Positions 1 through 64,000 of a stretch of DNA of 64,000 bases are shown here, in pieces. The position numbers and the translations under genes are program-made. Source of the stretch: Verrucomicrobiales bacterium (lineage in GTDB: Bacteria > Verrucomicrobiota > Verrucomicrobiae > Limisphaerales > UBA1100); NCBI GenBank assembly GCA_002721895.1, contig PBLV01000015.1, positions 1 through 64,000 of the forward strand, read 5' to 3'. The notes beneath the pieces are model-generated. The model worked only from the letters and a program-made list of their open reading frames with translations. It was not told the origin of the DNA and made no database searches. Position 1 is the stretch's first letter, and each line of letters starts with the position of its first letter.

Positions 1-497
1 TGTATTCCGGGCTGAACTCCGGGGGCAACGCCGACTCCAGGCTGCATGCCGGGCTGGACTCCGCCGACGCCAGGTTGGGCACCCGGAAAGCCACCAACAC
101 CCGGCTGCATGCCGGGCTGAACCCCAGGTTGCACGCCGGGAAAGCCACCAACACCCGGCTGCATGCCGGGCTGAACTCCGGGGGCAACGCCGACCCCAGG
201 CTGCATACCGGGCTGGACTCCACCGACACCAGGTTGCCCCGCGGGGAAGCCGCCACCGCCTGGCTGCATTCCAGGTTGAACGCCAACACCTGGTGGGATT
301 CCGGGCACTCCGACCCCGGGTTGCATGCCCGGTATTCCAACACCCACGCCGGGTTGGCCGCCAGCAGGCGTGCCGCTAGGATTAAAACCGAATCCCGGTG
401 CCGGGCCGCCCACTGCCAATCCCGTGAGAATCCATAGGGCAACGAGTGCCGTCAGGCCATTTGAGGCATGTTTAACCTGGCTTTGATTATTTTGCAT
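1..497 (-). CDS. Secreted Gly/Pro/Gln-rich repeat protein (3' end outside window)
   Basis: Read on the minus strand from ATG at 497, the frame stays open to the window edge (165 codons), so the C-terminus is missing. AAGGGAGCGGGAT just before the ATG gives a purine-rich ribosome site. The N-terminus has a hydrophobic stretch (about residues 14-30, [18 protein letters not shown]) that could be a signal peptide or anchor. From about residue 45 the protein is almost entirely short repeats of the types QPGVG, GMQPGVG and GGFPGVQPG. The DNA also carries longer higher-order copies: about 50 bases near 10-62 recur near 169-220. No catalytic domain is visible. The composition resembles secreted, unstructured or elastin/collagen-like bacterial proteins. 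Function is unknown. Confidence 0.72.
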
Positions 498-592
498 ATC
501 CCGCTCCCTTGATGTCGTAAACACAATCATGCATCGGCCAAAACTTCAAGAAAATTACCCCGATTTGACTGATTTGCAACCGATAATCCTCG

Positions 593-1816
593 TTATTTCC
601 CGATTCGAAACAGGTGCCGGTCTCCCTTGATGAAGAGATTGCCTTGGCTGATGGCGGGGCTGGCGAAGACTCCTTCGCCAACGGAATTTTCCGCGACAAT
701 ATCCAGTTTCTTCCCCGGTCGAATTATGCGGGTTGTTCCGTCATCGAATGTGAAATAAACCAGTCCCTCCGCGCTCACCAGGCTCGCGTGGGCGCCACGA
801 CTCATTTTCTCGCCTGCCCATTGGGCATCGCCTGTCTTGGCGTCGAAGCAACTGGCGAAGCCACGATCATTTACGAGCAGGAAATATTTTCCCGCACTGA
901 TGGGTGAGGGGACATAGCTCACCCAATTCGCTGTACGGTGGTGCCACATGATTTTTCCACTGTCGTCAATGACGCCGCGCCCGTCATGTTTCAGACCAAT
1001 GATATGGTGCTGGGGAAAGCCGCCCGTCATGAAAAGAAGGTTTGCTTCCGGATTGTAAACAATGGAGGCGACAAACTGTTGGGTGGGACCGTTGAGATAC
1101 CAGATGTTTTTGCCGGTGTCCGGATCATAACTGGCGACGGAGCGGTCGCCTGACAAGACCATTTGCGGCCGGCCACCCAAGTGGAAAATGGTGGGCACGC
1201 AATAACTTCGGGTCTGGTTTTGGCGCATGGTTTTCCAGAGGGTGTTGCCGTTGGCGCGATCGAGGGCGACGATGTAGGAGGGGCCGTCATGGTCTCCGTT
1301 GACAATCAGCTTCTCCTTCCAGATCACTGGGGAACTGCAGTAGCCATGCACGCTCTTGAAAACCCCCGGGCGCGCCCGCCACAGCAATTTGCCATCAAGG
1401 CTGTACGCGGCCACCACCATGTCCTTTTGATCTAGGAAGGACACATACACGCGCTCGCCGTCAGTCGCCGGGGTGCTGGAAGCCCGACTGTTCAGGCGAT
1501 GCACCCGCTCCAGCGGTGACTGAAGGACAACCTGTTTCCAAAGGATTTTCCCGGACATGCGATCCACGCAGAACAACAATCGTTCCTGTCGCGCCTCGTC
1601 ACAGGTGACGAGGAAAATCTTCTCCTCCCATACCACAGGTGATGCATGCCCCTTGCCGGGGATGGGTGTTTTCCACGCGATGTTTTTCGTGGGACTCCAG
1701 ATGGTGGGAATGTTTTTCTCCAGACTGGTGCCATCGCCACGCGGGCCTCGCCAACCCGGCCAGTTTTCTGCAGTGAGGCCGAGTGTGAGGATGGCGAGGG
1801 AAAATATGAATCGCAT
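593..1816 (-). CDS. PQQ-like beta-propeller secreted protein
   Basis: 407 residues with a signal peptide (about 1-16, RFIFSLAILTLGLTA). Right after it comes NWPGWRGPRGDG, the start typical of a large family of exported PQQ-like (BamB-type) propeller proteins in Planctomycetes and Verrucomicrobia. Repeats of the form G-K-x-L-W-K/R (GKILWKQ, GKLLWRA, GNTLWKT, GKIMWHH) mark the propeller blades, and ASP/SSP-V motifs recur at blade starts. The family usually lacks proof of enzymatic activity; some members bind PQQ, many are thought to be scaffolds. It lies downstream of the eboF-like gene in the same direction with a 57-base gap, so co-transcription is possible but unproven. Confidence 0.85.
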   Translation of the reverse strand: MRFIFSLAILTLGLTAENWPGWRGPRGDGTSLEKNIPTIWSPTKNIAWKTPIPGKGHASPVVWEEKIFLVTCDEARQERLLFCVDRMSGKILWKQVVLQSPLERVHRLNSRASSTPATDGERVYVSFLDQKDMVVAAYSLDGKLLWRARPGVFKSVHGYCSSPVIWKEKLIVNGDHDGPSYIVALDRANGNTLWKTMRQNQTRSYCVPTIFHLGGRPQMVLSGDRSVASYDPDTGKNIWYLNGPTQQFVASIVYNPEANLLFMTGGFPQHHIIGLKHDGRGVIDDSGKIMWHHRTANWVSYVPSPISAGKYFLLVNDRGFASCFDAKTGDAQWAGEKMSRGAHASLVSAEGLVYFTFDDGTTRIIRPGKKLDIVAENSVGEGVFASPAISQGNLFIKGDRHLFRIGK

Positions 1817-1873
1817 GGGGGTATTTTAGGCGGCTGAAGATGGGGTGCAAGATGTCAGTGCGCGAGGAGGCCG

Positions 1874-3283
1874 TTAGCGTGCTTCCTCTCCTATCACCGC
1901 GCGCTCAATGATAGCCCGGACATCAGTGGAATCGATCACTTCATCGGGCAGCCAATCAGGTTCTGGGGAAATGATTACCGGCCAATCGGCCCGGCTTACG
2001 GGGCGGCAGCCGTGGGAGCCTTTGACCAGCGAGGCGTCCAGCGGGATGACATCCATCAACATGCGGAAGCCGAGCTTCTTTTGCAGCAGCCGCCAGGCAA
2101 TGCGGGCTTTTGGGAAACCAATTCGGGGATCGATAAACAACTCGGCCGGGTCGTAGCCGGGCTTGCGGTGAATATCCACCGTGCGGGCAAAGTCTGGCGC
2201 GCGCGCATCATCCTGCCAGTAGTAGTACGTGAACCACGCATCCTCCTCGGCGATGGCGATCAGATCTCCTGCGCGCCCATGTGCTACGCCGCGCTCGTTT
2301 TTTCCCCCGTCATCCAGCACAAACTGGACGCCGTCCGTCTTCTCCAGCAGTGCCTGCACGGGCTTGATAATGGCCGGGTCGTTTATGTAAACGTGCGCCA
2401 CTTGATGATCCGCCACGACAAACGCCCGGCTTGCGCCTGGGTCTAACAACTCCAGTCCCAATTCCTCCTTGATGGATAGCCAGCCTTGATCGCGGAAAAG
2501 CCGGTTCAGGTGAATGGGGCGATGGACTTCTGAAAGGCCATATTCCGAAAGCAACAAAACCCTCACTCCGCGCTCTTCATAAAACTTGACCAGATCGGCC
2601 ACCAATTCGTCAGCCAAATACAAGTCATCTCTGGCCTCCTTGGCCTCCGGTCCCAAGCGTTGCAGGTTGTAATCCAGATGTGGCAGGGAAACCAATGACA
2701 ACGTTGGCGAATGTTTCTCCTCGATCCAGCGCGCCGAGTCAGCAATCCAACGCGTGGCGCAATCCGGTGTACCTTGCGGAGTCTGGACACCCGCCGCCGG
2801 CCCCCAGAAACCCGGGAAGGGAAATTCCCCCAAGTCATGCTTGATCGCCTCGCGCATTTTCATCGGCGACGTGTATACGTCAAACACCTTGCGTCCATCT
2901 GCGGGATACATGGGGCGCGGCGTGATGCTCCAATTCGCGCCCGAGTACATGTTGTACCACCAGAACACCTTCGCGCAGGTAAATTCCCCATCCTTTGCCC
3001 TTAGGCTTTCCCAGATTTTTGAGGCGCCCACAAGGTGGTTGGATTGTTTCCAGAACTGCACCTCCGCCAGTTCTCGGTTGTACCACCCGTTACCTACAAT
3101 CCCATGGCTGGAAGGCGTCTGTCCGGTGAGATAATTGGATTGCGCCGTGGTGGTTACCGCGGGAAACGCCGGATCGATAAACGCCCGCCGTCCGTTGTTG
3201 CGGTAGAGCCGGGCAAACCGCATGTCCCGGGTAATGTGTCGATCGCACATTCCCACCACGTTCAAGACTGCGATGCGGTTCAT
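1874..3283 (-). CDS. Type I phosphodiesterase / nucleotide pyrophosphatase family protein, EboF-like
   Basis: 469 residues of the alkaline-phosphatase superfamily. PAFPAVTTTAQSNYLTG (39-53) matches the region holding the nucleophilic Thr and is followed by SSHGIVGNGWYN (58-69), as in nucleotide pyrophosphatases. Further metal-ligand candidates are LPHLDY (about 200), SEYGLSEVHRPIH and VAHGRAGDL. No signal peptide is visible, so it is probably cytoplasmic. The eboD-like gene ends 24 bases upstream in the same direction. The pair matches the eboD and eboF members of the ebo cluster, known from algae and bacteria and linked to export of secondary metabolites in cyanobacteria. Substrate unknown. 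Confidence 0.75.
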   Translation of the reverse strand: MNRIAVLNVVGMCDRHITRDMRFARLYRNNGRRAFIDPAFPAVTTTAQSNYLTGQTPSSHGIVGNGWYNRELAEVQFWKQSNHLVGASKIWESLRAKDGEFTCAKVFWWYNMYSGANWSITPRPMYPADGRKVFDVYTSPMKMREAIKHDLGEFPFPGFWGPAAGVQTPQGTPDCATRWIADSARWIEEKHSPTLSLVSLPHLDYNLQRLGPEAKEARDDLYLADELVADLVKFYEERGVRVLLLSEYGLSEVHRPIHLNRLFRDQGWLSIKEELGLELLDPGASRAFVVADHQVAHVYINDPAIIKPVQALLEKTDGVQFVLDDGGKNERGVAHGRAGDLIAIAEEDAWFTYYYWQDDARAPDFARTVDIHRKPGYDPAELFIDPRIGFPKARIAWRLLQKKLGFRMLMDVIPLDASLVKGSHGCRPVSRADWPVIISPEPDWLPDEVIDSTDVRAIIERAVIGEEAR

Positions 3284-3307
3284 GGACTTACGCGGGCCAG
3301 TGGATAA

Positions 3308-4507
3308 TCAACCATGTGCCGGGATGATCTTGCCATCCTCTTCCGCATGGCCCCGCGCCTGCAACTCGTGGATCGCCCCCAACACCTTGGGCACATTCAT
3401 CTCGTGCACTTCAAAGCCCTCGCCAATGGAGCGGAGCAACGTGATGGTCAGGCGTCCACCTAGGTGCTCGCGGAATTCCTCCAAGCCCTCCAGCACTACC
3501 AGTTTGCCATCTTCGCCTTCGTGTAACAAATCGCTGGCCCAAAGGGAGAAGCCGAGCCGTTCCAGTAGGCGTAGAATGCGGTCGCAATCAGCCGCCCATA
3601 AGTGCCCCATCTCGCGGGCGTAGATACAATCCAGTGCTATCCCCACTGCTACTGCCTCGCCGTGGCGTATACGATACTCAGAAATCTGCTCCAGCTTGTG
3701 CGCTGCCCAGTGGCCGAAATCAAGTGGCCGCGCCGACCCCATTTCAAAGGGGTCTCCACTGGTGGCAATATGATTCATATGCAGTTCCGCGCACCGATGG
3801 ATTAACCGTTGCATCGCCGCCGGTTCAAAACTCCGCAGTCCATCCGCGTCCTTCTCAATCTGTTCAAAAAATTTCGTGTCACGAATGCAGGCCACCTTGA
3901 CGGCCTCCACGTATCCATTGCGTTTGTCACGCGACGACAATGTGGCAAGCAGTTGAAAATCATTAATTACTGCAAAAGGCGGAGCAAATGTGCCAATGAA
4001 ATTCTTTTTTCCAAACGCATTGATGCCATTCTTGACGCCCACGCCAGAGTCATCCTGGCTGAGTGTCGTCGTGGGGATGCGAATGTGCCGAATCCCCCGG
4101 TGTGCCGTGGCCGCGGCCAACCCCACCATGTCAAGTAACGCCCCGCCGCCAACACAAATCAGGTACGAATGGCGGTCAATATGGTAACGATCAATTTGAG
4201 AGTGAACCTCTGAGACGTGGAAGTAGGAATTCTTGGTGCGCTCCCCGCCTTCCATGACCACGGGCGCGGCCACCAGGCAAAGCGAGTCCTCGTGAGTCTT
4301 AAAATAGGCTTCAATTTGGCGCGTCAAGGTTGGCTGGGCTACAGCCAGTGCTTCGTCGAGAACCAGTAATACTTTTCGCGGTTCTCGGTTTTCGCCATCC
4401 ACCAAGATATCTCGCAACGTCGCGTTCTCAGTATCGAAGACATTCTGTGTGAACAGCACTTGATGCCGCCAATTCACCGTCACGGTGCGTTCAATCCGGG
4501 AGGACAT
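3308..4507 (-). CDS. Dehydroquinate-synthase-like sugar phosphate cyclase, EboD-like
   Basis: 399 residues from ATG at 4507; a longer reading to 4579 adds 24 residues that do not look like the family. Family motifs: GGERTK (87-92), the NAD-binding GGGALLD (120-126) and RIPTTTLSQDDSGVGVKNG. Later the protein has GSARPLDFGHWAAHKLE where true 3-dehydroquinate synthases have LNFGHTxGHAIE. That variant is what I recall for EboD, so I favour the ebo paralogue over shikimate AroB. It lies directly upstream of the eboF-like gene; eboA, B, C and E are not in the window. The reaction in ebo clusters is not established. It is divergent from hemL with a 103-base gap. Confidence 0.78.
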   Translation of the reverse strand: MSSRIERTVTVNWRHQVLFTQNVFDTENATLRDILVDGENREPRKVLLVLDEALAVAQPTLTRQIEAYFKTHEDSLCLVAAPVVMEGGERTKNSYFHVSEVHSQIDRYHIDRHSYLICVGGGALLDMVGLAAATAHRGIRHIRIPTTTLSQDDSGVGVKNGINAFGKKNFIGTFAPPFAVINDFQLLATLSSRDKRNGYVEAVKVACIRDTKFFEQIEKDADGLRSFEPAAMQRLIHRCAELHMNHIATSGDPFEMGSARPLDFGHWAAHKLEQISEYRIRHGEAVAVGIALDCIYAREMGHLWAADCDRILRLLERLGFSLWASDLLHEGEDGKLVVLEGLEEFREHLGGRLTITLLRSIGEGFEVHEMNVPKVLGAIHELQARGHAEEDGKIIPAHG

Positions 4508-4610
4508 GCCGGCGAAGGTTGCAGATTTGCAGCCACAAGGCAATTCCTGATGATGAAGGAATATTTGAATACTCGCCACTGGACGGTTCGCTCGCTATGC
4601 TCCGCGCCCC

Positions 4611-5897
4611 ATGATTTCTCGCGACAAATCGGACGCATTATTTAAGGCCGCGCTGGAGCACATTCCGGGTGGGGTGAACTCGCCGGTGCGGGCGTTTCGC
4701 GGGGTGGGCGGGGATCCGTTCTTTGTGGATCGCGCGGAGGGCGCGCGGGTTTGGGACGTGGATGGGAACGAGTACATCGACTACGTGGGCACGTGGGGGC
4801 CGGCGATTTTGGGGCACGCGCATCCGAGGATCATCGAGGCGGTGCGCGAGGCGGCGGGGCGGGGGACGAGCTTTGGCATCCCGAACCCGCTGGAGGTGCG
4901 GATGGCGGAGGTGGTAAAGGCGGCCGTCGGCAGCGTGGAAAAGGTGCGGGTGTGCAACTCGGGCACGGAGGCGTGCATGTCGGCCATCCGCATCGCGCGC
5001 GGGTTTACGGATCGGCCGAAGATTATAAAATTTGACGGGTGTTATCATGGCCACGCGGATTCGCTGCTGGTGCGGGCGGGGTCGGGCGCGCTGACTTTTG
5101 GCAACCCGGACAGTGGCGGCGTGCCGGCCGAGTTCACCGCGCACACCATCGTGGTGCCGTTCAATGACGAGGCGGCCGTGCGCGAGGCCTTCGCGGCGAA
5201 TGCGGGGCAAGTGGCGGGGGTGATCCTGGAACCAGTGCCGGCCAATGCGGGGTTGTATTTGCCGCGCGAGGGTTTATTGGAATTCCTGAGGGAAGTTTGC
5301 ACGGCGGAGGGAGCGCTCTTGATTTTCGACGAGGTGATGACGGGCTTCCGCGTGGCGATGGGCGGAGCTCAGGAGCGCTTCGGCATCACGCCGGACTTGA
5401 GCTGCTTCGGCAAAATTATTGGGGGCGGTCTGCCCGTGGGCGCCTTCGGAGGTCGTGCGGAGGTGATGGACGTGCTCGCGCCGGACGGGCCCGTGTACCA
5501 AGCGGGGACATTGAGCGGCAATCCGCTGGCAATGGCGGCAGGAATTGCGGCGCTGGAGGAATTGGAGTCGGCCGGTGTGCACGAGCGGCTGGAGGCAATG
5601 GGCGCGCGGCTGGAGGCGGGCATGAAGCAGGCTGCGGCGGATGCGGCTGTGCCGGTGCAGTTCCAGCGCATCGCGTCGATGTCGTGCGGCTATTTCACCG
5701 ACACGCCGGTGCACAACCTCGACGGGGCCATGGGAAGCGACCGGGATTTGTTTAAAAAGTATTTCCATGGGATGCTTGCGGAGGGAATTTACTTGGCGCC
5801 ATCAGCCTTCGAGGCGGGCTTCATTTCCGCGGCGCACACGGAGGAGGACATCGACCGCACGATCGACGCGGCGGGCCGAGTGTTGGCGGGGTTGTAG
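4611..5897 (+). CDS. hemL: Glutamate-1-semialdehyde 2,1-aminomutase
   Basis: 428 residues, the normal family length. PLP-dependent class III aminotransferase fold that converts glutamate-1-semialdehyde to 5-aminolevulinate in the C5 route to tetrapyrroles. Visible landmarks: IPGGVNSPVRAF (18-29), CNSGTEACMSAIR (115-127) for phosphate binding, YHGHAD (145-150), IFDEVMTGFR (238-247), and the Schiff-base lysine K268 in SCFGKIIGGGLP. Start at ATG 4611; no strong Shine-Dalgarno is visible. It heads a tight run hemL-ruvX-truA (2-base gap, then a 4-base overlap), probably one transcript. Confidence 0.96.
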   Translation: MISRDKSDALFKAALEHIPGGVNSPVRAFRGVGGDPFFVDRAEGARVWDVDGNEYIDYVGTWGPAILGHAHPRIIEAVREAAGRGTSFGIPNPLEVRMAEVVKAAVGSVEKVRVCNSGTEACMSAIRIARGFTDRPKIIKFDGCYHGHADSLLVRAGSGALTFGNPDSGGVPAEFTAHTIVVPFNDEAAVREAFAANAGQVAGVILEPVPANAGLYLPREGLLEFLREVCTAEGALLIFDEVMTGFRVAMGGAQERFGITPDLSCFGKIIGGGLPVGAFGGRAEVMDVLAPDGPVYQAGTLSGNPLAMAAGIAALEELESAGVHERLEAMGARLEAGMKQAAADAAVPVQFQRIASMSCGYFTDTPVHNLDGAMGSDRDLFKKYFHGMLAEGIYLAPSAFEAGFISAAHTEEDIDRTIDAAGRVLAGL

Positions 5898-5899
5898 TC

Positions 5900-6313
5900 A
5901 TGCGGGTTCTGGCCATTGATCACGGGACGAAGCGGATGGGGATTGCGGTGAGCGATGAGCTGGGGATGTTGGCGCAGCCGGTGGGGTTTATCGCGGCGGA
6001 GCCGTTTGAGGATTTTCTTTCCGAGTTGAAGGGGTTGCTGGCGGAGTGGGAGGTGGAGCAGATCTTGGTGGGGATGCCGCGGAACATGGACGGGAGCTAC
6101 GGGCCGCAGGCGTTGAAGGTGCAGGATTTCGTGGCGGTGTTGAAGCGGGCGGTGTCGCAACCGGTGAAGACTTGGGACGAGCGGCTGACGACGGTGCAGG
6201 CGGCAGGCAAGCTGCGGGCAAGCGGCAAGAAGGCAAAGCAGCAAAAGGAGAAGGTGGACGCGGCCGCGGCGGCGGTGTTGTTGCAGGGGTATCTGGACAG
6301 CTTTGCCTTATGA
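5900..6313 (+). CDS. ruvX: Putative pre-16S rRNA nuclease / Holliday junction resolvase-like protein (YqgF/RuvX)
   Basis: 137 residues with an RNase H-like fold. MRVLAIDHGTKRMGIAVSD (1-19) holds the first catalytic Asp (D7) and the GxKRxG/AVSD signature. ILVGMPRNMDGSYG (55-68) and WDERLTT (92-98) are the other family blocks, and VDAAAAAVLLQ (119-129) supplies the last acidic residue (D120). The family matures the 16S rRNA 5' end in E. coli; the resolvase name is historical. Its stop overlaps the truA start (ATGA). Confidence 0.94.
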   Translation: MRVLAIDHGTKRMGIAVSDELGMLAQPVGFIAAEPFEDFLSELKGLLAEWEVEQILVGMPRNMDGSYGPQALKVQDFVAVLKRAVSQPVKTWDERLTTVQAAGKLRASGKKAKQQKEKVDAAAAAVLLQGYLDSFAL

Positions 6314-7074
6314 AGGGCGGGGTGGAGTTCGTGAGGCTTCGGCTCACAGTTGCGTATGACGGCTCGGGGTACGCTGGGTGGCAGGTGCAAAAAAAGGACG
6401 TGACGGTGCAGCAGCGGTTGGAGGAGGCGCTGCGGAAGTTGTTTGCGGGGGTGAAGCGGGTTCACGGGTCGAGCCGCACGGACACGGGGGTGCACGCGAT
6501 GGGGATGGTGGCGCACGTGGACATTGCGCGGGCGGAGTTGAAGATGGATGAACGGAAGTTGCTGCTGGCAGTGAATGCGTTCCTGCCGGGAGACATCCGG
6601 GTGAGCGAGGTGCGGCGGGCGAAGGCGGATTTTCATGCGCGGTTTGATGCAAAGGGGAAGCAGTATCGTTACATGATCTGGAATCACCCGGCGATGAATC
6701 CGCTGCTGCGGGATCGCGCGTGGCATGTGCCGGTGCCGCTGGACGTGGACCGCATGCAGCGGGCGGCAAAGTTGTTCGTGGGCCGCAAGGATTTCAAGTC
6801 GTTCGCCACCACGCGCGAATATGAGATGGAAAGCACGGTGCGGCGCGTGACGGCCTGCAAGGTGTACGCGCGCGGCAGCGAGCTGACGGTGGTGATGGAA
6901 GGCGAGGGGTTTTTATACAAGATGTGCCGGGGAATCGTGGGCACGCTGGTGCGCGTGGGCGAGCGGAAGCTGACGCAACGGGAGATTCGGGAGATTTTCC
7001 GCCTGCGAGATCGCCGCGTGGCGGGGATGAATGCGCCGGCTTGTGGGTTGTGTTTGTGGCGTGTGGTTTATTAG
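6310..7074 (+). CDS. truA: tRNA pseudouridine(38-40) synthase
   Basis: 254 residues from ATG 6310, which overlaps the ruvX stop. The frame is open further upstream, but that part is only the ruvX region in another frame. LRLTVAYDGSGYAGWQ (10-25) is the TruA start and RTDTGVHA (56-63) carries the catalytic Asp58. KQYRYMIWN and GEGFLYKMCRGIVGTLVRVG complete the family pattern. The enzyme makes pseudouridine at positions 38-40 of the anticodon arm. Length fits the family (about 250-270). Confidence 0.95.
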   Translation: MKGGVEFVRLRLTVAYDGSGYAGWQVQKKDVTVQQRLEEALRKLFAGVKRVHGSSRTDTGVHAMGMVAHVDIARAELKMDERKLLLAVNAFLPGDIRVSEVRRAKADFHARFDAKGKQYRYMIWNHPAMNPLLRDRAWHVPVPLDVDRMQRAAKLFVGRKDFKSFATTREYEMESTVRRVTACKVYARGSELTVVMEGEGFLYKMCRGIVGTLVRVGERKLTQREIREIFRLRDRRVAGMNAPACGLCLWRVVY

Positions 7075-7100
7075 TGATCAGAAATCAGTGATCGAGTGAT
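7075..7100. repeat. ATCAGT/GATCA short dispersed repeat, copy 1
   Basis: Directly after the truA stop is a run of TGATCA/ATCAGTGATC words. The same vocabulary recurs at 7396-7420 and, longer, at 56002-56074. All copies sit in gaps between genes. Function unknown. Confidence 0.5.
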
Positions 7101-7216
7101 GGCGCAGCCAAAAGATAGATGACAAATTCTGTTCAAAACATGGGAAACAAATTTTGGATTGGGGATTGCCCATTGGGAGCCTCATTGGTGGGAATGATTG
7201 GCCTGGAGGGCCATTT

Positions 7217-7367
7217 GAGAATAGCCCAGCGTTTTAACGCTGGGATGGGGCGGTGGTTTCCCGTCTAGTCCCGGAGGGACGGGTGAAATTGCCCGGTTTC
7301 AGCCGTCCCGCTGGGACTGCTTGTTGAGCCGCCAACGACCCCAGCACTAAAGTGCTGGGCTATTCTC
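7217..7367. repeat. 151-bp composite palindromic element
   Basis: The element is bounded by a perfect 14-base inverted repeat, GAGAATAGCCCAGC (7217-7230) and GCTGGGCTATTCTC (7354-7367). Each end also folds alone: CCCAGCG-TTTTAA-CGCTGGG on the left and CCCAGCAC-TAAA-GTGCTGGG on the right. The middle holds further self-complementary GC blocks, TCCCGGAGGGACGGG and GTCCCGCTGGGAC. It contains no ORF. The shape is that of a REP/BIME-like or non-autonomous palindromic mobile element. It fills most of the 352-base gap between truA and trmL. Confidence 0.7.
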
Positions 7368-7395
7368 GTGTGCACATCCGGTGCGCTTGGGTTTT

Positions 7396-7420
7396 CACTG
7401 AATACTGGTCACTGATTACT
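7396..7420. repeat. ATCAGT/CTGATTACT short dispersed repeat, copy 2
   Basis: CACTGAATACTGGTCACTG followed by ATTACTTAAAAAATG leads straight into trmL. The same arrangement (CACTGATTACTTTTTAAAAATG) precedes xseA at 56082. A poly-A run rather than a Shine-Dalgarno lies before both start codons. Confidence 0.5.
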
Positions 7421-7426
7421 TAAAAA

Positions 7427-7891
7427 ATGAACATCGTCCTCGTCGAGCCTGAGATTCCTCCCAACACCGGCAACGTGGCACGCCTTTGCGCCGCGACAAA
7501 ATCCCCGCTGCATCTTGTCGGTCCATTGGGGTTTCGGCTGGATGACTCGACGCTGCGGCGGGCGGGCATGGATTACTGGCGGCAGGTGGAGTGGCGGGCT
7601 TGGGGGAGTTGGGAGGAGTTTCTGGCGGCGAAGGGTGAGGGGCGGCTTTGGCTGGTGGAGCAGGGTGGGCCGGTGCGGTATGACTCGGTTTCGTTTGGGG
7701 CGGAGAATTACTTGGTGTTTGGGCGGGAGACGGCGGGGTTGCCGCGGGGGTTGCTGGAGGCGCACGCGGATTCCTGGCTGCGCATCCCAATGTTTAATGC
7801 GGAGGCGCGGTCGCTGAACTTGGCCAACTGTGTTTCACTGGTACTTTACGAGGCGCTCCGGCAGCAGGGGTTTGCGGGAGAATTGGATTGA
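7427..7891 (+). CDS. trmL: tRNA (cytidine(34)-2'-O)-methyltransferase
   Basis: 154 residues, a minimal SPOUT methyltransferase. MNIVLVEPEIPPNTGNVARLC (1-21) is the TrmL/YibK N-terminal signature, YLVFGRETAGLP binds the cofactor, and NAEARSLNLANCVSLVLYE forms the trefoil knot at the C-terminus. It 2'-O-methylates the wobble base of some tRNAs. The start has no clear Shine-Dalgarno and is preceded by a poly-A run. It is followed by the SAM riboswitch leader of the next operon. Confidence 0.94.
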   Translation: MNIVLVEPEIPPNTGNVARLCAATKSPLHLVGPLGFRLDDSTLRRAGMDYWRQVEWRAWGSWEEFLAAKGEGRLWLVEQGGPVRYDSVSFGAENYLVFGRETAGLPRGLLEAHADSWLRIPMFNAEARSLNLANCVSLVLYEALRQQGFAGELD

Positions 7892-7936
7892 CGGGCGGGC
7901 GCGCGGGCGTATGCTGGCCGCGTTCCCTTACAGGAA

Positions 7937-8058
7937 ACTCATTAAGAGTGGCTGAGGAATCTGGTCCGATGAAGCCACGGCAACCGGTCGGGACGCGCCG
8001 TCCCGATGTCCAGGTGCCAAATCCAGCCGGTGGGCGAAAGCCAGCCGGGAAGATGAGT
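7937..8058 (+). promoter_or_regulatory. SAM-I (S-box) riboswitch aptamer
   Basis: The region shows S-box consensus blocks in the right order: AAGAGTGGCTGAGGAA, CTGGTCCGATGAAGCCACGGC, AACCGG, then CAGGTGCCAAATCCAG, and a 3' part with GCGAAAGC. Helix P1 is formed by ACTCAT (7937-7942) and ATGAGT (8053-8058). S-box aptamers bind S-adenosylmethionine and normally control methionine or sulfur genes. Here the next gene is a threonine-synthase-like enzyme followed by a sulfur-carrier protein. I did not run a covariance search; the call rests on reading the conserved core. Confidence 0.9.
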
Positions 8059-8078
8059 GGAGGCGCAAAGAATTTTGC

Positions 8079-8105
8079 ACCCGCTCATTTATGGGCGGGT
8101 TTTTT
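8079..8105 (+). terminator. Riboswitch-controlled intrinsic terminator
   Basis: ACCCGC (8079-8084) pairs with GCGGGT (8095-8100) and is followed by a T run (8100-8105). The 3' strand of P1, ATGAGTGG (8053-8060), can instead pair with CCGCTCAT (8081-8088), with one G-U wobble, which would destroy the terminator. With SAM bound P1 holds that strand and the terminator forms, giving an OFF switch. Confidence 0.85.
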
Positions 8106-8136
8106 ATTGGCCCGCGAGAATTTAAACGACAACGAC

Positions 8137-9390
8137 ATGGCGAAGAAACAGGGATTCATGAAGGCGCTGCAGTGCCGCGAATGCGGGCGGGATTACCCGC
8201 TGGAGGCGCGGCACGTGTGCGAGTTCGACTTTGGGCCGCTGGAGGTGGTGTACGACTACGCCGCCATCAAGGGCAAGCTGACCCGCAAGGCGGTGGCCGG
8301 CCGGCCGCGCGGCATGTGGCGTTTTCGCGAGCTGCTGCCGGTGGCGGAGGAGCCGACGGTGGGGCTGGAGGTCGGCGGCACGCCGCTCATCAAGGCCGAC
8401 CGCCTGGCGGCCGCGCTGGGCATTCGCGAGCTGTGGATCAAGAACGACACGGTCAACTACCCCACGCTTTCCTTTAAAGACCGCGTGGTCAGCGTCGCCC
8501 TTTCGCGTGCGCGCGAGCTGGGCTTCGAGGTGGTCGCCTGCGCCTCCACCGGCAATCTCGCCAACAGCGTCGCCGCCAATGCCTCGGCCTCCGGCATGAC
8601 CGCCTTTGTCTTCATCCCCAACGACCTCGAGCCCGGCAAGGTGGTCAACTCGCTCGTCTACGGCGCTAATGTCATCGGCATCAAGGGCCATTACGATGAG
8701 GTCAACCGGCTGTGCGCGGAGATCGCCGGCAAGTACAAGTGGGCGTTCGTCAACGTCAACATGCGGCCTTACTACGCGGAGGGCTCCAAGAGCCAGGGGC
8801 TGGAGATCATCGAGCAACTCGGCTGGAAAATCCCGCGACACACCGTCGTGCCCATGGCCAGCGGCTCGCTGCTCACCAAGATTCACAAGAGTTATCAAGA
8901 GGCCATCAAGATCGGCCTGGCCGACGAGGCCGAGTACAGCGTGCACGGCGCGCAGGCCGCCGGCTGCTCGCCCATCAGCGCGGCGTACAAGGCGGGACAG
9001 GATTTCTTCAAGCCCGTGAAGCCCGACACCATCGCCAAAAGCCTCGCCATCGGCACGCCGGCGGATGGCTTTTACGCGCTCAAGGTGTTTAAGGAAACCA
9101 ACGCCGCCTCCGAGGATGTCACCGACGACGAGATCCGCGAGGCCATCCGGCTGCTGGCTGAGACCGAGGGTATCTTTGCCGAGACCGCCGGCGGCGTCAC
9201 CGTTGGCGTCGCGAAGAAACTCATTGCCAGCGGCGCCATCCCCGCCGATGATTCGGCCGTCCTGTGCGTCACCGGCAACGGCCTGAAGACCCTCGACGCG
9301 GTGCAGGGCCACGTCGGCCGCACCCGCGAAATCAAGCCCAGCCTGCGCGAGTTTGACGCGCTCGTCGAAAAGGAACTGACAACCCGATAA
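8137..9390 (+). CDS. Threonine-synthase-like PLP enzyme under SAM riboswitch control
   Basis: 417 residues from ATG 8137; the frame is open further upstream but runs through the riboswitch. It has an N-terminal CxxC (C13, C16, LQCRECG), the PLP lysine K114 in TLSFKDRVVS, and ACASTGNLANSVAANA for phosphate binding. This is the ThrC fold that normally turns O-phosphohomoserine into threonine. Its stop overlaps the start of a ThiS/MoaD carrier, and a NIL-domain gene follows 3 bases later. Since SAM riboswitches regulate methionine supply, this copy may take part in homocysteine formation from phosphohomoserine and a thiocarboxylated carrier (inference). Plain threonine synthase remains possible. 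Confidence 0.85.
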   Translation: MAKKQGFMKALQCRECGRDYPLEARHVCEFDFGPLEVVYDYAAIKGKLTRKAVAGRPRGMWRFRELLPVAEEPTVGLEVGGTPLIKADRLAAALGIRELWIKNDTVNYPTLSFKDRVVSVALSRARELGFEVVACASTGNLANSVAANASASGMTAFVFIPNDLEPGKVVNSLVYGANVIGIKGHYDEVNRLCAEIAGKYKWAFVNVNMRPYYAEGSKSQGLEIIEQLGWKIPRHTVVPMASGSLLTKIHKSYQEAIKIGLADEAEYSVHGAQAAGCSPISAAYKAGQDFFKPVKPDTIAKSLAIGTPADGFYALKVFKETNAASEDVTDDEIREAIRLLAETEGIFAETAGGVTVGVAKKLIASGAIPADDSAVLCVTGNGLKTLDAVQGHVGRTREIKPSLREFDALVEKELTTR

Positions 9391-9665
9391 TGCCCACACA
9401 AGTACGCATCCCCACCCCCCTGCGCAAGCTGACCAATGACGAGGAAGTCGTGGAGACCGCCGCCGACAGCGTTGGCGCCGCCATCGCCGACCTCGAGACC
9501 CGCTACCCCGGCATCAAGGAACGCCTGCTGGACGACGACGGCGAAGTCCGTCGCTTCGTCAACGTCTATGTCAACGAGGAAGACATCCGTTTCCTCGACA
9601 ACCAGGCCACCGCGCTCAAGGACGGCGACGAGCTTTCCATCATCCCCGCCATCGCCGGCGGTTAA
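9390..9665 (+). CDS. MoaD/ThiS-family sulfur-carrier protein
   Basis: 91 residues, beta-grasp ubiquitin-like. Family features are the N-terminal strand TQVRIPTPLRKL, FVNVYVNEEDIRFL in the middle, and LKDGDELSIIPAIAGG ending in the free Gly-Gly (90-91) that is adenylated and thiocarboxylated. The ATG overlaps the stop of the upstream PLP enzyme (TAATG), so translation is coupled. Carriers of this type deliver sulfide for molybdopterin, thiazole, cysteine (CysO) or homocysteine (HcyS in Wolinella). The SAM riboswitch on this operon favours the last. Confidence 0.92.
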   Translation: MPTQVRIPTPLRKLTNDEEVVETAADSVGAAIADLETRYPGIKERLLDDDGEVRRFVNVYVNEEDIRFLDNQATALKDGDELSIIPAIAGG

Positions 9666-9668
9666 ACG

Positions 9669-9965
9669 ATGCCCGCCAAGCGCAAAGCGGCGAAGAAAAA
9701 GAAGTCCGCCGGGAAACCCGCGCGTGAAAAGCGCCGCCTGTGGCTCATGTACCCCCCGCGCTTGATCACCACGCCGGTGATGTGGGAACTGGCCACCAGG
9801 TTTGACCTCGTCACCAACATCCGCCAAGCCGAGGTCCGCGACGAGATCGGCATCGTCTGCCTCGAGCTGGAAGGCGACCGCGACCGCCTCAAGAAAGCCA
9901 CCACCTGGCTCGAGCGCCGCGGTGTGAAGGTGGAGCCGGTCGAGATCAACGTTATTGAAAGCTGA
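9669..9965 (+). CDS. NIL-domain protein
   Basis: 98 residues. A Lys-rich N-terminus (PAKRKAAKKKKSAGK) is followed by one NIL (ACT-like ferredoxin-fold) domain at about 22-98, with RRLWLMYPPRLITTPVMWEL and DEIGIVCLELEGD as the recognisable blocks. NIL domains occur at the C-terminus of the methionine ABC-transporter ATPase MetN and in proteins tied to homocysteine synthesis in methanogens, so it fits a methionine-related role. It starts 3 bases after the carrier gene and should be in the same transcript. Confidence 0.88.
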   Translation: MPAKRKAAKKKKSAGKPAREKRRLWLMYPPRLITTPVMWELATRFDLVTNIRQAEVRDEIGIVCLELEGDRDRLKKATTWLERRGVKVEPVEINVIES

Positions 9966-10036
9966 GCGGCACGCCCTTTTTGCGGGACATTTCGCTCTTA
10001 ATTCGGTAGACCATCGCCAGCCCCGGCGGGCGTGTG

Positions 10037-10969
10037 ATGCAGATTCATATCAACAGGGACGGGGAACAGTACGGGCCCTATCCGCGAGAACAAGTGGAGT
10101 CCATGCTGGCGCAGGGCCAACTGTTGCCTACGGACATGGCGTGGCACGAAGGCATGGCGGGTTGGGAGAGCTTGGGAGAGGTGATGGGGACCGCCGAGTC
10201 GCCGGGCGTGGCCCTCGCGCCCGTGCCCGAAATGGCGGGGGCGGCAGCGGTCGGTGGCGGGGATTGGTCCATTGGCGGCTGTGTGAGTGACGGGTTCGAT
10301 TCATTCAAAACCAACATCGGCGGATGTGTTGTATTTGCCTTGGTTTCGATGATTATCTTGGCGATTGCCGGTTTCATTCCTGGCCTGAACATTTTTATCC
10401 TAGGGCCGTTGATTGGGGGATTTCATTTGTTTTTCATCCGGCAGATTCGTGGAGAGGTATGTGGGTTTGGAGATTTGTTTCAAGGATTCAGCCGAAACTA
10501 CCTTCACTTGCTTTTGCTGCCAATTGCGATTGGAATTATCAGCTTGGTTGCCATGTTGCCGGGAATACTGACGATTGTGCTGGGGGCAACAGGTTTCGTT
10601 GAAGGCTTGTGGGATGCCCTCAAGCAAGCGAATGAAACCAAAGGGTTGGCGCCTTTATTTACATTGATCAAGGCATCCTTTGGGGTGGTTATGGCGGGAA
10701 TTTTTCTGATGGTTGTGGGGAATGCGTTTGTTATGACCCGGTTCTCATTTGCCTTTTGGTTGGTGGTGGATAAGCGGATGAGTTTCAGTGATGCCATGGG
10801 GGTCAGCTCGAACAAAGTCAGTGGGCAATTCTGGAAAGTATTTGGGCTGGTATTTGTGGCTCAACTAATTGGGGGACTGGGGCAGATTGCCTTTGGGATT
10901 GGCGTGCTTTTCACCCTCCCAATTTGCTGGTGTGCCATGGCGGCCATGTATGTGCGGAATTTTGACTGA
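10037..10969 (+). CDS. GYF-domain (DUF4339) multi-pass membrane protein
   Basis: 310 residues from ATG 10037, chosen because the next two genes also start MQIHID/MQFHID; a GTG one codon earlier is possible. Residues 1-50 form a GYF_2 domain (IHINRDGEQYGPYPREQVES, then TDMAWHEGMAGWESL). From about 85 onward there are several hydrophobic segments (for example FALVSMIILAIAGFIPGLNIF), consistent with a membrane domain like DUF975-type proteins. First of three tandem GYF genes, with 8- and 42-base gaps. The GYF_2 domain is thought to bind proline-rich partners. Function unknown. Confidence 0.82.
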   Translation: MQIHINRDGEQYGPYPREQVESMLAQGQLLPTDMAWHEGMAGWESLGEVMGTAESPGVALAPVPEMAGAAAVGGGDWSIGGCVSDGFDSFKTNIGGCVVFALVSMIILAIAGFIPGLNIFILGPLIGGFHLFFIRQIRGEVCGFGDLFQGFSRNYLHLLLLPIAIGIISLVAMLPGILTIVLGATGFVEGLWDALKQANETKGLAPLFTLIKASFGVVMAGIFLMVVGNAFVMTRFSFAFWLVVDKRMSFSDAMGVSSNKVSGQFWKVFGLVFVAQLIGGLGQIAFGIGVLFTLPICWCAMAAMYVRNFD

Positions 10970-10977
10970 CAGCGTTT

Positions 10978-12156
10978 ATGCAATTTCACATTGACAGGGG
11001 GGGGCAGCGATTTGGGCCGTATGACGCGGCGGACGTCAAAAAGTATCTGGCGGACGGTACTCTGCTGGGCACCGACTTGGGATGGCGCGACGGCATGGCT
11101 GGTTGGGCGCCGCTGTCTTCCATTGCCGAATTACAGGGGGGTGGAAACGCTCCTCCGCCGCCCACACCGGGGCCGCCTCCCACACCCAGCGCCACTGCCT
11201 GCCCACAATGCGGCACACCGTCAGAGCCGGGACAGGTGATCTGCGTGGGATGCGGAACAAGGCTTGGCGGAGTGACCGCTTCCCGAGGAGTTCGTCCAGT
11301 GAATCCGGTTGTTGAAGAGCGCCAGAAGAGCAAATGGGTGTTGGTGGTTGGCATCCTGCTTTGTGTGGCTTTCCTGATGCCGGTTTATACGGTGATGGGT
11401 GATATTGTTTTTCCAAGCTTCAAGTTTTCCGGGAAGAAGACGCTTGATGTATTCAACCAGATGATGCCTTTGATTTGCGGGGCTACCCTTTGCGGCATTG
11501 CCTTTACTACCCAGGCGATTGCCAGGAGCATTGTGCTGTTGTCCTTGGGAGGAGTAAATCTGATTGTGGAATTGGCAAACACGGGAAGTACAATCCCTGT
11601 TGGCAATTCATCGGTTCATATTTTCCTGATATTTGTCGGGTTCACTTGTTATTTAATGGGGGCGTTGTCGCGGTACTATCGGCCGGACAGCCTGACGGCT
11701 TTTATTTTGGCCACTGTGGGAGGGGCTTTCATATGCCTGTTTTGGCTGATTCCGATTGAGGGAATGATGGGGCGTGACGGGAGCATGATGTTGATTGTTG
11801 CCTTCAAGATGTTTGATATTTCGGTTGCGCTGGCGATAGGAATGATTTTGATGCTTGGTTTGTCAATTGCGGCTTCGGTGTTCTGTTTCATTAACACACC
11901 CAAGCAACCTGTGCCCAAAGTACAGAAGTTTGTTCGCTTGTCCTTGATTTTTATGTTTAGCGCCGTTGCGGCAATGACCCTGATGGCAATCCTTGCTCCC
12001 GTCCTGAGTTCAGGAGGGGGTGAATTCGGGGATAAAATGAAACTGGCCTTGCATCAGTTAACCTACGCCTTGCACGGGACACTGGCGGCAGTGGGTATGA
12101 TGATGGTGCTGCCGTTGGGGGGCATGGATATTTTCGTTGGGCGGGCGGACAAATAA
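10978..12156 (+). CDS. GYF-domain zinc-ribbon membrane protein
   Basis: 392 residues. A GYF_2 domain at 1-50 (FHIDRGGQRFGPYDAADVKK), a proline-rich linker (59-70), then a zinc ribbon with C75, C78, C89 and C92 (CPQCG, CVGCG). From about 115 to the end there are six or more hydrophobic helices. Same layout as the following gene in its N-terminal half, so the two are probably duplicates that diverged in their C-termini. The proline-rich linker could be a ligand for GYF domains of the sister proteins (inference). Confidence 0.82.
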   Translation: MQFHIDRGGQRFGPYDAADVKKYLADGTLLGTDLGWRDGMAGWAPLSSIAELQGGGNAPPPPTPGPPPTPSATACPQCGTPSEPGQVICVGCGTRLGGVTASRGVRPVNPVVEERQKSKWVLVVGILLCVAFLMPVYTVMGDIVFPSFKFSGKKTLDVFNQMMPLICGATLCGIAFTTQAIARSIVLLSLGGVNLIVELANTGSTIPVGNSSVHIFLIFVGFTCYLMGALSRYYRPDSLTAFILATVGGAFICLFWLIPIEGMMGRDGSMMLIVAFKMFDISVALAIGMILMLGLSIAASVFCFINTPKQPVPKVQKFVRLSLIFMFSAVAAMTLMAILAPVLSSGGGEFGDKMKLALHQLTYALHGTLAAVGMMMVLPLGGMDIFVGRADK

Positions 12157-12198
12157 CTGTTTATTTGTGTTGGCTGACGACGGGCAGTCGGAGTTTGC

Positions 12199-13239
12199 AT
12201 GCAGATTCACATCGACAGGCAGGGGGAGCGTTTTGGGCCTTATTCGCTTGATGAGGTAAACCAGTACTTGGCGGCGGGGAACGTGTTGCCAACGGATTTG
12301 GGTTGGCATGATGGAATGGCGGACTGGGTGCCGGTCACAGAGATTGGGGGAGTGGAGGCAAGTGCGGGCGGCACTCCGCCACCGCCAACGCCGGGGGGCG
12401 GTGAAATGGCTTCGACATGCCCCCAGTGTGCGGTGCCTGTTGAGGCGGGGCAGGTGGTATGTATGGGGTGTGGGCATCACCTACAGGCTTTGCCGGGGAA
12501 ATCCAAATCCAATAAGGGATTGCTGATTGGGTTGGCCGCGGGTGGGGGTGTTTTGCTAATCGGCATTATCCTGTTGTTCGTCTTTGGTGGTGGCAGCGGA
12601 GGGGCGGACGGAACACAGCACATTGATCGGCGCGTGGGTGAAGACGTCTTTGGTGGTGGCAGCGGAGGGGCGGACGGAACGGGAGCGCCGGATTCCGCGG
12701 AAAATCTTGGTCGCCGCATCGTGGCTGCCCTGAAGGCAGAGGATTTTTCAAAGTATGAAACTGCGACTGCAAAGGTGATAACCAAGGGGCAGTTTGAATC
12801 GATCACGAGGGAGGCCGCGAATGTGATGAGGCGGAATATCGAGGATAAATTGGGCGGAAACCCGATGGCGCAAAAGATGTTGGACCGTTTTGATGAAAAG
12901 ATGGCTCAGATAGACAGCGAAATTGAAAAGGCTTGGACGGAATCCAAGTCGGAAATTGAATCAAACTTGAAGCGGATGAAGACTGATTTTGATGCAACAC
13001 TGGTTGATGCGAAGGGTGATGGGATTGATTGGGGCAAGGCGGAGTTTATGGAGGCAAAATTTGAAAAGGGTCAGGGCCTGATGATGGGGGCCGATGATTT
13101 GGTGCAGGAGGGTGCCTTGACGGTTGTCATCTCCGTGGATGGGAAAGAATATGACATCGAACAGCGATGCATCAACATGAAGAATGTGGGGTGGTTGAGC
13201 AAAAGACGGGGGCCGCGCTGGGGAGGGGAAGTGAAGTAA
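12199..13239 (+). CDS. GYF-domain zinc-ribbon single-pass protein
   Basis: 346 residues. GYF_2 domain at 1-50, a PPPPTP linker, a zinc ribbon (C74, C77, C88, C91), one membrane helix (about 106-129, GLLIGLAAGGGVLLIGIILLF), then an internal duplication VFGGGSGGADGT and a soluble region from about 160. That region is rich in charged helices and looks like a stress-type or DUF4878-like domain (LGRRIVAALKAEDFSKYET) without an assigned activity. Predicted topology: N-terminal GYF and zinc ribbon in the cytoplasm, C-terminal domain outside. Convergent with the SSS transporter, 8 bases apart. Confidence 0.82.
   Translation: MQIHIDRQGERFGPYSLDEVNQYLAAGNVLPTDLGWHDGMADWVPVTEIGGVEASAGGTPPPPTPGGGEMASTCPQCAVPVEAGQVVCMGCGHHLQALPGKSKSNKGLLIGLAAGGGVLLIGIILLFVFGGGSGGADGTQHIDRRVGEDVFGGGSGGADGTGAPDSAENLGRRIVAALKAEDFSKYETATAKVITKGQFESITREAANVMRRNIEDKLGGNPMAQKMLDRFDEKMAQIDSEIEKAWTESKSEIESNLKRMKTDFDATLVDAKGDGIDWGKAEFMEAKFEKGQGLMMGADDLVQEGALTVVISVDGKEYDIEQRCINMKNVGWLSKRRGPRWGGEVK
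12580..12680 (+). repeat. In-frame direct duplication inside a GYF-domain gene
   Basis: The 35-base word beginning GTCTTTGGTGGTGGCAGCGG occurs at 12580-12614 and again, identical, at 12646-12680, offset 66 bases (22 codons). It encodes the Gly-rich FGGGSGGADGT twice just after the membrane helix. The perfect identity suggests a recent duplication. Confidence 0.85.
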
Positions 13240-13247
13240 TTTTCCCT

Positions 13248-15221
13248 TTAGGGGACTTGTTTGCCGAAATAGTTTTCCACGATTTCGGGCTTCGGCGGGG
13301 ATGTCAGCTTGGCGGCAACGAGAATGGCGGTGGTGGAGATGGCGACGGACCACAGGAAGGGGTGTAGACCGAGGAGAAGGTATTCGCCGAACTTGCCGTT
13401 GACGATGTAGCCGATGAGGTACAGCACGCCAATGGTGGCCCCGCCGGAGATCATCCCTGCTATACAGGCGCGGGCCGTGAGGCGGGGCCAATAAAGGGTG
13501 AGAATGACGGGCATGAGGAAACTTGCGCCGAGCCCTGCGGAGGCAAAGACGATGAGGTCCTGCAGAAATTCGGGAGGGTTGACCATTGCCAGCATGGCCA
13601 AGGCGCCGACAACGATGGTGGTGCCGTAGCTAACTTTTTTCATCGTGCGCTCATCAGCTCCGGGGTTGATGTTCTGCTGGTAAACGTCGCGAACGACACT
13701 CGACGAAACGAGGAGGAGAAAGCTGTCCACGCTGCTCATGACGGCGGCGAAAGGGGCGGCGACCAGCAGTCCCGCCAGCCATGGAACCCCGGCGGTGCTG
13801 GTGAGGTGGGCGGCCATTTCGGGCATGATCCGGTCGGAGGCAATCTCCCAGCCGGGCAACAGTACGCGGCCGGATGTAAAAATGATGATAAGCGGGAAGT
13901 AGATGAGGGAAAAGTAGACCATCACGAAAATGATGGAGTGACGGAGGGTGGCGGTGTCCCGGAAGGCCATTTGGCGGGCCATGTAGCTGGGTTGTCCGGA
14001 GCCGGCGAAGGGCCAGAAAGTGAAGAAGCAAACGGCCAACAGAAGGGGAAGGAAGCCAGATGCCTTGCTTGCGTGTGGGCCTGGAGCATTGATGTAAGCG
14101 CCGGATTGGCCCGCGCCGTGAGCGTAGGCTTGGAAATCCCCGGCAGGTTGGGCTTGCATGGCGGGGACGGATTGCTGGTTCAATTCGCGCTCGATGGAGC
14201 TTAGCTCAATCCGGTTTTCCAGCGGGGTGTGAATCTGAATGACGGGAATGTGCAGCGGATTTTCGTTTTCAGATTGATTCTGTTGGGCAGTATTCTTGCC
14301 AGTTGGGATCTGGGCATCTTGGCTGGTGCGCAGGTAAAATTTATGGGTGGCGTTGTGCTCGTTGGATTGTTCGATCCAGGTTCCTTTCTTGAGTGTGATG
14401 GGGTTTGTGGTGGCACTATCGATGGACAGGATGGCGGTGCCCTTCAGCGGAGGTGTTTGGCGAGCCAGTTCACGCGTGGCATTGCCGAGGCCTCCGAGTT
14501 GCACCAGCACCAAGGCGAGAAGGATCATGACCCCGAGTCCCATGATGACCCCTTGCATCACGTCGGTCCAAACAACGGCGCGAAAGCCGCCCCACGCCGT
14601 GTAGGCGATGACCGAAAGGGAAAAGACCAAAAGGCACAGCAGATAACTGCCTTCGGCTGCACCTACCCAGGGAATGGGGTCGGTCCATCGATCCATGGCT
14701 TGGGCGGCGGTATGGAATACCTCTACGTCGTCCAGCAGGGTGGTCATGATCATGGCGCCAGCCTTGAACTGGGCGAGGAGAAAGAAGAACTGAAAAAACA
14801 CCAGCAATATTGTGCCGACGTTGCCAACAGTCTGGCTGCCAAGGCGTTTACGCATTAATTCCGGCACGGTGATGGAGCCGGATTTGCGGGCGACTTGATT
14901 TAACCGCTTTGCGATGAGGCCAATTGCGACCAGCGGCACGACGATGTAGCCGCCGATCCAAAGCGCCAGTACCCAACCGTGGGTATAGATGAGCGAGGGG
15001 AATCCCATGAAACTGCCGCCCGAGGCGCTGGTGGCCGCGTAGGTGAAGGCAAAGGCCCAGAGGCCAAGGTTGCGGCTGCCAAGAAAATATTCGTTCATGA
15101 AGGAGCCGCTTTCCTGTTTGCGGCTGGCGAGCCACGCAAGCACGAACACAATGGCGATATAGATTGTGAAGCTAACCAGCGCGGCATTGCCCGCTGAGGC
15201 GGCGAGTAGAGGATTAGGCAT
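13248..15221 (-). CDS. Sodium:solute symporter (SSS family) with long extracytoplasmic loop
   Basis: 657 residues. Typical SSS helices start at about 14 (FTIYIAIVFVLAWLASRKQ). NEYFLGSRNLGLWAFAFTY and ATSASGGSFMGFPSLIY form the sodium/substrate core, and AWGGFRAVVWTDVMQG is a strong family motif. Between two helices, roughly residues 260-390, lies an unusually long Gln/Asn-rich hydrophilic insert where relatives have a short loop. The helices resume at FLPLLLAVCFFTFWPFAGSGQ. The gene overlaps by 8 bases the end of a small four-helix protein, a pairing seen for pantothenate/acetate-type SSS carriers and YhdT-like partners. Substrate not predictable. Confidence 0.9.
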   Translation of the reverse strand: MPNPLLAASAGNAALVSFTIYIAIVFVLAWLASRKQESGSFMNEYFLGSRNLGLWAFAFTYAATSASGGSFMGFPSLIYTHGWVLALWIGGYIVVPLVAIGLIAKRLNQVARKSGSITVPELMRKRLGSQTVGNVGTILLVFFQFFFLLAQFKAGAMIMTTLLDDVEVFHTAAQAMDRWTDPIPWVGAAEGSYLLCLLVFSLSVIAYTAWGGFRAVVWTDVMQGVIMGLGVMILLALVLVQLGGLGNATRELARQTPPLKGTAILSIDSATTNPITLKKGTWIEQSNEHNATHKFYLRTSQDAQIPTGKNTAQQNQSENENPLHIPVIQIHTPLENRIELSSIERELNQQSVPAMQAQPAGDFQAYAHGAGQSGAYINAPGPHASKASGFLPLLLAVCFFTFWPFAGSGQPSYMARQMAFRDTATLRHSIIFVMVYFSLIYFPLIIIFTSGRVLLPGWEIASDRIMPEMAAHLTSTAGVPWLAGLLVAAPFAAVMSSVDSFLLLVSSSVVRDVYQQNINPGADERTMKKVSYGTTIVVGALAMLAMVNPPEFLQDLIVFASAGLGASFLMPVILTLYWPRLTARACIAGMISGGATIGVLYLIGYIVNGKFGEYLLLGLHPFLWSVAISTTAILVAAKLTSPPKPEIVENYFGKQVP

Positions 15222-15729
15222 GTGTCTCGTCTTTTGGCATCGCTTCCATGGGTTCGTCCTTCATGCCCTTGAGGCAAAACCAAAGAGTGTAGACGTTGGC
15301 GGCGAACAGCGGCAGCAGCCAGCCGTACACGGTCCACGATGGAAGTCCCAAGGTAAGGCGCAAATCTTTGTTGGCCGATATTATGAAATGAAATGTCAGG
15401 GCAGGCAGGTGGCGTGCTGCCTGATCGCACGCCGCGCCGGCCAGTGCTCCGTTGGCCGCAATCAACAACAGCAGGCCTACGCTGCTTGCCCATGGGAGAT
15501 CGCGATGGAGTTTTCGGTAAACCTTGATGAACCACCATGCGTGTGCGCCGATAGCCAGAATGGCACACCATGGAACTTGGATGTGAATGTCGGTCTGGTA
15601 GGCGTTAAAAGTACAGTAACCGATGACCCAAACGAACGCGCAAGCCCAGACAATGATCATGACCCGGAGTTCACGCAGCGATTGCCGGAAGGATTTCCCG
15701 GTGTCTGGACGATTGGCGGGGGAGGTCAT
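15214..15729 (-). CDS. Small four-helix membrane protein, YhdT/DUF997-like SSS partner
   Basis: 171 residues from ATG 15729 (MTSPANRPDTGK); a start at 15765 would add 12 residues. Four hydrophobic segments are visible: VMIIVWACAFVWVIGYCTF, VPWCAILAIGAHAWWFI, SVGLLLLIAANGALAGAAC and WTVYGWLLPLFAANVYTLW. The LGLPSWTVYGWLLP followed by MKDEP pattern resembles YhdT/DUF997 proteins, which sit next to SSS transporters. Its stop overlaps the symporter start by 8 bases, so they are translationally coupled and probably form one transport unit. Family assignment is tentative. Confidence 0.7.
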   Translation of the reverse strand: MTSPANRPDTGKSFRQSLRELRVMIIVWACAFVWVIGYCTFNAYQTDIHIQVPWCAILAIGAHAWWFIKVYRKLHRDLPWASSVGLLLLIAANGALAGAACDQAARHLPALTFHFIISANKDLRLTLGLPSWTVYGWLLPLFAANVYTLWFCLKGMKDEPMEAMPKDETHA

Positions 15730-15783
15730 TGCGGCAACGATTCGCGCAAACCGGTAGTGAAGCAAACAAAAATACCCGCGAAC

Positions 15784-16863
15784 CTATTCGCATTGCCCGC
15801 GGTGTAACAGGGCGTGGTCCAACAACACCAAGGCGGTCATGGCTTCAACCATAGGGACCGCGCGCGGCAAAACGCAGGGATCGTGGCGTCCGCGTGCCTT
15901 GAGTTTTACGTTTTTGCCCGCGCGACTGACGGTGTCCTGAGACTGCAGGATGGTGGCGGTTGGCTTGAAGGCAACTCGGAAATAGATGGTTTCCCCATTG
16001 GAAATCCCTCCCTGCACGCCGCCGGAACGATTGGTCGCTGTCCTCACTTTTCCGCCGCGCATGCGGAAAATATCGTTGTGCTCGCTGCCTTTCATGGCAG
16101 TGCCAGCGAAGCCGGAGCCGATCTCAAACCCTTTTGACGCGGGAAGGCTGATCATCGCCTTGGCGAGATCGGCTTCTAGGCGGTCAAACACCGGCGCCCC
16201 CCAGCCCGCAGGTACGCCGCGTGCCACGCCTAGCAGCACGCCACCCACGCTGTCGCCGGACTTGCGGACGCGTTCGATCAGGCGAATCATTTTTTCCGCC
16301 GCCGTTTTGTCCGGGCAACGGATGATGTTGGATTCTGTTTGCTTTGGGGTAAACTGGTCGGGGTCAATTTGGGCGCTGATGCGTTGTACTTGTTGAACAC
16401 AGGAAAGCACCGTGACACCAAACTGTTCCTTTAAAATTTTCCTGGCGACTGCGCCCGCGGCAACCCGGCCAATGGTTTCCCGGGCGCTGGTGCGTCCGCC
16501 GCCGGGCCAGGCGCGCACGCCGTACTTGGCGTCGTAGGTGTAATCTGCGTGGGAAGGGCGATATTTTTCCTTCATCTCCGCATAGGCCTCGGAGCGTTGG
16601 TCGTCGTTGCTAACAAGCATGGAGATGGGGGTGCCCAAGGTCTGGCCCTCAAAGGTCCCGGACAGGATGCGAACGTGGTCGGCTTCCTGCCGCTGGGTGA
16701 CGATGCGGGACTGGCCGGGCCGCCGCCGGTCGAGGTCTGGCTGAATGTCCGCCTCGGTCAATTGGACCCTGGGCGGGCAGCCGTCAATCACCACACCCAC
16801 GCCACCACCATGGCTTTCGCCCCAGGTCATCACGCGGAATAGCTGGCCAAATGTGTTGCCCAT
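15784..16863 (-). CDS. aroC: Chorismate synthase
   Basis: 359 residues from ATG 16863 ([18 protein letters not shown]); the open frame upstream to 17277 is not homologous and would overlap the divergent gene. Family signatures: [33 protein letters not shown], the [19 protein letters not shown] block and [11 protein letters not shown] near the FMN site. The enzyme uses reduced FMN to convert EPSP to chorismate, the last shared step to aromatic amino acids. No other shikimate gene is adjacent. Confidence 0.96.
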
Positions 16864-16939
16864 GCGCCGAGCATCGCATGAGATGCGCAGTGCGGTCAAA
16901 TCGGCTTGCTTATGAGGGCACGCCGTTCGATCCTGAAAC

Positions 16940-18175
16940 ATGGCCTCGATGAATCGACGCACTGCCCTTGTGGCATTGGGCGGTTTGCCTTTGTGCTCAC
17001 AGGCTGCCCCCGCGCCGTTGCCGGTGGCGGCAGTGGTGACTGAATATCGAACCAACTCACACGCGGATGTCATCATCGGCAAGATGTTGGAAGGTTGGGG
17101 GCAGGATGGTGGAAAGGGACCGGCCTTGAAGCTTGTGGCAATGTACGTGGACCAGTTCACGGATCGCGACCTTTCACGTGCGCTGGCCAAGAAGCATGGT
17201 TTCCGAATCACCAGGACCATCGGTGAGGCCATCACTCTGGGCACGAGCAAGGTGAGCGTGGCCGGTGTGTTGAGCATTGGTGAACATGGACAATATCCCT
17301 ACACAAAGTTTACCCGGCAACACATGTATCCCCGCCGCCGGTTCTTTGATGCAATCGCGGATACTTTTGAAAAGTGTGGCAAGGCCGTGCCCGTTTTTAA
17401 TGACAAGCATTTGGCCTATAATTGGACGGATGCCAAGCACATGTATGATCGCTCCCGTGCGCTGAAAATCCCTTTCATGGCAGGCTCATCGCTGCCTTTG
17501 GCATGGCGGTTGCCAGCACGGGCCTTGCCAAGGGGGGCGGAAATCGAGGCGGGTATGGCGGTGGCGTATGGAGGGCTGGAGTCCTACGGGTTTCATGCGC
17601 TGGAAATGTTGCAGTGCCTTATGGAAAGGCGAAAAGGAGGCGAAACTGGAGTGGCCTCGGTACAGGTGATCAAGGGGAAGCCAATCTGGAAGGAAGAGGC
17701 ACTTGGGCGTTGGTCCTTCGATTTGTTCCTAGCCGCGGTACAGGGTGCCGGCAGGAAAATGGCAGCCGAGAAGATGCGGGATATTTTCGAAAAGAAAGGG
17801 GCCCTGATGCTCATCGAATATCGGGACGGCCGCCGCGCGGCCGTGGCAATGGCCAATGGTGTGGCGCGGCAGTTTGGGGCCGCGCTGAAAGTGAGGGGCC
17901 AAGCCCAGCCATTTGTGAATCATTTCTGGCTGCAGGACGGCAAGCCTTACCGTCATTTTGAACATCTGGTCCGCGCCATTGAGCCGATGATCCACACAGG
18001 CAAACCCTCGTATCCGGTGGAAAGGACACTGCTTGTGACGGGCATTCTGGACCGCGTCATGCACAGCGCGGCCGAGGATGGGCGGTTGTTTAAAACCGAT
18101 GAATTAAAGATCGCCTACCAGCCGGCGGATTGGCCGTTTGCCAACTTTAATGGGCGTTTCCCAATTCCGCACTAG
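16940..18175 (+). CDS. Tat-exported protein of unknown function (PVC family)
   Basis: 411 residues. [22 protein letters not shown] resembles a Tat signal (NRRTAL) with a cleavage site near AQA/AAP; a start at the second Met (16949) is possible. The mature protein begins [22 protein letters not shown], followed by [26 protein letters not shown] and [16 protein letters not shown]. It resembles secreted proteins I associate with Planctomycetes and Verrucomicrobia genomes, with no established activity. I see no Gfo/Idh nucleotide-binding motif and no obvious catalytic triad. Convergent with the haem protein gene, stop codons adjacent. Confidence 0.75.
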
Positions 18176-20713
18176 TTACTTGAGCTTCAGTAACTCCGCT
18201 TCTGTCCACGGGGCTTCTCGGTTTGCGTTGGCCTGCTTGACGCGCATGACGTCGGCTGGTGTGACCGGGTCTGCGCGATGCTCCCACTCACGTCGCGCAT
18301 AGGTGAGGATGGAGGCAATTTGCTCGTCATTGAAACCCTGCAGTGCCGGCATACTCATGCGGTAAGTGCGTCCATGCACGGTAATGGGCCCCGTGACCCC
18401 GTGAAGCACAATACCAATGGCCCGGTCTGCCGGTCCGACAAGGAAGGGGGAATCGATCAGTGGAGGTGCTTTGCCTTCCTCGCCGAGGCCGTTTGCATGA
18501 TGGCAGGCGGCACAGGTGGCTTGGTAAAGCAACTTACCCGTCTCGAAGCGCTTGGACTCGGCGTTAGTCAAGGCTCTGGGCGGTGGCGGGGGCTTGGCGG
18601 CCTCGCCCCAGACCACAAATTTTTCCAGCTTCTTGATTTGGTTTTGGATCGCGTTGTTCTTGGATTGGGCCAGCGCGGCCATTGCCAAGGGTTGGGATTT
18701 GAAGGTGACCGGCTTGAGCGCTCGACCGTTGGGAAGAGCGGCGGAAACGAGGCCGTCGATCAAGGCTCGTTGGAAATGTTCGTGTGGCGTGGTGGCCGCG
18801 GCAAGGCGAAGCAAGCGGTCGATCCGTGGGGCACTGCGTTCACGTGCCACGCATCCAGCAAGGGCTCGCACGATAGCCCTCCATCCATTGTCATCGCCGC
18901 GCCATTTTGGATGTGCGGCTGTGCGCTGGAGAAATTCCAGTTCCCGGCCAGCCAAGCCCGTGATGAGGCCATCGCGGACAATACTGTCTCTCGCGTTGGC
19001 GAGCACAAAGTCGCGCAGCAAGGGTTCACTGCCGGGCAGGGGAATGGCGGGCAGCGAAAGCGCCAGTTGGCGGCGGACATCCAGATTCTTGTCACTGCGG
19101 AGAGGCAGAAGCGCGGAGACCAGTTCAGCCTCAGTCTCGGGGGAGTCCTTTCGAGGATCGGCCATGTAGGCTTCCAATGTCCTGAGGGCGGCGATGCGCA
19201 CGCGCGGATGTTCATCACTCAAGGCAACCTTGATTGTTTCGGCATCGAGTTGGCTGATTCCCTCCAGCGCCCACAGGGCATGTTGACGGCCAAGGTGACT
19301 CTTGCCGGATGTGGCGGTCCTGCGCAGGGCGGGGGCCAGTTTGGCGTCGGCGCTTTGAACAATCAGCCTTTGGGCCGTGTCGCGAGTCCATCCGTTTGGG
19401 GATTCCAAGTGGGCAACCAAGTCGCCTTTCACCTGTGCGGGTTTGTGTGGCGGCTTCGGGCCATGAACAATTCGATAAATGCGGCCCAAGCCGATGGGTT
19501 GGTCGAGTTTGCGCTCGATGATTTGTTTGCGAAGAAATGTGGTAACGTAGTGCTTGTGTTGCAGGATGCCGCGATAGAGGTCGACAATGTATACGCAACC
19601 GTCGGGGCCGTTGTAGAGGTTGACTGGCCGAAAGCGTTCATCGGTTGAGGTGAGCCACTCAGTCTTGTCGTAGGCGTTTTTGCCGCGCGGCTGGCCATCT
19701 TTCCAAGTGATGCGCTGATGGCGGACCATGTTTCCGCAAGGCTCGGGTATGAATGCATCACCGATCATGGATGCGGGATATTGGTCGCCGCGGTAAATGA
19801 CGGGGCCGGACGCGCCGGTCCAGACCGCAAGGTGGCCGTTGCGAAGCATGTTCTTTTGGTAGCCGCGGTTGATGCCGGGATTGACGCGGCTGGTCCACAC
19901 CTCGCTGCTTCCCCACAATCTCAGGCCGATGCCATTGCGGGTGCCGTAGTGGGGATTGCGGGTGGTATAAATTCCGGGAATGAGGTCGCCAAACAGCGGG
20001 GCGGAATTGCTGTTATAGTAAAGCCGCCCATAATCATCCTGAGTGATGCCCCATTGGCCCCGGAAGACGGTGTTCTGCACGACCCATTTGCCGTCAATTT
20101 GGCGGATGCGTTTGGTGGACTTGGCGTTGTACAGCCAATTGTCGAGGCCCGGCATGAGGCCGTTGTCGGTGTGTTCGACCGGGCCCTGGCGCGCATACCC
20201 GGTGAGGATGACGGTTTTCTTGTCGGCTTTTAAGTCGCCGTCGGTGTCCTCGCAGAAAAGGAGGTTGGGGGGTTCGGCTACGAGTATGCCGTCCTTGACC
20301 AAGGCAATGGCACGGGGCATTTGCAGGCCGGTGAGAAAATCAATTCGCTTGTCCATGCGCCCGTCGCCGTTGGTGTCCTCCAGCACGCCGACCCGGCCGG
20401 TCTTGGCATCCTCGCCAGTGCCGTCCACGTTGGGCATGTAGGCGCGCATCTCCACCACCCACATGCGGCCGGCAGCATCGATAGCCATGGCCACGGGGTC
20501 ATGCAGGAGGGGGTCGGCTGCGGCAATTTCAATACGGAAGGGAGGAGCCAGCTTGAAGGATTTTAGCGCTACTTCCGGTGTGAGGATGGGGGCGGGTGGC
20601 ACGTTCATGTCGCGCCATACCTCGGGTTGGGCTTGGCCCCTACGGTCGCCGCGCTGGGCGTGTGTTGGCAGCACGGCAAGGCAGAGAATTGTTAAAAAAA
20701 GAAATCGCTTCAT
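18176..20713 (-). CDS. PVC-type membrane-bound dehydrogenase-like protein with HEAT repeats and haem-binding CxxCH domain
   Basis: 845 residues from ATG 20713; the long frame upstream is not part of the family. Signal peptide about 1-19 (KRFLFLTILCLAVLPTHA). The N-terminal propeller is the dehydrogenase-like domain, with DPVAMAIDAAGRMWVVEMR, DTNGDGRMDKR and DTDGDLKADKK calcium-loop-like motifs. The middle (about 500-680) holds HEAT-type helical repeats. The C-terminus is a cytochrome c domain with CAACH (734-738) and a possible axial Met in RMSMPAL. Many paralogues occur in PVC genomes, probably as periplasmic oxidoreductases for sugars. Substrate unknown. Confidence 0.9.
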   Translation of the reverse strand: MKRFLFLTILCLAVLPTHAQRGDRRGQAQPEVWRDMNVPPAPILTPEVALKSFKLAPPFRIEIAAADPLLHDPVAMAIDAAGRMWVVEMRAYMPNVDGTGEDAKTGRVGVLEDTNGDGRMDKRIDFLTGLQMPRAIALVKDGILVAEPPNLLFCEDTDGDLKADKKTVILTGYARQGPVEHTDNGLMPGLDNWLYNAKSTKRIRQIDGKWVVQNTVFRGQWGITQDDYGRLYYNSNSAPLFGDLIPGIYTTRNPHYGTRNGIGLRLWGSSEVWTSRVNPGINRGYQKNMLRNGHLAVWTGASGPVIYRGDQYPASMIGDAFIPEPCGNMVRHQRITWKDGQPRGKNAYDKTEWLTSTDERFRPVNLYNGPDGCVYIVDLYRGILQHKHYVTTFLRKQIIERKLDQPIGLGRIYRIVHGPKPPHKPAQVKGDLVAHLESPNGWTRDTAQRLIVQSADAKLAPALRRTATSGKSHLGRQHALWALEGISQLDAETIKVALSDEHPRVRIAALRTLEAYMADPRKDSPETEAELVSALLPLRSDKNLDVRRQLALSLPAIPLPGSEPLLRDFVLANARDSIVRDGLITGLAGRELEFLQRTAAHPKWRGDDNGWRAIVRALAGCVARERSAPRIDRLLRLAAATTPHEHFQRALIDGLVSAALPNGRALKPVTFKSQPLAMAALAQSKNNAIQNQIKKLEKFVVWGEAAKPPPPPRALTNAESKRFETGKLLYQATCAACHHANGLGEEGKAPPLIDSPFLVGPADRAIGIVLHGVTGPITVHGRTYRMSMPALQGFNDEQIASILTYARREWEHRADPVTPADVMRVKQANANREAPWTEAELLKLK

Positions 20714-20812
20714 CACCAAGGCGGCGAACGGTATCAGCGGAGGTTTTCGGCGGCAAGTCTGGTGAATAGCTCTTGCTTGCATTTGGGAGCGCCCCGGAGA
20801 GAATGGCGGCGA

Positions 20813-22120
20813 GTGAAGGGAGGTTTGCTCAAGATATTGCCCCCGGTGGCCTTGGCGTGTGCCATGGCTTTCTTCGCTGCGTGTGGTGTTCTCGACCAGC
20901 CGGGCTATTCCTACAATGACCCGCCGTTCAATGACCAGATCAGTCTTGAGGACTTGTACACACAGGCGGAATTGGGCAGCTCGGCGGCGATGGCGCACTT
21001 GGGGTGGCGTTACGACACGGGGCGGGGGGCGCCAAAGAATCCAGTCAAGGCGGCACAGTGGTACCAGTTTGCTGCCGAGGAGGGACATTCGTTGGCGCAG
21101 AACAATTTGGGTTGCCTGTTTCGGGATGGACGAGGAACGATTCAGGACTACGCGAAGGCAGCCGAGTGGTTTCGGAAGGCGGCCAAGCAGGGCAACGATC
21201 ACGCGCGCAACAACTTGGGTTGGTTGCATGAACACGGGTTGGGAGTGCCTCGAAACTTGCGCGAGGCCGCGCAACTCTACGAATTTGCCGCCAAGGACAA
21301 GCGGGACGTTTTGACAAACAAGGCAAGGCCCGGACATCCCTTTGCCCAGAATAATCTGGCCTGCCTGTATCGGGATGGACGCGGGGTGGAGAAGGATCTT
21401 GCCAAGGCGATTCGGCTATTCCGCCGCGCCGCCAAGGCCAAGAACACGGATGCGCTCCACAATCTTGGCCTGTTATATGAACAGGGACTGGGACTGAAAC
21501 GTGATCCGCGCGAGGCGGGCACGTTGTATCTGGAGGCGGCGACGCTCGGCAACGTGTACGCCATGAACAGCTTGGGGTGGTTGTTTGAGAAAGGATTGGG
21601 CACTTCGCGTGACTATGAAAAGGCCATCTTCTGGTATCTTCAGTCTGCGCATCGTGGATACGCGCTGGCGATGCATAACGTGGCCACCTTGTACCGGGAT
21701 GGGAAAGGGGCGGACGCGGACTTGATCATTGCCGCGGAGTGGTACGAGAAGGCGGCTCACCGCGGGAACGCCTATTCGCAGGCGATGCTGGGCTGGATGT
21801 ACGAGAATGGACGGGGCGTGAAACAGAATTTCGCCTTGGCGGCGGAATGGTATCGGCGGGCGGCGTTGCAGGGGCTCTCGGTGGGGCAGATCAGTCTGGG
21901 CTTGTTTTACTTCCATGGTGCGGGCGTGGAGAAGGATCCAGTGAAAGCTTACAAATGGCTGCTGTTGTCCGCGGGCAACGGGCACGAGAAAGCGGCTAAG
22001 TATTGCGAGGAGATTGCGCGGGAGTTGACGCCGGCGCAAGTGGAGGTGGCCCGCGAACAAGCCGCGCGATTTGAGGCTAAGCCCACGCTGCAGGTGAAGC
22101 CGGTTCACTCCGGTGGATAA
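20813..22120 (+). CDS. Sel1-like repeat lipoprotein
   Basis: 435 residues from GTG 20813, chosen because it gives a clean lipoprotein signal (KGGLLKILPPVALACAMAFFAAC) with lipobox FAAC and follows a GGAGAGA site; a GTG at 20762 is the longer alternative. The rest is a chain of about eight Sel1 repeats of the A-x-x-x-LGxxYxxGxGVxxDxxKAxxWYxxAAxxG type, for example AAEWFRKAAKQGNDHARNNLG and AFKWLLL-like endings. Such proteins are protein-interaction scaffolds, here anchored in a membrane of the envelope. Partner unknown. Confidence 0.88.
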   Translation: MKGGLLKILPPVALACAMAFFAACGVLDQPGYSYNDPPFNDQISLEDLYTQAELGSSAAMAHLGWRYDTGRGAPKNPVKAAQWYQFAAEEGHSLAQNNLGCLFRDGRGTIQDYAKAAEWFRKAAKQGNDHARNNLGWLHEHGLGVPRNLREAAQLYEFAAKDKRDVLTNKARPGHPFAQNNLACLYRDGRGVEKDLAKAIRLFRRAAKAKNTDALHNLGLLYEQGLGLKRDPREAGTLYLEAATLGNVYAMNSLGWLFEKGLGTSRDYEKAIFWYLQSAHRGYALAMHNVATLYRDGKGADADLIIAAEWYEKAAHRGNAYSQAMLGWMYENGRGVKQNFALAAEWYRRAALQGLSVGQISLGLFYFHGAGVEKDPVKAYKWLLLSAGNGHEKAAKYCEEIARELTPAQVEVAREQAARFEAKPTLQVKPVHSGG

Positions 22121-22248
22121 CTGGGGAAGTTCCTTGAAGTTTTCCGGGGAAAGGCGAGGGTTTTTCACCAATGGCGGGCCGTGAGTGAATCGAATGTGAA
22201 CACTCCTCGCTGGACTCAACAGGGGGTGCGTGTTGCCATAGCCACGCC

Positions 22249-22677
22249 ATGAGGTTAAGGAAAACCATTCTACAAGCTGGCCTGTTGGCCGCGTTTTGTT
22301 TGACCGGTTGTTACGCCACGCAGAGCGGAGAGTCGAATTACACGCTAAATGTGTTCAGCGACGACAAGCTGGTGCGACGCTACGACCGCCCGGTGGATGT
22401 GGTGTTGCCCGCGGTGCGCAAGACCTTGGCGGATGCCGGGGTGATCACGGCGGAGGATGCGACCACCAATGTCATCAGCGCACGCGTCAACACCCGGTAT
22501 GTCTGGGTGAAAGTGGAGCCGGATGCGGAGTCTGACAATATTTCCAGGGTCACCTATCAGGTGCGCACAAAATCATCCTGGATTGTGGCGGGCCGCAACC
22601 CGGACGTGCGGATGGCCGCTGAGTTGGCGGAAGGCACCTTCCAGAACCTGGTCGTTCAGGAGAATCCGCAGCCGTAA
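22249..22677 (+). CDS. Small lipoprotein, DUF3568-like
   Basis: 142 residues. Signal peptide with lipobox LTGC (ILQAGLLAAFCLTGC, Cys about 21). The body (VFSDDKLVRRYDRPVDVVLPAV, then TTNVISARVNTRYVWVKVEP) fits the DUF3568-type fold of small envelope lipoproteins. No catalytic residues are evident. It follows the Sel1 lipoprotein by 128 bases in the same direction. Confidence 0.78.
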   Translation: MRLRKTILQAGLLAAFCLTGCYATQSGESNYTLNVFSDDKLVRRYDRPVDVVLPAVRKTLADAGVITAEDATTNVISARVNTRYVWVKVEPDAESDNISRVTYQVRTKSSWIVAGRNPDVRMAAELAEGTFQNLVVQENPQP

Positions 22678-22703
22678 ATCGGGCTGCGAAACTGTAGAGT
22701 GCC

Positions 22704-23714
22704 TCACGTGGATTTTGCGTCACGCATCCGCGCGAGCCGTTGTTGTGCTTTTTCGGAATGGACCGTGTCGGGCATGCGTTCGGTGATTCCCATCAGGCAC
22801 TTTCGTGCGGTGGCCACGTCGCCGCCCTTGATGTGCCAGTCAGCGGCTAGGTTCATCCATCTTGAAATATCCTTGCGAGTCTGGAAGGGGATGGCGATGA
22901 GCTTGTTCAATTCTTCCATGGCGAGATCCGGCCGTCCATAGCGGTCCTGGTAAATCTGGGCCAGCGTTTCGCGGGTGAGATTGTCCAATGGATGTTGTTC
23001 CAGATGCTTGAGGCAGTCGGAAACCAATGAGCCGGTATCGCGCCGATCATGGGCGTCAAAGGTGGCGTCCATTCTGGCGACACGTTGGGCGGCGCGCAGT
23101 TCCACTCCTGTGCCGGGAAAGCGTTTCATGATGGACTCAAACACCTTGCGGGCAGCAGTTTGGTCGCGTTCGTACTTGAGGTGCCAGTCTGCCAACGTGG
23201 TCAGGGCATAGGCAATCTTACCGCGTGGGTGATGGTCCTGCGCAATTAACACCTCAATGGTGATCTGTGCGGCCGCCAAGTCCCGCTGGTTTTCCATCTG
23301 GATGGAGGCACGAAGCATTTGCCCGTCAAAGTCGCCGGGGAATTTTTCCAGTTGCTCGTTGATTTCACACAAGGCGCCGTCGAGGTCGCCCTTCATGCGC
23401 CGGCTTTCGGCTATGGAGTAAAAGGCTTTGGGTTCAATTTCCTGTCTGCCGCCCGTTAGCAGGCCCGACATTCCGCCACCGAGAAACTCTCCCAAGGATC
23501 CCGCCCAGGCCAACGCCAGCAAAATGGCGGGCAGAATGGCCAGAAGAGACATTGCGCCCAAGCCGGAGAGGTATTTCATGGCGATGATCATGAAAAACGA
23601 GAAGGCAATCTTGATGGAGAGGAAGAGCTGGTTTTCGCGGCCGCCGGCCATCAACTGGTAGCCGCCAAATCCTGCCAGTGCGAGCAGGAGGACAATCGTG
23701 AAGGTCCAGCTCAT
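22704..23714 (-). CDS. Membrane-anchored TPR protein
   Basis: 336 residues. Two or three hydrophobic segments at the start (WTFTIVLLLALAGFGGYQLM; LSIKIAFSFFMIIAMKYL; SLLAILPAILLALAWAG) are followed by TPR-like helices from about 95 (AFYSIAESRRMKGDLDGAL, ALTTLADWHLKYERDQTAAR). It begins 8 bases after the LolA-like gene ends, so the two form an operon. Role unknown; the pair suggests envelope assembly or monitoring. Confidence 0.82.
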   Translation of the reverse strand: MSWTFTIVLLLALAGFGGYQLMAGGRENQLFLSIKIAFSFFMIIAMKYLSGLGAMSLLAILPAILLALAWAGSLGEFLGGGMSGLLTGGRQEIEPKAFYSIAESRRMKGDLDGALCEINEQLEKFPGDFDGQMLRASIQMENQRDLAAAQITIEVLIAQDHHPRGKIAYALTTLADWHLKYERDQTAARKVFESIMKRFPGTGVELRAAQRVARMDATFDAHDRRDTGSLVSDCLKHLEQHPLDNLTRETLAQIYQDRYGRPDLAMEELNKLIAIPFQTRKDISRWMNLAADWHIKGGDVATARKCLMGITERMPDTVHSEKAQQRLARMRDAKST

Positions 23715-23722
23715 GCGTCGCT

Positions 23723-24499
23723 TTAACGGCGCGGTCGGAGATCAAACTTGGCGGTGGTCCGGGTGCGGGTCTGTGCGTTGCGGATTTCCATCGATTCCAA
23801 GTGGTATTGGCCCTTGACCTTCTTAAAGGAGATGGGTTTGAAAATTTTGAGGAGCCGGCCTTGGTGGTCGTAGGCGTTGGCTTGGACCAAGCCGAGAGTG
23901 TCCTTGTCGATCCAGCTTTTGACCAGGGCATAGGTGCCGGCGACGGGCTTTGGGTTGCGGCTTTCGAGAATGAGGCACCACTGGCTGCGGTGCATGCCTT
24001 CCTCGACAAGTCGCTGGTCTTTCCAGTTGAAAAATTCGAACCCAAAATCCGCCAGCCAAAAATCGGAGCCGGCATAAGGTTTCATGGACGCGTTGCCCTT
24101 GAAGCGCGGGGCGGTGGAGATGCGAGGATGCTCACGGTTAAGAATTGCGTATTCGCCGGGCTCCCCCGCCTTGCGGTAGACAACCAGTTGGGTGACAGCG
24201 CCAGCGGGTTCGCCGTCGAGATTAATGGCCTGATAATACTGGATCCATTCGTCGGGTTTTTTGGGGTCGGGCCGATAGGACTGGAAACTGGCCTGTAATT
24301 CTGGCAACGGCTTCCCTTTGGCATCACGGCGATGCAGGACAGCCTTGCCGTCGAATTCTTCCCTTGGCTGCATTCGCAGCAGCCGCATTTGCAACGCCCG
24401 CCCTTTTTGGATTTGCTCAACGGGGGCCTTGACGATCAGTGGCGCGGCATCAATTTGCCCCGCAGAAATCACCATCGAAAACAAAGTGATCCATTTCAT
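23723..24499 (-). CDS. Outer-membrane lipoprotein-sorting (LolA-like) protein
   Basis: 258 residues from ATG 24499 (KWITLFSMVISAGQIDA as signal peptide); ATG 24505 or 24529 are alternatives. RMQPREEFDGKAVLHRRDAKG, FWLADFGFEFFNWKDQRLV and SQWCLILESRNPKP fit the LolA-like outer-membrane-lipoprotein-sorting family, which is common in PVC genomes. It is not the classical LolA chaperone. First gene of a two-gene operon with the TPR membrane protein. Confidence 0.82.
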   Translation of the reverse strand: MKWITLFSMVISAGQIDAAPLIVKAPVEQIQKGRALQMRLLRMQPREEFDGKAVLHRRDAKGKPLPELQASFQSYRPDPKKPDEWIQYYQAINLDGEPAGAVTQLVVYRKAGEPGEYAILNREHPRISTAPRFKGNASMKPYAGSDFWLADFGFEFFNWKDQRLVEEGMHRSQWCLILESRNPKPVAGTYALVKSWIDKDTLGLVQANAYDHQGRLLKIFKPISFKKVKGQYHLESMEIRNAQTRTRTTAKFDLRPRR

Positions 24500-24573
24500 T
24501 GTCATTGAAAAATGCCTCCCCGGCAACATAAGCCTTTTGTTGGATAGTTCAAGTCCACCGCATTTTTGGGGTG

Positions 24574-24612
24574 TGACACAATGGTTTTAAAAAATGAGAC
24601 ATAGGTGTGTCA
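24574..24612. promoter_or_regulatory. TGACACA/TGTGTCA inverted repeat upstream of dnaK (possible activator site)
   Basis: TGACACA (24574-24580) and TGTGTCA (24606-24612) are perfect inverted copies 25 bases apart; a third TGACACA is at 24724-24730. CATTTTTGGGGTG (24561-24573) and CATTTTTGGGTG also recur. The pair lies about 100-140 bases before the predicted transcription start, the usual place for enhancer sites of sigma-54 activators. No such protein is identified here. Confidence 0.4.
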
Positions 24613-24683
24613 GTATGGCACATTTTTGGGTGATCTTACGTCTTAAAATTGAATTATTCCCTACAATATCGGGATTATTATGA

Positions 24684-24699
24684 TGGCACAACGATTGCT
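24684..24699 (+). promoter_or_regulatory. Sigma-54-type -24/-12 promoter of dnaK
   Basis: TGGCAC (24684-24689), five bases, then TTGCT (24695-24699): an exact match to TGGCAC-N5-TTGC with correct spacing. Transcription would start near 24711, leaving about 34 bases of leader with AGGG before the dnaK ATG. No CIRCE element (TTAGCACTC-N9-GAGTGCTAA) is visible. Confidence 0.6.
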
Positions 24700-24744
24700 T
24701 AATGGGTGTGGCACTCCGTGAATTGACACATTCAGGGTAAAGAT

Positions 24745-26676
24745 ATGGGAAAGATTTTAGGCATTGATTTGGGAACGACGAACTCGTGCATGGCTGTCAT
24801 GGACGGAGGGGAGCCGACTGTACTGGAGAATTCCGAGGGCAAGCGCACGACGCCTTCGGTGGTGGCTTTTGGAAAAAATGGCGAGCGGCTGGTGGGAGAT
24901 GCCGCCAAGCGGCAGGCGGTAACCAATCCCGCCAACACAGTTTTTTCAGCCAAGCGTTTCATTGGCCGCAAGCATGGTGAGGTGGGCGAGGAATCCAAGC
25001 GCATGCCATACAAGATTGTCGACGGCAAGAACGGCGATGCGGTGATCGAGGTGGAGATCGAGGGCGAAAGGAAGACTTTTAGCCCGCAGGAAATTTCCGC
25101 GATGATTCTTTCCAAGCTGAAATCCGACGCGGAAATGAGACTGGGTGAAACCATCACGCAGGCGGTCATCACCGTGCCGGCGTACTTCAATGACTCCCAA
25201 CGGCAGGCCACCAAGGACGCGGGTAAGATCGCCGGTTTGGATGTTCTCCGTATTATCAACGAGCCGACAGCGGCCTCGCTGGCCTACGGGCTGGACAAGA
25301 AGAGTGACGAAAAGATCGCGGTCTATGACTTGGGCGGCGGTACCTTCGACATCTCGGTCTTGGAAATCGGTGACAAGGTGTTTGAAGTCAAAGCCACCAA
25401 TGGTGATACCCACCTTGGAGGTGATGACTGGGACAATGCCATCATTGACTGGGTGGTGGATGAGTTTGAAAACGAGACGAGCATCGATCTTACGGGCCAG
25501 CCTGATGCCATGCAGCGCATCAAGGAGGAGGCCGAGAAAGCGAAGATCGCACTGTCCAGTTCGCAATCCTACGAGATCAGCCTGCCGTTCATTACGGCGG
25601 ATCAGTCAGGGCCGAAGCATATCAAGCAGGATCTTAGCCGCGCCAAGCTGGAGCAGCTTTGTGATGGCCTGTTTGAGCGCACTTCAGGCCCGGTGAAAGC
25701 CTGCCTGAAGGATGCGGGCCTGACCTCGGGCGACGTGGATGAGCTTGTGCTCGTTGGCGGAATGACGCGCATGCCGCGTGTTGTGGACACCGCCAAGGCA
25801 CTGTTGGGGAAACAGCCGAACCAAGGCGTTAACCCGGATGAGGTGGTGGCCATTGGCGCGGCGATCCAGGGTGGCGTGTTGAATAAGGAGGAGGGACTGG
25901 ATAGTGTCCTGTTGCTGGATGTGACCCCGTTGTCGCTGGGCATCGAAACTGAGGGGGGGATTTTTACCACCCTGATTGAGCGCAATTCCACCATTCCCAC
26001 GAAGAAATCCCAGATTTTCTCGACGGCGGCGGACAATCAACCGGGCGTGGATATCAAGGTGCTCCAAGGCGAGCGCCGCATGGCCAGTGCCAACAAGCAG
26101 ATTGGGAATTTTAAGCTGGACGAAATTCCGCCCGCACCGCGAGGCGTGCCGCAAATTGAGGTGACATTTGATATCGATGCTAACGGCATTCTGCACGTAT
26201 CCGCCAAGGACAAGGGCACGGGCAAGGAACAAAAAATTACCATCACTCATTCCAGTGGCCTGAGTGAGGATGAAATTGAATCCATGCGCAAAGATGCCGA
26301 GGAACATGCCGAGGAGGACAAACGGCAATTCGAGGCAGCGGAAGCCAGGAATACGGGCGAGAATCTTGTTTATGCCTCGGAAAAACTGTTAAAGGACAAT
26401 GAGGGCAAGATTTCTGATGAAAAGAAGAATTCCATCGAGTCCGAGGTGGAGGCTCTGAAGGACACCTTGAAGGGCGATGACATTGAGAAGATCAAGGAAC
26501 AGTCCGATAAGTTGCAGTCGGCTTTGCAGGATGCCTCAGCGGATATGTACAAGGCTGCCACGGAGGAGGCGGAGAACGCAAAGGCCGGTGACAGTGACGA
26601 GAAGCCGGCCGAGGAAGAGGCTAGGGGGGAGGGCCCCGTGGTTGATGCCGAGGTGGTCGACGAGGAGAAGAAATAA
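24745..26676 (+). CDS. dnaK: Chaperone protein DnaK (Hsp70)
   Basis: 643 residues, full length. ATPase motifs: [16 protein letters not shown] (5-20), [31 protein letters not shown] and [12 protein letters not shown]. The substrate domain contains [14 protein letters not shown], and the C-terminal tail is acidic ([14 protein letters not shown]), a common DnaK ending. Start at ATG 24745 after an AGGG site. It is followed by groES (64 bases) and groEL, a compact heat-shock block. No grpE, dnaJ or hrcA is in the window. Confidence 0.98.
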
Positions 26677-26740
26677 TTTCGCCGCGGCGAGTGTCGCGGA
26701 TGCATTCACACCAAACCCAAACAACAAACATAGACAAAAT

Positions 26741-27034
26741 ATGGCACTGAAAATCCAACCCCTCGGCGATCGGGTCCTCGTGGAACCGGTCGAGGAGGCA
26801 GAAGTGAAAAAGGGCGGGATCATCATTCCTGATTCCGCGAAAGAAAAACCCCAGGAGAGCAAGGTTGTGGCGCTCGGCACCGGCAAGACCGATGACGACG
26901 GCAAGAAGATTCCCTTCGAGGTGAAGAAGGGGGACACCGTGCTGGCCAGCAAATATGGCGGCACCGAGATCAAGCTCGACGGCAAGGAGTACAAGATCCT
27001 GAGCTCCGACGACATCCTGGCCATCATCAAGTAA
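26741..27034 (+). CDS. groES: Co-chaperonin GroES
   Basis: 97 residues from ATG 26741; the frame is open upstream only as a shadow of dna[22 protein letters not shown] at the start, [14 protein letters not shown] for the mobile loop region and [25 protein letters not shown] at the end are all typical. It caps the GroEL ring. groEL starts 21 bases downstream, in one transcript. Confidence 0.98.
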
Positions 27035-27055
27035 CGATTAAAAGGAACGAAAAAC

Positions 27056-28675
27056 ATGTCAGCAAAACAACTCGCATTTGACCAAGCCGCCCGGCAGAAG
27101 ATCCTGTCCGGCGTGGAGAAACTCGCCCGCGCCGTCAAGGTGACCCTCGGGCCCAAGGGCCGCAACGTGCTCATCGACAAGAAGTTCGGCTCGCCGACCG
27201 CCACCAAGGACGGCGTGACCGTGGCCAAGGAGATTGAGCTGGAGGATCCCTACGAGAACATGGGCGCGCAGATGGTGCGCGAGACCGCCAGCAAGACCAG
27301 CGACGTGGCTGGCGACGGTACCACGACCGCGACGGTCTTGGCCGAGGCGATCTACCGCGAAGGCCTGCGCAGCGTCACCGCTGGCGCTAGCCCCATTCAC
27401 ATCCAGCGTGGTGTGCAGAAGGCCGTTGACGCGGCCGTGGGCCAGTTGGCCAACATCGCCAACAAGGTGAAGGACAAGAAGGAGATAAAGCAGGTCGCCA
27501 CCGTGTCCGCTAACTGGGACGAGACCATCGGCGACATCATCGCCGACGCCATGGACCAAGTGGGCAAGGACGGCACCATCACCGTCGAGGAAGCCCGTTC
27601 CATCGAGACGACCCTGGAGGTTGTCGAGGGCATGCAGTTCGACAAGGGCTACCTTTCGCCCTACTTCATGACCGACGCCGACACGCAGGAATGCAAGATG
27701 GAAGAGTGCAAGATCCTTCTCTACGAGAAGAAGATCAGCAGCGTGAAGGACATCCAGCCCATCCTCGAGAAGGTCGTGGCCGCGGGCAACAAGCCGCTGC
27801 TGATCGTCGCCGAGGACATCGAGGGCGAGGCGCTGGCCACCCTCGTGGTCAACCGTATTCGCGGCACCATCAAGGTTTGTGCCGTCAAGGCCCCTGGTTT
27901 CGGCGACCGTCGCAAGGCCATGATGGAAGACATTGCCATCCTCACCGGCGGCAAGTTCATCACCGAGGACCTCGGCCTGCAACTCGAGAACATCGAGCTG
28001 GGCGACCTCGGCAGTGCGGCCAACGTGACCGTTGAGAAGGAGAATACCATCATCATCGACGGCGGCGGCAAGGCCAAGGAGATCAAGGGCCGCATCGACC
28101 AGATCCGGCGCCAGATCGAGGAGACCACCTCCGACTACGACCGCGAGAAGCTCCAAGAGCGTCTCGCCAAGCTCGCCGGTGGCGTGGCTGTTATCAACGT
28201 CGGCGCCGCGACCGAGAGCGAGATGAAGGAGAAAAAGGCGCGCGTCGAGGACGCGTTGCACGCCACCCGCGCGGCGGTTGAGGAAGGTATCGTTGCCGGC
28301 GGTGGCACTGCGCTCCTGCGTTGTGCTGGTGCCATCGACAAGCTCAAGCTTAAGGGCGACGAGCAGGTGGGTGTCGACATTGTGCGTCATGCCATTGAGT
28401 CTCCACTTCGCGCGTTGGCGAGCAACGCCGGCCTGGAGGGTGCCGTGATTGTGCAGGGTGTGCTTGAGAACAAGGGCAGCACCGGGTACGACGTGGCCAA
28501 TGAGAAGTACACCGACCTCATCAAGGCGGGTGTTGTAGATCCGGCTAAGGTGACGCGGAGTGCGCTGCAAAACGCCTCCTCCATCGCGGCCCTGCTGCTC
28601 ACCACGGAGTGCCTCATCACTGACGTGCCCGAGGAGGAGAAGCCCGCCCCGGACCACGGCCACGACCACATGTAG
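27056..28675 (+). CDS. groEL: Chaperonin GroEL
   Basis: 539 residues. Classical blocks are [16 protein letters not shown], the ATP-site [24 protein letters not shown]-like [13 protein letters not shown], and [21 protein letters not shown]. The C-terminus is [13 protein letters not shown], His-rich instead of the usual GGM repeats, which may alter the cavity or bind metal. Codon use is strongly GC-ending, as expected for high expression. A strong terminator follows 28 bases after the stop. Confidence 0.98.
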
Positions 28676-28703
28676 GCCGCTGGACAATCAGTTAAAATTC
28701 ACG

Positions 28704-28731
28704 CGGGGCCGGGAAACCGGCCCCGTTTTTT
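28704..28731 (+). terminator. Intrinsic terminator of the dnaK-groESL block
   Basis: A 9-bp perfect stem, CGGGGCCGG (28704-28712) with CCGGCCCCG (28717-28725), closes a GAAA tetraloop and is followed by six T. Textbook rho-independent terminator. Confidence 0.96.
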
Positions 28732-28786
28732 AATGCATGCGCGGGGTTGGTGTTGCATTAATAAATGGTTTCAGTATTTTCGCCGA

Positions 28787-29272
28787 ATGAAATCCCACGC
28801 GCTGCTCAGGCGGATTCTCAAGAAAACCAGCGCCAAGGAAATCGCCAGTGCGATGCAGCTCTCGATTTCCACTGTCTACAAATGGGCTGAGTCGCCCACG
28901 CGCGGCAATGGCATTCGCAATCCTCTGGACCGGGCTGCCTTGTTGCACGAAATCACTGGCGACCGGCGTGTGATCAACTGGATTTGTGAGCAGTCTGATG
29001 GCTATTTTATTGAGAATCCCAAGACGGGGCAGGAAGCCGAGGACATTATTCCGGCTACGAACCGGGTTGTCAGTGAGTTCGCGGAATTGCTGGGGGTGGT
29101 GGCGCATGCGGCGAGTGACAACAGGATTTCGCGCGAGGAATCCGAGAAAATTCGCCAGACATGGGAGGCGTTGAAGAGTACGACGGAAGGATTTGTGCGT
29201 CGCTGTGAGGAGGGTAATTTCCGGAAGCTGAATTCCGAGATGCGTCGGATGGGCAAGAAGAAACTGAAATGA
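28787..29272 (+). CDS. Helix-turn-helix protein resembling phage CII-type regulators
   Basis: 161 residues from ATG 28787 (KSHALLRRILKKT); a longer start at 28733 overlaps the region just after the groEL terminator and is unlikely. An HTH is visible at about 14-35 (SAKEIASAMQLSISTVYKWAES). NPLDRAALLHEITGDRRVINW and CEQSDGYFIENP resemble the phage regulatory CII family (PF06892-like), also found as chromosomal genes in PVC bacteria. The C-terminal half is a charged helix. No phage genes surround it. Target unknown. Confidence 0.7.
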   Translation: MKSHALLRRILKKTSAKEIASAMQLSISTVYKWAESPTRGNGIRNPLDRAALLHEITGDRRVINWICEQSDGYFIENPKTGQEAEDIIPATNRVVSEFAELLGVVAHAASDNRISREESEKIRQTWEALKSTTEGFVRRCEEGNFRKLNSEMRRMGKKKLK

Positions 29273-29428
29273 GGCGAGGATGTGCCTCAAGAGGCGCAAA
29301 AAACATTCGCCACCGCGATTTTTCAGGCATAAAGTGGGGTCCGGCATTGTCCATTCTGGCTGTTAGGGCCGGAGCATTCGGGCGTCTGCCTCCGTCCAAT
29401 GGACACTGACGCGCTGGAGTCAAAAAAA

Positions 29429-32400
29429 ATGAAAAAGATCATTGCTTCTCTCATTCTCGCCACCTTTGCGGTCACGCTTTTCTCCGTGGCCCCGCCGCCG
29501 GTTGCAAAAGACAACAAGACACTGTGGAAACAGTACGATGAGGCCCTGAAAAAGGGGCTTCCCAAGACGGCCATTACACACTTGGAACCGATCATCGCTG
29601 GTGCGATGAAGGAAAAGAACTACGACGAGGCCATCAAGGCCATCGGCAAGAAGATTGCGCTGGAGGGCAACATACAGGGGAATTTGCCGGAGGAAAAAAT
29701 CACCCGCCTAGAGGCCGAGATCGCCAAGGCACCCAAGGAAATGGTGCCGATGATGGACGCCATCCTCGCCAACTGGTACTGGCATTACTTCCAGCGCAAC
29801 CGCTGGCGTTACATGCAGCGTACTGCCGGTGCGGGCGGCAAAGACATCAAGGAATGGTCGCTGCCACGTATCCTTGAGGAGATCGACAACAAATTCCAGA
29901 AGGCACTCGCCGCACGCGTGATCTTGAAGAAGACGCCGGTGGGCGACTACGCCGATCTGTTGCAGAAGGGCTCCACCCCCGAAAGCTACCGCCCGACCAT
30001 GTTCGACTTCGTGGCGCACAACGCCCTGCAGTTCTATCAGGCACCGGAACAGGCTGGATCGAAGGCATCCGACGCGTTCGAGATTTCCGCTGACAGCCCA
30101 ATCTTCGCCGATGCGGATGAGTTCGTGAAGTGGAACCCCAAGACCACCGACAACAACTCCCGCAAGCTGCGCGCCATCAAGCTCTATCAGGAACTCATCC
30201 GCTTCCACAGCGACGACGCCAAGAAGGATGCCCTTATCGATGCCGATCTCTGGCGCCTGCAGTTCGGCAAGGCGCAGGCCTTTGGCGAAACGAAGAATGC
30301 AAACTACAAGAAGGCGCTCGGCCGGTTCATCACCAAGTGGGCGGACCACCAAATCTCCGCGCGCGCGCGCCATCAGCAAGCCAGTGTTCTGCAAGGCGAG
30401 GGCGACTACGTGGCCGCGCACAAAGTCGCCAAACAGGGCGTGGACACTTACCCCAACAGCCCCGGCGGCGCGATGTGCCACAATCTCGTCCAGCAGATTG
30501 AAGCCAAGGAATCGCAGGTGACCGTGGAGCGCATCTGGAACAACCCCCAGCCCAACATTCAGGTCAAGTACCGCAATGTTGACCAGATTCACTTTCGAGT
30601 CATCGCCGACGACTACGAGCGCCTCATCCGCACGCGGAACTGGCGCCCCGAGAGCTTGAACCGCAATGAGCAACTCGCCTTGTTGAACAAGGAAATCGTC
30701 AAAGAATGGTCCGTAAAACTAAAGCCGACTGATGATTTCCAGGAACAAGTCGTAAAAATTGATGTGCCCAAGGGTTTGCCCAAAGGTTTCTACTTCCTCA
30801 TTAGCAGCCACACCAAGGACTTCGGCGCAAACAACAACCGCGTGTACTTCAGCGACTTCTGGGTCAGCGACCTCGCCATCGTGATGCGCAACCGCAGCGG
30901 CGAAGGCCGCGTGGAAGGCTTTGTGCTAGACGCCATTTCCGGCGAGCCGGTGGCCGGCGCCAAGCTGCGTGGCTGGTGGCGGCAGGGCCGCAACCGCGTG
31001 GAGGCCGCGCCTACCGCATCCGATGCTAATGGCAAATTCAGCTTCCCCGCCGCCAACCGCGGTTATCTCATCCTTGCCAGCAAGGATCGCGACCAGCTTT
31101 CCACAGCGCGCGACCATTACAACAGCAACCGCTTCCATAACCCACGCCCCTACTCGCGCACGGTGTTCTTCACCGACCGCTCGCTGTATCGCCCGGGCCA
31201 GACCATTGAGTACAAGGGCATCAGCTACAGTGTCGACCAGCACGGTGACAATTATCAGGTGATGAAAAACCAGTTCCTCACCGTCATCTTCCGCGACCGC
31301 AACGGCAAGGAGATCGACAAGCAACAGCAGCGCGCTAACGAATTCGGCTCGTTCAGTGGCAAGTTCACCGCGCCACGCGATCGCTTGATGGGCCGCATGA
31401 GCCTACAGGTGCAAGGCGGGCCGGGTGGTTCCACATCCTTTAACGTAGAGGAATACAAACGCCCGAAATTCCAAGTAGCCATCGACGACCCCAAGGTCGC
31501 CGCCAAACTACACGGCAAGGTGAACATCACTGGCAAAGCCACGGCATACACCGGCGTAGCCATTAACGATGCGAAGGTGAAATGGCGCGTTGTGCGTGAA
31601 GTTCGCTATCCCAGCTGGTGGGGCTGGTGCTACTGGTGGCGCCCCATGCCGCAAGGCAAGAGTCAGGAAATCGCCCACGGTATTTCCGGCACCAAGCCGG
31701 ATGGCTCGTTCGACATCGAGTTTACAGCTTTGCCTGACCTCTCCGTGCCGGAGAAGGATGAGCCGACGTTCCACTATAAGATCCACGCCGATGTCACCGA
31801 CACCACCGGCGAAACGCGCTCCGCTGACAACAGCATCAACGTCGGCTACACCGCCTTGAAGGCCAGTGTGTCCGCCGGCGAATGGCAAACAGTGGATAAT
31901 GAGGTGGCTCTTAACATCAGCACCACCAGTCTCGACGGCATCGGCCAGTCCGCCGAGGGCTCACTGAAAATCTATGCGCTCAAGGAGCCGGAGACTGTGC
32001 AGCGCGAGAAACTTCGCGGTGGCTACTACCCAATGCCGCGGCTGCTGGGAAGGCGCGCCCTCACTTTCAAGCCCGAGCCCGATCTCAGTAAGCCCAACTC
32101 ATGGGAGCTGGGCAAGGTTGTCGAAGAAAAAGGCTTCACCACCGATAAGGCTGGCAGCGCCAACTTTGCCTTCAATCTGCCCGTCGGTTCCTATCGCGCG
32201 ATGCTCGAGACACAGGACCGCTTCGGCAAGAAGGTTACCGCACAACTACCCATTCAGGTTCTGAACCCCAAGGCAGGCAAGCTCTCCATCAAGGTTCCTC
32301 ACGTCCTCAAAGCGCCGCAATGGACCATCGAGCCGGGCGCCGAGTTTATGGCGTTATGGGGCAGTGGCTACGATCAAGCCCGCGCATACGTGGAGGTCGT

Positions 32401-35400
32401 GCATCGCCGCAAGACCCTGCAGGCTTTCTGGACCGAGCGCGGACTGACACAATTCCAAATCAAGCAGGCCGTTAACGAGGCCATGCGCGGCGGGTTCACG
32501 CTTCATGTAACAATGGTGCGCGAAAATCGTGCTTACCTAACCAGCCAAAAAGTCAATGTTCCGTGGACCAATAAGAATCTATCGGTCAAATGGGAACACT
32601 TCACCGATAAGCTCGAACCAGGAAACAAGGAAACCTGGACGGCGGTCGTGACAGGCCCGAATGCGAAAAAGGCAGTGGCAGAAATGGTCGCCACGCTTTA
32701 CGACGAGAGCCTCGATCAATTTAAGCCACATCAATGGCAGACCGCATTCAATGTTTTCCGTCAGGACTACTCACACCTCCGCCAGTCATTTGAGAACCAG
32801 ACGAAAAATCTGCAATACATCCAGGGTCAATGGCCGAGGCAACACAAGGGCTACCAACTCTCCTATCACCGATTCCCCGGTGAAATAACTGCCAATCTCT
32901 GGGGCTTCCAGTATTTCGGTGCCAGAAATACTATGGCATTAACAGGTCGCGGCGGTCGGGGACGACCGGAAATGGCACTTGCACAAGGTGCACCTGCCCC
33001 ACCCATGGCTGCAATGAGAATGGCTAAAGGGGCGCTTGGGCAGCAAGCCATGGAAATGCGGGCCGACGCTGCCGTTGCTGAAACAGTTAATGCTGGCGCA
33101 GCTGATGATGGCGTAGCTGGAAAACGAGATGCCAATGGAATTGCAGGAGCCGAAGGCAACTCCCCCGACCTCACCCAAGTGACCGCTCGCAAGAATCTTA
33201 ATGAGACAGCTTTCTTCCTGCCGCACTTGGTAGCGAATAAGGACGGTGAAGTGCGCATGGAGTTCACCATTCCCGAGGCACTCACACAGTGGAAGTTCAT
33301 GGGCTTCACACACGGGCAATCTCTAGAAAGCGGTTACCTCACCGATACAACTGTGACTGCCAAGGATCTCATGGTGCAGCCCAACCCACCCCGTTTCCTG
33401 CGCGAGGGCGACATGCTGGAATTCACCGTCAAGGTCAGCAACCTTTCTGGCGAAGTCCAAAAAGGCAAAGTAATGCTTACCTTCAACGATGCCACCAGTG
33501 GTGACAACGTCGATCCGCTCCTCAACAACGAAGCCAACGAGAAGGCCTTTGAGGTGCCCGCCAAGCAAAGCAAAACCTACAGTTGGCGCCTGCAGGTGCC
33601 GGATGGCATGGGCTTCCTCGCTTACAAAGCCGTCGGCGCCACTGACAAGATGAGCGACGGCGAGGCAAACCACCTGCCGGTGCTTTCCCGGCGCATCTTT
33701 GTCACGGAGAGCCTGCCGCTGCCCATACGCGGCGCGAAGACGAAGAACTTCAACTTCGCCAAGCTCATCGGCTCCGGCAAGTCCGACACCATCCAGCACG
33801 AGCGTTACACCGTGCAAATGGTCTCCAACCCCAGCTGGTACGCCGTCATGGCGCTGCCCTACCTGATGGAGTACCCGCACGAGTGCGCCGAGCAGACGTT
33901 CAACCGCCTCTACGCCAACAGCCTTGCCCAACACATCGCCAACAGCGACCCGCGCATCCGGCAGGTGTTCGACCAGTGGCGCAACACGCCCGCGCTCGAC
34001 AGCCCGATGGAAAAGAACCAGGACCTCAAGGCCGTCATGCTCGAGGAAACCCCGTGGCTGCGTCAGGCCAAGAAGGAAAGCCAGGCCCGCCGCAACGTCG
34101 GCATCCTGTTCGAGGACGGCCGCCTCGCCCGCGAGAGGAACCGCATGCTCACCAAGCTGCGCGAACTCCAGCGGCCCGACGGCGCGTGGAGCTGGTTCCC
34201 CGGCGGTCCTCCCAACGACTACATGACCCTGTACATTGCCACCGGCTTCGGCCGCCTGCGCCACCTCGGCGTCAACCTCGACGCCAGCATGGCCATCAAG
34301 GCCCTGAACCGGATGGACGGCTGGATCCACAAGCGCTACCGTTGGATTGTCGACCACGGTCACAAGGACAAGAACAACCTGTCCACCACTATAGCCTTCT
34401 ACCTCTACGGGCGCAGCTTCTTCCTCAAGGACCGCAAGATCGCCCCGCAACACAAGGAGGCTGTTGACTACTTCCTCGCGCAGGCCAAGAAACACTGGCT
34501 GCACGTCGGCGGCGGCATCGGCGCGGCTGTCAACGGCAACCGCCAGAGCCAAGCCCACATCGCCGTCGGCCTCCACCGCTTTGGTGACAAGGCCACCCCG
34601 CGTGACATCATCGCCTCCCTCAAGGAACGCTCTGTCACCGACGAGGAGATGGGCATGTTCTGGCGCGATACCGAGCACAGCTGGTGGTGGTACCGCGCCC
34701 CCATCGAGACGCAGGCCATGATGATCGAGGCCCTGCACGAGGTCGCCCGCGACTTCGACAACGTCGAGGAATGCAAGGTCTGGCTCCTCAAGCAGAAGCA
34801 GACCCGCGACTGGAAAACCACCAAGGCCACCGCCGACGCCTGCTACGCCCTGCTTCTGCAAGGCGCTAACTGGCTCGCCAGCGAAGCCCTTGTGGAGGTC
34901 ACCGTCGGCGACACCAAGATCGACCCCAAGAATGTAGAGGCTGGCACCGGCTTCTACGAGCATCGCTTCCTCGGCAGCGACGTGAAGCCCGAGTTGGGTA
35001 AGGTCAAGGTCACCAAGCATGACGAGGGCGTCGCTTGGGGTAGCGTCCACTGGCAGTACCTGGAGGATATCAGCAAGATCACCCCGCACGAGGAAACCCC
35101 GCTGACTTTGCAGAAGAAACTCTTCATTAAGGTCAACACCAACGCCGGCCCGCAGCTCAAGCCCTTCAACGGCACCGCCGCTGTCGGCGATGAGCTCGTG
35201 CAACGCATCGTCCTGCGCACCGACCGCGACATGGAATACGTGCACCTCAAGGACCAGCGGGGCAGTGGTACCGAGCCGGTGAACGTACTTAGCAGGTACC
35301 GTTATCAAGACGGCCTCGGCTACTACGAAAGCACTCGCGACACTGCCACGCACTTCTTCATCGACTACCTGCCCAAGGGCACCTACGTCTTTGAGTATAG

Positions 35401-35512
35401 CGTGCGCGTCCAGCACAAGGGCCAGTACCAGTCCGGCATGGCCAGCATCCAGTGCATGTACGCCCCCGAATTCAACAGCCACTCCGAGAGCCACAAGCTA
35501 TCGGTGCAGTAG
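29429..35512 (+). CDS. Bacterial alpha-2-macroglobulin family protein with thioester motif
   Basis: 2027 residues from ATG 29429, giving a signal peptide (KKIIASLILATFAVTLFSVA) and a GGAG site. The N-terminal 350 residues are helical and TPR-like. Macroglobulin domains follow, with a clear MG2 start at YRPGQTIEYKG. A Gly/Ala/Met-rich low-complexity stretch lies at about 1174-1245. The A2M/thioester domain has YPHECAEQTFNRLYAN with the CxEQ thioester C1486-Q1489. Such periplasmic proteins trap proteases, classically beside penicillin-binding protein 1C, which is not here. Larger than E. coli A2M (1653 residues). Stands alone with its own terminator. Confidence 0.93.
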   Translation: MKKIIASLILATFAVTLFSVAPPPVAKDNKTLWKQYDEALKKGLPKTAITHLEPIIAGAMKEKNYDEAIKAIGKKIALEGNIQGNLPEEKITRLEAEIAKAPKEMVPMMDAILANWYWHYFQRNRWRYMQRTAGAGGKDIKEWSLPRILEEIDNKFQKALAARVILKKTPVGDYADLLQKGSTPESYRPTMFDFVAHNALQFYQAPEQAGSKASDAFEISADSPIFADADEFVKWNPKTTDNNSRKLRAIKLYQELIRFHSDDAKKDALIDADLWRLQFGKAQAFGETKNANYKKALGRFITKWADHQISARARHQQASVLQGEGDYVAAHKVAKQGVDTYPNSPGGAMCHNLVQQIEAKESQVTVERIWNNPQPNIQVKYRNVDQIHFRVIADDYERLIRTRNWRPESLNRNEQLALLNKEIVKEWSVKLKPTDDFQEQVVKIDVPKGLPKGFYFLISSHTKDFGANNNRVYFSDFWVSDLAIVMRNRSGEGRVEGFVLDAISGEPVAGAKLRGWWRQGRNRVEAAPTASDANGKFSFPAANRGYLILASKDRDQLSTARDHYNSNRFHNPRPYSRTVFFTDRSLYRPGQTIEYKGISYSVDQHGDNYQVMKNQFLTVIFRDRNGKEIDKQQQRANEFGSFSGKFTAPRDRLMGRMSLQVQGGPGGSTSFNVEEYKRPKFQVAIDDPKVAAKLHGKVNITGKATAYTGVAINDAKVKWRVVREVRYPSWWGWCYWWRPMPQGKSQEIAHGISGTKPDGSFDIEFTALPDLSVPEKDEPTFHYKIHADVTDTTGETRSADNSINVGYTALKASVSAGEWQTVDNEVALNISTTSLDGIGQSAEGSLKIYALKEPETVQREKLRGGYYPMPRLLGRRALTFKPEPDLSKPNSWELGKVVEEKGFTTDKAGSANFAFNLPVGSYRAMLETQDRFGKKVTAQLPIQVLNPKAGKLSIKVPHVLKAPQWTIEPGAEFMALWGSGYDQARAYVEVVHRRKTLQAFWTERGLTQFQIKQAVNEAMRGGFTLHVTMVRENRAYLTSQKVNVPWTNKNLSVKWEHFTDKLEPGNKETWTAVVTGPNAKKAVAEMVATLYDESLDQFKPHQWQTAFNVFRQDYSHLRQSFENQTKNLQYIQGQWPRQHKGYQLSYHRFPGEITANLWGFQYFGARNTMALTGRGGRGRPEMALAQGAPAPPMAAMRMAKGALGQQAMEMRADAAVAETVNAGAADDGVAGKRDANGIAGAEGNSPDLTQVTARKNLNETAFFLPHLVANKDGEVRMEFTIPEALTQWKFMGFTHGQSLESGYLTDTTVTAKDLMVQPNPPRFLREGDMLEFTVKVSNLSGEVQKGKVMLTFNDATSGDNVDPLLNNEANEKAFEVPAKQSKTYSWRLQVPDGMGFLAYKAVGATDKMSDGEANHLPVLSRRIFVTESLPLPIRGAKTKNFNFAKLIGSGKSDTIQHERYTVQMVSNPSWYAVMALPYLMEYPHECAEQTFNRLYANSLAQHIANSDPRIRQVFDQWRNTPALDSPMEKNQDLKAVMLEETPWLRQAKKESQARRNVGILFEDGRLARERNRMLTKLRELQRPDGAWSWFPGGPPNDYMTLYIATGFGRLRHLGVNLDASMAIKALNRMDGWIHKRYRWIVDHGHKDKNNLSTTIAFYLYGRSFFLKDRKIAPQHKEAVDYFLAQAKKHWLHVGGGIGAAVNGNRQSQAHIAVGLHRFGDKATPRDIIASLKERSVTDEEMGMFWRDTEHSWWWYRAPIETQAMMIEALHEVARDFDNVEECKVWLLKQKQTRDWKTTKATADACYALLLQGANWLASEALVEVTVGDTKIDPKNVEAGTGFYEHRFLGSDVKPELGKVKVTKHDEGVAWGSVHWQYLEDISKITPHEETPLTLQKKLFIKVNTNAGPQLKPFNGTAAVGDELVQRIVLRTDRDMEYVHLKDQRGSGTEPVNVLSRYRYQDGLGYYESTRDTATHFFIDYLPKGTYVFEYSVRVQHKGQYQSGMASIQCMYAPEFNSHSESHKLSVQ

Positions 35513-35533
35513 GCTGGGCAAAGAATTCATACA

Positions 35534-35561
35534 AGGGCCGGAATCAATTCCGGCCCTTTTT
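35534..35561 (+). terminator. Intrinsic terminator after the alpha-2-macroglobulin gene
   Basis: AGGGCCGGAA (35534-35543) pairs perfectly with TTCCGGCCCT (35548-35557) around a four-base loop, followed by a T run. Confidence 0.95.
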
Positions 35562-35687
35562 GCTTAATCTTGGCATTCTTTTAATGTAACTGTCCACGGC
35601 CCTTACGCAAAAAGCTGGATTCAAGGGCGAGTTTTTGTTAGGAGAGCGGCACTCTTTGGTGGGTGCTGAGGGGCTCGGGCATTTGTC

Positions 35688-36974
35688 ATGTATGCGCGCA
35701 AGCAGCTGGATTTTTCCTATCGCGACCTGTTGGCTGCGGTAGGACATACTCTCCGACCGGGGTTGCGCCGGGAGATTGTTGCTGCCGATCTTGAAAAACT
35801 CTGGTCGGCGGAAAATGACGCCATCGCCGCGCTGTCGGTGCGCACTCTTTTTGACGCCTACCTTTCAATCCTCAATCTGCCTCGTGGAAGCGAGGTGCTG
35901 ATGACCGGCGTTAACATTCCCGACATGGTCCAAATCGTTCATGCCCATGGGCTGGTTGTCGTGGCGGTGGATCTCAACATGAGGACACTTGAGGTCAAGC
36001 GTGGCGCGGTCAAGCGTGCCCTCACGTCACGCACGCGCCTGATTGTTGCCGCTCATCTGTTTGGGGCTCGGATGGACATGGATCCCATTTTCCGTGCCGT
36101 GACGGATCGTCCGGAGATTCGTGTAGTGGAGGATTGTGCACAGGCGTTCCGGGGTATTGATCGTTACAACGGTGATGCTCGAAGTGACATAAGTCTCTTT
36201 AGTTTTGGATCCATCAAGACGGCCAGTGCCCTTGGCGGGGCTATGGCACGGGTACGGAAAGGACAAGAGCGCGGTGCCCTTCGCAATCGTCTTTCAAAAT
36301 ATCCCGAGAGAGGCCGGGCCGGGTTTATATGGCGCACGATCAAGTATGGGGTCCTAAAAACACTGGGCCAGCCGGTTTGCTACCGGCTCTTTGTTCGCGC
36401 GTGCGAACTGCTGCGCGTGGATTTTGACGAATTGGTCATTGCCGCAGTACGAAATTTCAAGGCCAGTGAACTCCTGCTGCACATTCGTCAACAGCCCCCG
36501 GTGGCGCAGCTTGCCTTGTTGCTCCGTCGTCTTCACCAATCCAGAAACGGCCATCTGGCCGGGCGTATTGTCGCGGGCAACACTGTGCGGGATGGCCTCC
36601 GGGAGTTCGTGGATATTCATGGCGTTGACAGCGCATCTCACACTTATTGGCTTTTCCCAGTTCGTTGTGCCGACAAGGGCAAACTGGTGGCCGACCTGCG
36701 CGCAGCGGGATTTGATGCCACTTCAACATCGACCCAACTGCAAGCAATTGCGCCGGATGCAGCACCGGACAAGCCGGCTCGTGAGTGTAATGAGTACATT
36801 CGGGACACGGTATATTTGCCGGTATACGCCGGCCTGCCGAACCGACAATTGAACCGACTGATCTCAGTAATCCGCGACGCTTCCACCCAGATTCCAGTCG
36901 AAAAGATGCCACCCCGGGGCGCATTGAAGCGGAAAAAGTCGGTTGCTCGTCGCGTCGTTCAAAGGACCGGATAA
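35688..36974 (+). CDS. DegT/DnrJ/EryC1/StrS-family PLP aminotransferase-like protein
   Basis: 428 residues, slightly longer than the usual 370-400. Family features: SEVLMTGVNIPDMVQIVHAHG (the substrate and cofactor region, where relatives have YTFxAT), VVEDCAQAF with the PLP Asp, and the Schiff-base Lys K177 in SFGSIKTASALGGAM. These enzymes aminate keto-sugars for cell-surface glycans or antibiotics. No sugar-nucleotide genes lie next to it, so the substrate is unknown. The start ATG 35688 has GAGGGG about 19 bases upstream, which is far. Transcribed alone, or possibly into the sulfatase cluster 72 bases on. Confidence 0.85.
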   Translation: MYARKQLDFSYRDLLAAVGHTLRPGLRREIVAADLEKLWSAENDAIAALSVRTLFDAYLSILNLPRGSEVLMTGVNIPDMVQIVHAHGLVVVAVDLNMRTLEVKRGAVKRALTSRTRLIVAAHLFGARMDMDPIFRAVTDRPEIRVVEDCAQAFRGIDRYNGDARSDISLFSFGSIKTASALGGAMARVRKGQERGALRNRLSKYPERGRAGFIWRTIKYGVLKTLGQPVCYRLFVRACELLRVDFDELVIAAVRNFKASELLLHIRQQPPVAQLALLLRRLHQSRNGHLAGRIVAGNTVRDGLREFVDIHGVDSASHTYWLFPVRCADKGKLVADLRAAGFDATSTSTQLQAIAPDAAPDKPARECNEYIRDTVYLPVYAGLPNRQLNRLISVIRDASTQIPVEKMPPRGALKRKKSVARRVVQRTG

Positions 36975-37046
36975 ATCTTCCGGTTATTGGTTTTCGTTTT
37001 CGAATTTCTGTATCATTTTCAATTTGCCTGTGCTTTGCTCTATTGC

Positions 37047-38882
37047 ATGCACCGTTTCCTGTTGGCGTTCCTTTTCGTGGCGCAGGTGGCTTGGGGGCTG
37101 AATCCGCCGCCAAAGCCGAACATCGTGGTGATTCTTGCCGACGACATGGGCTACGGCGATGCGCGGTGTTACAATGCCAAGTCGAAGAATCCCACGCCGC
37201 ACATCGACCGGCTTGCGCGCGAGGGGATGCGCTTCACTGATGCCCATTCGCCGGCTTCGGTGTGTGTGCCCACGCGGTACGGGCTGCTCACCGGGCGCTA
37301 TCCGCATCGGGCGAATCTCGGTTGGCGGCGGCAGTCGGTCATTGAAAAAGGGCGCACGACGATCGCCTCGGCTTTGAAAGGGCAGGGCTACGCCACGGCC
37401 ATGGTCGGCAAATGGCATCTCGGTTTTGATGGCGGGCCAAATTACGATTACGCCAAGCCGCTCGTCGGCGGGCCGCTGGATCACGGGTTCGATTTTTATT
37501 TTGGCATGCCGCACTCGCTGGATATCGTGCCGTACTATTATATTGGCGGTCGAAAAGCGATTCAGGAGCCGACCGGGACGATCGGTCCGCGCAATACAGA
37601 GGGCTGGAGCAAAATTCAGGGTGAGTTTTGGCGCGGCGGGCCCATCTCGCCGGACTTCAAGCACGTGAAAGTGCTGCCGCGGTTCACGACGGAGTCGGTC
37701 GATTACATTCGCTCGCGACGCGACAAGGAACAGCCGTTCTTTCTGTACGTAGCCTTGCCCGCACCGCACACGCCGTGGTTGCCCACCAAAAAATTCCAAG
37801 GCCGCACGAACAACATGTATGGCGACTTCGTGGCGATGGTCGATGACACGGTCGGTCAAATCCTCAAGGCCCTCGACGACGCCCGCTTGGCGAAGAACAC
37901 GCTGGTGCTGTTCACCAGCGACAACGGCCCGGTGTGGTATGACGCCGACACCAAGCGATTCGGTCACAACGCCACCACGCCTTTGCGCGGCATGAAAGGT
38001 GACGCGTGGGAGGCGGGCCATCGCATGCCGTTTGTCGTGCGCTGGCCGGCGGCTGTGAAGGCCGGTGCGGTGAGTGATGCGCTGGTGTGCCAAGCGGATT
38101 TGCTGGCGACGTTTTCCGCGATCGCCGGTCGGCCATTGGCGGATGATGAAGGCGAGGACAGCGAAAACTTTTTGCCGGTGCTGAAAGGGCAGCGGGATTT
38201 CGCCCGGCGTTGGCTCATCACCGGCACTCGGCTCTCGCACTTGGCGGTGCGTCATCGGTTTTGGAAATTCATTCCGTCACTCGGCTCGGGAGGCTTCTCC
38301 AATCCGCGCAGTGCAAAGCCCAAGCCCGGTGGGCCAAAGGGGCAGCTTTACAATCTCGATGGTGACTTGGGCGAACGCGAAAATCTTTGGCTCAAGCAGT
38401 TGGGTGTGGTGAGTGAGTTTTCGGAGTACATCGGCGGGCAACAGGCCGCCGGTCGCACGCGTCCGCCGATGGAGCTGGTGCGGCGGTTGCTCAAAACATC
38501 GCCGCGCATCACGACGCATCGGCTGAATGCTGAAGAGAGCGAAAAGAAGTTTCTCTTTTTCACCGTCAGTCGCGACGGCCGGACGTTGCAGGGCAAAGCC
38601 AGCAATCGGCTACGCAATTTGGTTTTGGCCGATGCAGATTCCACCACGCGTCACGAGGAAAAGCTGCACTTTGATCCGGGCATCCTGCTGCGGTTCCGCG
38701 TGGGCGAGCGCGAGGCGCAGGTAGCGATTTGTTTCATCTGCAATTACTGGGCGCTGTACCTCGATGGCAAGACGGTGAGCTACACTTCGCTCAAGGAAGA
38801 ACGCGCCGATGTGCTGGCGGCGGTGAAGGCGATGTTTCCGAAAGACAAAATTATCCAGGGCATTCCGGAGAAACTGCAATGA
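37047..38882 (+). CDS. Secreted sulfatase 1 (arylsulfatase A-like)
   Basis: 611 residues from ATG 37047 with signal peptide HRFLLAFLFVAQVAWG. PNIVVILADDMGYGDAR (24-40) has the calcium-binding Asp pair. SVCVPTRYGLLTGR (71-84) holds the C-x-P-x-R formylglycine motif (C73), and GKWHLGFD is a further family block. The C-terminal 150 residues (after LGERENL) extend beyond a minimal sulfatase. Marine Verrucomicrobia use arrays of these enzymes on sulfated algal glycans. Its stop overlaps the next start (ATGA). No formylglycine-generating enzyme lies nearby. Confidence 0.94.
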   Translation: MHRFLLAFLFVAQVAWGLNPPPKPNIVVILADDMGYGDARCYNAKSKNPTPHIDRLAREGMRFTDAHSPASVCVPTRYGLLTGRYPHRANLGWRRQSVIEKGRTTIASALKGQGYATAMVGKWHLGFDGGPNYDYAKPLVGGPLDHGFDFYFGMPHSLDIVPYYYIGGRKAIQEPTGTIGPRNTEGWSKIQGEFWRGGPISPDFKHVKVLPRFTTESVDYIRSRRDKEQPFFLYVALPAPHTPWLPTKKFQGRTNNMYGDFVAMVDDTVGQILKALDDARLAKNTLVLFTSDNGPVWYDADTKRFGHNATTPLRGMKGDAWEAGHRMPFVVRWPAAVKAGAVSDALVCQADLLATFSAIAGRPLADDEGEDSENFLPVLKGQRDFARRWLITGTRLSHLAVRHRFWKFIPSLGSGGFSNPRSAKPKPGGPKGQLYNLDGDLGERENLWLKQLGVVSEFSEYIGGQQAAGRTRPPMELVRRLLKTSPRITTHRLNAEESEKKFLFFTVSRDGRTLQGKASNRLRNLVLADADSTTRHEEKLHFDPGILLRFRVGEREAQVAICFICNYWALYLDGKTVSYTSLKEERADVLAAVKAMFPKDKIIQGIPEKLQ

Positions 38883-40162
38883 AACGAATCCTCTTTTCAC
38901 TGTTGGCGTGCGCGGCGATGGCCGTTGTGGCGCAAGGCAAACCGAATATCGTGCTCATCATGACCGACGATGTCGGCTGCGAACCCATCGGTGCTTATGG
39001 CGGTGAACGCTGGAAGACGCCGCACATCGACGCGCTGGCCAAGAGCGGCATGCGGTTTGATTACGCCTTCAGCATGCCCGTGTGCCATCCCACGCGTGTG
39101 TGTTTAATGACCGGCAAATATCCGTTCCGGCTCAAGTCAAAATGGGGCAGCTTTCCAAAGGCCGAGGAGAAAAACTCCATCGCGCAGGTACTCAAGCGCG
39201 CCGGTTACGCTACGGCGGTGGCGGGCAAGTGGCAGCTGAGCCTGATGAAGAATGATCTGCAACAGCCCGCGCGGATGGGTTTCGATGAGTGGAGCGTGTT
39301 CGGCTGGCACGAGGGCGCGCGTTTTCACGAACCGTTCATTTATGAAAACGGCCGACTGCGGACGGACACGAGGGGCAAGTACGGGCCGGATTTGTACGTC
39401 GAATTCCTCGGTAATTTTATGGCCAAAAGCGCCAAGGCGGGGAAACCGTTTTTCGCCTACTACCCGATGGCGCTGGCGCATGACGTGACGGATGATATCC
39501 CGGTTCAGGTGCCGTACATGCCGGGCAAGGATCGCTGGATGAACTACGGCGAAATGATCGAAAGCATGGACGCGATGATTGGCAAACTCGTTGCCAAAAT
39601 CGACCAGCTCGGCCTGCGCAAAAACACCGTCGTCTTTTTCACCGGCGACAACGGCACGGCCAAGCGTTCCAAGCTGCGCCACATCGAAGGTCGCAAGTAC
39701 GAATACGAAAACGTCTTCTCCATCCGCAACGGCCAACGCATTCCCGGCGGCAAAGGCACGCTGCTGGACATCGGCACCAACGTCCCGCTCATTGCCAGTT
39801 GGCCCGGCCGCATTCCCGCTGGGCGCCAAGGCCATGAGTTGGTGGACTTCAGCGATTGGCTGCCCACGGTTGCTGAACTGGCCGGCACGCGGGTGAAGCA
39901 CCCCATCGATGGCGTCAGTTTTGCCTCCACGCTCCTCCGCACCCGCCGCCATGTTGCCCGCTACCACGCCTTCGCCGAAGGCCGCGGCAAGGCTTGGGTG
40001 CGCACCAAGCAATACAAGCTCTATAGCGACGGCAGGTTTTTCGACGTGAAGAATGATGCGATGGAAAAGTCGCCGTTGAAAAATCCCGGTGAACATGTCG
40101 CGGTGATTCGTCAGAACTTGGAAAAGGCATTCCATGATTTAAATTACCCCATCAAGAAATGA
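38879..40162 (+). CDS. Secreted sulfatase 2
   Basis: 427 residues from ATG 38879, overlapping the previous stop by 4 bases; the open frame further upstream is a shadow. Signal peptide KRILFSLLACAAMAVVAQG, PNIVLIMTDDVGCEPIGAYGG with the metal Asps, and CHPTR (69-73) as the formylglycine site. GKWQLS replaces the usual GKWHLG, so one active-site His is changed to Gln, which is worth noting for activity. GDNGTAK is the second metal-binding block. Substrate unknown. Confidence 0.93.
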   Translation: MKRILFSLLACAAMAVVAQGKPNIVLIMTDDVGCEPIGAYGGERWKTPHIDALAKSGMRFDYAFSMPVCHPTRVCLMTGKYPFRLKSKWGSFPKAEEKNSIAQVLKRAGYATAVAGKWQLSLMKNDLQQPARMGFDEWSVFGWHEGARFHEPFIYENGRLRTDTRGKYGPDLYVEFLGNFMAKSAKAGKPFFAYYPMALAHDVTDDIPVQVPYMPGKDRWMNYGEMIESMDAMIGKLVAKIDQLGLRKNTVVFFTGDNGTAKRSKLRHIEGRKYEYENVFSIRNGQRIPGGKGTLLDIGTNVPLIASWPGRIPAGRQGHELVDFSDWLPTVAELAGTRVKHPIDGVSFASTLLRTRRHVARYHAFAEGRGKAWVRTKQYKLYSDGRFFDVKNDAMEKSPLKNPGEHVAVIRQNLEKAFHDLNYPIKK

Positions 40163-41559
40163 TGAAACGCATCATACCTTCTTTGCTTGTTCTTTCACTG
40201 GCGGTTTTTCTGAGTGCAGAGGATCGTCCCAACATTGTCCTCGCCATGGCTGATGACCAAGGGTGGGGGGACATGGGATATATGGGGCACAAGGTGTTGA
40301 AGACACCGGTGTTTGATGAAATGGCGCGAAGGGGGCTGCGCTTTGATCGATTTTATGCGGCAGCACCGGTGTGTTCGCCCACCCGGGCGAGTGTGTTGAC
40401 GGGGCGGCATCCGAATCGTATGGGGTGCTTTCAGTGGGGGCATACGATGCGCAAAAATGAGATTACCATCGCCGAGGCCCTCAAGGCCGCGGGCTATTCC
40501 ACCGGCCATTTTGGCAAGTGGCATCTCGGATCGGTGCGGGCGGACAGTGAGGTGGCTCCGGGCAAGAACGGCTTTGATGAATGGGTTTCCGCGCCGAATT
40601 TTTACGAGAACGATCCGCTCTTCAGTCACAACGGCAAGGTGATTGAAACTCAGGGCGAAAGTTCGCATGTCACCGTTGAGCTGGCGCTCGACTGGATGGC
40701 GAAGGTGAAGGATAGACCGTTTCTCGCGGTGGTATGGTTCGGCAACCCGCATGGACCGCATGTGGGTACAGAAAAATTTCTCAAGATGTACAAGGATGAA
40801 ACCAAGGCGATGGCAAATTTTTACGCGGAGATTACCGCGATGGATGCCGCGATGGGTGAATTGCGGGGCGGCCTTCGTCGGTTGGGGGTGGCGGACAATA
40901 CCATTCTTTGGTATTGCAGTGACAATGGCGGCTTGAAGCCCAACTCCATGGGAGGGTTGTCTGGTAGGAAGGGCAATTTGCTTGAAGGTGGCATTCGTGT
41001 GCCCGGGCTGATTGAGTGGCCTGCGGTGATCCGGAAAAACCGGGTGACGAATGTTCCGGCCAACACGGTGGATATTTACCCCACAATCTTGGAATTGGCA
41101 GGAGTAAAATTGACGCGGGGTCAGCCGATACTGGATGGGGTCAGCTTAGCGGATTTGGTTCGCGGAAAGGATTTTAGGAGGGTGAAGCCGATGGGGTTCT
41201 GGCATTACAGGACGGGGGGGAGAGGCATGCGCGCGCGGCAGATTTTGGAGGCCTTAAGGGAAGAGCAACGGACGGGCAAACAAAAGCCAGCGCCGGAAGC
41301 CGGCCAGGTAGACAAGAAATATCCGCTGGATACTTTTCCTGGTGCCGCGGCATGGATTTCTGGTGACTGGAAGCTGCACCGGATTCCGAACAAGCAGGGA
41401 CTCTCGGTGAGCTACAAGCTGTTTAACCTGCGTGTGGACAAGGTGGAGCAGAGGGATTTAGCGGAAGCTCAGCCGGAACGCTTGACACGATTGAAGACGG
41501 AACTGGCGGCTTGGCAGAAGAGCGTGGTGAACAGTCTCAACGGGGGGGACTACCGCTAG
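40159..41559 (+). CDS. Secreted sulfatase 3
   Basis: 466 residues. The start overlaps the preceding stop (ATGATGA), so either of two adjacent ATGs (40159, 40162) may be used. Signal peptide KRIIPSLLVLSLAVFLSA, NIVLAMADDQGWGDMGYMG, formylglycine site CSPTR (72-76), and GHFGKWHLGS with the conserved His. CSDNGGLKP is the second metal site. The three sulfatases are translationally coupled and have different C-termini, suggesting different linkages on one substrate. Ends immediately before the convergent selB stop, with no gap. Confidence 0.94.
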   Translation: MMKRIIPSLLVLSLAVFLSAEDRPNIVLAMADDQGWGDMGYMGHKVLKTPVFDEMARRGLRFDRFYAAAPVCSPTRASVLTGRHPNRMGCFQWGHTMRKNEITIAEALKAAGYSTGHFGKWHLGSVRADSEVAPGKNGFDEWVSAPNFYENDPLFSHNGKVIETQGESSHVTVELALDWMAKVKDRPFLAVVWFGNPHGPHVGTEKFLKMYKDETKAMANFYAEITAMDAAMGELRGGLRRLGVADNTILWYCSDNGGLKPNSMGGLSGRKGNLLEGGIRVPGLIEWPAVIRKNRVTNVPANTVDIYPTILELAGVKLTRGQPILDGVSLADLVRGKDFRRVKPMGFWHYRTGGRGMRARQILEALREEQRTGKQKPAPEAGQVDKKYPLDTFPGAAAWISGDWKLHRIPNKQGLSVSYKLFNLRVDKVEQRDLAEAQPERLTRLKTELAAWQKSVVNSLNGGDYR

Positions 41560-43443
41560 TCAGCCCTGCTGACGCAGGACGCGAAGGTCGCCTTGCCGAA
41601 GGGTGATGCCGTCCTTGTCCATTTTTTCCAAAAGCGGGATGAGCACGCGACGGCTTGTTCCAATCACTTCGCGAAGTTTGCTGGCTTTGGCGCCGCCAGA
41701 GGCAAGTTCGGTGCGCACTGATTTTACTGCTTCATCAAACGCATGGGTGTCCATGGCTAGATCCGGTGAGAGCTCAACGGCTTCACCGTTGTCGAGCAGG
41801 AAGCGGAGGGCGTCTGGGTGGCCCAAATCCTTGCGGGCTGGCGGTTCCATGGGCTTGGCGCGGAGTGCAGCACGGACATTCTCGGCGGCGGCCTGCATGG
41901 CTGGAGGCAGGGTGAGGGTATGGGAGTCGCGGGACAGGAGGGTGCCATTGCGGCTAAAACCGTTGGTGCACAGGTCGTCCAAGAGGATGTCGATGGAATC
42001 TGTAGGGAGGTATTCGCGGAGGGCCTTGCGCAGGGTGGCCAATGGCAGTCCGGGGCGTTCGGGGTGTTGTGTATGCTCGGTGTTGATGAGAGTAGCCGCA
42101 GCGTTGAGGGCATTTTTCCAGCACTCAGGGTCGGCAACCCAATCCTTGATTTGCACCGTATCGATTACACCCAATGCGGCATCGATCTGGGATTCACCGA
42201 AGCGGGATTGCTTCAACAGGTTCCTGCGGAGTACGGCGCCAAGTCGTTGAAGGTGTGCCTTGGCCCACTTGGCGGAGTCATCGGGGTTGACGGCTTGGGC
42301 GCATTGTTGAAGCAGTGTTCGTTGGGGCGGGGAGCGAAAGCCTCTTCGGGGGGCTGTGGGATCGATGATGATGCCGCCGGCGAGAGTAGAGGTCTCGGGC
42401 CAGTCTCGAATGACAACGCGGTCTCCCGCGAGAAGATGCACGGGCGACTCAAAGCGCAGTTGGGCAAATTCAGATTCGCCGGGCTTGATTTCCTTTTGAT
42501 CCATCAGCACAAGTCGCGCAGGCGTGTTGGCGCTGCCATGATGAACCCGGATGCGGGTGTGATTGCGGAGGATACGTTGGGGGCTGTTGGGGGAGCGCTG
42601 GATATGAATATCGGCAGTTTCGGATGGTTCGCCGAGGTGTGGAAGGGTGAGGGTTTCTCCGCGTAAAACATCCTGGCGCGATGCGTCGCTGAGACAGACG
42701 GCTGTGCGGGTGCCGGGAGGGGCGATCTTCACCTCTTGATTGTGGGATTGCAGCGAACGTACGCGTGCCTTGCGGTTGCCGGGTTGGAGGGTGATGGTTT
42801 GGCCGTGGCTCAGGGAGCCGCCGGACAGTGTGCCGGTAACGACCGTGCCGATGCCTTTTAGGGTGAAGACACGATCGGCCAGCAGCCGCGGTTTGCCGTC
42901 ATTCATCGGTGGAGGAATTTGTGCCAGTGAGGTGGCAAGCGCGATTTTCAAGGTCTCAAGACCTTCGCCCGTGTGTGCGGATACGGGGATGATGGGTGCC
43001 TGCTCCAAGGGCGAACCGGCGAGCCGTTCGCGCACATCTTCCGTGGCAAGTTCCACATCGGCATCAGGAAGGTCTGCCTTGGTGAGGGCGACAATGCCGT
43101 GGGTGACGCCAAGGTAGTCGAGGATTTGAAAGTGTTCCTCCGTTTGGGGCATCCAACCATCGTCAGCGGCAACGACAAGCAGGCCGCAATCGATAGAGCC
43201 AACACCGGCGACCATGTTCTTTACAAAATCCTCGTGGCCGGGAACGTCGATGATGCCGACACTGATAGGTCTCCCATCAGTTGAACATAGATCAAGATGA
43301 GCGAAGCCAAGTTCGATGGTAATGCCCCGTTTCTTTTCCTCGGGTAAACGATCCGGGTCACTGCCGGATAACGCCCGGACAAGGGCGCTTTTGCCGTGGT
43401 CGATATGACCGGCGGTTGCGAGGATGTAATGGAGTGGTTCCAT
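41560..43443 (-). CDS. selB: Selenocysteine-specific elongation factor SelB
   Basis: 627 residues from ATG 43443 (MEPLHYILATAGHIDHGKS). GTPase motifs: GHIDHGKS (12-19), DVPGHE (66-71) and LTKADL. RGITIELGFA is the SelB-type switch I. Domains II-III follow, and the C-terminal third consists of winged helices (RRNLLKQSRFGESQIDAALG; KLREVIGTSRRVLIPLLEKMD) that bind the SECIS RNA. It delivers Sec-tRNA to UGA codons marked by a SECIS hairpin. Last gene of the sel island, 16 bases after the transglutaminase-like gene. Confidence 0.97.
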   Translation of the reverse strand: MEPLHYILATAGHIDHGKSALVRALSGSDPDRLPEEKKRGITIELGFAHLDLCSTDGRPISVGIIDVPGHEDFVKNMVAGVGSIDCGLLVVAADDGWMPQTEEHFQILDYLGVTHGIVALTKADLPDADVELATEDVRERLAGSPLEQAPIIPVSAHTGEGLETLKIALATSLAQIPPPMNDGKPRLLADRVFTLKGIGTVVTGTLSGGSLSHGQTITLQPGNRKARVRSLQSHNQEVKIAPPGTRTAVCLSDASRQDVLRGETLTLPHLGEPSETADIHIQRSPNSPQRILRNHTRIRVHHGSANTPARLVLMDQKEIKPGESEFAQLRFESPVHLLAGDRVVIRDWPETSTLAGGIIIDPTAPRRGFRSPPQRTLLQQCAQAVNPDDSAKWAKAHLQRLGAVLRRNLLKQSRFGESQIDAALGVIDTVQIKDWVADPECWKNALNAAATLINTEHTQHPERPGLPLATLRKALREYLPTDSIDILLDDLCTNGFSRNGTLLSRDSHTLTLPPAMQAAAENVRAALRAKPMEPPARKDLGHPDALRFLLDNGEAVELSPDLAMDTHAFDEAVKSVRTELASGGAKASKLREVIGTSRRVLIPLLEKMDKDGITLRQGDLRVLRQQG

Positions 43444-43459
43444 CGGTCGAGAGAAGCCG

Positions 43460-44398
43460 TTATTGGGGGGGCAGGCGTTTGAATTCAAACGTGGCTTTCA
43501 CCGGGATTTCCCTGCCATTGACTTCAAGGTGGGGGCCAAAGAAATAATTGAAGGGGCCTGATTTCGGGGCGGGCTTGACGGCGATGTCGCGGCCGCGGCT
43601 GAGTTCAAGCCGGTTGGCCGGGTGATGTCCGAAATAGTAATTGGCCAGTTCTGGATGTTTGTCTGCTTCGCTGATGTCCACTGGTATCCATTTGCCGTTG
43701 GCGTGAAATTCCGCCCAGCAATGATAACCGCCGATGGCGCCGGCATCCTTGTCGGCCGGGATGGTGAAGCCGATGGCAAAGCGTGCAGGGATGTTGATGG
43801 CGCGACATAGGGCGATAAAGTAGGCATGAAAATCCGTGCAATTTCCGGTTCTCGCATCACAGGCGTATAGTGCGTCGCCCCGGCCCCAGCCTTTGCCAGT
43901 TTTGCTGTAACGCATGTGGTCAAGCACATGGCGATAAAGGGCACGAGCCCGGTCGTGGTCATCCTTCGCCTTGGCAGTGGTGGATTTGGCAATGGTGGTG
44001 AACCGCGCGTTCAATGGCACCAGTCTCTCGGCGCGCAGATGCACCTTTGGATCACCAGTCTCATGGTGGGCGCGTTTTTCCCTGCGGGTAACTTGGTATC
44101 GGATGGTAACGCGTTGGCCATGGTCTGTGGGTTTCGGCTTCATCACGAGAATGTCATTCTGGCCCGATTTATCGCGGACTCTATGCCATGCAAGGGAGGA
44201 TTGAATGGTGAGCACATCAAATTTCTGATGAGCATCCGGTCGTGCCAAGGGAATCCAGAGTGTGCCCGGTTCGGCCAGTTTCGGGACGGTCAGTTGGTAG
44301 ACGAGCTCGAACCGATCCGTGTTACGCACGATGGTTTTCTCGGTGGCAAATCCGCTGGCCGCGGTCAGTGCAATGAGTGTTGTCAGGATTGTTTTCAT
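43460..44398 (-). CDS. Exported transglutaminase-like protein within the sel operon
   Basis: 312 residues with a signal peptide (KTILTTLIALTAASGFA). The transglutaminase-like core has the full triad: C187 in GNCTDFHAYF, H226 in GYHCWAEFHA and D241 in IPVDISEA. Such secreted proteins act as peptidases, amidases or cross-linkers. It overlaps the selA stop by 4 bases (ATGA) and is followed by selB 16 bases on, so it is embedded in the operon. A role in selenium metabolism is not known, and it contains no UGA codon. It may be a passenger gene or a clade-specific partner. Confidence 0.9.
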   Translation of the reverse strand: MKTILTTLIALTAASGFATEKTIVRNTDRFELVYQLTVPKLAEPGTLWIPLARPDAHQKFDVLTIQSSLAWHRVRDKSGQNDILVMKPKPTDHGQRVTIRYQVTRREKRAHHETGDPKVHLRAERLVPLNARFTTIAKSTTAKAKDDHDRARALYRHVLDHMRYSKTGKGWGRGDALYACDARTGNCTDFHAYFIALCRAINIPARFAIGFTIPADKDAGAIGGYHCWAEFHANGKWIPVDISEADKHPELANYYFGHHPANRLELSRGRDIAVKPAPKSGPFNYFFGPHLEVNGREIPVKATFEFKRLPPQ

Positions 44399-45732
44399 GT
44401 AAAAATTGATTGGATGGACTGAAGGAGTGCCTTGTCTTGTCCGGGTGGCACGGTGCGCAGATCCAACCGGAAGCGGTGGTTTTGAATGATACCGATCACT
44501 GGCATGGGGGCGCGGCGCAGATGAGCAGCGAAATCCTTGAGGGTGATGCCATCAGGGATAAGGTCGACCGTCATGCTCGGCAGTTTGACTTGTGGTAAAG
44601 CGCCTCCTCCTACTTGGGATTCGCCTTCACCAACAATTATTGTCAAGGGCAGTTCGCCGAGTGCTTTGGCGAGTTTGTTGGCCCGGCGCTTGATGGACTG
44701 GGGAGTGGCGTGCAGCACTTGGTTGAGCGGAAGCGATTCGCCTTCGTTGTGAAGGTACGTTTCCGCGGCAGTTTGCAAGGCTGATAGGATGAGCTTGTCA
44801 CATCTCAAGGCGCGGAAGAAGGGATGCTTTTTCAACGCATTGATGTGTTTTGCCTTGCCGGCAATGATGCCGGCTTGTGGGCCGCCAAGCATCTTGTCGC
44901 TGCTGAAGCAAACGAGGTCTGCGCCGGTCTTAAGTGCTTCTCGGGGTGTGGTTTCATGATGGCCGTTGGCCCAGTTCTCGGTGGGCAGCAGCGCGCCACT
45001 GCCAAGATCTTCGACAAAGGGGACGCGTTTTTTGCACGCAAGCGTAGCCAGTTCACGGCGACTGGGAGCGCCCACGAAGCCATTCATGAAAAAATTGCTG
45101 TGGTGCACCTTGAGGAGCAGTCCGGTGTTGGCGTTGATGGACTTGGCATAATCGTTGAGGTCAGTGCGATTAGTGGTGCCGACTTCACGAAGGATGGCGT
45201 CGCTGGTTTCCAGAATATCGGGAATGCGAAAGCCGCCGCCAATTTGCACGAGTTCGCTTCGTGAAATGACAACTTCCTTTCGGGTCGCGGTGAGTTGGCG
45301 CAGGATTAGCACAAGGGCGGCGGCGCAGTTGTTGGTGACCATTGCCGCTTCCGACGCACAAAGCTCGGCAAGGCATTGCTCGACGTAAGGTGCACGCTTG
45401 CCGCGTCGGCCGGTGGCGAGGTCGATTTCCAGATTTGTGTAGCCGGCGTTGTCCGGTACTGACACTGGAGCGCGTCCGAGATTTGTGTGGATGATCACAC
45501 CGGTTGCATTGATAACTGGTTGTAGTCGGGACAGGGCAAGGTCGTTCAAACGCTGGCGAACGGTTTTGATGATGTCATCTGTGGCCGGGATATTTTTTGC
45601 CTTGCGGAGTGTGGTTAGTTCCTTGCGAATGGTGGCAACCACGAGCGGGCGTGGCAGGAGGCAGTCGGGCATCGCCTCGAGAAGCGTATCAACGCCGGGG
45701 ATGGCACGCAGGTTTTTGTTGGCCTTGGGCAT
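44395..45732 (-). CDS. selA: L-seryl-tRNA(Sec) selenium transferase SelA
   Basis: 445 residues. Fold-type I PLP enzyme that converts seryl-tRNA(Sec) to selenocysteinyl-tRNA using selenophosphate. Landmarks: QPVINATGVIIHTNLGRAP (71-89), SRSELVQIGGGFRIPDI (158-174), REVGTTNRT, and the Schiff-base lysine K280 in SSDKMLGGPQAGI. Its start overlaps the selD stop by one base and its stop overlaps the next gene by four bases. Confidence 0.98.
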   Translation of the reverse strand: MPKANKNLRAIPGVDTLLEAMPDCLLPRPLVVATIRKELTTLRKAKNIPATDDIIKTVRQRLNDLALSRLQPVINATGVIIHTNLGRAPVSVPDNAGYTNLEIDLATGRRGKRAPYVEQCLAELCASEAAMVTNNCAAALVLILRQLTATRKEVVISRSELVQIGGGFRIPDILETSDAILREVGTTNRTDLNDYAKSINANTGLLLKVHHSNFFMNGFVGAPSRRELATLACKKRVPFVEDLGSGALLPTENWANGHHETTPREALKTGADLVCFSSDKMLGGPQAGIIAGKAKHINALKKHPFFRALRCDKLILSALQTAAETYLHNEGESLPLNQVLHATPQSIKRRANKLAKALGELPLTIIVGEGESQVGGGALPQVKLPSMTVDLIPDGITLKDFAAHLRRAPMPVIGIIQNHRFRLDLRTVPPGQDKALLQSIQSIFT

Positions 45733-46760
45733 CAGTTGACGGTGATGAGTGGCTGGGTGTAATCGGTGAGCTTTCCGAAGGAGGTTAGGTTCAGTTCCGA
45801 TGTGGCCTTGTTAAAGGTTTCAAGCCCGTCGGGCATGACGGCCACCAGCAGGCCGCCACTCGTTTGGGGGTCGCAGAGCAGGGCGCGTTGGGCGTCTGTG
45901 AGTGGGCTGATGAGGTGACCATAGCTGTCGAAATTACGGTCGGTTCCGCCGGGGGTGCAGTCTTCGGCAATGTACTGATCGGTGTTTGGCAGTCTTGGCA
46001 CGGAGGCGCTGTTGATCACGGCGCTTACGCCGCTGCCTTCGCACATTTCGGTGAGGTGACCGAGTAGGCCAAAGCCAGTGACGTCGGTCATGGCATTCAC
46101 TTCAGGCAAGGCGCTGAGTTGGCTGCCGATTTGGTTGAGAGCGGTCATTTGCTCAACAGCCCGTTTCAGGTCAGCGGTTTCAGCAATGCCTCGCTTTTGT
46201 GCGGTGGTTACCAGGCCGACGCCAAGGGGTTTGGTGAGAAAGAGTTCACAACCAGGCTTGGCGGTGTCGTTGCGCTTGAGATTTTCCACTTGCACTTGCC
46301 CTGTAACGGCGAGGCCGAAAATGGGTTCGGGAGTATCAATGCTGTGTCCTCCCGCAAGTGGGATGCGAGCTCGATTGCATGCCGCGCGGCTTCCTTCAAG
46401 TACGCGGCTGGCGACTGTGGGAGGGAGTTTTTCAATCGGCCAACCCAGCACGGCGATGGCCATCAGCGGGGTGCCACCCATGGCGTAGATGTCACTAATG
46501 GCGTTGACGGAGGCGATTTGGCCGAAGTCGAACGGATCGTCCACGATGGGCATGAAAAAATCCGTGGTGCTTATGATGGCTTGGCCGTTCCCCAAGTCAT
46601 ACACGGCGGCGTCGTCTTTGGAGTCATTGCCGACGAGCAGTTGGGCATGTGGTTCTGGCTTGCCGGCTTGGCTGAGGATTTCCTCGAGTACGGCGGGCGA
46701 AATTTTGCAACCGCAACCTGCGCCATGGCTATATTGAGTTAGGCGAATGGGATCAGTCAT
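45732..46760 (-). CDS. selD: Selenide, water dikinase SelD
   Basis: 342 residues. Makes selenophosphate from selenide and ATP. The N-terminal [11 protein letters not shown] has the catalytic Cys (C16) and Lys (K19); in some bacteria this Cys is Sec, but here it is encoded by a Cys codon. The ATP-binding [19 protein letters not shown] and [17 protein letters not shown] blocks are intact. It lies 102 bases downstream of tRNA-Sec and begins the protein-coding part selD-selA-transglutaminase-selB. Confidence 0.98.
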
Positions 46761-46862
46761 GGCGGTGATGAATCGTACATCTACCTCCTGCTCGTACTTC
46801 GTAATCGGAAAAAGAATCGAGTTCGAGGAAGAGGGGAGAGATGCGAGTACGATTATTTGAAT

Positions 46863-46958
46863 TGGCGGAGAGGGTAGGAATCGAACCTACCTCGGCCCGG
46901 TTACGAACCGACAACGGTTTTGAAGACCGCGGGGGCCACCAGGCACCCTCAACTCTCC
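46863..46958 (-). tRNA. selC: tRNA-Sec (anticodon UCA)
   Basis: 96 bases on the minus strand with encoded CCA. The acceptor GGAGAG pairs with CTCTCC, the T arm is GGTAGG-TTCGATT-CCTACC, and the anticodon loop CTTCAAAA carries UCA, which decodes UGA. The long variable arm (about GTTGTCGGTTCGTAACCGGGCCGAG) and extended acceptor/T stack are typical of bacterial tRNA-Sec. It lies 35 bases after the selenoprotein stop and 102 bases before selD. Confidence 0.96.
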
Positions 46959-46993
46959 AGAAAAATGGTTTTGGCGGGCAGACACTGCGGAGT

Positions 46994-47230
46994 TTACCGC
47001 AGGGCTTGAACAGCCCGCAGGACATCATCGGGGGCGGGAAATTCTCCCGTTGCCCGTTTTGAATGGAGCATTTTTCCATCCGCAGTAACTTCAAAAACGC
47101 CGCCGTCGGATGGGACCAACTTCAAGGCGCCGATGCGCTGCTTCAGCTTCATGAGCCGTTCCGCCAGACCGACGGCATGGGGCTCATAGTTTCAAGCTGC
47201 GCAATATTCGATGACAATTTCCTTTGGCAT
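46994..47230 (-). CDS. SelW/Rdx-family selenoprotein with in-frame UGA (Sec13)
   Basis: 78 residues if UGA at 47194-47192 is read as selenocysteine: MPKEIVIEYCAAU, then NYEPHAVGLAERLMKLK, and ending DDVLRAVQALR before a TAA stop. This gives the CxxU redox motif (C10, U13) in the first beta-alpha turn, and GVFEVTADGKMLHSK in the middle, the hallmark of SelW/Rdx thioredoxin-like proteins. Homology continues on both sides of the UGA, which argues against a stop. Directly after the UGA is a bacterial SECIS-like hairpin. It sits at the head of the sel island. A normal gene call would miss it or truncate it to 12 residues. The start is the only ATG in frame; Shine-Dalgarno weak. Confidence 0.93.
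47151..47187 (-). promoter_or_regulatory. Bacterial SECIS hairpin
   Basis: Starting 4 bases after the UGA, ATGAGCC (47187-47181) pairs perfectly with GGCTCAT (47157-47151). Above it CC pairs with GG, and GCC (47176-47174) with GGC (47165-47163) closes an 8-base loop GTCGGTCT. The GGTCT in the loop equals the SelB-contact loop of the E. coli fdhF SECIS as I recall it. The hairpin is inside the coding region, as bacterial SECIS elements are. Confidence 0.88.
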
Positions 47231-47605
47231 ATCGTGGTGCTGGGAGAAAATAGGCAAAATTGCAAAAGGTTGGCGAGTTAGTTTTGTGTGTTTTGGATGG
47301 AATGAAGATTAGAGTAAAATAGGGTAGGCTTAATCGCAATTAACCATTTGCAAACCAAGTCGACATTCCTTGCAGTGCCTTCGGGGGTTGTCATGATGTT
47401 GGCTAAGGGCTGGCGTTGTCTTAATTTTTAGATAAGAGGGTTTTTGCTGTTGATGTTAATGTTCAACACAAGGTGGTGGTCGGTCGGGTGGCATCGCCAA
47501 TACCGGAAAAGGAGAGTCCATCTTCAAGCTAGTCAAGTTGGCTGCACCTTATGAAAAGCAAAAAGCCGCCCGGAATAGGCGGCTGGCTTTACATATAGTG
47601 TGGCT
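47231..47605. other. 375-bp intergenic region upstream of the selenoprotein
   Basis: AT-rich gap with no coding signal I can support. On the minus strand TTGCGA, 17 bases, TACTCT lies about 70-100 bases before the selenoprotein start and could be a weak sigma-70 promoter for the sel island. The far end (47555-47584) holds the terminator of the next minus-strand gene. Confidence 0.4.
47555..47584 (-). terminator. Intrinsic terminator of the small lipoprotein gene
   Basis: On the minus strand AGCCGCC-TATTCCG-GGCGGCT followed by a T run. The stem occupies 47584-47564. The stem sequence is the same as that of the terminator at 47846-47870. Confidence 0.92.
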
Positions 47606-47749
47606 TTATTTTTTGTCTTTGTTCTCCCCGGCACCATCAGGTGCCGCTTTTGCTTTCTCGGCCGGGGCGGCCGTAGGTTCAGTGGATTCGCAGCCGGCGA
47701 ACAGGAATGCCACAAAGGCAGTCGCTAGAACAAACAGTTTAATCTTCAT
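47606..47749 (-). CDS. Small lipoprotein (47 aa)
   Basis: A short gene on the minus strand, ATG 47749 to TAA 47606. AAAGGA lies about 10 bases before the start. The signal peptide KIKLFVLATAFVAFLFAGC has lipobox FAGC. The short mature part (ESTEPTAAPAEKAKAAPDG, then ENKDKK) is Ala/Pro/Lys-rich and probably disordered. The terminator 22 bases downstream and the good ribosome site make it real in spite of its size. Function unknown; such entericidin-like or Lpp-like small lipoproteins are abundant envelope components. Confidence 0.82.
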   Translation of the reverse strand: MKIKLFVLATAFVAFLFAGCESTEPTAAPAEKAKAAPDGAGENKDKK

Positions 47750-47845
47750 TAGTTTATGTCCTTTAGTTGGGGTTGTAACAACAGCCGGATTTCACGTTTT
47801 ATTTGGCGGCTCGTCAACCCTGCAAATGTTCCTATATTCTTGAGG

Positions 47846-47870
47846 CGCAAAAAGCCGCCCGAAGGCGGCT
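47846..47870 (-). terminator. Intrinsic terminator of the glycine-zipper lipoprotein gene
   Basis: On the minus strand AGCCGCC (47870-47864), loop TTCG, GGCGGCT (47859-47853), then TTTTT. It shares its stem with the terminator at 47555-47584, suggesting that the two small-lipoprotein units are related or that the hairpin was copied. Confidence 0.94.
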
Positions 47871-47894
47871 GGAAAATTGGCCTGACAGGGGCAA

Positions 47895-48116
47895 TTATGG
47901 GTTCGTTTTTTTCTGTGCGTCACGTTGGTTGCCCGCCGCACCACCCACAGCCGCGCCGATCGCGCCGCCTATGACGGTCGACTTTGTGTCGCCGCCAATC
48001 AGTTGGCCTGCAGCGGCACCAATTCCGCCCCCAATCAACGCCCCGGTGCCTGTGTCGGTTGCACAGCCTGTACCCAGAGCCATAGCTGCGGCGATGCCTA
48101 AAATCGTTTTCTTCAT
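47895..48116 (-). CDS. Glycine-zipper lipoprotein (73 aa)
   Basis: KKTILGIAAAMALGTGC is a lipoprotein signal (lipobox GTGC, Cys about 18). The mature part has Gly-zipper repeats with regular GxxxG spacing (GALIGGGIGAAAGQLIGG, STVIGGAIGAAVGGAAGN), typical of YMGG/OmpA-type glycine-zipper proteins that insert in or span the envelope. GGAG/AAGGAG lies about 7 bases before the ATG. Own terminator downstream. Exact role unknown. Confidence 0.9.
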   Translation of the reverse strand: MKKTILGIAAAMALGTGCATDTGTGALIGGGIGAAAGQLIGGDTKSTVIGGAIGAAVGGAAGNQRDAQKKTNP

Positions 48117-48248
48117 TGTTTCTCCTTTGTGTTAACCCTCGTTGGACGGGAGCGTTGCGGGTTTGTTCAAAAGTTTCAACGGAAAGTTTTCCCAAGGGGC
48201 TGCGGTGAAATGCGCTTGCCTCTGGGGCGGGATTGTTGAGACTTGGGC

Positions 48249-49145
48249 ATGGGTATATCACGGCGGAGACTTCTTGTTGGCGCGGGTGTTTCGAGTGTGG
48301 TTGCGGTGTCGGCACAAGTGCCTCTTAACGGAGCGGATGACGATTTCAAGGTAACCAAGGGGCGAATCAAACAATCCGTGATGGGGTGGTGCTTCAAGTC
48401 CGCGCCTGATCCTGTGGATGCGGAAACATTAATGAAGTGGGTGAAGGAAATTGGGATGGCGGGGATAGAGGGCGTGCCCCGGACGGTTTATCCCAAGGTG
48501 CGGGCGACTGGTTTGGGGGTATCGCTGGTTGGGAGTCATGGGTTTAAAACGGGGCCGTGCGTTCCTCGGCATCACGCAATGTGTCAGGCAAAGTTGACGG
48601 AAGCGATTGATGTGGCGGTGAAGGTGGGATGTCCCAGTGTCATCACATTTACGGGGTTTGGGGAGAAGGGGATTGCACCCGAACAGGGTGCGAAGCATTG
48701 CGTTAATTTTTGGAAATCGATGATGGGCTATGCAGAGAAACGCGAGGTGAACCTTGTTCTGGAGCACTTGAATACCCGGGATGATTCACATCCCATGAAG
48801 GGGCATCCGGGTTATTTTGGGGATGATGTGGATCATTGCGCCGAATTGGTTCGCTTGGTGGGTTCGCCGCGAATGAAGCTGCTGTTTGACATTTATCACG
48901 TTCAGATTATGAACGGCGATGTGATCCGGCGCATCAGGCAGTACAAAGACATCATCGGGCACTACCACACGGCGGGTAATCCCGGCCGGGCGGAATTGGA
49001 CGACTCGCAAGAAATCAATTATCCAGCCGTGATGCGGGCTATTCTTGAAACGGGCTATAAGGGATATGTTGCCCAGGAATTCATCCCCACGTGGAAGGAC
49101 AAAAAAGCGGCATTGCGACATGCAGCGCGGGTTTGTGATGTGTAA
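48249..49145 (+). CDS. Tat-exported TIM-barrel protein, hydroxypyruvate isomerase-like
   Basis: 298 residues from ATG 48249 (a TTG two codons earlier is possible). SRRRLLVGAGVSSVVAVSA is a Tat signal. The barrel belongs to the xylose-isomerase-like family: VMGWCFKSAPD, EVNLVLEHLNTRDD with the metal Glu, KLLFDIYHVQIMNGD with Asp/His ligands, and HYHTAGNPGR. These are typical of hydroxypyruvate isomerase (Hyi) relatives. An exported version is common in PVC genomes; its substrate is not known. Translationally coupled (TAATG) to the following unknown gene. Confidence 0.88.
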   Translation: MGISRRRLLVGAGVSSVVAVSAQVPLNGADDDFKVTKGRIKQSVMGWCFKSAPDPVDAETLMKWVKEIGMAGIEGVPRTVYPKVRATGLGVSLVGSHGFKTGPCVPRHHAMCQAKLTEAIDVAVKVGCPSVITFTGFGEKGIAPEQGAKHCVNFWKSMMGYAEKREVNLVLEHLNTRDDSHPMKGHPGYFGDDVDHCAELVRLVGSPRMKLLFDIYHVQIMNGDVIRRIRQYKDIIGHYHTAGNPGRAELDDSQEINYPAVMRAILETGYKGYVAQEFIPTWKDKKAALRHAARVCDV

Positions 49146-50002
49146 TGAAGAAGGTGGTTCTGCCAGTTTTGGCCTTGGCTTGTGTGGGTTGTATCACGGT
49201 CGTGGGGACGTTCGTTTGGGAAAAGCGCTCGGGCACGACGGCGCTGGTTTTCGGTGATGATGATGCGTGGATTTTGGGAGCCGATTTTTCGCGTGAAATT
49301 TCCATGAATTCAGCCCCGCCATTCATTCCCGGCCGGGTACGCAACAATGAATTCCAGTTATTTATGCAGCAGAGAGATGGCTCGGGCCGAAGGGAGGTTG
49401 GGCGACGGCAAGCGGGAAGTGTCGAGACTGCATACCTAATGAAGCGGGCGGGATATGTGTTGTCCCAGATCCGAACGGATTCGCACATCCAATTTTCTCG
49501 GATGGGTTTGAAAAATGGCGGGGTTCAATTGGTCTATGAGGTGCCATGGTATCACCGTAGTCTGCCGTTCGTTCGCGTGATTCCCTCGCCGGATGGAAAA
49601 GTCTTGGCGCGATGCCAATTGTCCAGGCGTAGTTGGCCAAGGGAGGCGGGATTGATCATTCCAAGAAAGATTGCAGAAATCGAGGTGGTCTTCCTTGATT
49701 CGGAAAGTCTGGAGGTAACGGGGCGGGGAAATACGATTATGTTTGCGGAGGGGGCGGCATCACTCGAAGTCGTGTGGCAGCGGGATAAAACACTGTTGCT
49801 GACCTGTTTTTCTGAAAAGGAAGCGCGTGTGATGACCTTGGATGGGAAATCGAAGCCGATTGCGTTTCCCGAGCGGTTGAGTACCGTTCAAACCACCAGC
49901 AGTCAATGGGACGGGAACGGTCGTTGGCTTGAAGGTTTTGCTGCTGATGGGATGCTGATCTTGGGCGATCCGAAACCGGAAAAAGTTTTTGGCGCTAATT
50001 AA
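49145..50002 (+). CDS. Hypothetical exported protein
   Basis: 285 residues. An N-terminal hydrophobic segment (KKVVLPVLALACVGCITVVGTFVW) could be a signal peptide or lipoprotein signal (ACVGC). The body alternates short beta strands (VEVVFLDSESLEVTGRG; VVWQRDKTLLLTCFS; DGKSKPIAFP), suggesting a propeller-like or all-beta fold. I recognise no family. Its start overlaps the previous stop by one base, and its 3' end overlaps the convergent PfkB gene by 8 bases. Confidence 0.72.
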   Translation: MKKVVLPVLALACVGCITVVGTFVWEKRSGTTALVFGDDDAWILGADFSREISMNSAPPFIPGRVRNNEFQLFMQQRDGSGRREVGRRQAGSVETAYLMKRAGYVLSQIRTDSHIQFSRMGLKNGGVQLVYEVPWYHRSLPFVRVIPSPDGKVLARCQLSRRSWPREAGLIIPRKIAEIEVVFLDSESLEVTGRGNTIMFAEGAASLEVVWQRDKTLLLTCFSEKEARVMTLDGKSKPIAFPERLSTVQTTSSQWDGNGRWLEGFAADGMLILGDPKPEKVFGAN

Positions 50003-50999
50003 GTTGGTTCGTAATTAGGTTTTTGATCTCTGTCAATGAGGCGGCACCAGTGGTCCCGAGTTTGTGAATGACTACAGAGGCGGCGGCGTTGGCGAGTTCG
50101 AGGGATTGGCCGGTGCTGGCTCCGGCGGCGAGGGCAGTGGTGAGGTTGGCCATCACGGCGTCGCCGGCGCCGACGATATCGATTTCTCCAGAAACGGGCA
50201 GGGCAGGGCGTTGTTCCACGTTGCCGTTGGCGTCCGCGCCGACAATGCCGTTTTCACTGAGTGACACGAAAACGAGTTGGCCGGTCTGTCGGGCCAGGGC
50301 GCTGGCGGCTATGGAGGGTTCGTTGAATTCGACGCTGAGCTGGGCCAGTTCGTCAGCATTCATCTTATAAATGATCGCCGGCCAATCCTTCAGTCCACGG
50401 CGACTATCACCGATGATAAGGCATGTGTCGCGCACTTCGTCCAGTGCTTCAAGCATTGAGCGAGTGACCACGCCGGTTTCCGGTGTGTCCACCTGATCCA
50501 ACACAATGACCGCGTTCACGTCTTTCGCCAGCGACCGAACGGCGTTGGCCAGTTGATGTTGGAGCGTTGTGGGAGTGGGATGCCAGTTTTTGCTGTCGAG
50601 CCGGTTCAGTTCCTCCGGAGGTTGACCGGGGTGCATGAGGAGCGGTTTGCAGTAGGTGAATGTACGTTGATCTTCGCTCTCAAAAAAATATTTCATCCGC
50701 ACGCCGGGCGTTTGTTCAAGGGCACGGTAGAGTTCGTAGCCTTCCCCATCGCAGCCGCAAAAGCCGACGGGCCAGAGCTCGCCCACGCCGAGTGCGGCAA
50801 GGTTGTTGAGTACCGTGCCGGAGGCGCCGGGTTGGGCGCGTACTCGAGTGACGTTGTGTACGGGCAGACCAGTTTCGATTGAGGTCTCCTTTTTGTCCGG
50901 ATCAATCTCTAAATACCGGTCACAGCTGTAATCGCCTACCACGGCAATGCGCAGGTTGGCGTATTGATCGGTGATGTGCTGAAAGGGGTCGGAGTCCAT
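49995..50999 (-). CDS. PfkB-family carbohydrate kinase, HldE kinase-domain-like
   Basis: 334 residues. Ribokinase fold: RIAVVGDYSCDRYLEID at the start, PGASGTVLNNLAALG for substrate binding, DIVGAGDAVMANL (275-287) with catalytic D280 near the C-terminus. It most resembles the RfaE/HldE domain I (heptose-7-phosphate kinase) group but lacks the nucleotidyltransferase domain. It is the last gene of a three-gene run after a HAD phosphatase and a deoxyhypusine-synthase-like gene. Substrate uncertain. Confidence 0.87.
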   Translation of the reverse strand: MDSDPFQHITDQYANLRIAVVGDYSCDRYLEIDPDKKETSIETGLPVHNVTRVRAQPGASGTVLNNLAALGVGELWPVGFCGCDGEGYELYRALEQTPGVRMKYFFESEDQRTFTYCKPLLMHPGQPPEELNRLDSKNWHPTPTTLQHQLANAVRSLAKDVNAVIVLDQVDTPETGVVTRSMLEALDEVRDTCLIIGDSRRGLKDWPAIIYKMNADELAQLSVEFNEPSIAASALARQTGQLVFVSLSENGIVGADANGNVEQRPALPVSGEIDIVGAGDAVMANLTTALAAGASTGQSLELANAAASVVIHKLGTTGAASLTEIKNLITNQLN

Positions 51000-51006
51000 T
51001 TTATTT

Positions 51007-51045
51007 CTTACGCAGAGTCGCAGAGAAAAAATCGTTCTGCGTAAG
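51007..51045. repeat. ACGCAGAG-type palindromic intergenic repeat
   Basis: CTTACGCAGA (51007-51016) is the exact inverted copy of TCTGCGTAAG (51036-51045), with GTCGCAGAGAAAAAATCGT between. The ACGCAGAG-x-CGCAGAG word is a dispersed repeat known from many bacterial genomes. It sits in the 46-base gap between the unknown gene and the kinase and could attenuate the kinase. Confidence 0.7.
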
Positions 51046-52143
51046 TTATTGGTTCAATGCATTCAACAAGTGATGCGTGAAACCGATGTTGTCGCATTGG
51101 GCATAATGCATGGTGCCACCCATGCGATCATAGCTTTTGCAGAAGCGCAGGTAGTAGGCGGGGTTATCCTTGGGCGGTTCGCCTTGGGTCCAGTCCCAGC
51201 CGCCGCCGTCTTGGATATCCACCACATGAATGCTATGGCCGCTGACGATCTCGAGATCGGCTTGCAGGCGCAGGTTGTTAACGCAGGAGATGCTTTTCTC
51301 GAACACCTGCGGCCCCATGATCGCGCTGCCAACAGAGAGCACTACGCCGCCGTCGAGGCCTTCCACCGAACCACCAAAGGTGGCGAAATCCAATCCAGCT
51401 GCTCGGCCCAAGGCGGCCCCGTTGAAAAGAGGGTGGTTGGAGATGATGTCGTAGCCGATGCCGGGATGCACGGTAAGTGGGACATGGTGCCGGAAGGCGT
51501 TGCCAAGGACGCAAGATGCCTTCCAAGGATGGGCAATCTTATGCTGGCCCTCGGCGAGGTTGTGCTGGTTCATGGCCTGCAGCAGTTCTGCGCGTGCTGG
51601 CGAAAGTGGGTGCGAGGGCTCGTCACGCAGTGCCGCTTCCAACTCGGCGCGTGCGGGCAGGATGATGCCATCCTCGGTAACCATGCGGCCAACGCTGGTG
51701 CCAAAACCCTCCTCGTGCAAGGCACCGGCCAGCACGGCTAGATGGAGGCAGCGGCCGGTCTCCTCCCAAGTGCCGAAGGTGCCGGTGGCGACATTGGCAC
51801 GCACGCTCTCGGTGGAGCGGCCGTGGTGCGCCCATTCCCAGTCGTGAATGACGCCGGCGCCGTTGGTGGCGAGATGCGTGATCCAGCCACCGGCCATAAG
51901 GGCATCGAGCAGTTTATGGGCACCGTTTTTGATAAGGTGCGCTCCGTAAATGTACATCACACTGGCACCTCGTTCGCGGGCGGCACGGATGTTGACAGCG
52001 CATTGGGATACCTGTTCTTGGTTGGCATCCGAAAGTGCGCTCGGTGCGCTCATGGGATCAATAAGAGTTTCCTCGATGCCGGCCATGCTGTCGCGCTCGG
52101 TGAGCGGGTAGACTTTCAGTTTGGCGAGATCGATCGACTTCAT
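51046..52143 (-). CDS. Unknown conserved protein, distantly deoxyhypusine-synthase-like
   Basis: 365 residues, no signal peptide. VMYIYGAHLIKNGAHKLLDAL and HLATNGAGVIHDWEWA resemble the GAHxIKxG...NGAGxIHDxE pattern I associate with deoxyhypusine-synthase-fold proteins, so an NAD-binding fold is likely. FGGSVEGLDGGVVLSVGSAIMG adds a second Gly-rich block. Bacterial members of that fold act on amines or in unknown pathways. It overlaps the HAD gene stop (ATGA), so it works with the phosphatase and probably with the kinase. No function is assigned; the family call is tentative. Confidence 0.7.
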   Translation of the reverse strand: MKSIDLAKLKVYPLTERDSMAGIEETLIDPMSAPSALSDANQEQVSQCAVNIRAARERGASVMYIYGAHLIKNGAHKLLDALMAGGWITHLATNGAGVIHDWEWAHHGRSTESVRANVATGTFGTWEETGRCLHLAVLAGALHEEGFGTSVGRMVTEDGIILPARAELEAALRDEPSHPLSPARAELLQAMNQHNLAEGQHKIAHPWKASCVLGNAFRHHVPLTVHPGIGYDIISNHPLFNGAALGRAAGLDFATFGGSVEGLDGGVVLSVGSAIMGPQVFEKSISCVNNLRLQADLEIVSGHSIHVVDIQDGGGWDWTQGEPPKDNPAYYLRFCKSYDRMGGTMHYAQCDNIGFTHHLLNALNQ

Positions 52144-52994
52144 AATCCGAGGATGAGGTCGGTGAGGAGTTCGGGATTGCGGAAATCGGCGATTAGGGCG
52201 TCAGCGTTGGCGTCGAGTAGGACGGCTTTTTTGTTGGTATCAAGGATGCCTGAGCCGTTGGTGTGTTCGTCTGTGCAAACGCCGATGGTGAGACCATGGA
52301 GGTTATTGGTGGCTTTTATTTCAGCGGCACCATCGCCAAACATTACAAGATTTTCACCAGTGAATTTGTCCTCGGCCATCCATTGCTCGAGCACGGTTTG
52401 TTTGCTGAAATTGTCGGCGTGCACGTGGCCCTGTATGCGGCCTTCGCAGTAGCGCGTGAGGTCGAGCAGGTCGGCTTCCAGGTTGATCTGTGCGTGTGGA
52501 TTTCCGCTGAGGATGAAAGTCTTAAGGCCGTGCGTGTGTAAATGCTCGATGAGCGCACGGCCGCCATGGACGATCAATTCGTCCGGCCGCGTCTCGCCTT
52601 CGCGCAGTTGGCGGTGGCGTTCGTCAGCCATGGCATCCAGCGGGGCGATAAAGGCGTTGAGTAGTTCATCCGGGTCAGCCGTGTTGCCGCGTTCGGTGAT
52701 TTGCTTGGCCATCTCGGCCATAAACACCAGCGTGGGCTGGCCGTTGAAGCGGTACATTTCATTGAAGAGATGGGAGCGAATGTCACTGGCAGTTTCACCG
52801 GGCTGCAATGTCAGCTGAGGCCCAATGACTTGCTGCATGATTTCCGGCCAGCCATGGCGGATCCAGGAAAGAGTGCCGTCGAAATCAAACACGACATGTG
52901 TGGCATTCGGACGGGGCATAAACGTGGGGAGGAGTTCGATATCCAGTTGGGGTGGTGCGGTCGGCACGGTGACAGTCAAGGGGGGATACGGCAA
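52140..52994 (-). CDS. HAD-family hydrolase (phosphoglycolate phosphatase-like)
   Basis: 284 residues if a TTG at 52994 is used; GTG 52967 or ATG 52919 are alternatives and the true start is unclear. HAD motif I is VVFDFDGTLSW (D37, D39), motif II is in TFILSGNPH, and motif IV is LVMFGDGAAEIK. A four-helix cap lies between motifs I and II, as in phosphoglycolate phosphatases (class C1). It overlaps the next gene by 4 bases and is first in a run with the unknown gene and the PfkB kinase. Confidence 0.86.
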   Translation of the reverse strand: MPYPPLTVTVPTAPPQLDIELLPTFMPRPNATHVVFDFDGTLSWIRHGWPEIMQQVIGPQLTLQPGETASDIRSHLFNEMYRFNGQPTLVFMAEMAKQITERGNTADPDELLNAFIAPLDAMADERHRQLREGETRPDELIVHGGRALIEHLHTHGLKTFILSGNPHAQINLEADLLDLTRYCEGRIQGHVHADNFSKQTVLEQWMAEDKFTGENLVMFGDGAAEIKATNNLHGLTIGVCTDEHTNGSGILDTNKKAVLLDANADALIADFRNPELLTDLILGL

Positions 52995-53071
52995 AAAAAC
53001 AAGCCTGCACCATGAATCAGCTTGATTCGCGAGCGTGACTGTCTCCCAATGGGTGCATGCAAACGAACGTC

Positions 53072-54145
53072 ATGAAACGTCGTGATTTTCTTGCCAGTGC
53101 CACCGCCGCGGCGGTTGCCACCACGCTGCCTGCCGAGGTGGCCAGAAAACGCATCAAGCAACCCCTGCGGCTGGGCTTAGATAACTTTGCCGTGCGGGCG
53201 ATGAACTGGAATGCGAAGCAGTTGATTGATTACACCAAAAAGCTGCGGTGCGATTCGCTGTTCATCACGGACCTCGGGCCGTTTGAGAATTTTGAGGAGA
53301 AATACTTGAAGGGTGTGAAGGCGTATGCAGATGACAGGGGCATCAAACTGTACATCGGCTCTTGGAGTATTTGCCCGACCTCGCCGTCATTCAAGGATAC
53401 TTGGGGCACGGCCGAAGAGCATCTGGCGCTGGGCATTCGCATTTCCAAGACGCTCGGCTCGCCGGCGTTTCGGGTGATCCTCGGATCGCGCCGCGACCGC
53501 GCCACGGAAGGCGGTATTGAGGCGCGCATTGATGACACCGTGAATCTTCTAAAGGCCAACAAGAACCGCGCGACCGATGCGGGCATCAAGATCGCCATGG
53601 AGAATCACGCGGGTGATATGCATTCGCTGGAATTGGTGCGGCTCGTGGAAGAGGCTGGCAAGGATTGGGTGGGCGTGAATATGGATTCCGGGAACGCTGT
53701 GTGGACGCTGGAGGATCCGTTTGAGAATCTCAAGAATCTCGCTCCGTATGTGCTGACCACTAGCCTGCGCGACACGATGGCGTGGCCGAGCGAGAATGGC
53801 TACACCGCCGCGTGGACGGCGATGGGTGAAGGTCTCGTTGACTGGAAACAATACTTCGCGCATTTTACGAAGGTATGTCCGGACGCGCCTGTTTGCATTG
53901 AAACCATCTCCGGCTTCAACCGCGAATTGGCGGTGAAAAAGGAAGACTTTTGGGAGGATTGGCCCAAGGGCAAGCCCAAGGGCTACGCCAAATTTGAGGC
54001 CTTCGCCAAACGTGGCACGCCGATCGGCACGTTCAAGGCGCCTGCGGGAGTGGACCGGAGAGTGGCGCAACAGAATTTCCAAAAGGGCGACATCGAGCGC
54101 AGCATTGCCTACTGCCGCAAGATCGGCTTGGGCCGGGACCGTTAG
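53072..54145 (+). CDS. Tat-exported sugar phosphate isomerase/epimerase-like TIM barrel
   Basis: 357 residues from ATG 53072 (MKRRDFLASATAAAVATTLPA), an RR-x-F-L Tat signal; ATG 53057 would add five residues. The barrel is AP-endonuclease-2/xylose-isomerase-like: LGLDNFAVRAM, IKIAMENHAGDMHSLELV with the metal Glu and His, and VGVNMDSGNAVWTLEDP. A typical PVC exported isomerase-like protein with unknown substrate. The trpF start codon directly follows its stop with no gap. Confidence 0.88.
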   Translation: MKRRDFLASATAAAVATTLPAEVARKRIKQPLRLGLDNFAVRAMNWNAKQLIDYTKKLRCDSLFITDLGPFENFEEKYLKGVKAYADDRGIKLYIGSWSICPTSPSFKDTWGTAEEHLALGIRISKTLGSPAFRVILGSRRDRATEGGIEARIDDTVNLLKANKNRATDAGIKIAMENHAGDMHSLELVRLVEEAGKDWVGVNMDSGNAVWTLEDPFENLKNLAPYVLTTSLRDTMAWPSENGYTAAWTAMGEGLVDWKQYFAHFTKVCPDAPVCIETISGFNRELAVKKEDFWEDWPKGKPKGYAKFEAFAKRGTPIGTFKAPAGVDRRVAQQNFQKGDIERSIAYCRKIGLGRDR

Positions 54146-54763
54146 GTGAGTGTCACCGTCAAGATCTGCGGGATCACCAGCGAAGCGGATGCATTGACGG
54201 CCGCCGAATCCGGCGCGGATGCCGTTGGTTTGATGTTTTACGAGGGCAGCCCGCGTTTTGTCTCGCTGGAGGTGGCGCGGGCGATTGTGGAGGTTTTGCC
54301 GCCATCGGTGGCGCGGGTGGGGGTGTTTGTGAACGCGGAGGAATCGGTGGTGAGGCAGGCGATGCGGGAGTGCACATTGAATGTGCTGCAGTTTCACGGT
54401 GAGGAGTCGCCGGAGTTTTGCGCGGGGTTTGGGGCAATGACGTTGAAGGCGATCCGGGTGAAGGATGAGTCGTCGCTGGCGGAGCTGGAGCGGTTTGGGA
54501 CGGATGGGTTCTTGCTGGATGCGTTTTCGAAGGATGCGCGCGGGGGGACGGGGGAGCAATTCAACTGGGAGTTGGCGCGTAAGGCGGGGGAGTGCGGGAA
54601 GCCGATTTTTTTGGCGGGGGGATTGACGGCAGAGAACGTGGCGGAGGCGGTGCGGGTGGCGGATCCGTTCGCGGTGGATGTGTCGAGCGGGGTGGAGAGT
54701 GAGCCGGGCGTGAAGGATGCGGCGAAGATGCGGGCGTTCGTGGCGGCAGCCAAGGGCGCGTGA
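54146..54763 (+). CDS. trpF: Phosphoribosylanthranilate isomerase
   Basis: 205 residues, GTG start directly after the preceding stop. VKICGITSEADALTAAESGADAVG (5-28) has the catalytic Cys, and LLDAFSKDARGGTGEQFNW supplies the catalytic Asp (LLDA). FLAGGLTAENV and VDVSSGVESEPGVKD bind the phosphate. It isomerises phosphoribosylanthranilate in tryptophan synthesis. trpB follows 42 bases later. Confidence 0.95.
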   Translation: MSVTVKICGITSEADALTAAESGADAVGLMFYEGSPRFVSLEVARAIVEVLPPSVARVGVFVNAEESVVRQAMRECTLNVLQFHGEESPEFCAGFGAMTLKAIRVKDESSLAELERFGTDGFLLDAFSKDARGGTGEQFNWELARKAGECGKPIFLAGGLTAENVAEAVRVADPFAVDVSSGVESEPGVKDAAKMRAFVAAAKGA

Positions 54764-54805
54764 ATGGGCGTGATTGGGCGGGGCGTTTGTGGCAGGGTGG
54801 CGGGG

Positions 54806-56011
54806 ATGAGCAGTTTGCAGGAAATTCCGGATGCGAAAGGGCGCTTTGGGCCGTACGGGGGGCGGTACGTGCCGGAGACGTTGATGCATCCGTTAATGGA
54901 GCTGGAGGAGGAGTACGCGCGCGCGCAGGCGGACCCGAAGTTTCAGGAGGAGCTGGATTATTATCTGCGCGAGTTTTGCGGGCGGCCGACGCCGCTTTAT
55001 TTCGCTGAACGGTTGACGGATGAACTGGGCGGCGCGCGGGTTTATTTAAAGCGCGAGGATTTGCTGCATACCGGCGCGCACAAGATCAACAATGCGATGG
55101 GCCAGATCCTGCTGGCCAAGCGGATGGGGAAGACGCGCATCATCGCCGAGACGGGCGCGGGGCAGCACGGGGTGGCAACGGCGACGGTGGCGGCGATGTT
55201 CGGGCTGGAGTGCGTGGTGTACATGGGCGCGCACGACTGCGAGCGGCAGCGGCTGAACGTCTTCCGCATGCGCATGCTGGGCGCGGAGGTGGTGCCGGTG
55301 GAGGCCGGCCAGCGCACGCTCAAGGAGGCCATCAACGAGGCAATGCGAGACTGGGTGACCAACGTGCGCCACACGCATTACATCCTGGGTACGGCGTACG
55401 GGGCGCATCCGTACCCGAAGATGGTGCGCAATTTTCACCGCGTGATTGGCGACGAGGCGCGGCGGCAAATCCTGGAGCAAGAGGAGAAACTGCCGGAATT
55501 GTTGATCGCATGCGTGGGCGGCGGCTCTAATGCGATTGGGTTGTTTTACCCCTTTCTCCAGGACGAAGGCGTGGCGATGGTGGGTGTGGAGGCCGGCGGC
55601 GAGGGCATTGTGCCGGGCAAACATGCGGCGCGGTTCCATGGCGGTTCGCTGGGTGTGTTGCAGGGCACGCGGTCGTTCCTTTTGCAGGATGAGCACGGGC
55701 AGATTCAGTTGACGCACAGCGTCTCCGCCGGCCTTGACTATGCCGCCGTCGGCCCCGAGCACGTGTGGCTGCGCGACAATGACCGCGCGGAGTACACTTA
55801 CGCCACTGATGACGAGGCGCTGGACGCCTTCCAGAAACTCGCCAAACTCGAGGGCATCATCCCCGCGTTGGAATCCGCCCACGCCGTCGCCGAGGTCATC
55901 AAGCGCGCGCCGGCGATGTCGAAGGACGCGGTGGTGATCGTAAATCTCTCCGGGCGAGGGGACAAGGATGTGGCGCAGGTGGCGGAGTTGGGAGTGGTCG
56001 GTGATCAGTGA
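54806..56011 (+). CDS. trpB: Tryptophan synthase beta chain
   Basis: 401 residues from ATG 54806 ([21 protein letters not shown]); ATG 54764 would add 14 residues not seen in the family. PLP lysine K93 in [41 protein letters not shown] for phosphate binding, and [14 protein letters not shown] ending ([11 protein letters not shown]). It condenses indole and serine. No trpA follows, so the alpha subunit is encoded elsewhere. Its last two codons and stop lie inside the ATCAGT repeat at 56002. Confidence 0.96.
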
Positions 56012-56074
56012 TCAGTAATCAAGTTATCAGTGGGGTGGTTATACTGATTACTGATGACTGAACACTGATTACTT
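56002..56074. repeat. ATCAGT/CTGATTACT dispersed repeat, long copy
   Basis: Runs of GATCAGTGATCAGTAATCA, TTATCAG, CTGATTACTGATGACTG and CACTGATTACTTTTT fill the trpB-xseA gap and supply the end of trpB. Same vocabulary as the copies around 7075 and 7396, where it also flanks a gene start with a poly-A run. Confidence 0.6.
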
Positions 56075-56081
56075 TTTAAAA

Positions 56082-57467
56082 ATGGCTCGATCCAAACAAA
56101 CCCAGTGGGACTTCGGCGAACTTTTCACGCCAGAAGAAACCCGGCACGTCCTCACTGTGGGCGAACTGACGGCGCGGGTGAAGGGGGCGCTGGAGGGGCA
56201 GGTGGGCGAGGTGTGGGTGACTGGGGAGGTTTCCAACTTGCGGCAACAGGCGTCGGGGCATGTTTATTTCTCGCTGAAGGATGACCGGACGCAGGTGGCG
56301 TGCGTGTTGTTTCGCGGGACGCGGGTGGGGCAGCGCGACTTGCTGGAGGACGGGCTGAAGGTGGTGCTGCGCGGGGAGCTGACGGTGTACGAGCCGCGTG
56401 GGCAGTACCAGTTGATCGTGCGGGCGCTGGAGCTGCAGGGGGTGGGGGAGTTGCAGGTGCGATTCGAGCGGCTGAAGGAGAAGCTGCGGGCAGAGGGACT
56501 GTTTGACAGTGGGCGCAAGCGGGAACTGCCGCAGGTGGCGCAGCGGATGGGGGTGGTGACGTCGCTGGACGCGGCGGCGCTGCGGGATGTGCTGCACGTG
56601 GTGCGGCGGCGGCAGCCTTCGCTGGAGATCGTGATCGCGCCAAGCCGGGTGCAGGGCTCGGGGGCGGAGCGAGAATTGGCGCGCGGGGTGGAGCAGTTGA
56701 ACCGGTTTGCCGAGGGCGGGGAGCTTGACTTGATTTTGCTGACGCGGGGCGGGGGGAGTCTGGAGGACTTGTGGGCGTTTAATGAGGAGGCGCTGGCGCG
56801 GGCTGTGGCGGGGTCGCGGGTGCCGGTGGTGTCGGCGGTGGGGCATGAGGTGGATTTCACGATTTGTGATTTCGTGGCGGACGTGCGGGCGGCGACGCCG
56901 AGCGCGGCGGCGGAGATCATCACGGCGGGGGCGGTGAACTTGGGGGAGCGATTGTCGGCGTTGGCGGGGCGCATTGCGCGCGGGGCGCGGCGGGGGGTGG
57001 CGGCGGGTCATCGCGATGTGGGGGAACTGGGGGCGCGGTTGTTGCGGAGTCATCCGCGGCGGCGGTTGCAGTCGCGGATGCAGCGGGTGGATGAGTTGAC
57101 GGAGGACTTGAGGCGCGGCTGGCGGGTGCAATGGCGCGGACTGGCGGGGAAATGGGAATCGGCGTTGGATCGACTGCGGCGGTTTCGGCCACGTGCGGTG
57201 GTTGCGGCGAAGGCGGACTTGGCGCGGGGACTGGGACGCGGGTTGCGTGAGAATGGCGCGGCGCGGCTGGCGGACAAGCGGCTGCGGCTGGAACACTTGG
57301 CGGATGCACTTCGATTGCTGGCGCCGGACAATGTGCTGGCGCGTGGGTATTCGATTACGACGGATTCCAAATCTGGGGCGATCATCCGGCGGGCGAGTGA
57401 GGTCAAAAAGGGGCAGTGGCTGCGGACGCGCGTGGCGGAGGGAGAGTTTGGCAGCACGGCGGACTGA
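56082..57467 (+). CDS. xseA: Exodeoxyribonuclease VII large subunit
   Basis: 461 residues. An N-terminal OB fold (LTVGELTARVKGALEGQVGEV, VWVTGEVSNLRQQASGHVYF) and catalytic domain with VVTSLDAAALRDVLHV, LILLTRGGGSLEDLWAFNEE and VSAVGHEVDFTICDFVADVRA followed by TPSAAAEI. A coiled-coil-rich C-terminus binds the small subunit. With XseB it degrades single-stranded DNA. xseB follows 45 bases on. Confidence 0.97.
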   Translation: MARSKQTQWDFGELFTPEETRHVLTVGELTARVKGALEGQVGEVWVTGEVSNLRQQASGHVYFSLKDDRTQVACVLFRGTRVGQRDLLEDGLKVVLRGELTVYEPRGQYQLIVRALELQGVGELQVRFERLKEKLRAEGLFDSGRKRELPQVAQRMGVVTSLDAAALRDVLHVVRRRQPSLEIVIAPSRVQGSGAERELARGVEQLNRFAEGGELDLILLTRGGGSLEDLWAFNEEALARAVAGSRVPVVSAVGHEVDFTICDFVADVRAATPSAAAEIITAGAVNLGERLSALAGRIARGARRGVAAGHRDVGELGARLLRSHPRRRLQSRMQRVDELTEDLRRGWRVQWRGLAGKWESALDRLRRFRPRAVVAAKADLARGLGRGLRENGAARLADKRLRLEHLADALRLLAPDNVLARGYSITTDSKSGAIIRRASEVKKGQWLRTRVAEGEFGSTAD

Positions 57468-57512
57468 GGTCTGAACTGGACTTTGGCGGCGGGTTTGGCA
57501 TAGGGTCAAGCG

Positions 57513-57770
57513 GTGCCTTCCAAAGCTGCTAAAAAGCCGGCGGACGTCTCGTTCGAGGACGCGGTGGAGAAACTGGAGTCCATCGTGGAGGAGATGGAGT
57601 CGGACGAGCTGCCGCTGGAGACGCTGCTGGTGCGGTACGAGGAGGGCGCGAAACTGGTGAAGGCGTGCGAGGAGAAACTGCGCGCGGCGGAGCTGAAGGT
57701 GGCACAGCTGGAGGAATCGCTGGAGGGCGACCTGAAGGCGCGGCCGCTGTCGATGGATGATGAAAACTAA
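57513..57770 (+). CDS. xseB: Exodeoxyribonuclease VII small subunit
   Basis: 85 residues with GTG start. SFEDAVEKLESIVEEMESDELPLE (13-36) and LLVRYEEGAKLVKACEEKL are the family pattern of two helices that wrap the large subunit. Its end overlaps the dxs start by 14 bases. The order xseA-xseB-dxs is widely conserved. Confidence 0.96.
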   Translation: MPSKAAKKPADVSFEDAVEKLESIVEEMESDELPLETLLVRYEEGAKLVKACEEKLRAAELKVAQLEESLEGDLKARPLSMDDEN

Positions 57771-59754
57771 AACACAGAGCCGTTACCTGGACATGATCCA
57801 AGGGCCGGAGCACGTCAAGAAGCTGACGGAGAAGCAGCTATTGAGTCTGGCGGGCGAGGTTCGCGAGGAGCTGATTACCAAGCTGGCGAAGGCCGGCGGG
57901 CACCTGGGGCCCAACCTCGGCGTGGTGGAGCTGACGATCGCGATGCACAAGGTGTTCTCGACGCCGAAGGACAAGTTCCTGTGGGACGTGAGCCACCAGT
58001 GCTATGTGCACAAGCTTTTGACGGGGCGGCGGGACCGGTTTCACACCATTCGGCAGACGGACGGATTGAACGGCTTTGCGCTGCGGACGGAGAGTGAGCA
58101 CGACTGTTACGGCGCGGCGCACGCGGGTACGGCGTTGTCAGCGGCACTGGGATTTTGTGCGGGGCGCGACCAGCGGGGGGGCAGTGAGAATGTGGTTGCG
58201 GTGTTTGGCGATGCGGCGTTGACGAATGGGATTACCTATGAGGCGCTGAACAACATTGCGACGACAACGGGGCGCTTCATCGGCATTTTAAACGACAACG
58301 AATGGAGCATCGACAAAAACGTCGGGGCGATCTCGAGGTATCTCAACAAGATCATCACCAATCCGGGCTATAAAAAAATGCACGGGAATCTGGAGTTGCT
58401 GATGAAGCGGCTGCCAAAGGGGGATTTGGCTGTAAAATTAGGGCAAAGGGCTGAGGAGGCAATCAAGGGTGCGGTTTCAGATGTCTCGCTGAAGCAGCGC
58501 GAGGCGGGTGACGGAATTTACGGGAGGGGTGGCCAGGCCCATAGCGTGATTTTTGAGGAGCTGGGCATTGAGTATGTCGGTCCGATTGATGGGCACGATT
58601 TGCCGCTTCTGATCAAATTCTTGGAATATGCCAAGAGCTGTGATCACCCCATCGTCCTTCACGTGCTAACCAAGAAGGGCAAGGGGTTTCAGGCGGCTTT
58701 AAAGCATCCTGAGAAATACCACGGGCTGGGGCCGTATGACGCAAAGACCGGCGAGACACCCAAGGGCAAGCCGGGCGAGCCGCCGAAGTGGCAGGACGTT
58801 TTCGGGGATGCAATGGTGAAGCTTTGCGAGCGTGACAGCAAGCTGTTGGGCATTACCGCTGCCATGCCCAGTGGCACCGGCTTGAAAATGCTGAAGGATA
58901 AAAAGCCGGATCGTTATTACGATGTCGGCATCGCGGAGGAGCATGCTGTGTTGTTTGCCGCAGGATTGGCGGCCCAAGAATACCGGCCGGTATGCGCGAT
59001 TTATTCCTCATTCCTGCAGCGGGGTTATGATTGCATTATTCACGACGTGGCATTGCAGGATTTGCCGGTCATGTTTTGCATGGACCGGGCGGGCTTGTCG
59101 GCGGCGGATGGGCCGACTCATCATGGCCTATTTGACCTGTCCTATTTGAACTGTGTCCCCAACGTCATTGTGATGCAGCCAAAGGATGAAGATGAGCTGG
59201 TGGACATGATGTTTACCAGTTCACGCCAGGATCATCCGACATTTATCCGCTACCCGCGCGGCGCCGCGGAGGGCGTGAAAATTAAGGATGAGCCTGAGAT
59301 GATCGAGGTTGGCAAGGCTGAGGTTATCCAGAATTTCCAGCGTGATGGCAGGAAACGGGTCGCTTTTTTTGCCCTTGGCAACATGCAGTCACTGGCCAAG
59401 GAATGCATCGCGGTGCTGGGCGAGGAGTTCGATTGTGCCCTGATTAACCCGCGTTTTGTGAAGCCGATGGATGAGGCAGCCCACGAGTTTTTCGCACGGG
59501 AAGCGGACTTGGTCGTGACCCTAGAAGACCATGTTATAGTGGGCGGTTATGGGAGTCGCGTTATTGAGGTGTTGCATGATCTTGGAGTCAAGACACCCGT
59601 TCAGCGTGTTGCTTGGCCGGATCAGTTCATTGAGCACGCCTCTGGGAATGGCGATCTTCGGGAAAAATATGGCCTCACCGCTGAGGCCATTGTTTCCGAC
59701 ATTCGAACCTCACCTGACGTGGCCGCCAAGGATGAATCTTCCGCCGTTGCCTAA
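57757..59754 (+). CDS. dxs: 1-deoxy-D-xylulose-5-phosphate synthase
   Basis: 665 residues; a second ATG one codon downstream could be the start. Thiamine-diphosphate transketolase fold. GGHLGPNLGVVELTIAMH, SEHDCYGAAHAGTALSAALG, the TPP motif in VFGDAALTNGITYEAL to LNDNEWSID, MCMDRAGLSAADGPTHHG-like region, and the C-terminal VVTLEDHVIVGGYGSRVIE are visible. The TPP motif reads GDA where most DXS have GDG. First step of the MEP isoprenoid pathway. Convergent with ilvD, 11 bases between stops. Confidence 0.96.
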   Translation: MMKTKTQSRYLDMIQGPEHVKKLTEKQLLSLAGEVREELITKLAKAGGHLGPNLGVVELTIAMHKVFSTPKDKFLWDVSHQCYVHKLLTGRRDRFHTIRQTDGLNGFALRTESEHDCYGAAHAGTALSAALGFCAGRDQRGGSENVVAVFGDAALTNGITYEALNNIATTTGRFIGILNDNEWSIDKNVGAISRYLNKIITNPGYKKMHGNLELLMKRLPKGDLAVKLGQRAEEAIKGAVSDVSLKQREAGDGIYGRGGQAHSVIFEELGIEYVGPIDGHDLPLLIKFLEYAKSCDHPIVLHVLTKKGKGFQAALKHPEKYHGLGPYDAKTGETPKGKPGEPPKWQDVFGDAMVKLCERDSKLLGITAAMPSGTGLKMLKDKKPDRYYDVGIAEEHAVLFAAGLAAQEYRPVCAIYSSFLQRGYDCIIHDVALQDLPVMFCMDRAGLSAADGPTHHGLFDLSYLNCVPNVIVMQPKDEDELVDMMFTSSRQDHPTFIRYPRGAAEGVKIKDEPEMIEVGKAEVIQNFQRDGRKRVAFFALGNMQSLAKECIAVLGEEFDCALINPRFVKPMDEAAHEFFAREADLVVTLEDHVIVGGYGSRVIEVLHDLGVKTPVQRVAWPDQFIEHASGNGDLREKYGLTAEAIVSDIRTSPDVAAKDESSAVA

Positions 59755-59765
59755 AGACTGTGGCC

Positions 59766-61481
59766 TCAGCTCAGGTTCAACTCTGTGTCAGTGACGGCTC
59801 CCTCTGAGGCGCTAGTGACGAGGTGGGCGTATTTGGCAAGAACACCCGTTTGGTAGTGGGGCTTGGGTTTCCGCCAGATATTCGTTCGCCGTTTCAACTC
59901 GGCCTTTGAGATGCCGATCCTGAGTTCACGCTGTTCGGCGTTAATGGTGATCTTATCTCCCTCACGCACCATCGCCAGCGGTCCCCCATTGTAGGCTTCC
60001 GGGGTAATATGACCAACCACGAAGCCATGTGTGCCCCCGGAGAAACGTCCGTCGGTGATCAGGGCTACGTCATCGCCAAGACCGGCGCCCATAATGGCGC
60101 TCGTGGGGCCGAGCATTTCGCGCATGCCGGGTCCGCCTTTGGGGCCTTCATAACGGATGACGATCACATCTTCCTTGCGAATTTTACCCGCAAGGATGGC
60201 CTTCATCGCTTTCTCCTCCGAATCAAACGGGCGCGCATTGCCGGTAAAGCGCAGCCCCTCTTTCCCGGTAATCTTGGCCACGGCGCCTTCGGGAGCCAGA
60301 TTGCCGTAAAGTACAACCAAGTGGCTGTCTTTCTTGATGGGTTTCTTGAGGGACTTGATGATCTGTTGCCCCTTGGGGTAGGGCTTCACGCTGCGCAGGT
60401 TTTGGGCCAGTGTTTTGCCGGTAACCGTCATGCAATCGCCGTGAAGCAGGCCCGCGCGTAGCAGGATTTTCATCATCGGTTGAATGCCGCCAACGGCGAC
60501 CAGTTCGCTCATCAGGTATTTGCCACTTGGCTTGAGATCCGCGATAACCGGCACCTTCCTCCCAATCCTTGTGAAGTCATCGATCGTGAGCTTCACCTTT
60601 GCCGCGCTGGCCATGCCGAGCAGGTGCAATACCGCGTTGGTGGAACCGCCCAGCGCGATGACCACCGTGATGGCATTCTCAAAGGCCTTTCTGGTCATGA
60701 TGTCACGAGGCTTGATATTCCGCTTCAACAGGTTGAGCACTGCCTCGCCGGCCTCCCGACTATCCCGTTTCTTGGCCGGACTCACGGCCGCTTGTGCGCT
60801 GCTGCCGGGCAGGCTCATGCCCATGGCCTCAATGGCGCTGGCCATGGTGTTGGCGGTGTACATGCCCCCGCAGGATCCCGGCCCGGGGATGGCGCAGCTC
60901 TCAATTTTTTGCAACCCCTTGTCGGACAGCTTGTCGTTGGCGTGCGCGCCAACCGCCTCAAACACGGACACAATATCCAGGTTGCGCGGATCGCCGGTAA
61001 TGCAGCCGGGCAGGATGGTGCCGCCGTACACAAACACACTCGGCCGGTTCATTCTGGCCATCGCCATCACGCAGGCTGGCATGTTCTTGTCGCAACCGCC
61101 AATGGCCACAAAACCGTCCATGCACTCACAGCCGACCACGGTCTCGATGGAGTCCGCAATCACCTCGCGGCTCACCAGGGAGTATTTCATTCCCTCAGTG
61201 CCCATCGATATGCCGTCGGAAATGGTGATGGTGTTGAAAATAATGGCCTTGCCACCTGCTTTGTTCGCGCCTCGTTCGGCTTCTTGGGCCAACAGGTCAA
61301 TATGCATGTTGCACGGGGTGACATTGCTCCAAGTTGAGGCGACGCCAATGATGGGCTTTTCGAAATCGCTGGTCTTGAACCCGGTGGGGTAGAGCATGGC
61401 GCGGCTGGGCGCGCGGTCCGGGCCATCCAGCATGATGGCGGAATTTGGGCGAAGATTGGGTTTCGGCTGTTTCTTGCTCAT
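59766..61481 (-). CDS. ilvD: Dihydroxy-acid dehydratase
   Basis: 571 residues from ATG 61481 ([19 protein letters not shown]). A start at 61535 would add 18 residues and overlap the tmRNA promoter. Iron-sulfur cysteines in [17 protein letters not shown] and [30 protein letters not shown] near the C-terminus. It dehydrates dihydroxy acids in valine, leucine and isoleucine synthesis. Divergent from the tmRNA gene with 98 bases between. Confidence 0.97.
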
Positions 61482-61537
61482 GAGCGGTGCGATTGTTGTG
61501 GCGAAGCGGGTGGGAGGCAAGTCTTCGTGCAGCACCC

Positions 61538-61566
61538 TTGACGATTCGTTAAAGCTGGGCGATAAT
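61538..61566 (+). promoter_or_regulatory. Sigma-70-type promoter of tmRNA
   Basis: TTGACG (61538-61543), 17 bases, GATAAT (61561-61566): near-consensus -35 and -10 with ideal spacing. Transcription would start near 61573, a few bases before the mature tmRNA end made by RNase P. Confidence 0.88.
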
Positions 61567-61579
61567 GAGGAAACAATCT

Positions 61580-61937
61580 GGGGGCGTACTGGATTCGACC
61601 GGATAGACGCGCCAGGGATTGCATGCCGAGGATGATCCGTTGGCCTCGTAAATCATCGGATTAAAAACTATAACTGCCAACGAAGAATTGGCTCTCGCGG
61701 CTTAATTACGCCGTGACGTCTGTCAGCTGACACCGGCTGGGCTGAGCAGGCGTCGTTAGCCGGTTGGGTCCGCGACGGAGACCGCGCGAAACGGACCGAG
61801 ATTTTTTCATGCGGACTAGGCGGCGGGATACTGGCCGGGAGGTTTTTCCGTTGCTGACCAAACAATTCCGGCTAAGCATGTAGAGGTTTCTGGTTAAGCT
61901 GTTTGGGACGCGGGTTCAATTCCCGCCGCCTCCACCA
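61580..61937 (+). ncRNA. ssrA: Transfer-messenger RNA (tmRNA)
   Basis: 358 bases. The 5' end GGGGGCG-TACTGGATTCGACCGG pairs with the 3' CGCCTCC-A-CCA to make the tRNA-like acceptor. The T arm is GCGGG-TTCAATT-CCCGC and CCA is encoded. The tag frame at 61676-61705 reads ANEELALAA then TAA, a proteolysis tag with the ALAA end. GC-rich pseudoknot regions lie between. It rescues stalled ribosomes with SmpB. The exact resume codon is inferred (GCC). Confidence 0.97.
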
Positions 61938-61987
61938 TTTTCTTTTTCCGTTGCCAATACTCAGGGTGGGCGTAGCGTGGGTTCGCC

Positions 61988-63271
61988 ATGAGAGTAAAGT
62001 TGTTTCCACCGTGTGTGTTCGTCCTTGGGCTTTTTTTCTTTTCAGTTCTTGAAGTCTTAGGGCGTTGGGCGATTGCGCCGAAGAATGTTCCGATTGCCAG
62101 GTTGGCGGAGAATGTTGGGCGTCATCTCAAGGCGAATCCGAAGGATGCGCACGGACATTATGTGCTGGGGCGTCTGCATAGTATGGCGTTTGCCTTGCGG
62201 AGTCATGTGGTGGAAGTGGTGGATCCCTTCCGGAGGCCGGAAAGGGGCAAGGGGCTGCCGGCGTTTGCGCCGTGGAGGTCCATTTTGATTCGTACCCCGG
62301 AGAAGCCGAAGCGGACTTTGACGGTGGCTCACCTGCTGAATCTGGACGCCTCCCTTCGTCACTATGGGATGGCGGCCAAGTTGAACCCGAAAGACGCCAA
62401 GACTCGTCTCGGGTTGGCTTGGATGTATGAAAGTGGATTCAAGGTTGCAGTTGCGGTGAAAAGTGCTCCAGCCCAAGCTGGGAAGCTGCCGGAGGAACAG
62501 CGGAAACATTTGGCGGACATGGCTGCTGAAGTAGGGGAATGGGAAGAGCGAGCGTTGGCACTTTATTCCGAGGTGATCAAGTTAAGTGGCGAGACTGACA
62601 TCAAGAAGGGTTTTCTGGGGCCGGCTGCCGATTCGTTGTTGAGCAGTGATGCGGCGCAGGCGATTCAACGAATTCTTAGCAAAAAAGGCCGGGAAAATTC
62701 ACCGGTACAGCAGAAACTTCTCGCAGCCGCGGCAGCACACCAAAAAAGGCTGGGTGTGAAGGGCCGTGTAGTGACGCCGATCATCTTTCCCTTGGACAAG
62801 CCCAGACCTTTGAAGAATCTGCTGTTGACTGGGAAGACTATCACGTTTGATCTCGATGGGGATGGTGTGAAATCAAGATGGCCGTGGGTGAAGCCGGATA
62901 CGGGCCTTTTGGTTTGGGATCCGAAGCGGACTGGGCGCATCCTTGATGGGCGGCAGTTGTTCGGCAGCGTGACGTGGTGGATTTTCTGGGCTCATGGCTA
63001 TGAGCCCATGGGTATGCTGGATGACAATCAGGATGGCTGGCTGGAGCAGCGCGAGTTGAAGGGGCTGTCGGTTTGGCGGGATTTGAATGGCAATGGGGTT
63101 TCTGATGGCGGGGAGGTGAAACCGGTTGCTGCAATGGGTATCAAGCGGCTTTCCTGCAAGGCGCATGAAAGCGCTTCTGGATGGAGCAGCCCAGTCGGGC
63201 TGGAAATGAGCGATGGCCGAAAGTTGCCAACTTATGACTGGACCCCGCGTTCCATTCCGGCGCGTGATTGA
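61988..63271 (+). CDS. Exported TPR-like protein with EF-hand/dockerin-type calcium loops
   Basis: 427 residues. A hydrophobic N-terminus (KLFPPCVFVLGLFFFSVLEVLG) acts as signal or anchor. Residues about 35-190 have TPR-like helices (LAENVGRHLKANPKDAHGHYVLG, then LNPKDAKTRLGLAWMYESG). The C-terminal part has calcium-type loops: FDLDGDGVKSRW, LDDNQDGWLEQRELKGL and WRDLNGNGVSDGGEVK. This resembles the tail of secreted calcium-binding and dockerin proteins. No enzyme motif. Begins 50 bases after tmRNA and may share its transcript. Confidence 0.8.
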   Translation: MRVKLFPPCVFVLGLFFFSVLEVLGRWAIAPKNVPIARLAENVGRHLKANPKDAHGHYVLGRLHSMAFALRSHVVEVVDPFRRPERGKGLPAFAPWRSILIRTPEKPKRTLTVAHLLNLDASLRHYGMAAKLNPKDAKTRLGLAWMYESGFKVAVAVKSAPAQAGKLPEEQRKHLADMAAEVGEWEERALALYSEVIKLSGETDIKKGFLGPAADSLLSSDAAQAIQRILSKKGRENSPVQQKLLAAAAAHQKRLGVKGRVVTPIIFPLDKPRPLKNLLLTGKTITFDLDGDGVKSRWPWVKPDTGLLVWDPKRTGRILDGRQLFGSVTWWIFWAHGYEPMGMLDDNQDGWLEQRELKGLSVWRDLNGNGVSDGGEVKPVAAMGIKRLSCKAHESASGWSSPVGLEMSDGRKLPTYDWTPRSIPARD

Positions 63272-63276
63272 TCGAG

Positions 63277-63479
63277 CTAATCAAAAAAGCCCAGTGCTTC
63301 CAGCTCCCGCCGCAAATTGTCCAAGGCGGTCTTACTCACTTGGGGCAGAGGAGAGCGTGCTGGGCCGCAGCCCGCGTGCCCAGCAGCGCCATCACCGCCT
63401 TTGCGAGATGGACGTGGCCGTGCGCCTTGGGCGCGTCAATCAACGCCACTGAACGCTGCTGCCAAAACTGTGCGGTTTT
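63277..63479 (-). pseudogene. Decayed C-terminus of an N-acetylneuraminate lyase / DapA-family gene
   Basis: Reading the minus strand, KTAQFWQQRSVALID then AHGHVHLAKAVMALLG matches the last third of the NanA/DapA family (QxRSxxLI...AAKAVMxLLG). The continuation CGPARSPLPQVSKTALDNLRRELEALG up to the TAG at 63277 is in another frame (switch near 63370-63380), the family's GPxRxPL ending. The upstream frame is closed by a TAG just before the fragment, and nothing else of the enzyme is visible. It lies next to an SSS transporter, a usual partner of sialic-acid genes. A sequencing error could account for the shift but not for the missing N-terminus. Confidence 0.68.
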
Positions 63480-63617
63480 CTAATTGCCGCAGTTTCCCCT
63501 TGTGGGGGCCGCGCAGTTGCTGGATTTGTCTTCATAGAAAACATGTTCCGGTGGCAAGTCGTTAATCGAGTTCTGTTTTTTTGAGTAAGCTGTCACGCTC
63601 AAACATCAATCGTCGGC

Positions 63618-64000
63618 TCATTCGGCCTCTGCGCGGGTTTGCCAAGTGAGGCCTTCCAGTTCGCCGGTGTCGCGTGGCATCAGGATGCTCAGTAGCCAGC
63701 CGATCACAAAGCAACTGCCGGTGCCAACCGCCCCGTAAAGTAGCCCATTAAGGTCTGTGAAGTTCTTCACATACCAAAGGGCTGCTACACACGCGGCCAG
63801 TCCGGCCCATGCGTGAATCGCCGCCACGCGGCGGGCAAAAATTCCCAGTGCAAACAGTCCGCCCAAGGCCCCCAACAACAGGCCGATGATTCCCATCAGG
63901 TGGTCCCAAAGATGTTTTACATCCTGCGTGGCGATGATGAGCGCGGATACGGTGCCGAGCACGCCCAAGGCCAGCGTGAGCTTGCGGGCGGTGGCCAGAG
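63618..64000 (-). CDS. Sodium:solute symporter, C-terminal part (5' end outside window)
   Basis: The minus-strand frame is open to the window edge (127 codons). It contains RKLTLALGVLGTVSALIIATQ, LMGIIGLLLGALGGLFALGIF, HAWAGLAACVAALWYV and GTGSCFVIGWLLSIL, four hydrophobic segments with the GxxGLxxGxxxGxFxLG pattern of SSS (NIS-like) symporters. The stop is at 63618. It belongs to the sialic-acid/hexose type often found next to NanA-like enzymes, of which a remnant lies just downstream. Full length and substrate cannot be judged. Confidence 0.82.
   Translation of the reverse strand, partial: LATARKLTLALGVLGTVSALIIATQDVKHLWDHLMGIIGLLLGALGGLFALGIFARRVAAIHAWAGLAACVAALWYVKNFTDLNGLLYGAVGTGSCFVIGWLLSILMPRDTGELEGLTWQTRAEAE

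Follow-up and report, generated by a model that had tools for sequence, protein, structure and literature searches.

The window, that is, the whole stretch of 64,000 nucleotides that was analysed, carries on its minus strand a small selW gene followed by a cluster of genes for the synthesis and insertion of selenocysteine (Sec). The features are as follows, in the order in which the minus strand is read:

47564..47584, minus strand: terminator-like hairpin upstream of selW, consensus match only
46994..47230, minus strand: selW/rdx gene of 78 codons, ATG ... TGA (codon 13) ... TAA
47192..47194, minus strand: in-frame TGA, predicted selenocysteine codon and final residue of the CAAU motif, TGA in 81/81 sequences
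46863..46958, minus strand: tRNA-Sec with anticodon TCA (ARAGORN; Rfam 46958-46867), starting 35 nt past the selW stop
45732..46760, minus strand: selD, selenophosphate synthetase, Cys form with the motif GCGCK
44395..45732, minus strand: selA, selenocysteine synthase
43460..44398, minus strand: transglutaminase-like gene (PF01841), whose place between selA and selB is conserved in near relatives
41560..43488, minus strand: selB, Sec elongation factor with a C-terminal winged-helix domain, first listed start TTG

All of selA, selB, selC and selD are thus present beside selW, and the gene order on one strand is selW, tRNA-Sec, selD, selA, the transglutaminase-like gene and selB. This agrees with the preliminary description, which had placed the Sec machinery next to the reading frame: tRNA-Sec, SelD, SelA and SelB all lie downstream of it on the minus strand. 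In other SelD proteins, the Cys position of the GCGCK motif can be occupied by Sec. Because the terminator-like hairpin (47584-47564) lies upstream, selW may be the start of a separate transcription unit; the scanned region has 11 such sites, where shuffled sequences gave 7.9. No obvious conserved leader was seen before selW across 13 aligned upstream stretches.

Read from 47230 to 46994, the selW frame starts with ATG, has 12 codons in all before the TGA at codon 13, and continues for 65 codons up to a TAA; its product is MPKEIVIEYCAAUNYEPHAVGL...RAVQALR. The coordinates and the 78-residue frame of the preliminary description hold, and the strand, which it had left unstated, is minus: the plus-strand frame at 46994..47230 is meaningless as a protein. 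With U read as C for scoring, Pfam Rdx (PF10262), the check that had been suggested, covers residues 5-75, before as well as after the TGA (E 1.4e-17, 64.1 bits, cut-off 22.6), and the family sequence runs on past the UGA to the TAA as had been claimed. The TIGR02174 profile (CXXU_selWTH) is also passed with 52.3 bits against a cut-off of 34.2; the narrower NF041051 profile gives 73.6 bits, below its cut-off of 88. In phmmer alignments, CAAU of selW is aligned to CTQC of solved bacterial SelW-related proteins, so that the CxxU stands where it had been said to stand, at the CxxC/CxxU place of the SelW/Rdx family.

An AlphaFold2 model built from 38 sequences (pLDDT 90.4) consists of a strand (residues 3-10), the CxxU loop, a helix (16-29), three further strands and a C-terminal helix. 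By alignment and by this predicted model, the CxxU sits in the loop following strand 1 of a thioredoxin-like fold, and C10, U13, F46, E47, S57 and K58 are invariant across 38 aligned proteins. When the model was compared with the PDB, SelW-related proteins came at the top (best 2fa8_B, TM 0.92 by query length); mouse SelW took rank 22, ahead of the thioredoxins. The Cys-type Rdx structures 2fa8, 2obk, 2oka and 3dex share the fold and the place of the CxxC with selW, but have Cys where selW has the predicted Sec. With bacterial SelW-like proteins (Rdx, PF10262; TIGR02174) the gene has in common the family match, the CxxU, the size, the predicted fold and a UGA with a bacterial SECIS (bSECIS). 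Almost certainly, selW is a SelW-like (Rdx) gene whose UGA at codon 13 is a predicted Sec codon, with a CAAU active site in a predicted thioredoxin-like fold. From motif and predicted fold, its product is likely a small thiol/selenol oxidoreductase.

One scan of the species-genome collection returned 152 relatives, from which the best 80 were kept. TGA is found at the site in these best 80 and in the window (81/81), never TAA, TAG or a Cys codon, and each of the 20 genomes of loci L001-L020 has an Rdx with one TGA. Three of these 20 relatives also carry a second, more distant SelW copy with one TGA (G006:C173:1904-2119, G007:C30:6723-6941 and G008:C34:25805-26017). In the order to which the genome of L001 belongs, 43 of 196 genomes have a SelW protein; among the 45 matches, 43 contain one TGA and two contain none, the latter having CAPC and CAVC with the codon TGC. 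Of the genomes with a Cys SelW, G037 is without tRNA-Sec among the matches listed (read by hand), and G056 has tRNA-Sec and also a UGA SelW copy. Downstream of the TGA, dN/dS is 0.076/0.862 against L001 and 0.125/1.207 against L002, i.e., about 0.09-0.10 for the two nearest relatives, the 10 upstream codons being too few for a firm ratio. The preliminary description had named two outcomes that would count against its reading: the lack of an Rdx match on either side of the TGA, and a genuine stop in close relatives with nothing conserved behind it. Rdx instead matches before and after the TGA, and the TGA is kept throughout, with strong downstream conservation. The frame thus has the marks of a selenoprotein gene, namely an in-frame UGA, conserved sequence before and after it, and homologs with Cys at the same site, and, judged by sequence comparison, the invariant TGA and the low dN/dS place it far from chance.

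If the TGA were a real stop, the locus would be a Cys-type rdx gene that is dead or has lost its frame, or would contain a sequencing error, and the tail would be translated from a downstream ATG. Database entries look like this: 18 of 20 SelW homologs begin after the U position, and 17 of those are 51-57 aa long. A tail without strand 1 and the CxxU, however, would be left with no active site and an incomplete version of the predicted fold. Together with the TGA kept in every relative, the purifying selection behind it, a covarying hairpin (below) and Cys forms that have TGC and no hairpin, this makes a real stop highly improbable. The short entries are better read as annotation loss. Other traces of the same loss are found: one database homolog, P0003, has W at the U position, presumably a TGA translated as Trp; in Thermomicrobium, the annotated Rdx CDS begins after the TGA; and in a Cytobacillus plasmid, selW, placed between selD and selA, is given no CDS (PLSDB gene table, incomplete). 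Another homolog, P0006, carries R there, which may be either a true substitution or a reading of TGA. SelW genes entirely missed by annotation have been described in epsilonproteobacteria (PMC4607533). The statement that standard ORF calling cannot report the gene was therefore nearly right, the usual result being a frame that starts past the U. A systematic loss is corrected here: the group does possess an intact gene that is under selection, of which most database entries represent only the tail.

Behind the UGA lies a hairpin of the bSECIS type:

47150..47188, minus strand: bSECIS-type hairpin, folding at -17.7 kcal/mol, with upper-stem covariation and an apex as in E. coli fdhF
47188-47181 paired with 47157-47150, minus strand: lower stem
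47175-47171 paired with 47165-47161, minus strand: upper stem
47170-47166, minus strand: apical loop GGUCU

Numbered from the T of the TGA, positions 20-24 pair with 30-34 and 25 with 28, and the 81 sequences align without gaps in this region. The hairpin stands at a fixed distance after the TGA: the inner pairs 21-33 to 24-30 are standard in 80/81 sequences and all six pairs in 56/81, and, in the apical loop, G26 is invariant (81/81) and U27 is found in 79/81. When the same geometry was placed at 37 other in-frame offsets, it was formed by 0/81 sequences at 29 of them and by at most 10 at any. Among the 74 distinct sequences, 94.4% of the cells are paired, and 35 cells show a double change, against 5.7 in shuffled alignments and 10 or fewer in slid controls. 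A weaker measure counts the pairs in which both sides have changed; its value of 4 was attained in 15 of 500 shuffles and in the +2 slide. Of the 74 distinct sequences, 16 lack pair 20-34 and 8 lack pair 25-28.

Since the gene is translated through this region, the conservation might come from the protein. Indeed, the stretch encodes a conserved helix start (AVSLA), and pair 25-28 fails in the eight AGTCT sequences. Coding constraint on its own would hardly make both sides of the pairs change together, and the slid controls score far lower. Gly GGT is paired with CTG in 11/11 cases, though Leu TTG would be equally good for the protein. A natural control points in the same direction: all six pairs are kept in 7/7 distinct further UGA forms, L083 and L093 being one locus and counted once, against 0/7 Cys forms, which keep 2-4 pairs. 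Five of these seven Cys forms are Cys-type Rdx genes of rhizobia, related to one another and without the selW-type hairpin. That the conservation reflects coding alone is thus very unlikely, and an RNA element is preferred.

The hairpin agrees with a published bacterial SECIS model which, as given in PMC13188914, has a loop of 3-9 nt, an upper stem of 4-16 bp, a distance of 16-37 nt after the UGA, a G in the first two loop positions and an energy of -7.5 kcal/mol or lower. In selW, the loop is 5 nt, the stem 5 bp, the loop start GG, the distance 21 nt and the energy -17.7 kcal/mol; this energy belongs to the 39-nt hairpin, and the 18-nt tip alone reaches -6.8, short of the -7.5 limit. As a single sequence, the hairpin is moderately stable (z -2.0, 6/200 shuffles equally good), and the 95-nt context around it favours a different fold (z -1.0). 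None of the Rfam SECIS models matched it, the sole hit up to E 5 being a snoRNA at E 3.8. A known counterpart is the SECIS of E. coli K-12 fdhF, where a small stem behind the UGA likewise carries GGUCU at its tip. There, however, GGUCU is three bases nearer to the UGA, the remaining stem sequence differs, and the last U of GGUCU pairs with A in the fold, leaving the loop GGUC, unlike the GGUCU loop of selW.

A UGA can also be read as another residue, for example as Trp or through suppression. The W of P0003 and the R of P0006 could be taken as hints of this. In the window, on the other hand, the complete sel machinery adjoins selW, the bSECIS-type hairpin is present, and the sel genes are open frames under translation table 11; elsewhere, Cys stands at the site in 7/7 non-UGA forms whose DNA was read. 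Decoding as something other than Sec is accordingly extremely doubtful. Sec incorporation at this UGA would follow known bacterial biology: SelB carrying Sec-tRNA-Sec would bind the apical GGUCU and deliver Sec at the UGA. In the loop that joins strand 1 to helix 1, Cys10 and Sec13 may then form a reversible selenenylsulfide, which would pass electrons to or from a partner. No such redox partner emerged among the selW neighbours, no family occurring in more than 5 of the 92 proteins scanned with Pfam (138 neighbour ORFs were listed; the sel genes, the ORFs of L025 and L031 and some others were omitted). Pfam HSP20 was found in 3 of these 92 proteins. A search of viral contigs gave 188 pattern matches and no SelW relative.

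SelW-like CxxU proteins are long described and among the commonest bacterial selenoprotein families in print, and their omission from annotation is in print as well. The family was the most abundant selenoprotein family in the Sargasso Sea (PMC1088965) and in the GOS data, with 427 members (PMC2398784), and a more recent marine survey puts its share of the selenoprotein genes at 11.3% (PMC9402790). What sets the window's lineage apart from bacterial SelW-like genes generally is that selW heads the sel cluster directly before tRNA-Sec. Going by gene order, this position of SelW as leader of the Sec cluster in Verrucomicrobia-type genomes (23/26 loci) is the less expected part. Among open-access titles and abstract openings, no description of SelW heading a Sec operon in Verrucomicrobia was found.

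In 23 of the best 80 loci, tRNA-Sec lies 38-209 nt downstream of selW on the same strand, and all 23 fall among 26 loci (L001-L023, L025, L026 and L031) with Verrucomicrobia-type titles, except L018, titled "bacterium". The remaining three are L007 and L015 (in G007 and G015), whose contigs end within 131 nt of selW, and L026, which is unlinked; selW is also unlinked to tRNA-Sec in L030, an "uncultured bacterium" that shares the CYQU motif of L026. Eleven loci (L001, L002, L004, L005, L006, L008, L010, L011, L013, L014 and L016) show the complete order, transglutaminase-like gene included, as do L093 and the window. In L020, the transglutaminase-like gene lies upstream of selW.

Other groups have other arrangements. 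In 12 loci with selD and selA, 11 with Bacillales-type titles and one titled Chryseobacterium (L067), selD lies upstream of selW and is read from the other strand, and selA follows downstream on the selW strand; in L080, selD is 4 kb distant. Among loci with Planctomycetes-type titles, 6/26 have any sel gene (L029, L034, L041, L046, L050 and L052), as counted by tblastn with the window's proteins over up to 8 kb per locus. Where a record title gives no higher group, the genus is one that we take to belong to the Bacillales or the Planctomycetes. A Cytobacillus spongiae plasmid (L099) has the order selD, UGA selW without listed CDS, an Hsp20 gene and selA, and small ORFs between selW and selA are also present in L063, L066, L068 and L070.

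Across the 196 order genomes, SelW and tRNA-Sec tend to occur together. Among the matches listed, both are found in 35 genomes, SelW alone in 8, tRNA-Sec alone in 30 and neither in 123; that is, tRNA-Sec is present in 35/43 SelW genomes against 30/153 others, with a p value of about 1e-13 that is rough because tRNA-Sec rows were read by hand, borderline rows were omitted and G178 was retained. Counting by Rfam alone fails because the model fires in 196/196 genomes, mostly as cross-matches of tRNA-Ser size. By hand, at least 65 tRNA-Sec genomes were read, with rows of 90-96 nt and all but one above 56 bits; about eight borderline rows (90-94 nt, 51-55 bits) were not counted, whereas G178 (53.5 bits) was, since it adjoins selW. 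Among the matches listed, 7 of 42 UGA SelW genomes are without tRNA-Sec by the same reading.

The transglutaminase-like gene is present in 21/196 order genomes (E <= 1e-30). Among the matches listed (hand-read), 18 of these 21 carriers have tRNA-Sec or a UGA SelW (hypergeometric 1.6e-6), and G028, G090 and G204 have neither. It is a possible candidate for an unrecognised selenium-linked gene, or possibly a passenger.

Linkage of a selenoprotein gene to the decoding genes has a precedent in fdhA, which is linked to selA-selB-selC in Pseudomonadales and others (PMC1794560). Those genomes have no selenoprotein besides FdhA; in the present case SelW is the linked gene, and a UGA FdhA occurs in near relatives as well. 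Here selW would be the first gene of one transcription unit that also comprises tRNA-Sec, selD, selA, the transglutaminase-like gene and selB. A further reading is that the selW frame serves also as the selenium sensor of the Sec operon, client gene and feedback switch in one: decoding or stalling at the UGA, or SelB held on the hairpin, would set the output of tRNA-Sec, SelD, SelA and SelB from the same transcript. This sensor role is rather unlikely. The arrangement of a UGA and hairpin ahead of their own decoding genes (selW-tRNA-Sec-selD-selA-selB) nevertheless makes a selenium feedback loop directly testable.

SelW as the sole client of the Sec machinery was considered and rejected: FdhA with one TGA scores over the family cut-off in 16/196 order genomes. 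Because a UGA FdhA occurs in order genomes including the near relatives G002 and G044, SelW is one of at least two predicted selenoproteins in the group. In the UGA FdhA of G044 and G002 (L094 and L095), NCSRA-U-HSP is followed by a hairpin with a GGUCU apex as in selW, seen in 2/4 loci examined; L096 is a fragment reaching the contig end, and L097 failed the text filter. Two unrelated proteins, SelW and FdhA, thus have one common loop, GGUCU. Within the window, 65 in-frame TGA frames have a loose hairpin; 8 have a Cys three residues from the U, SelW being one, and none of the seven others was convincing by eye as a further selenoprotein.

Two more features of the window may be mentioned. Three consecutive sulfatase-like frames at 36987-41559 on the plus strand are convergent with the sel genes, and Pfam sulfatase was found for the two checked. 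An Acido-Lenti-1 RNA at 7199-7244 on the minus strand (Rfam 37.9, gathering score 37) has a SAM riboswitch (7936-8059) some 700 nt away.
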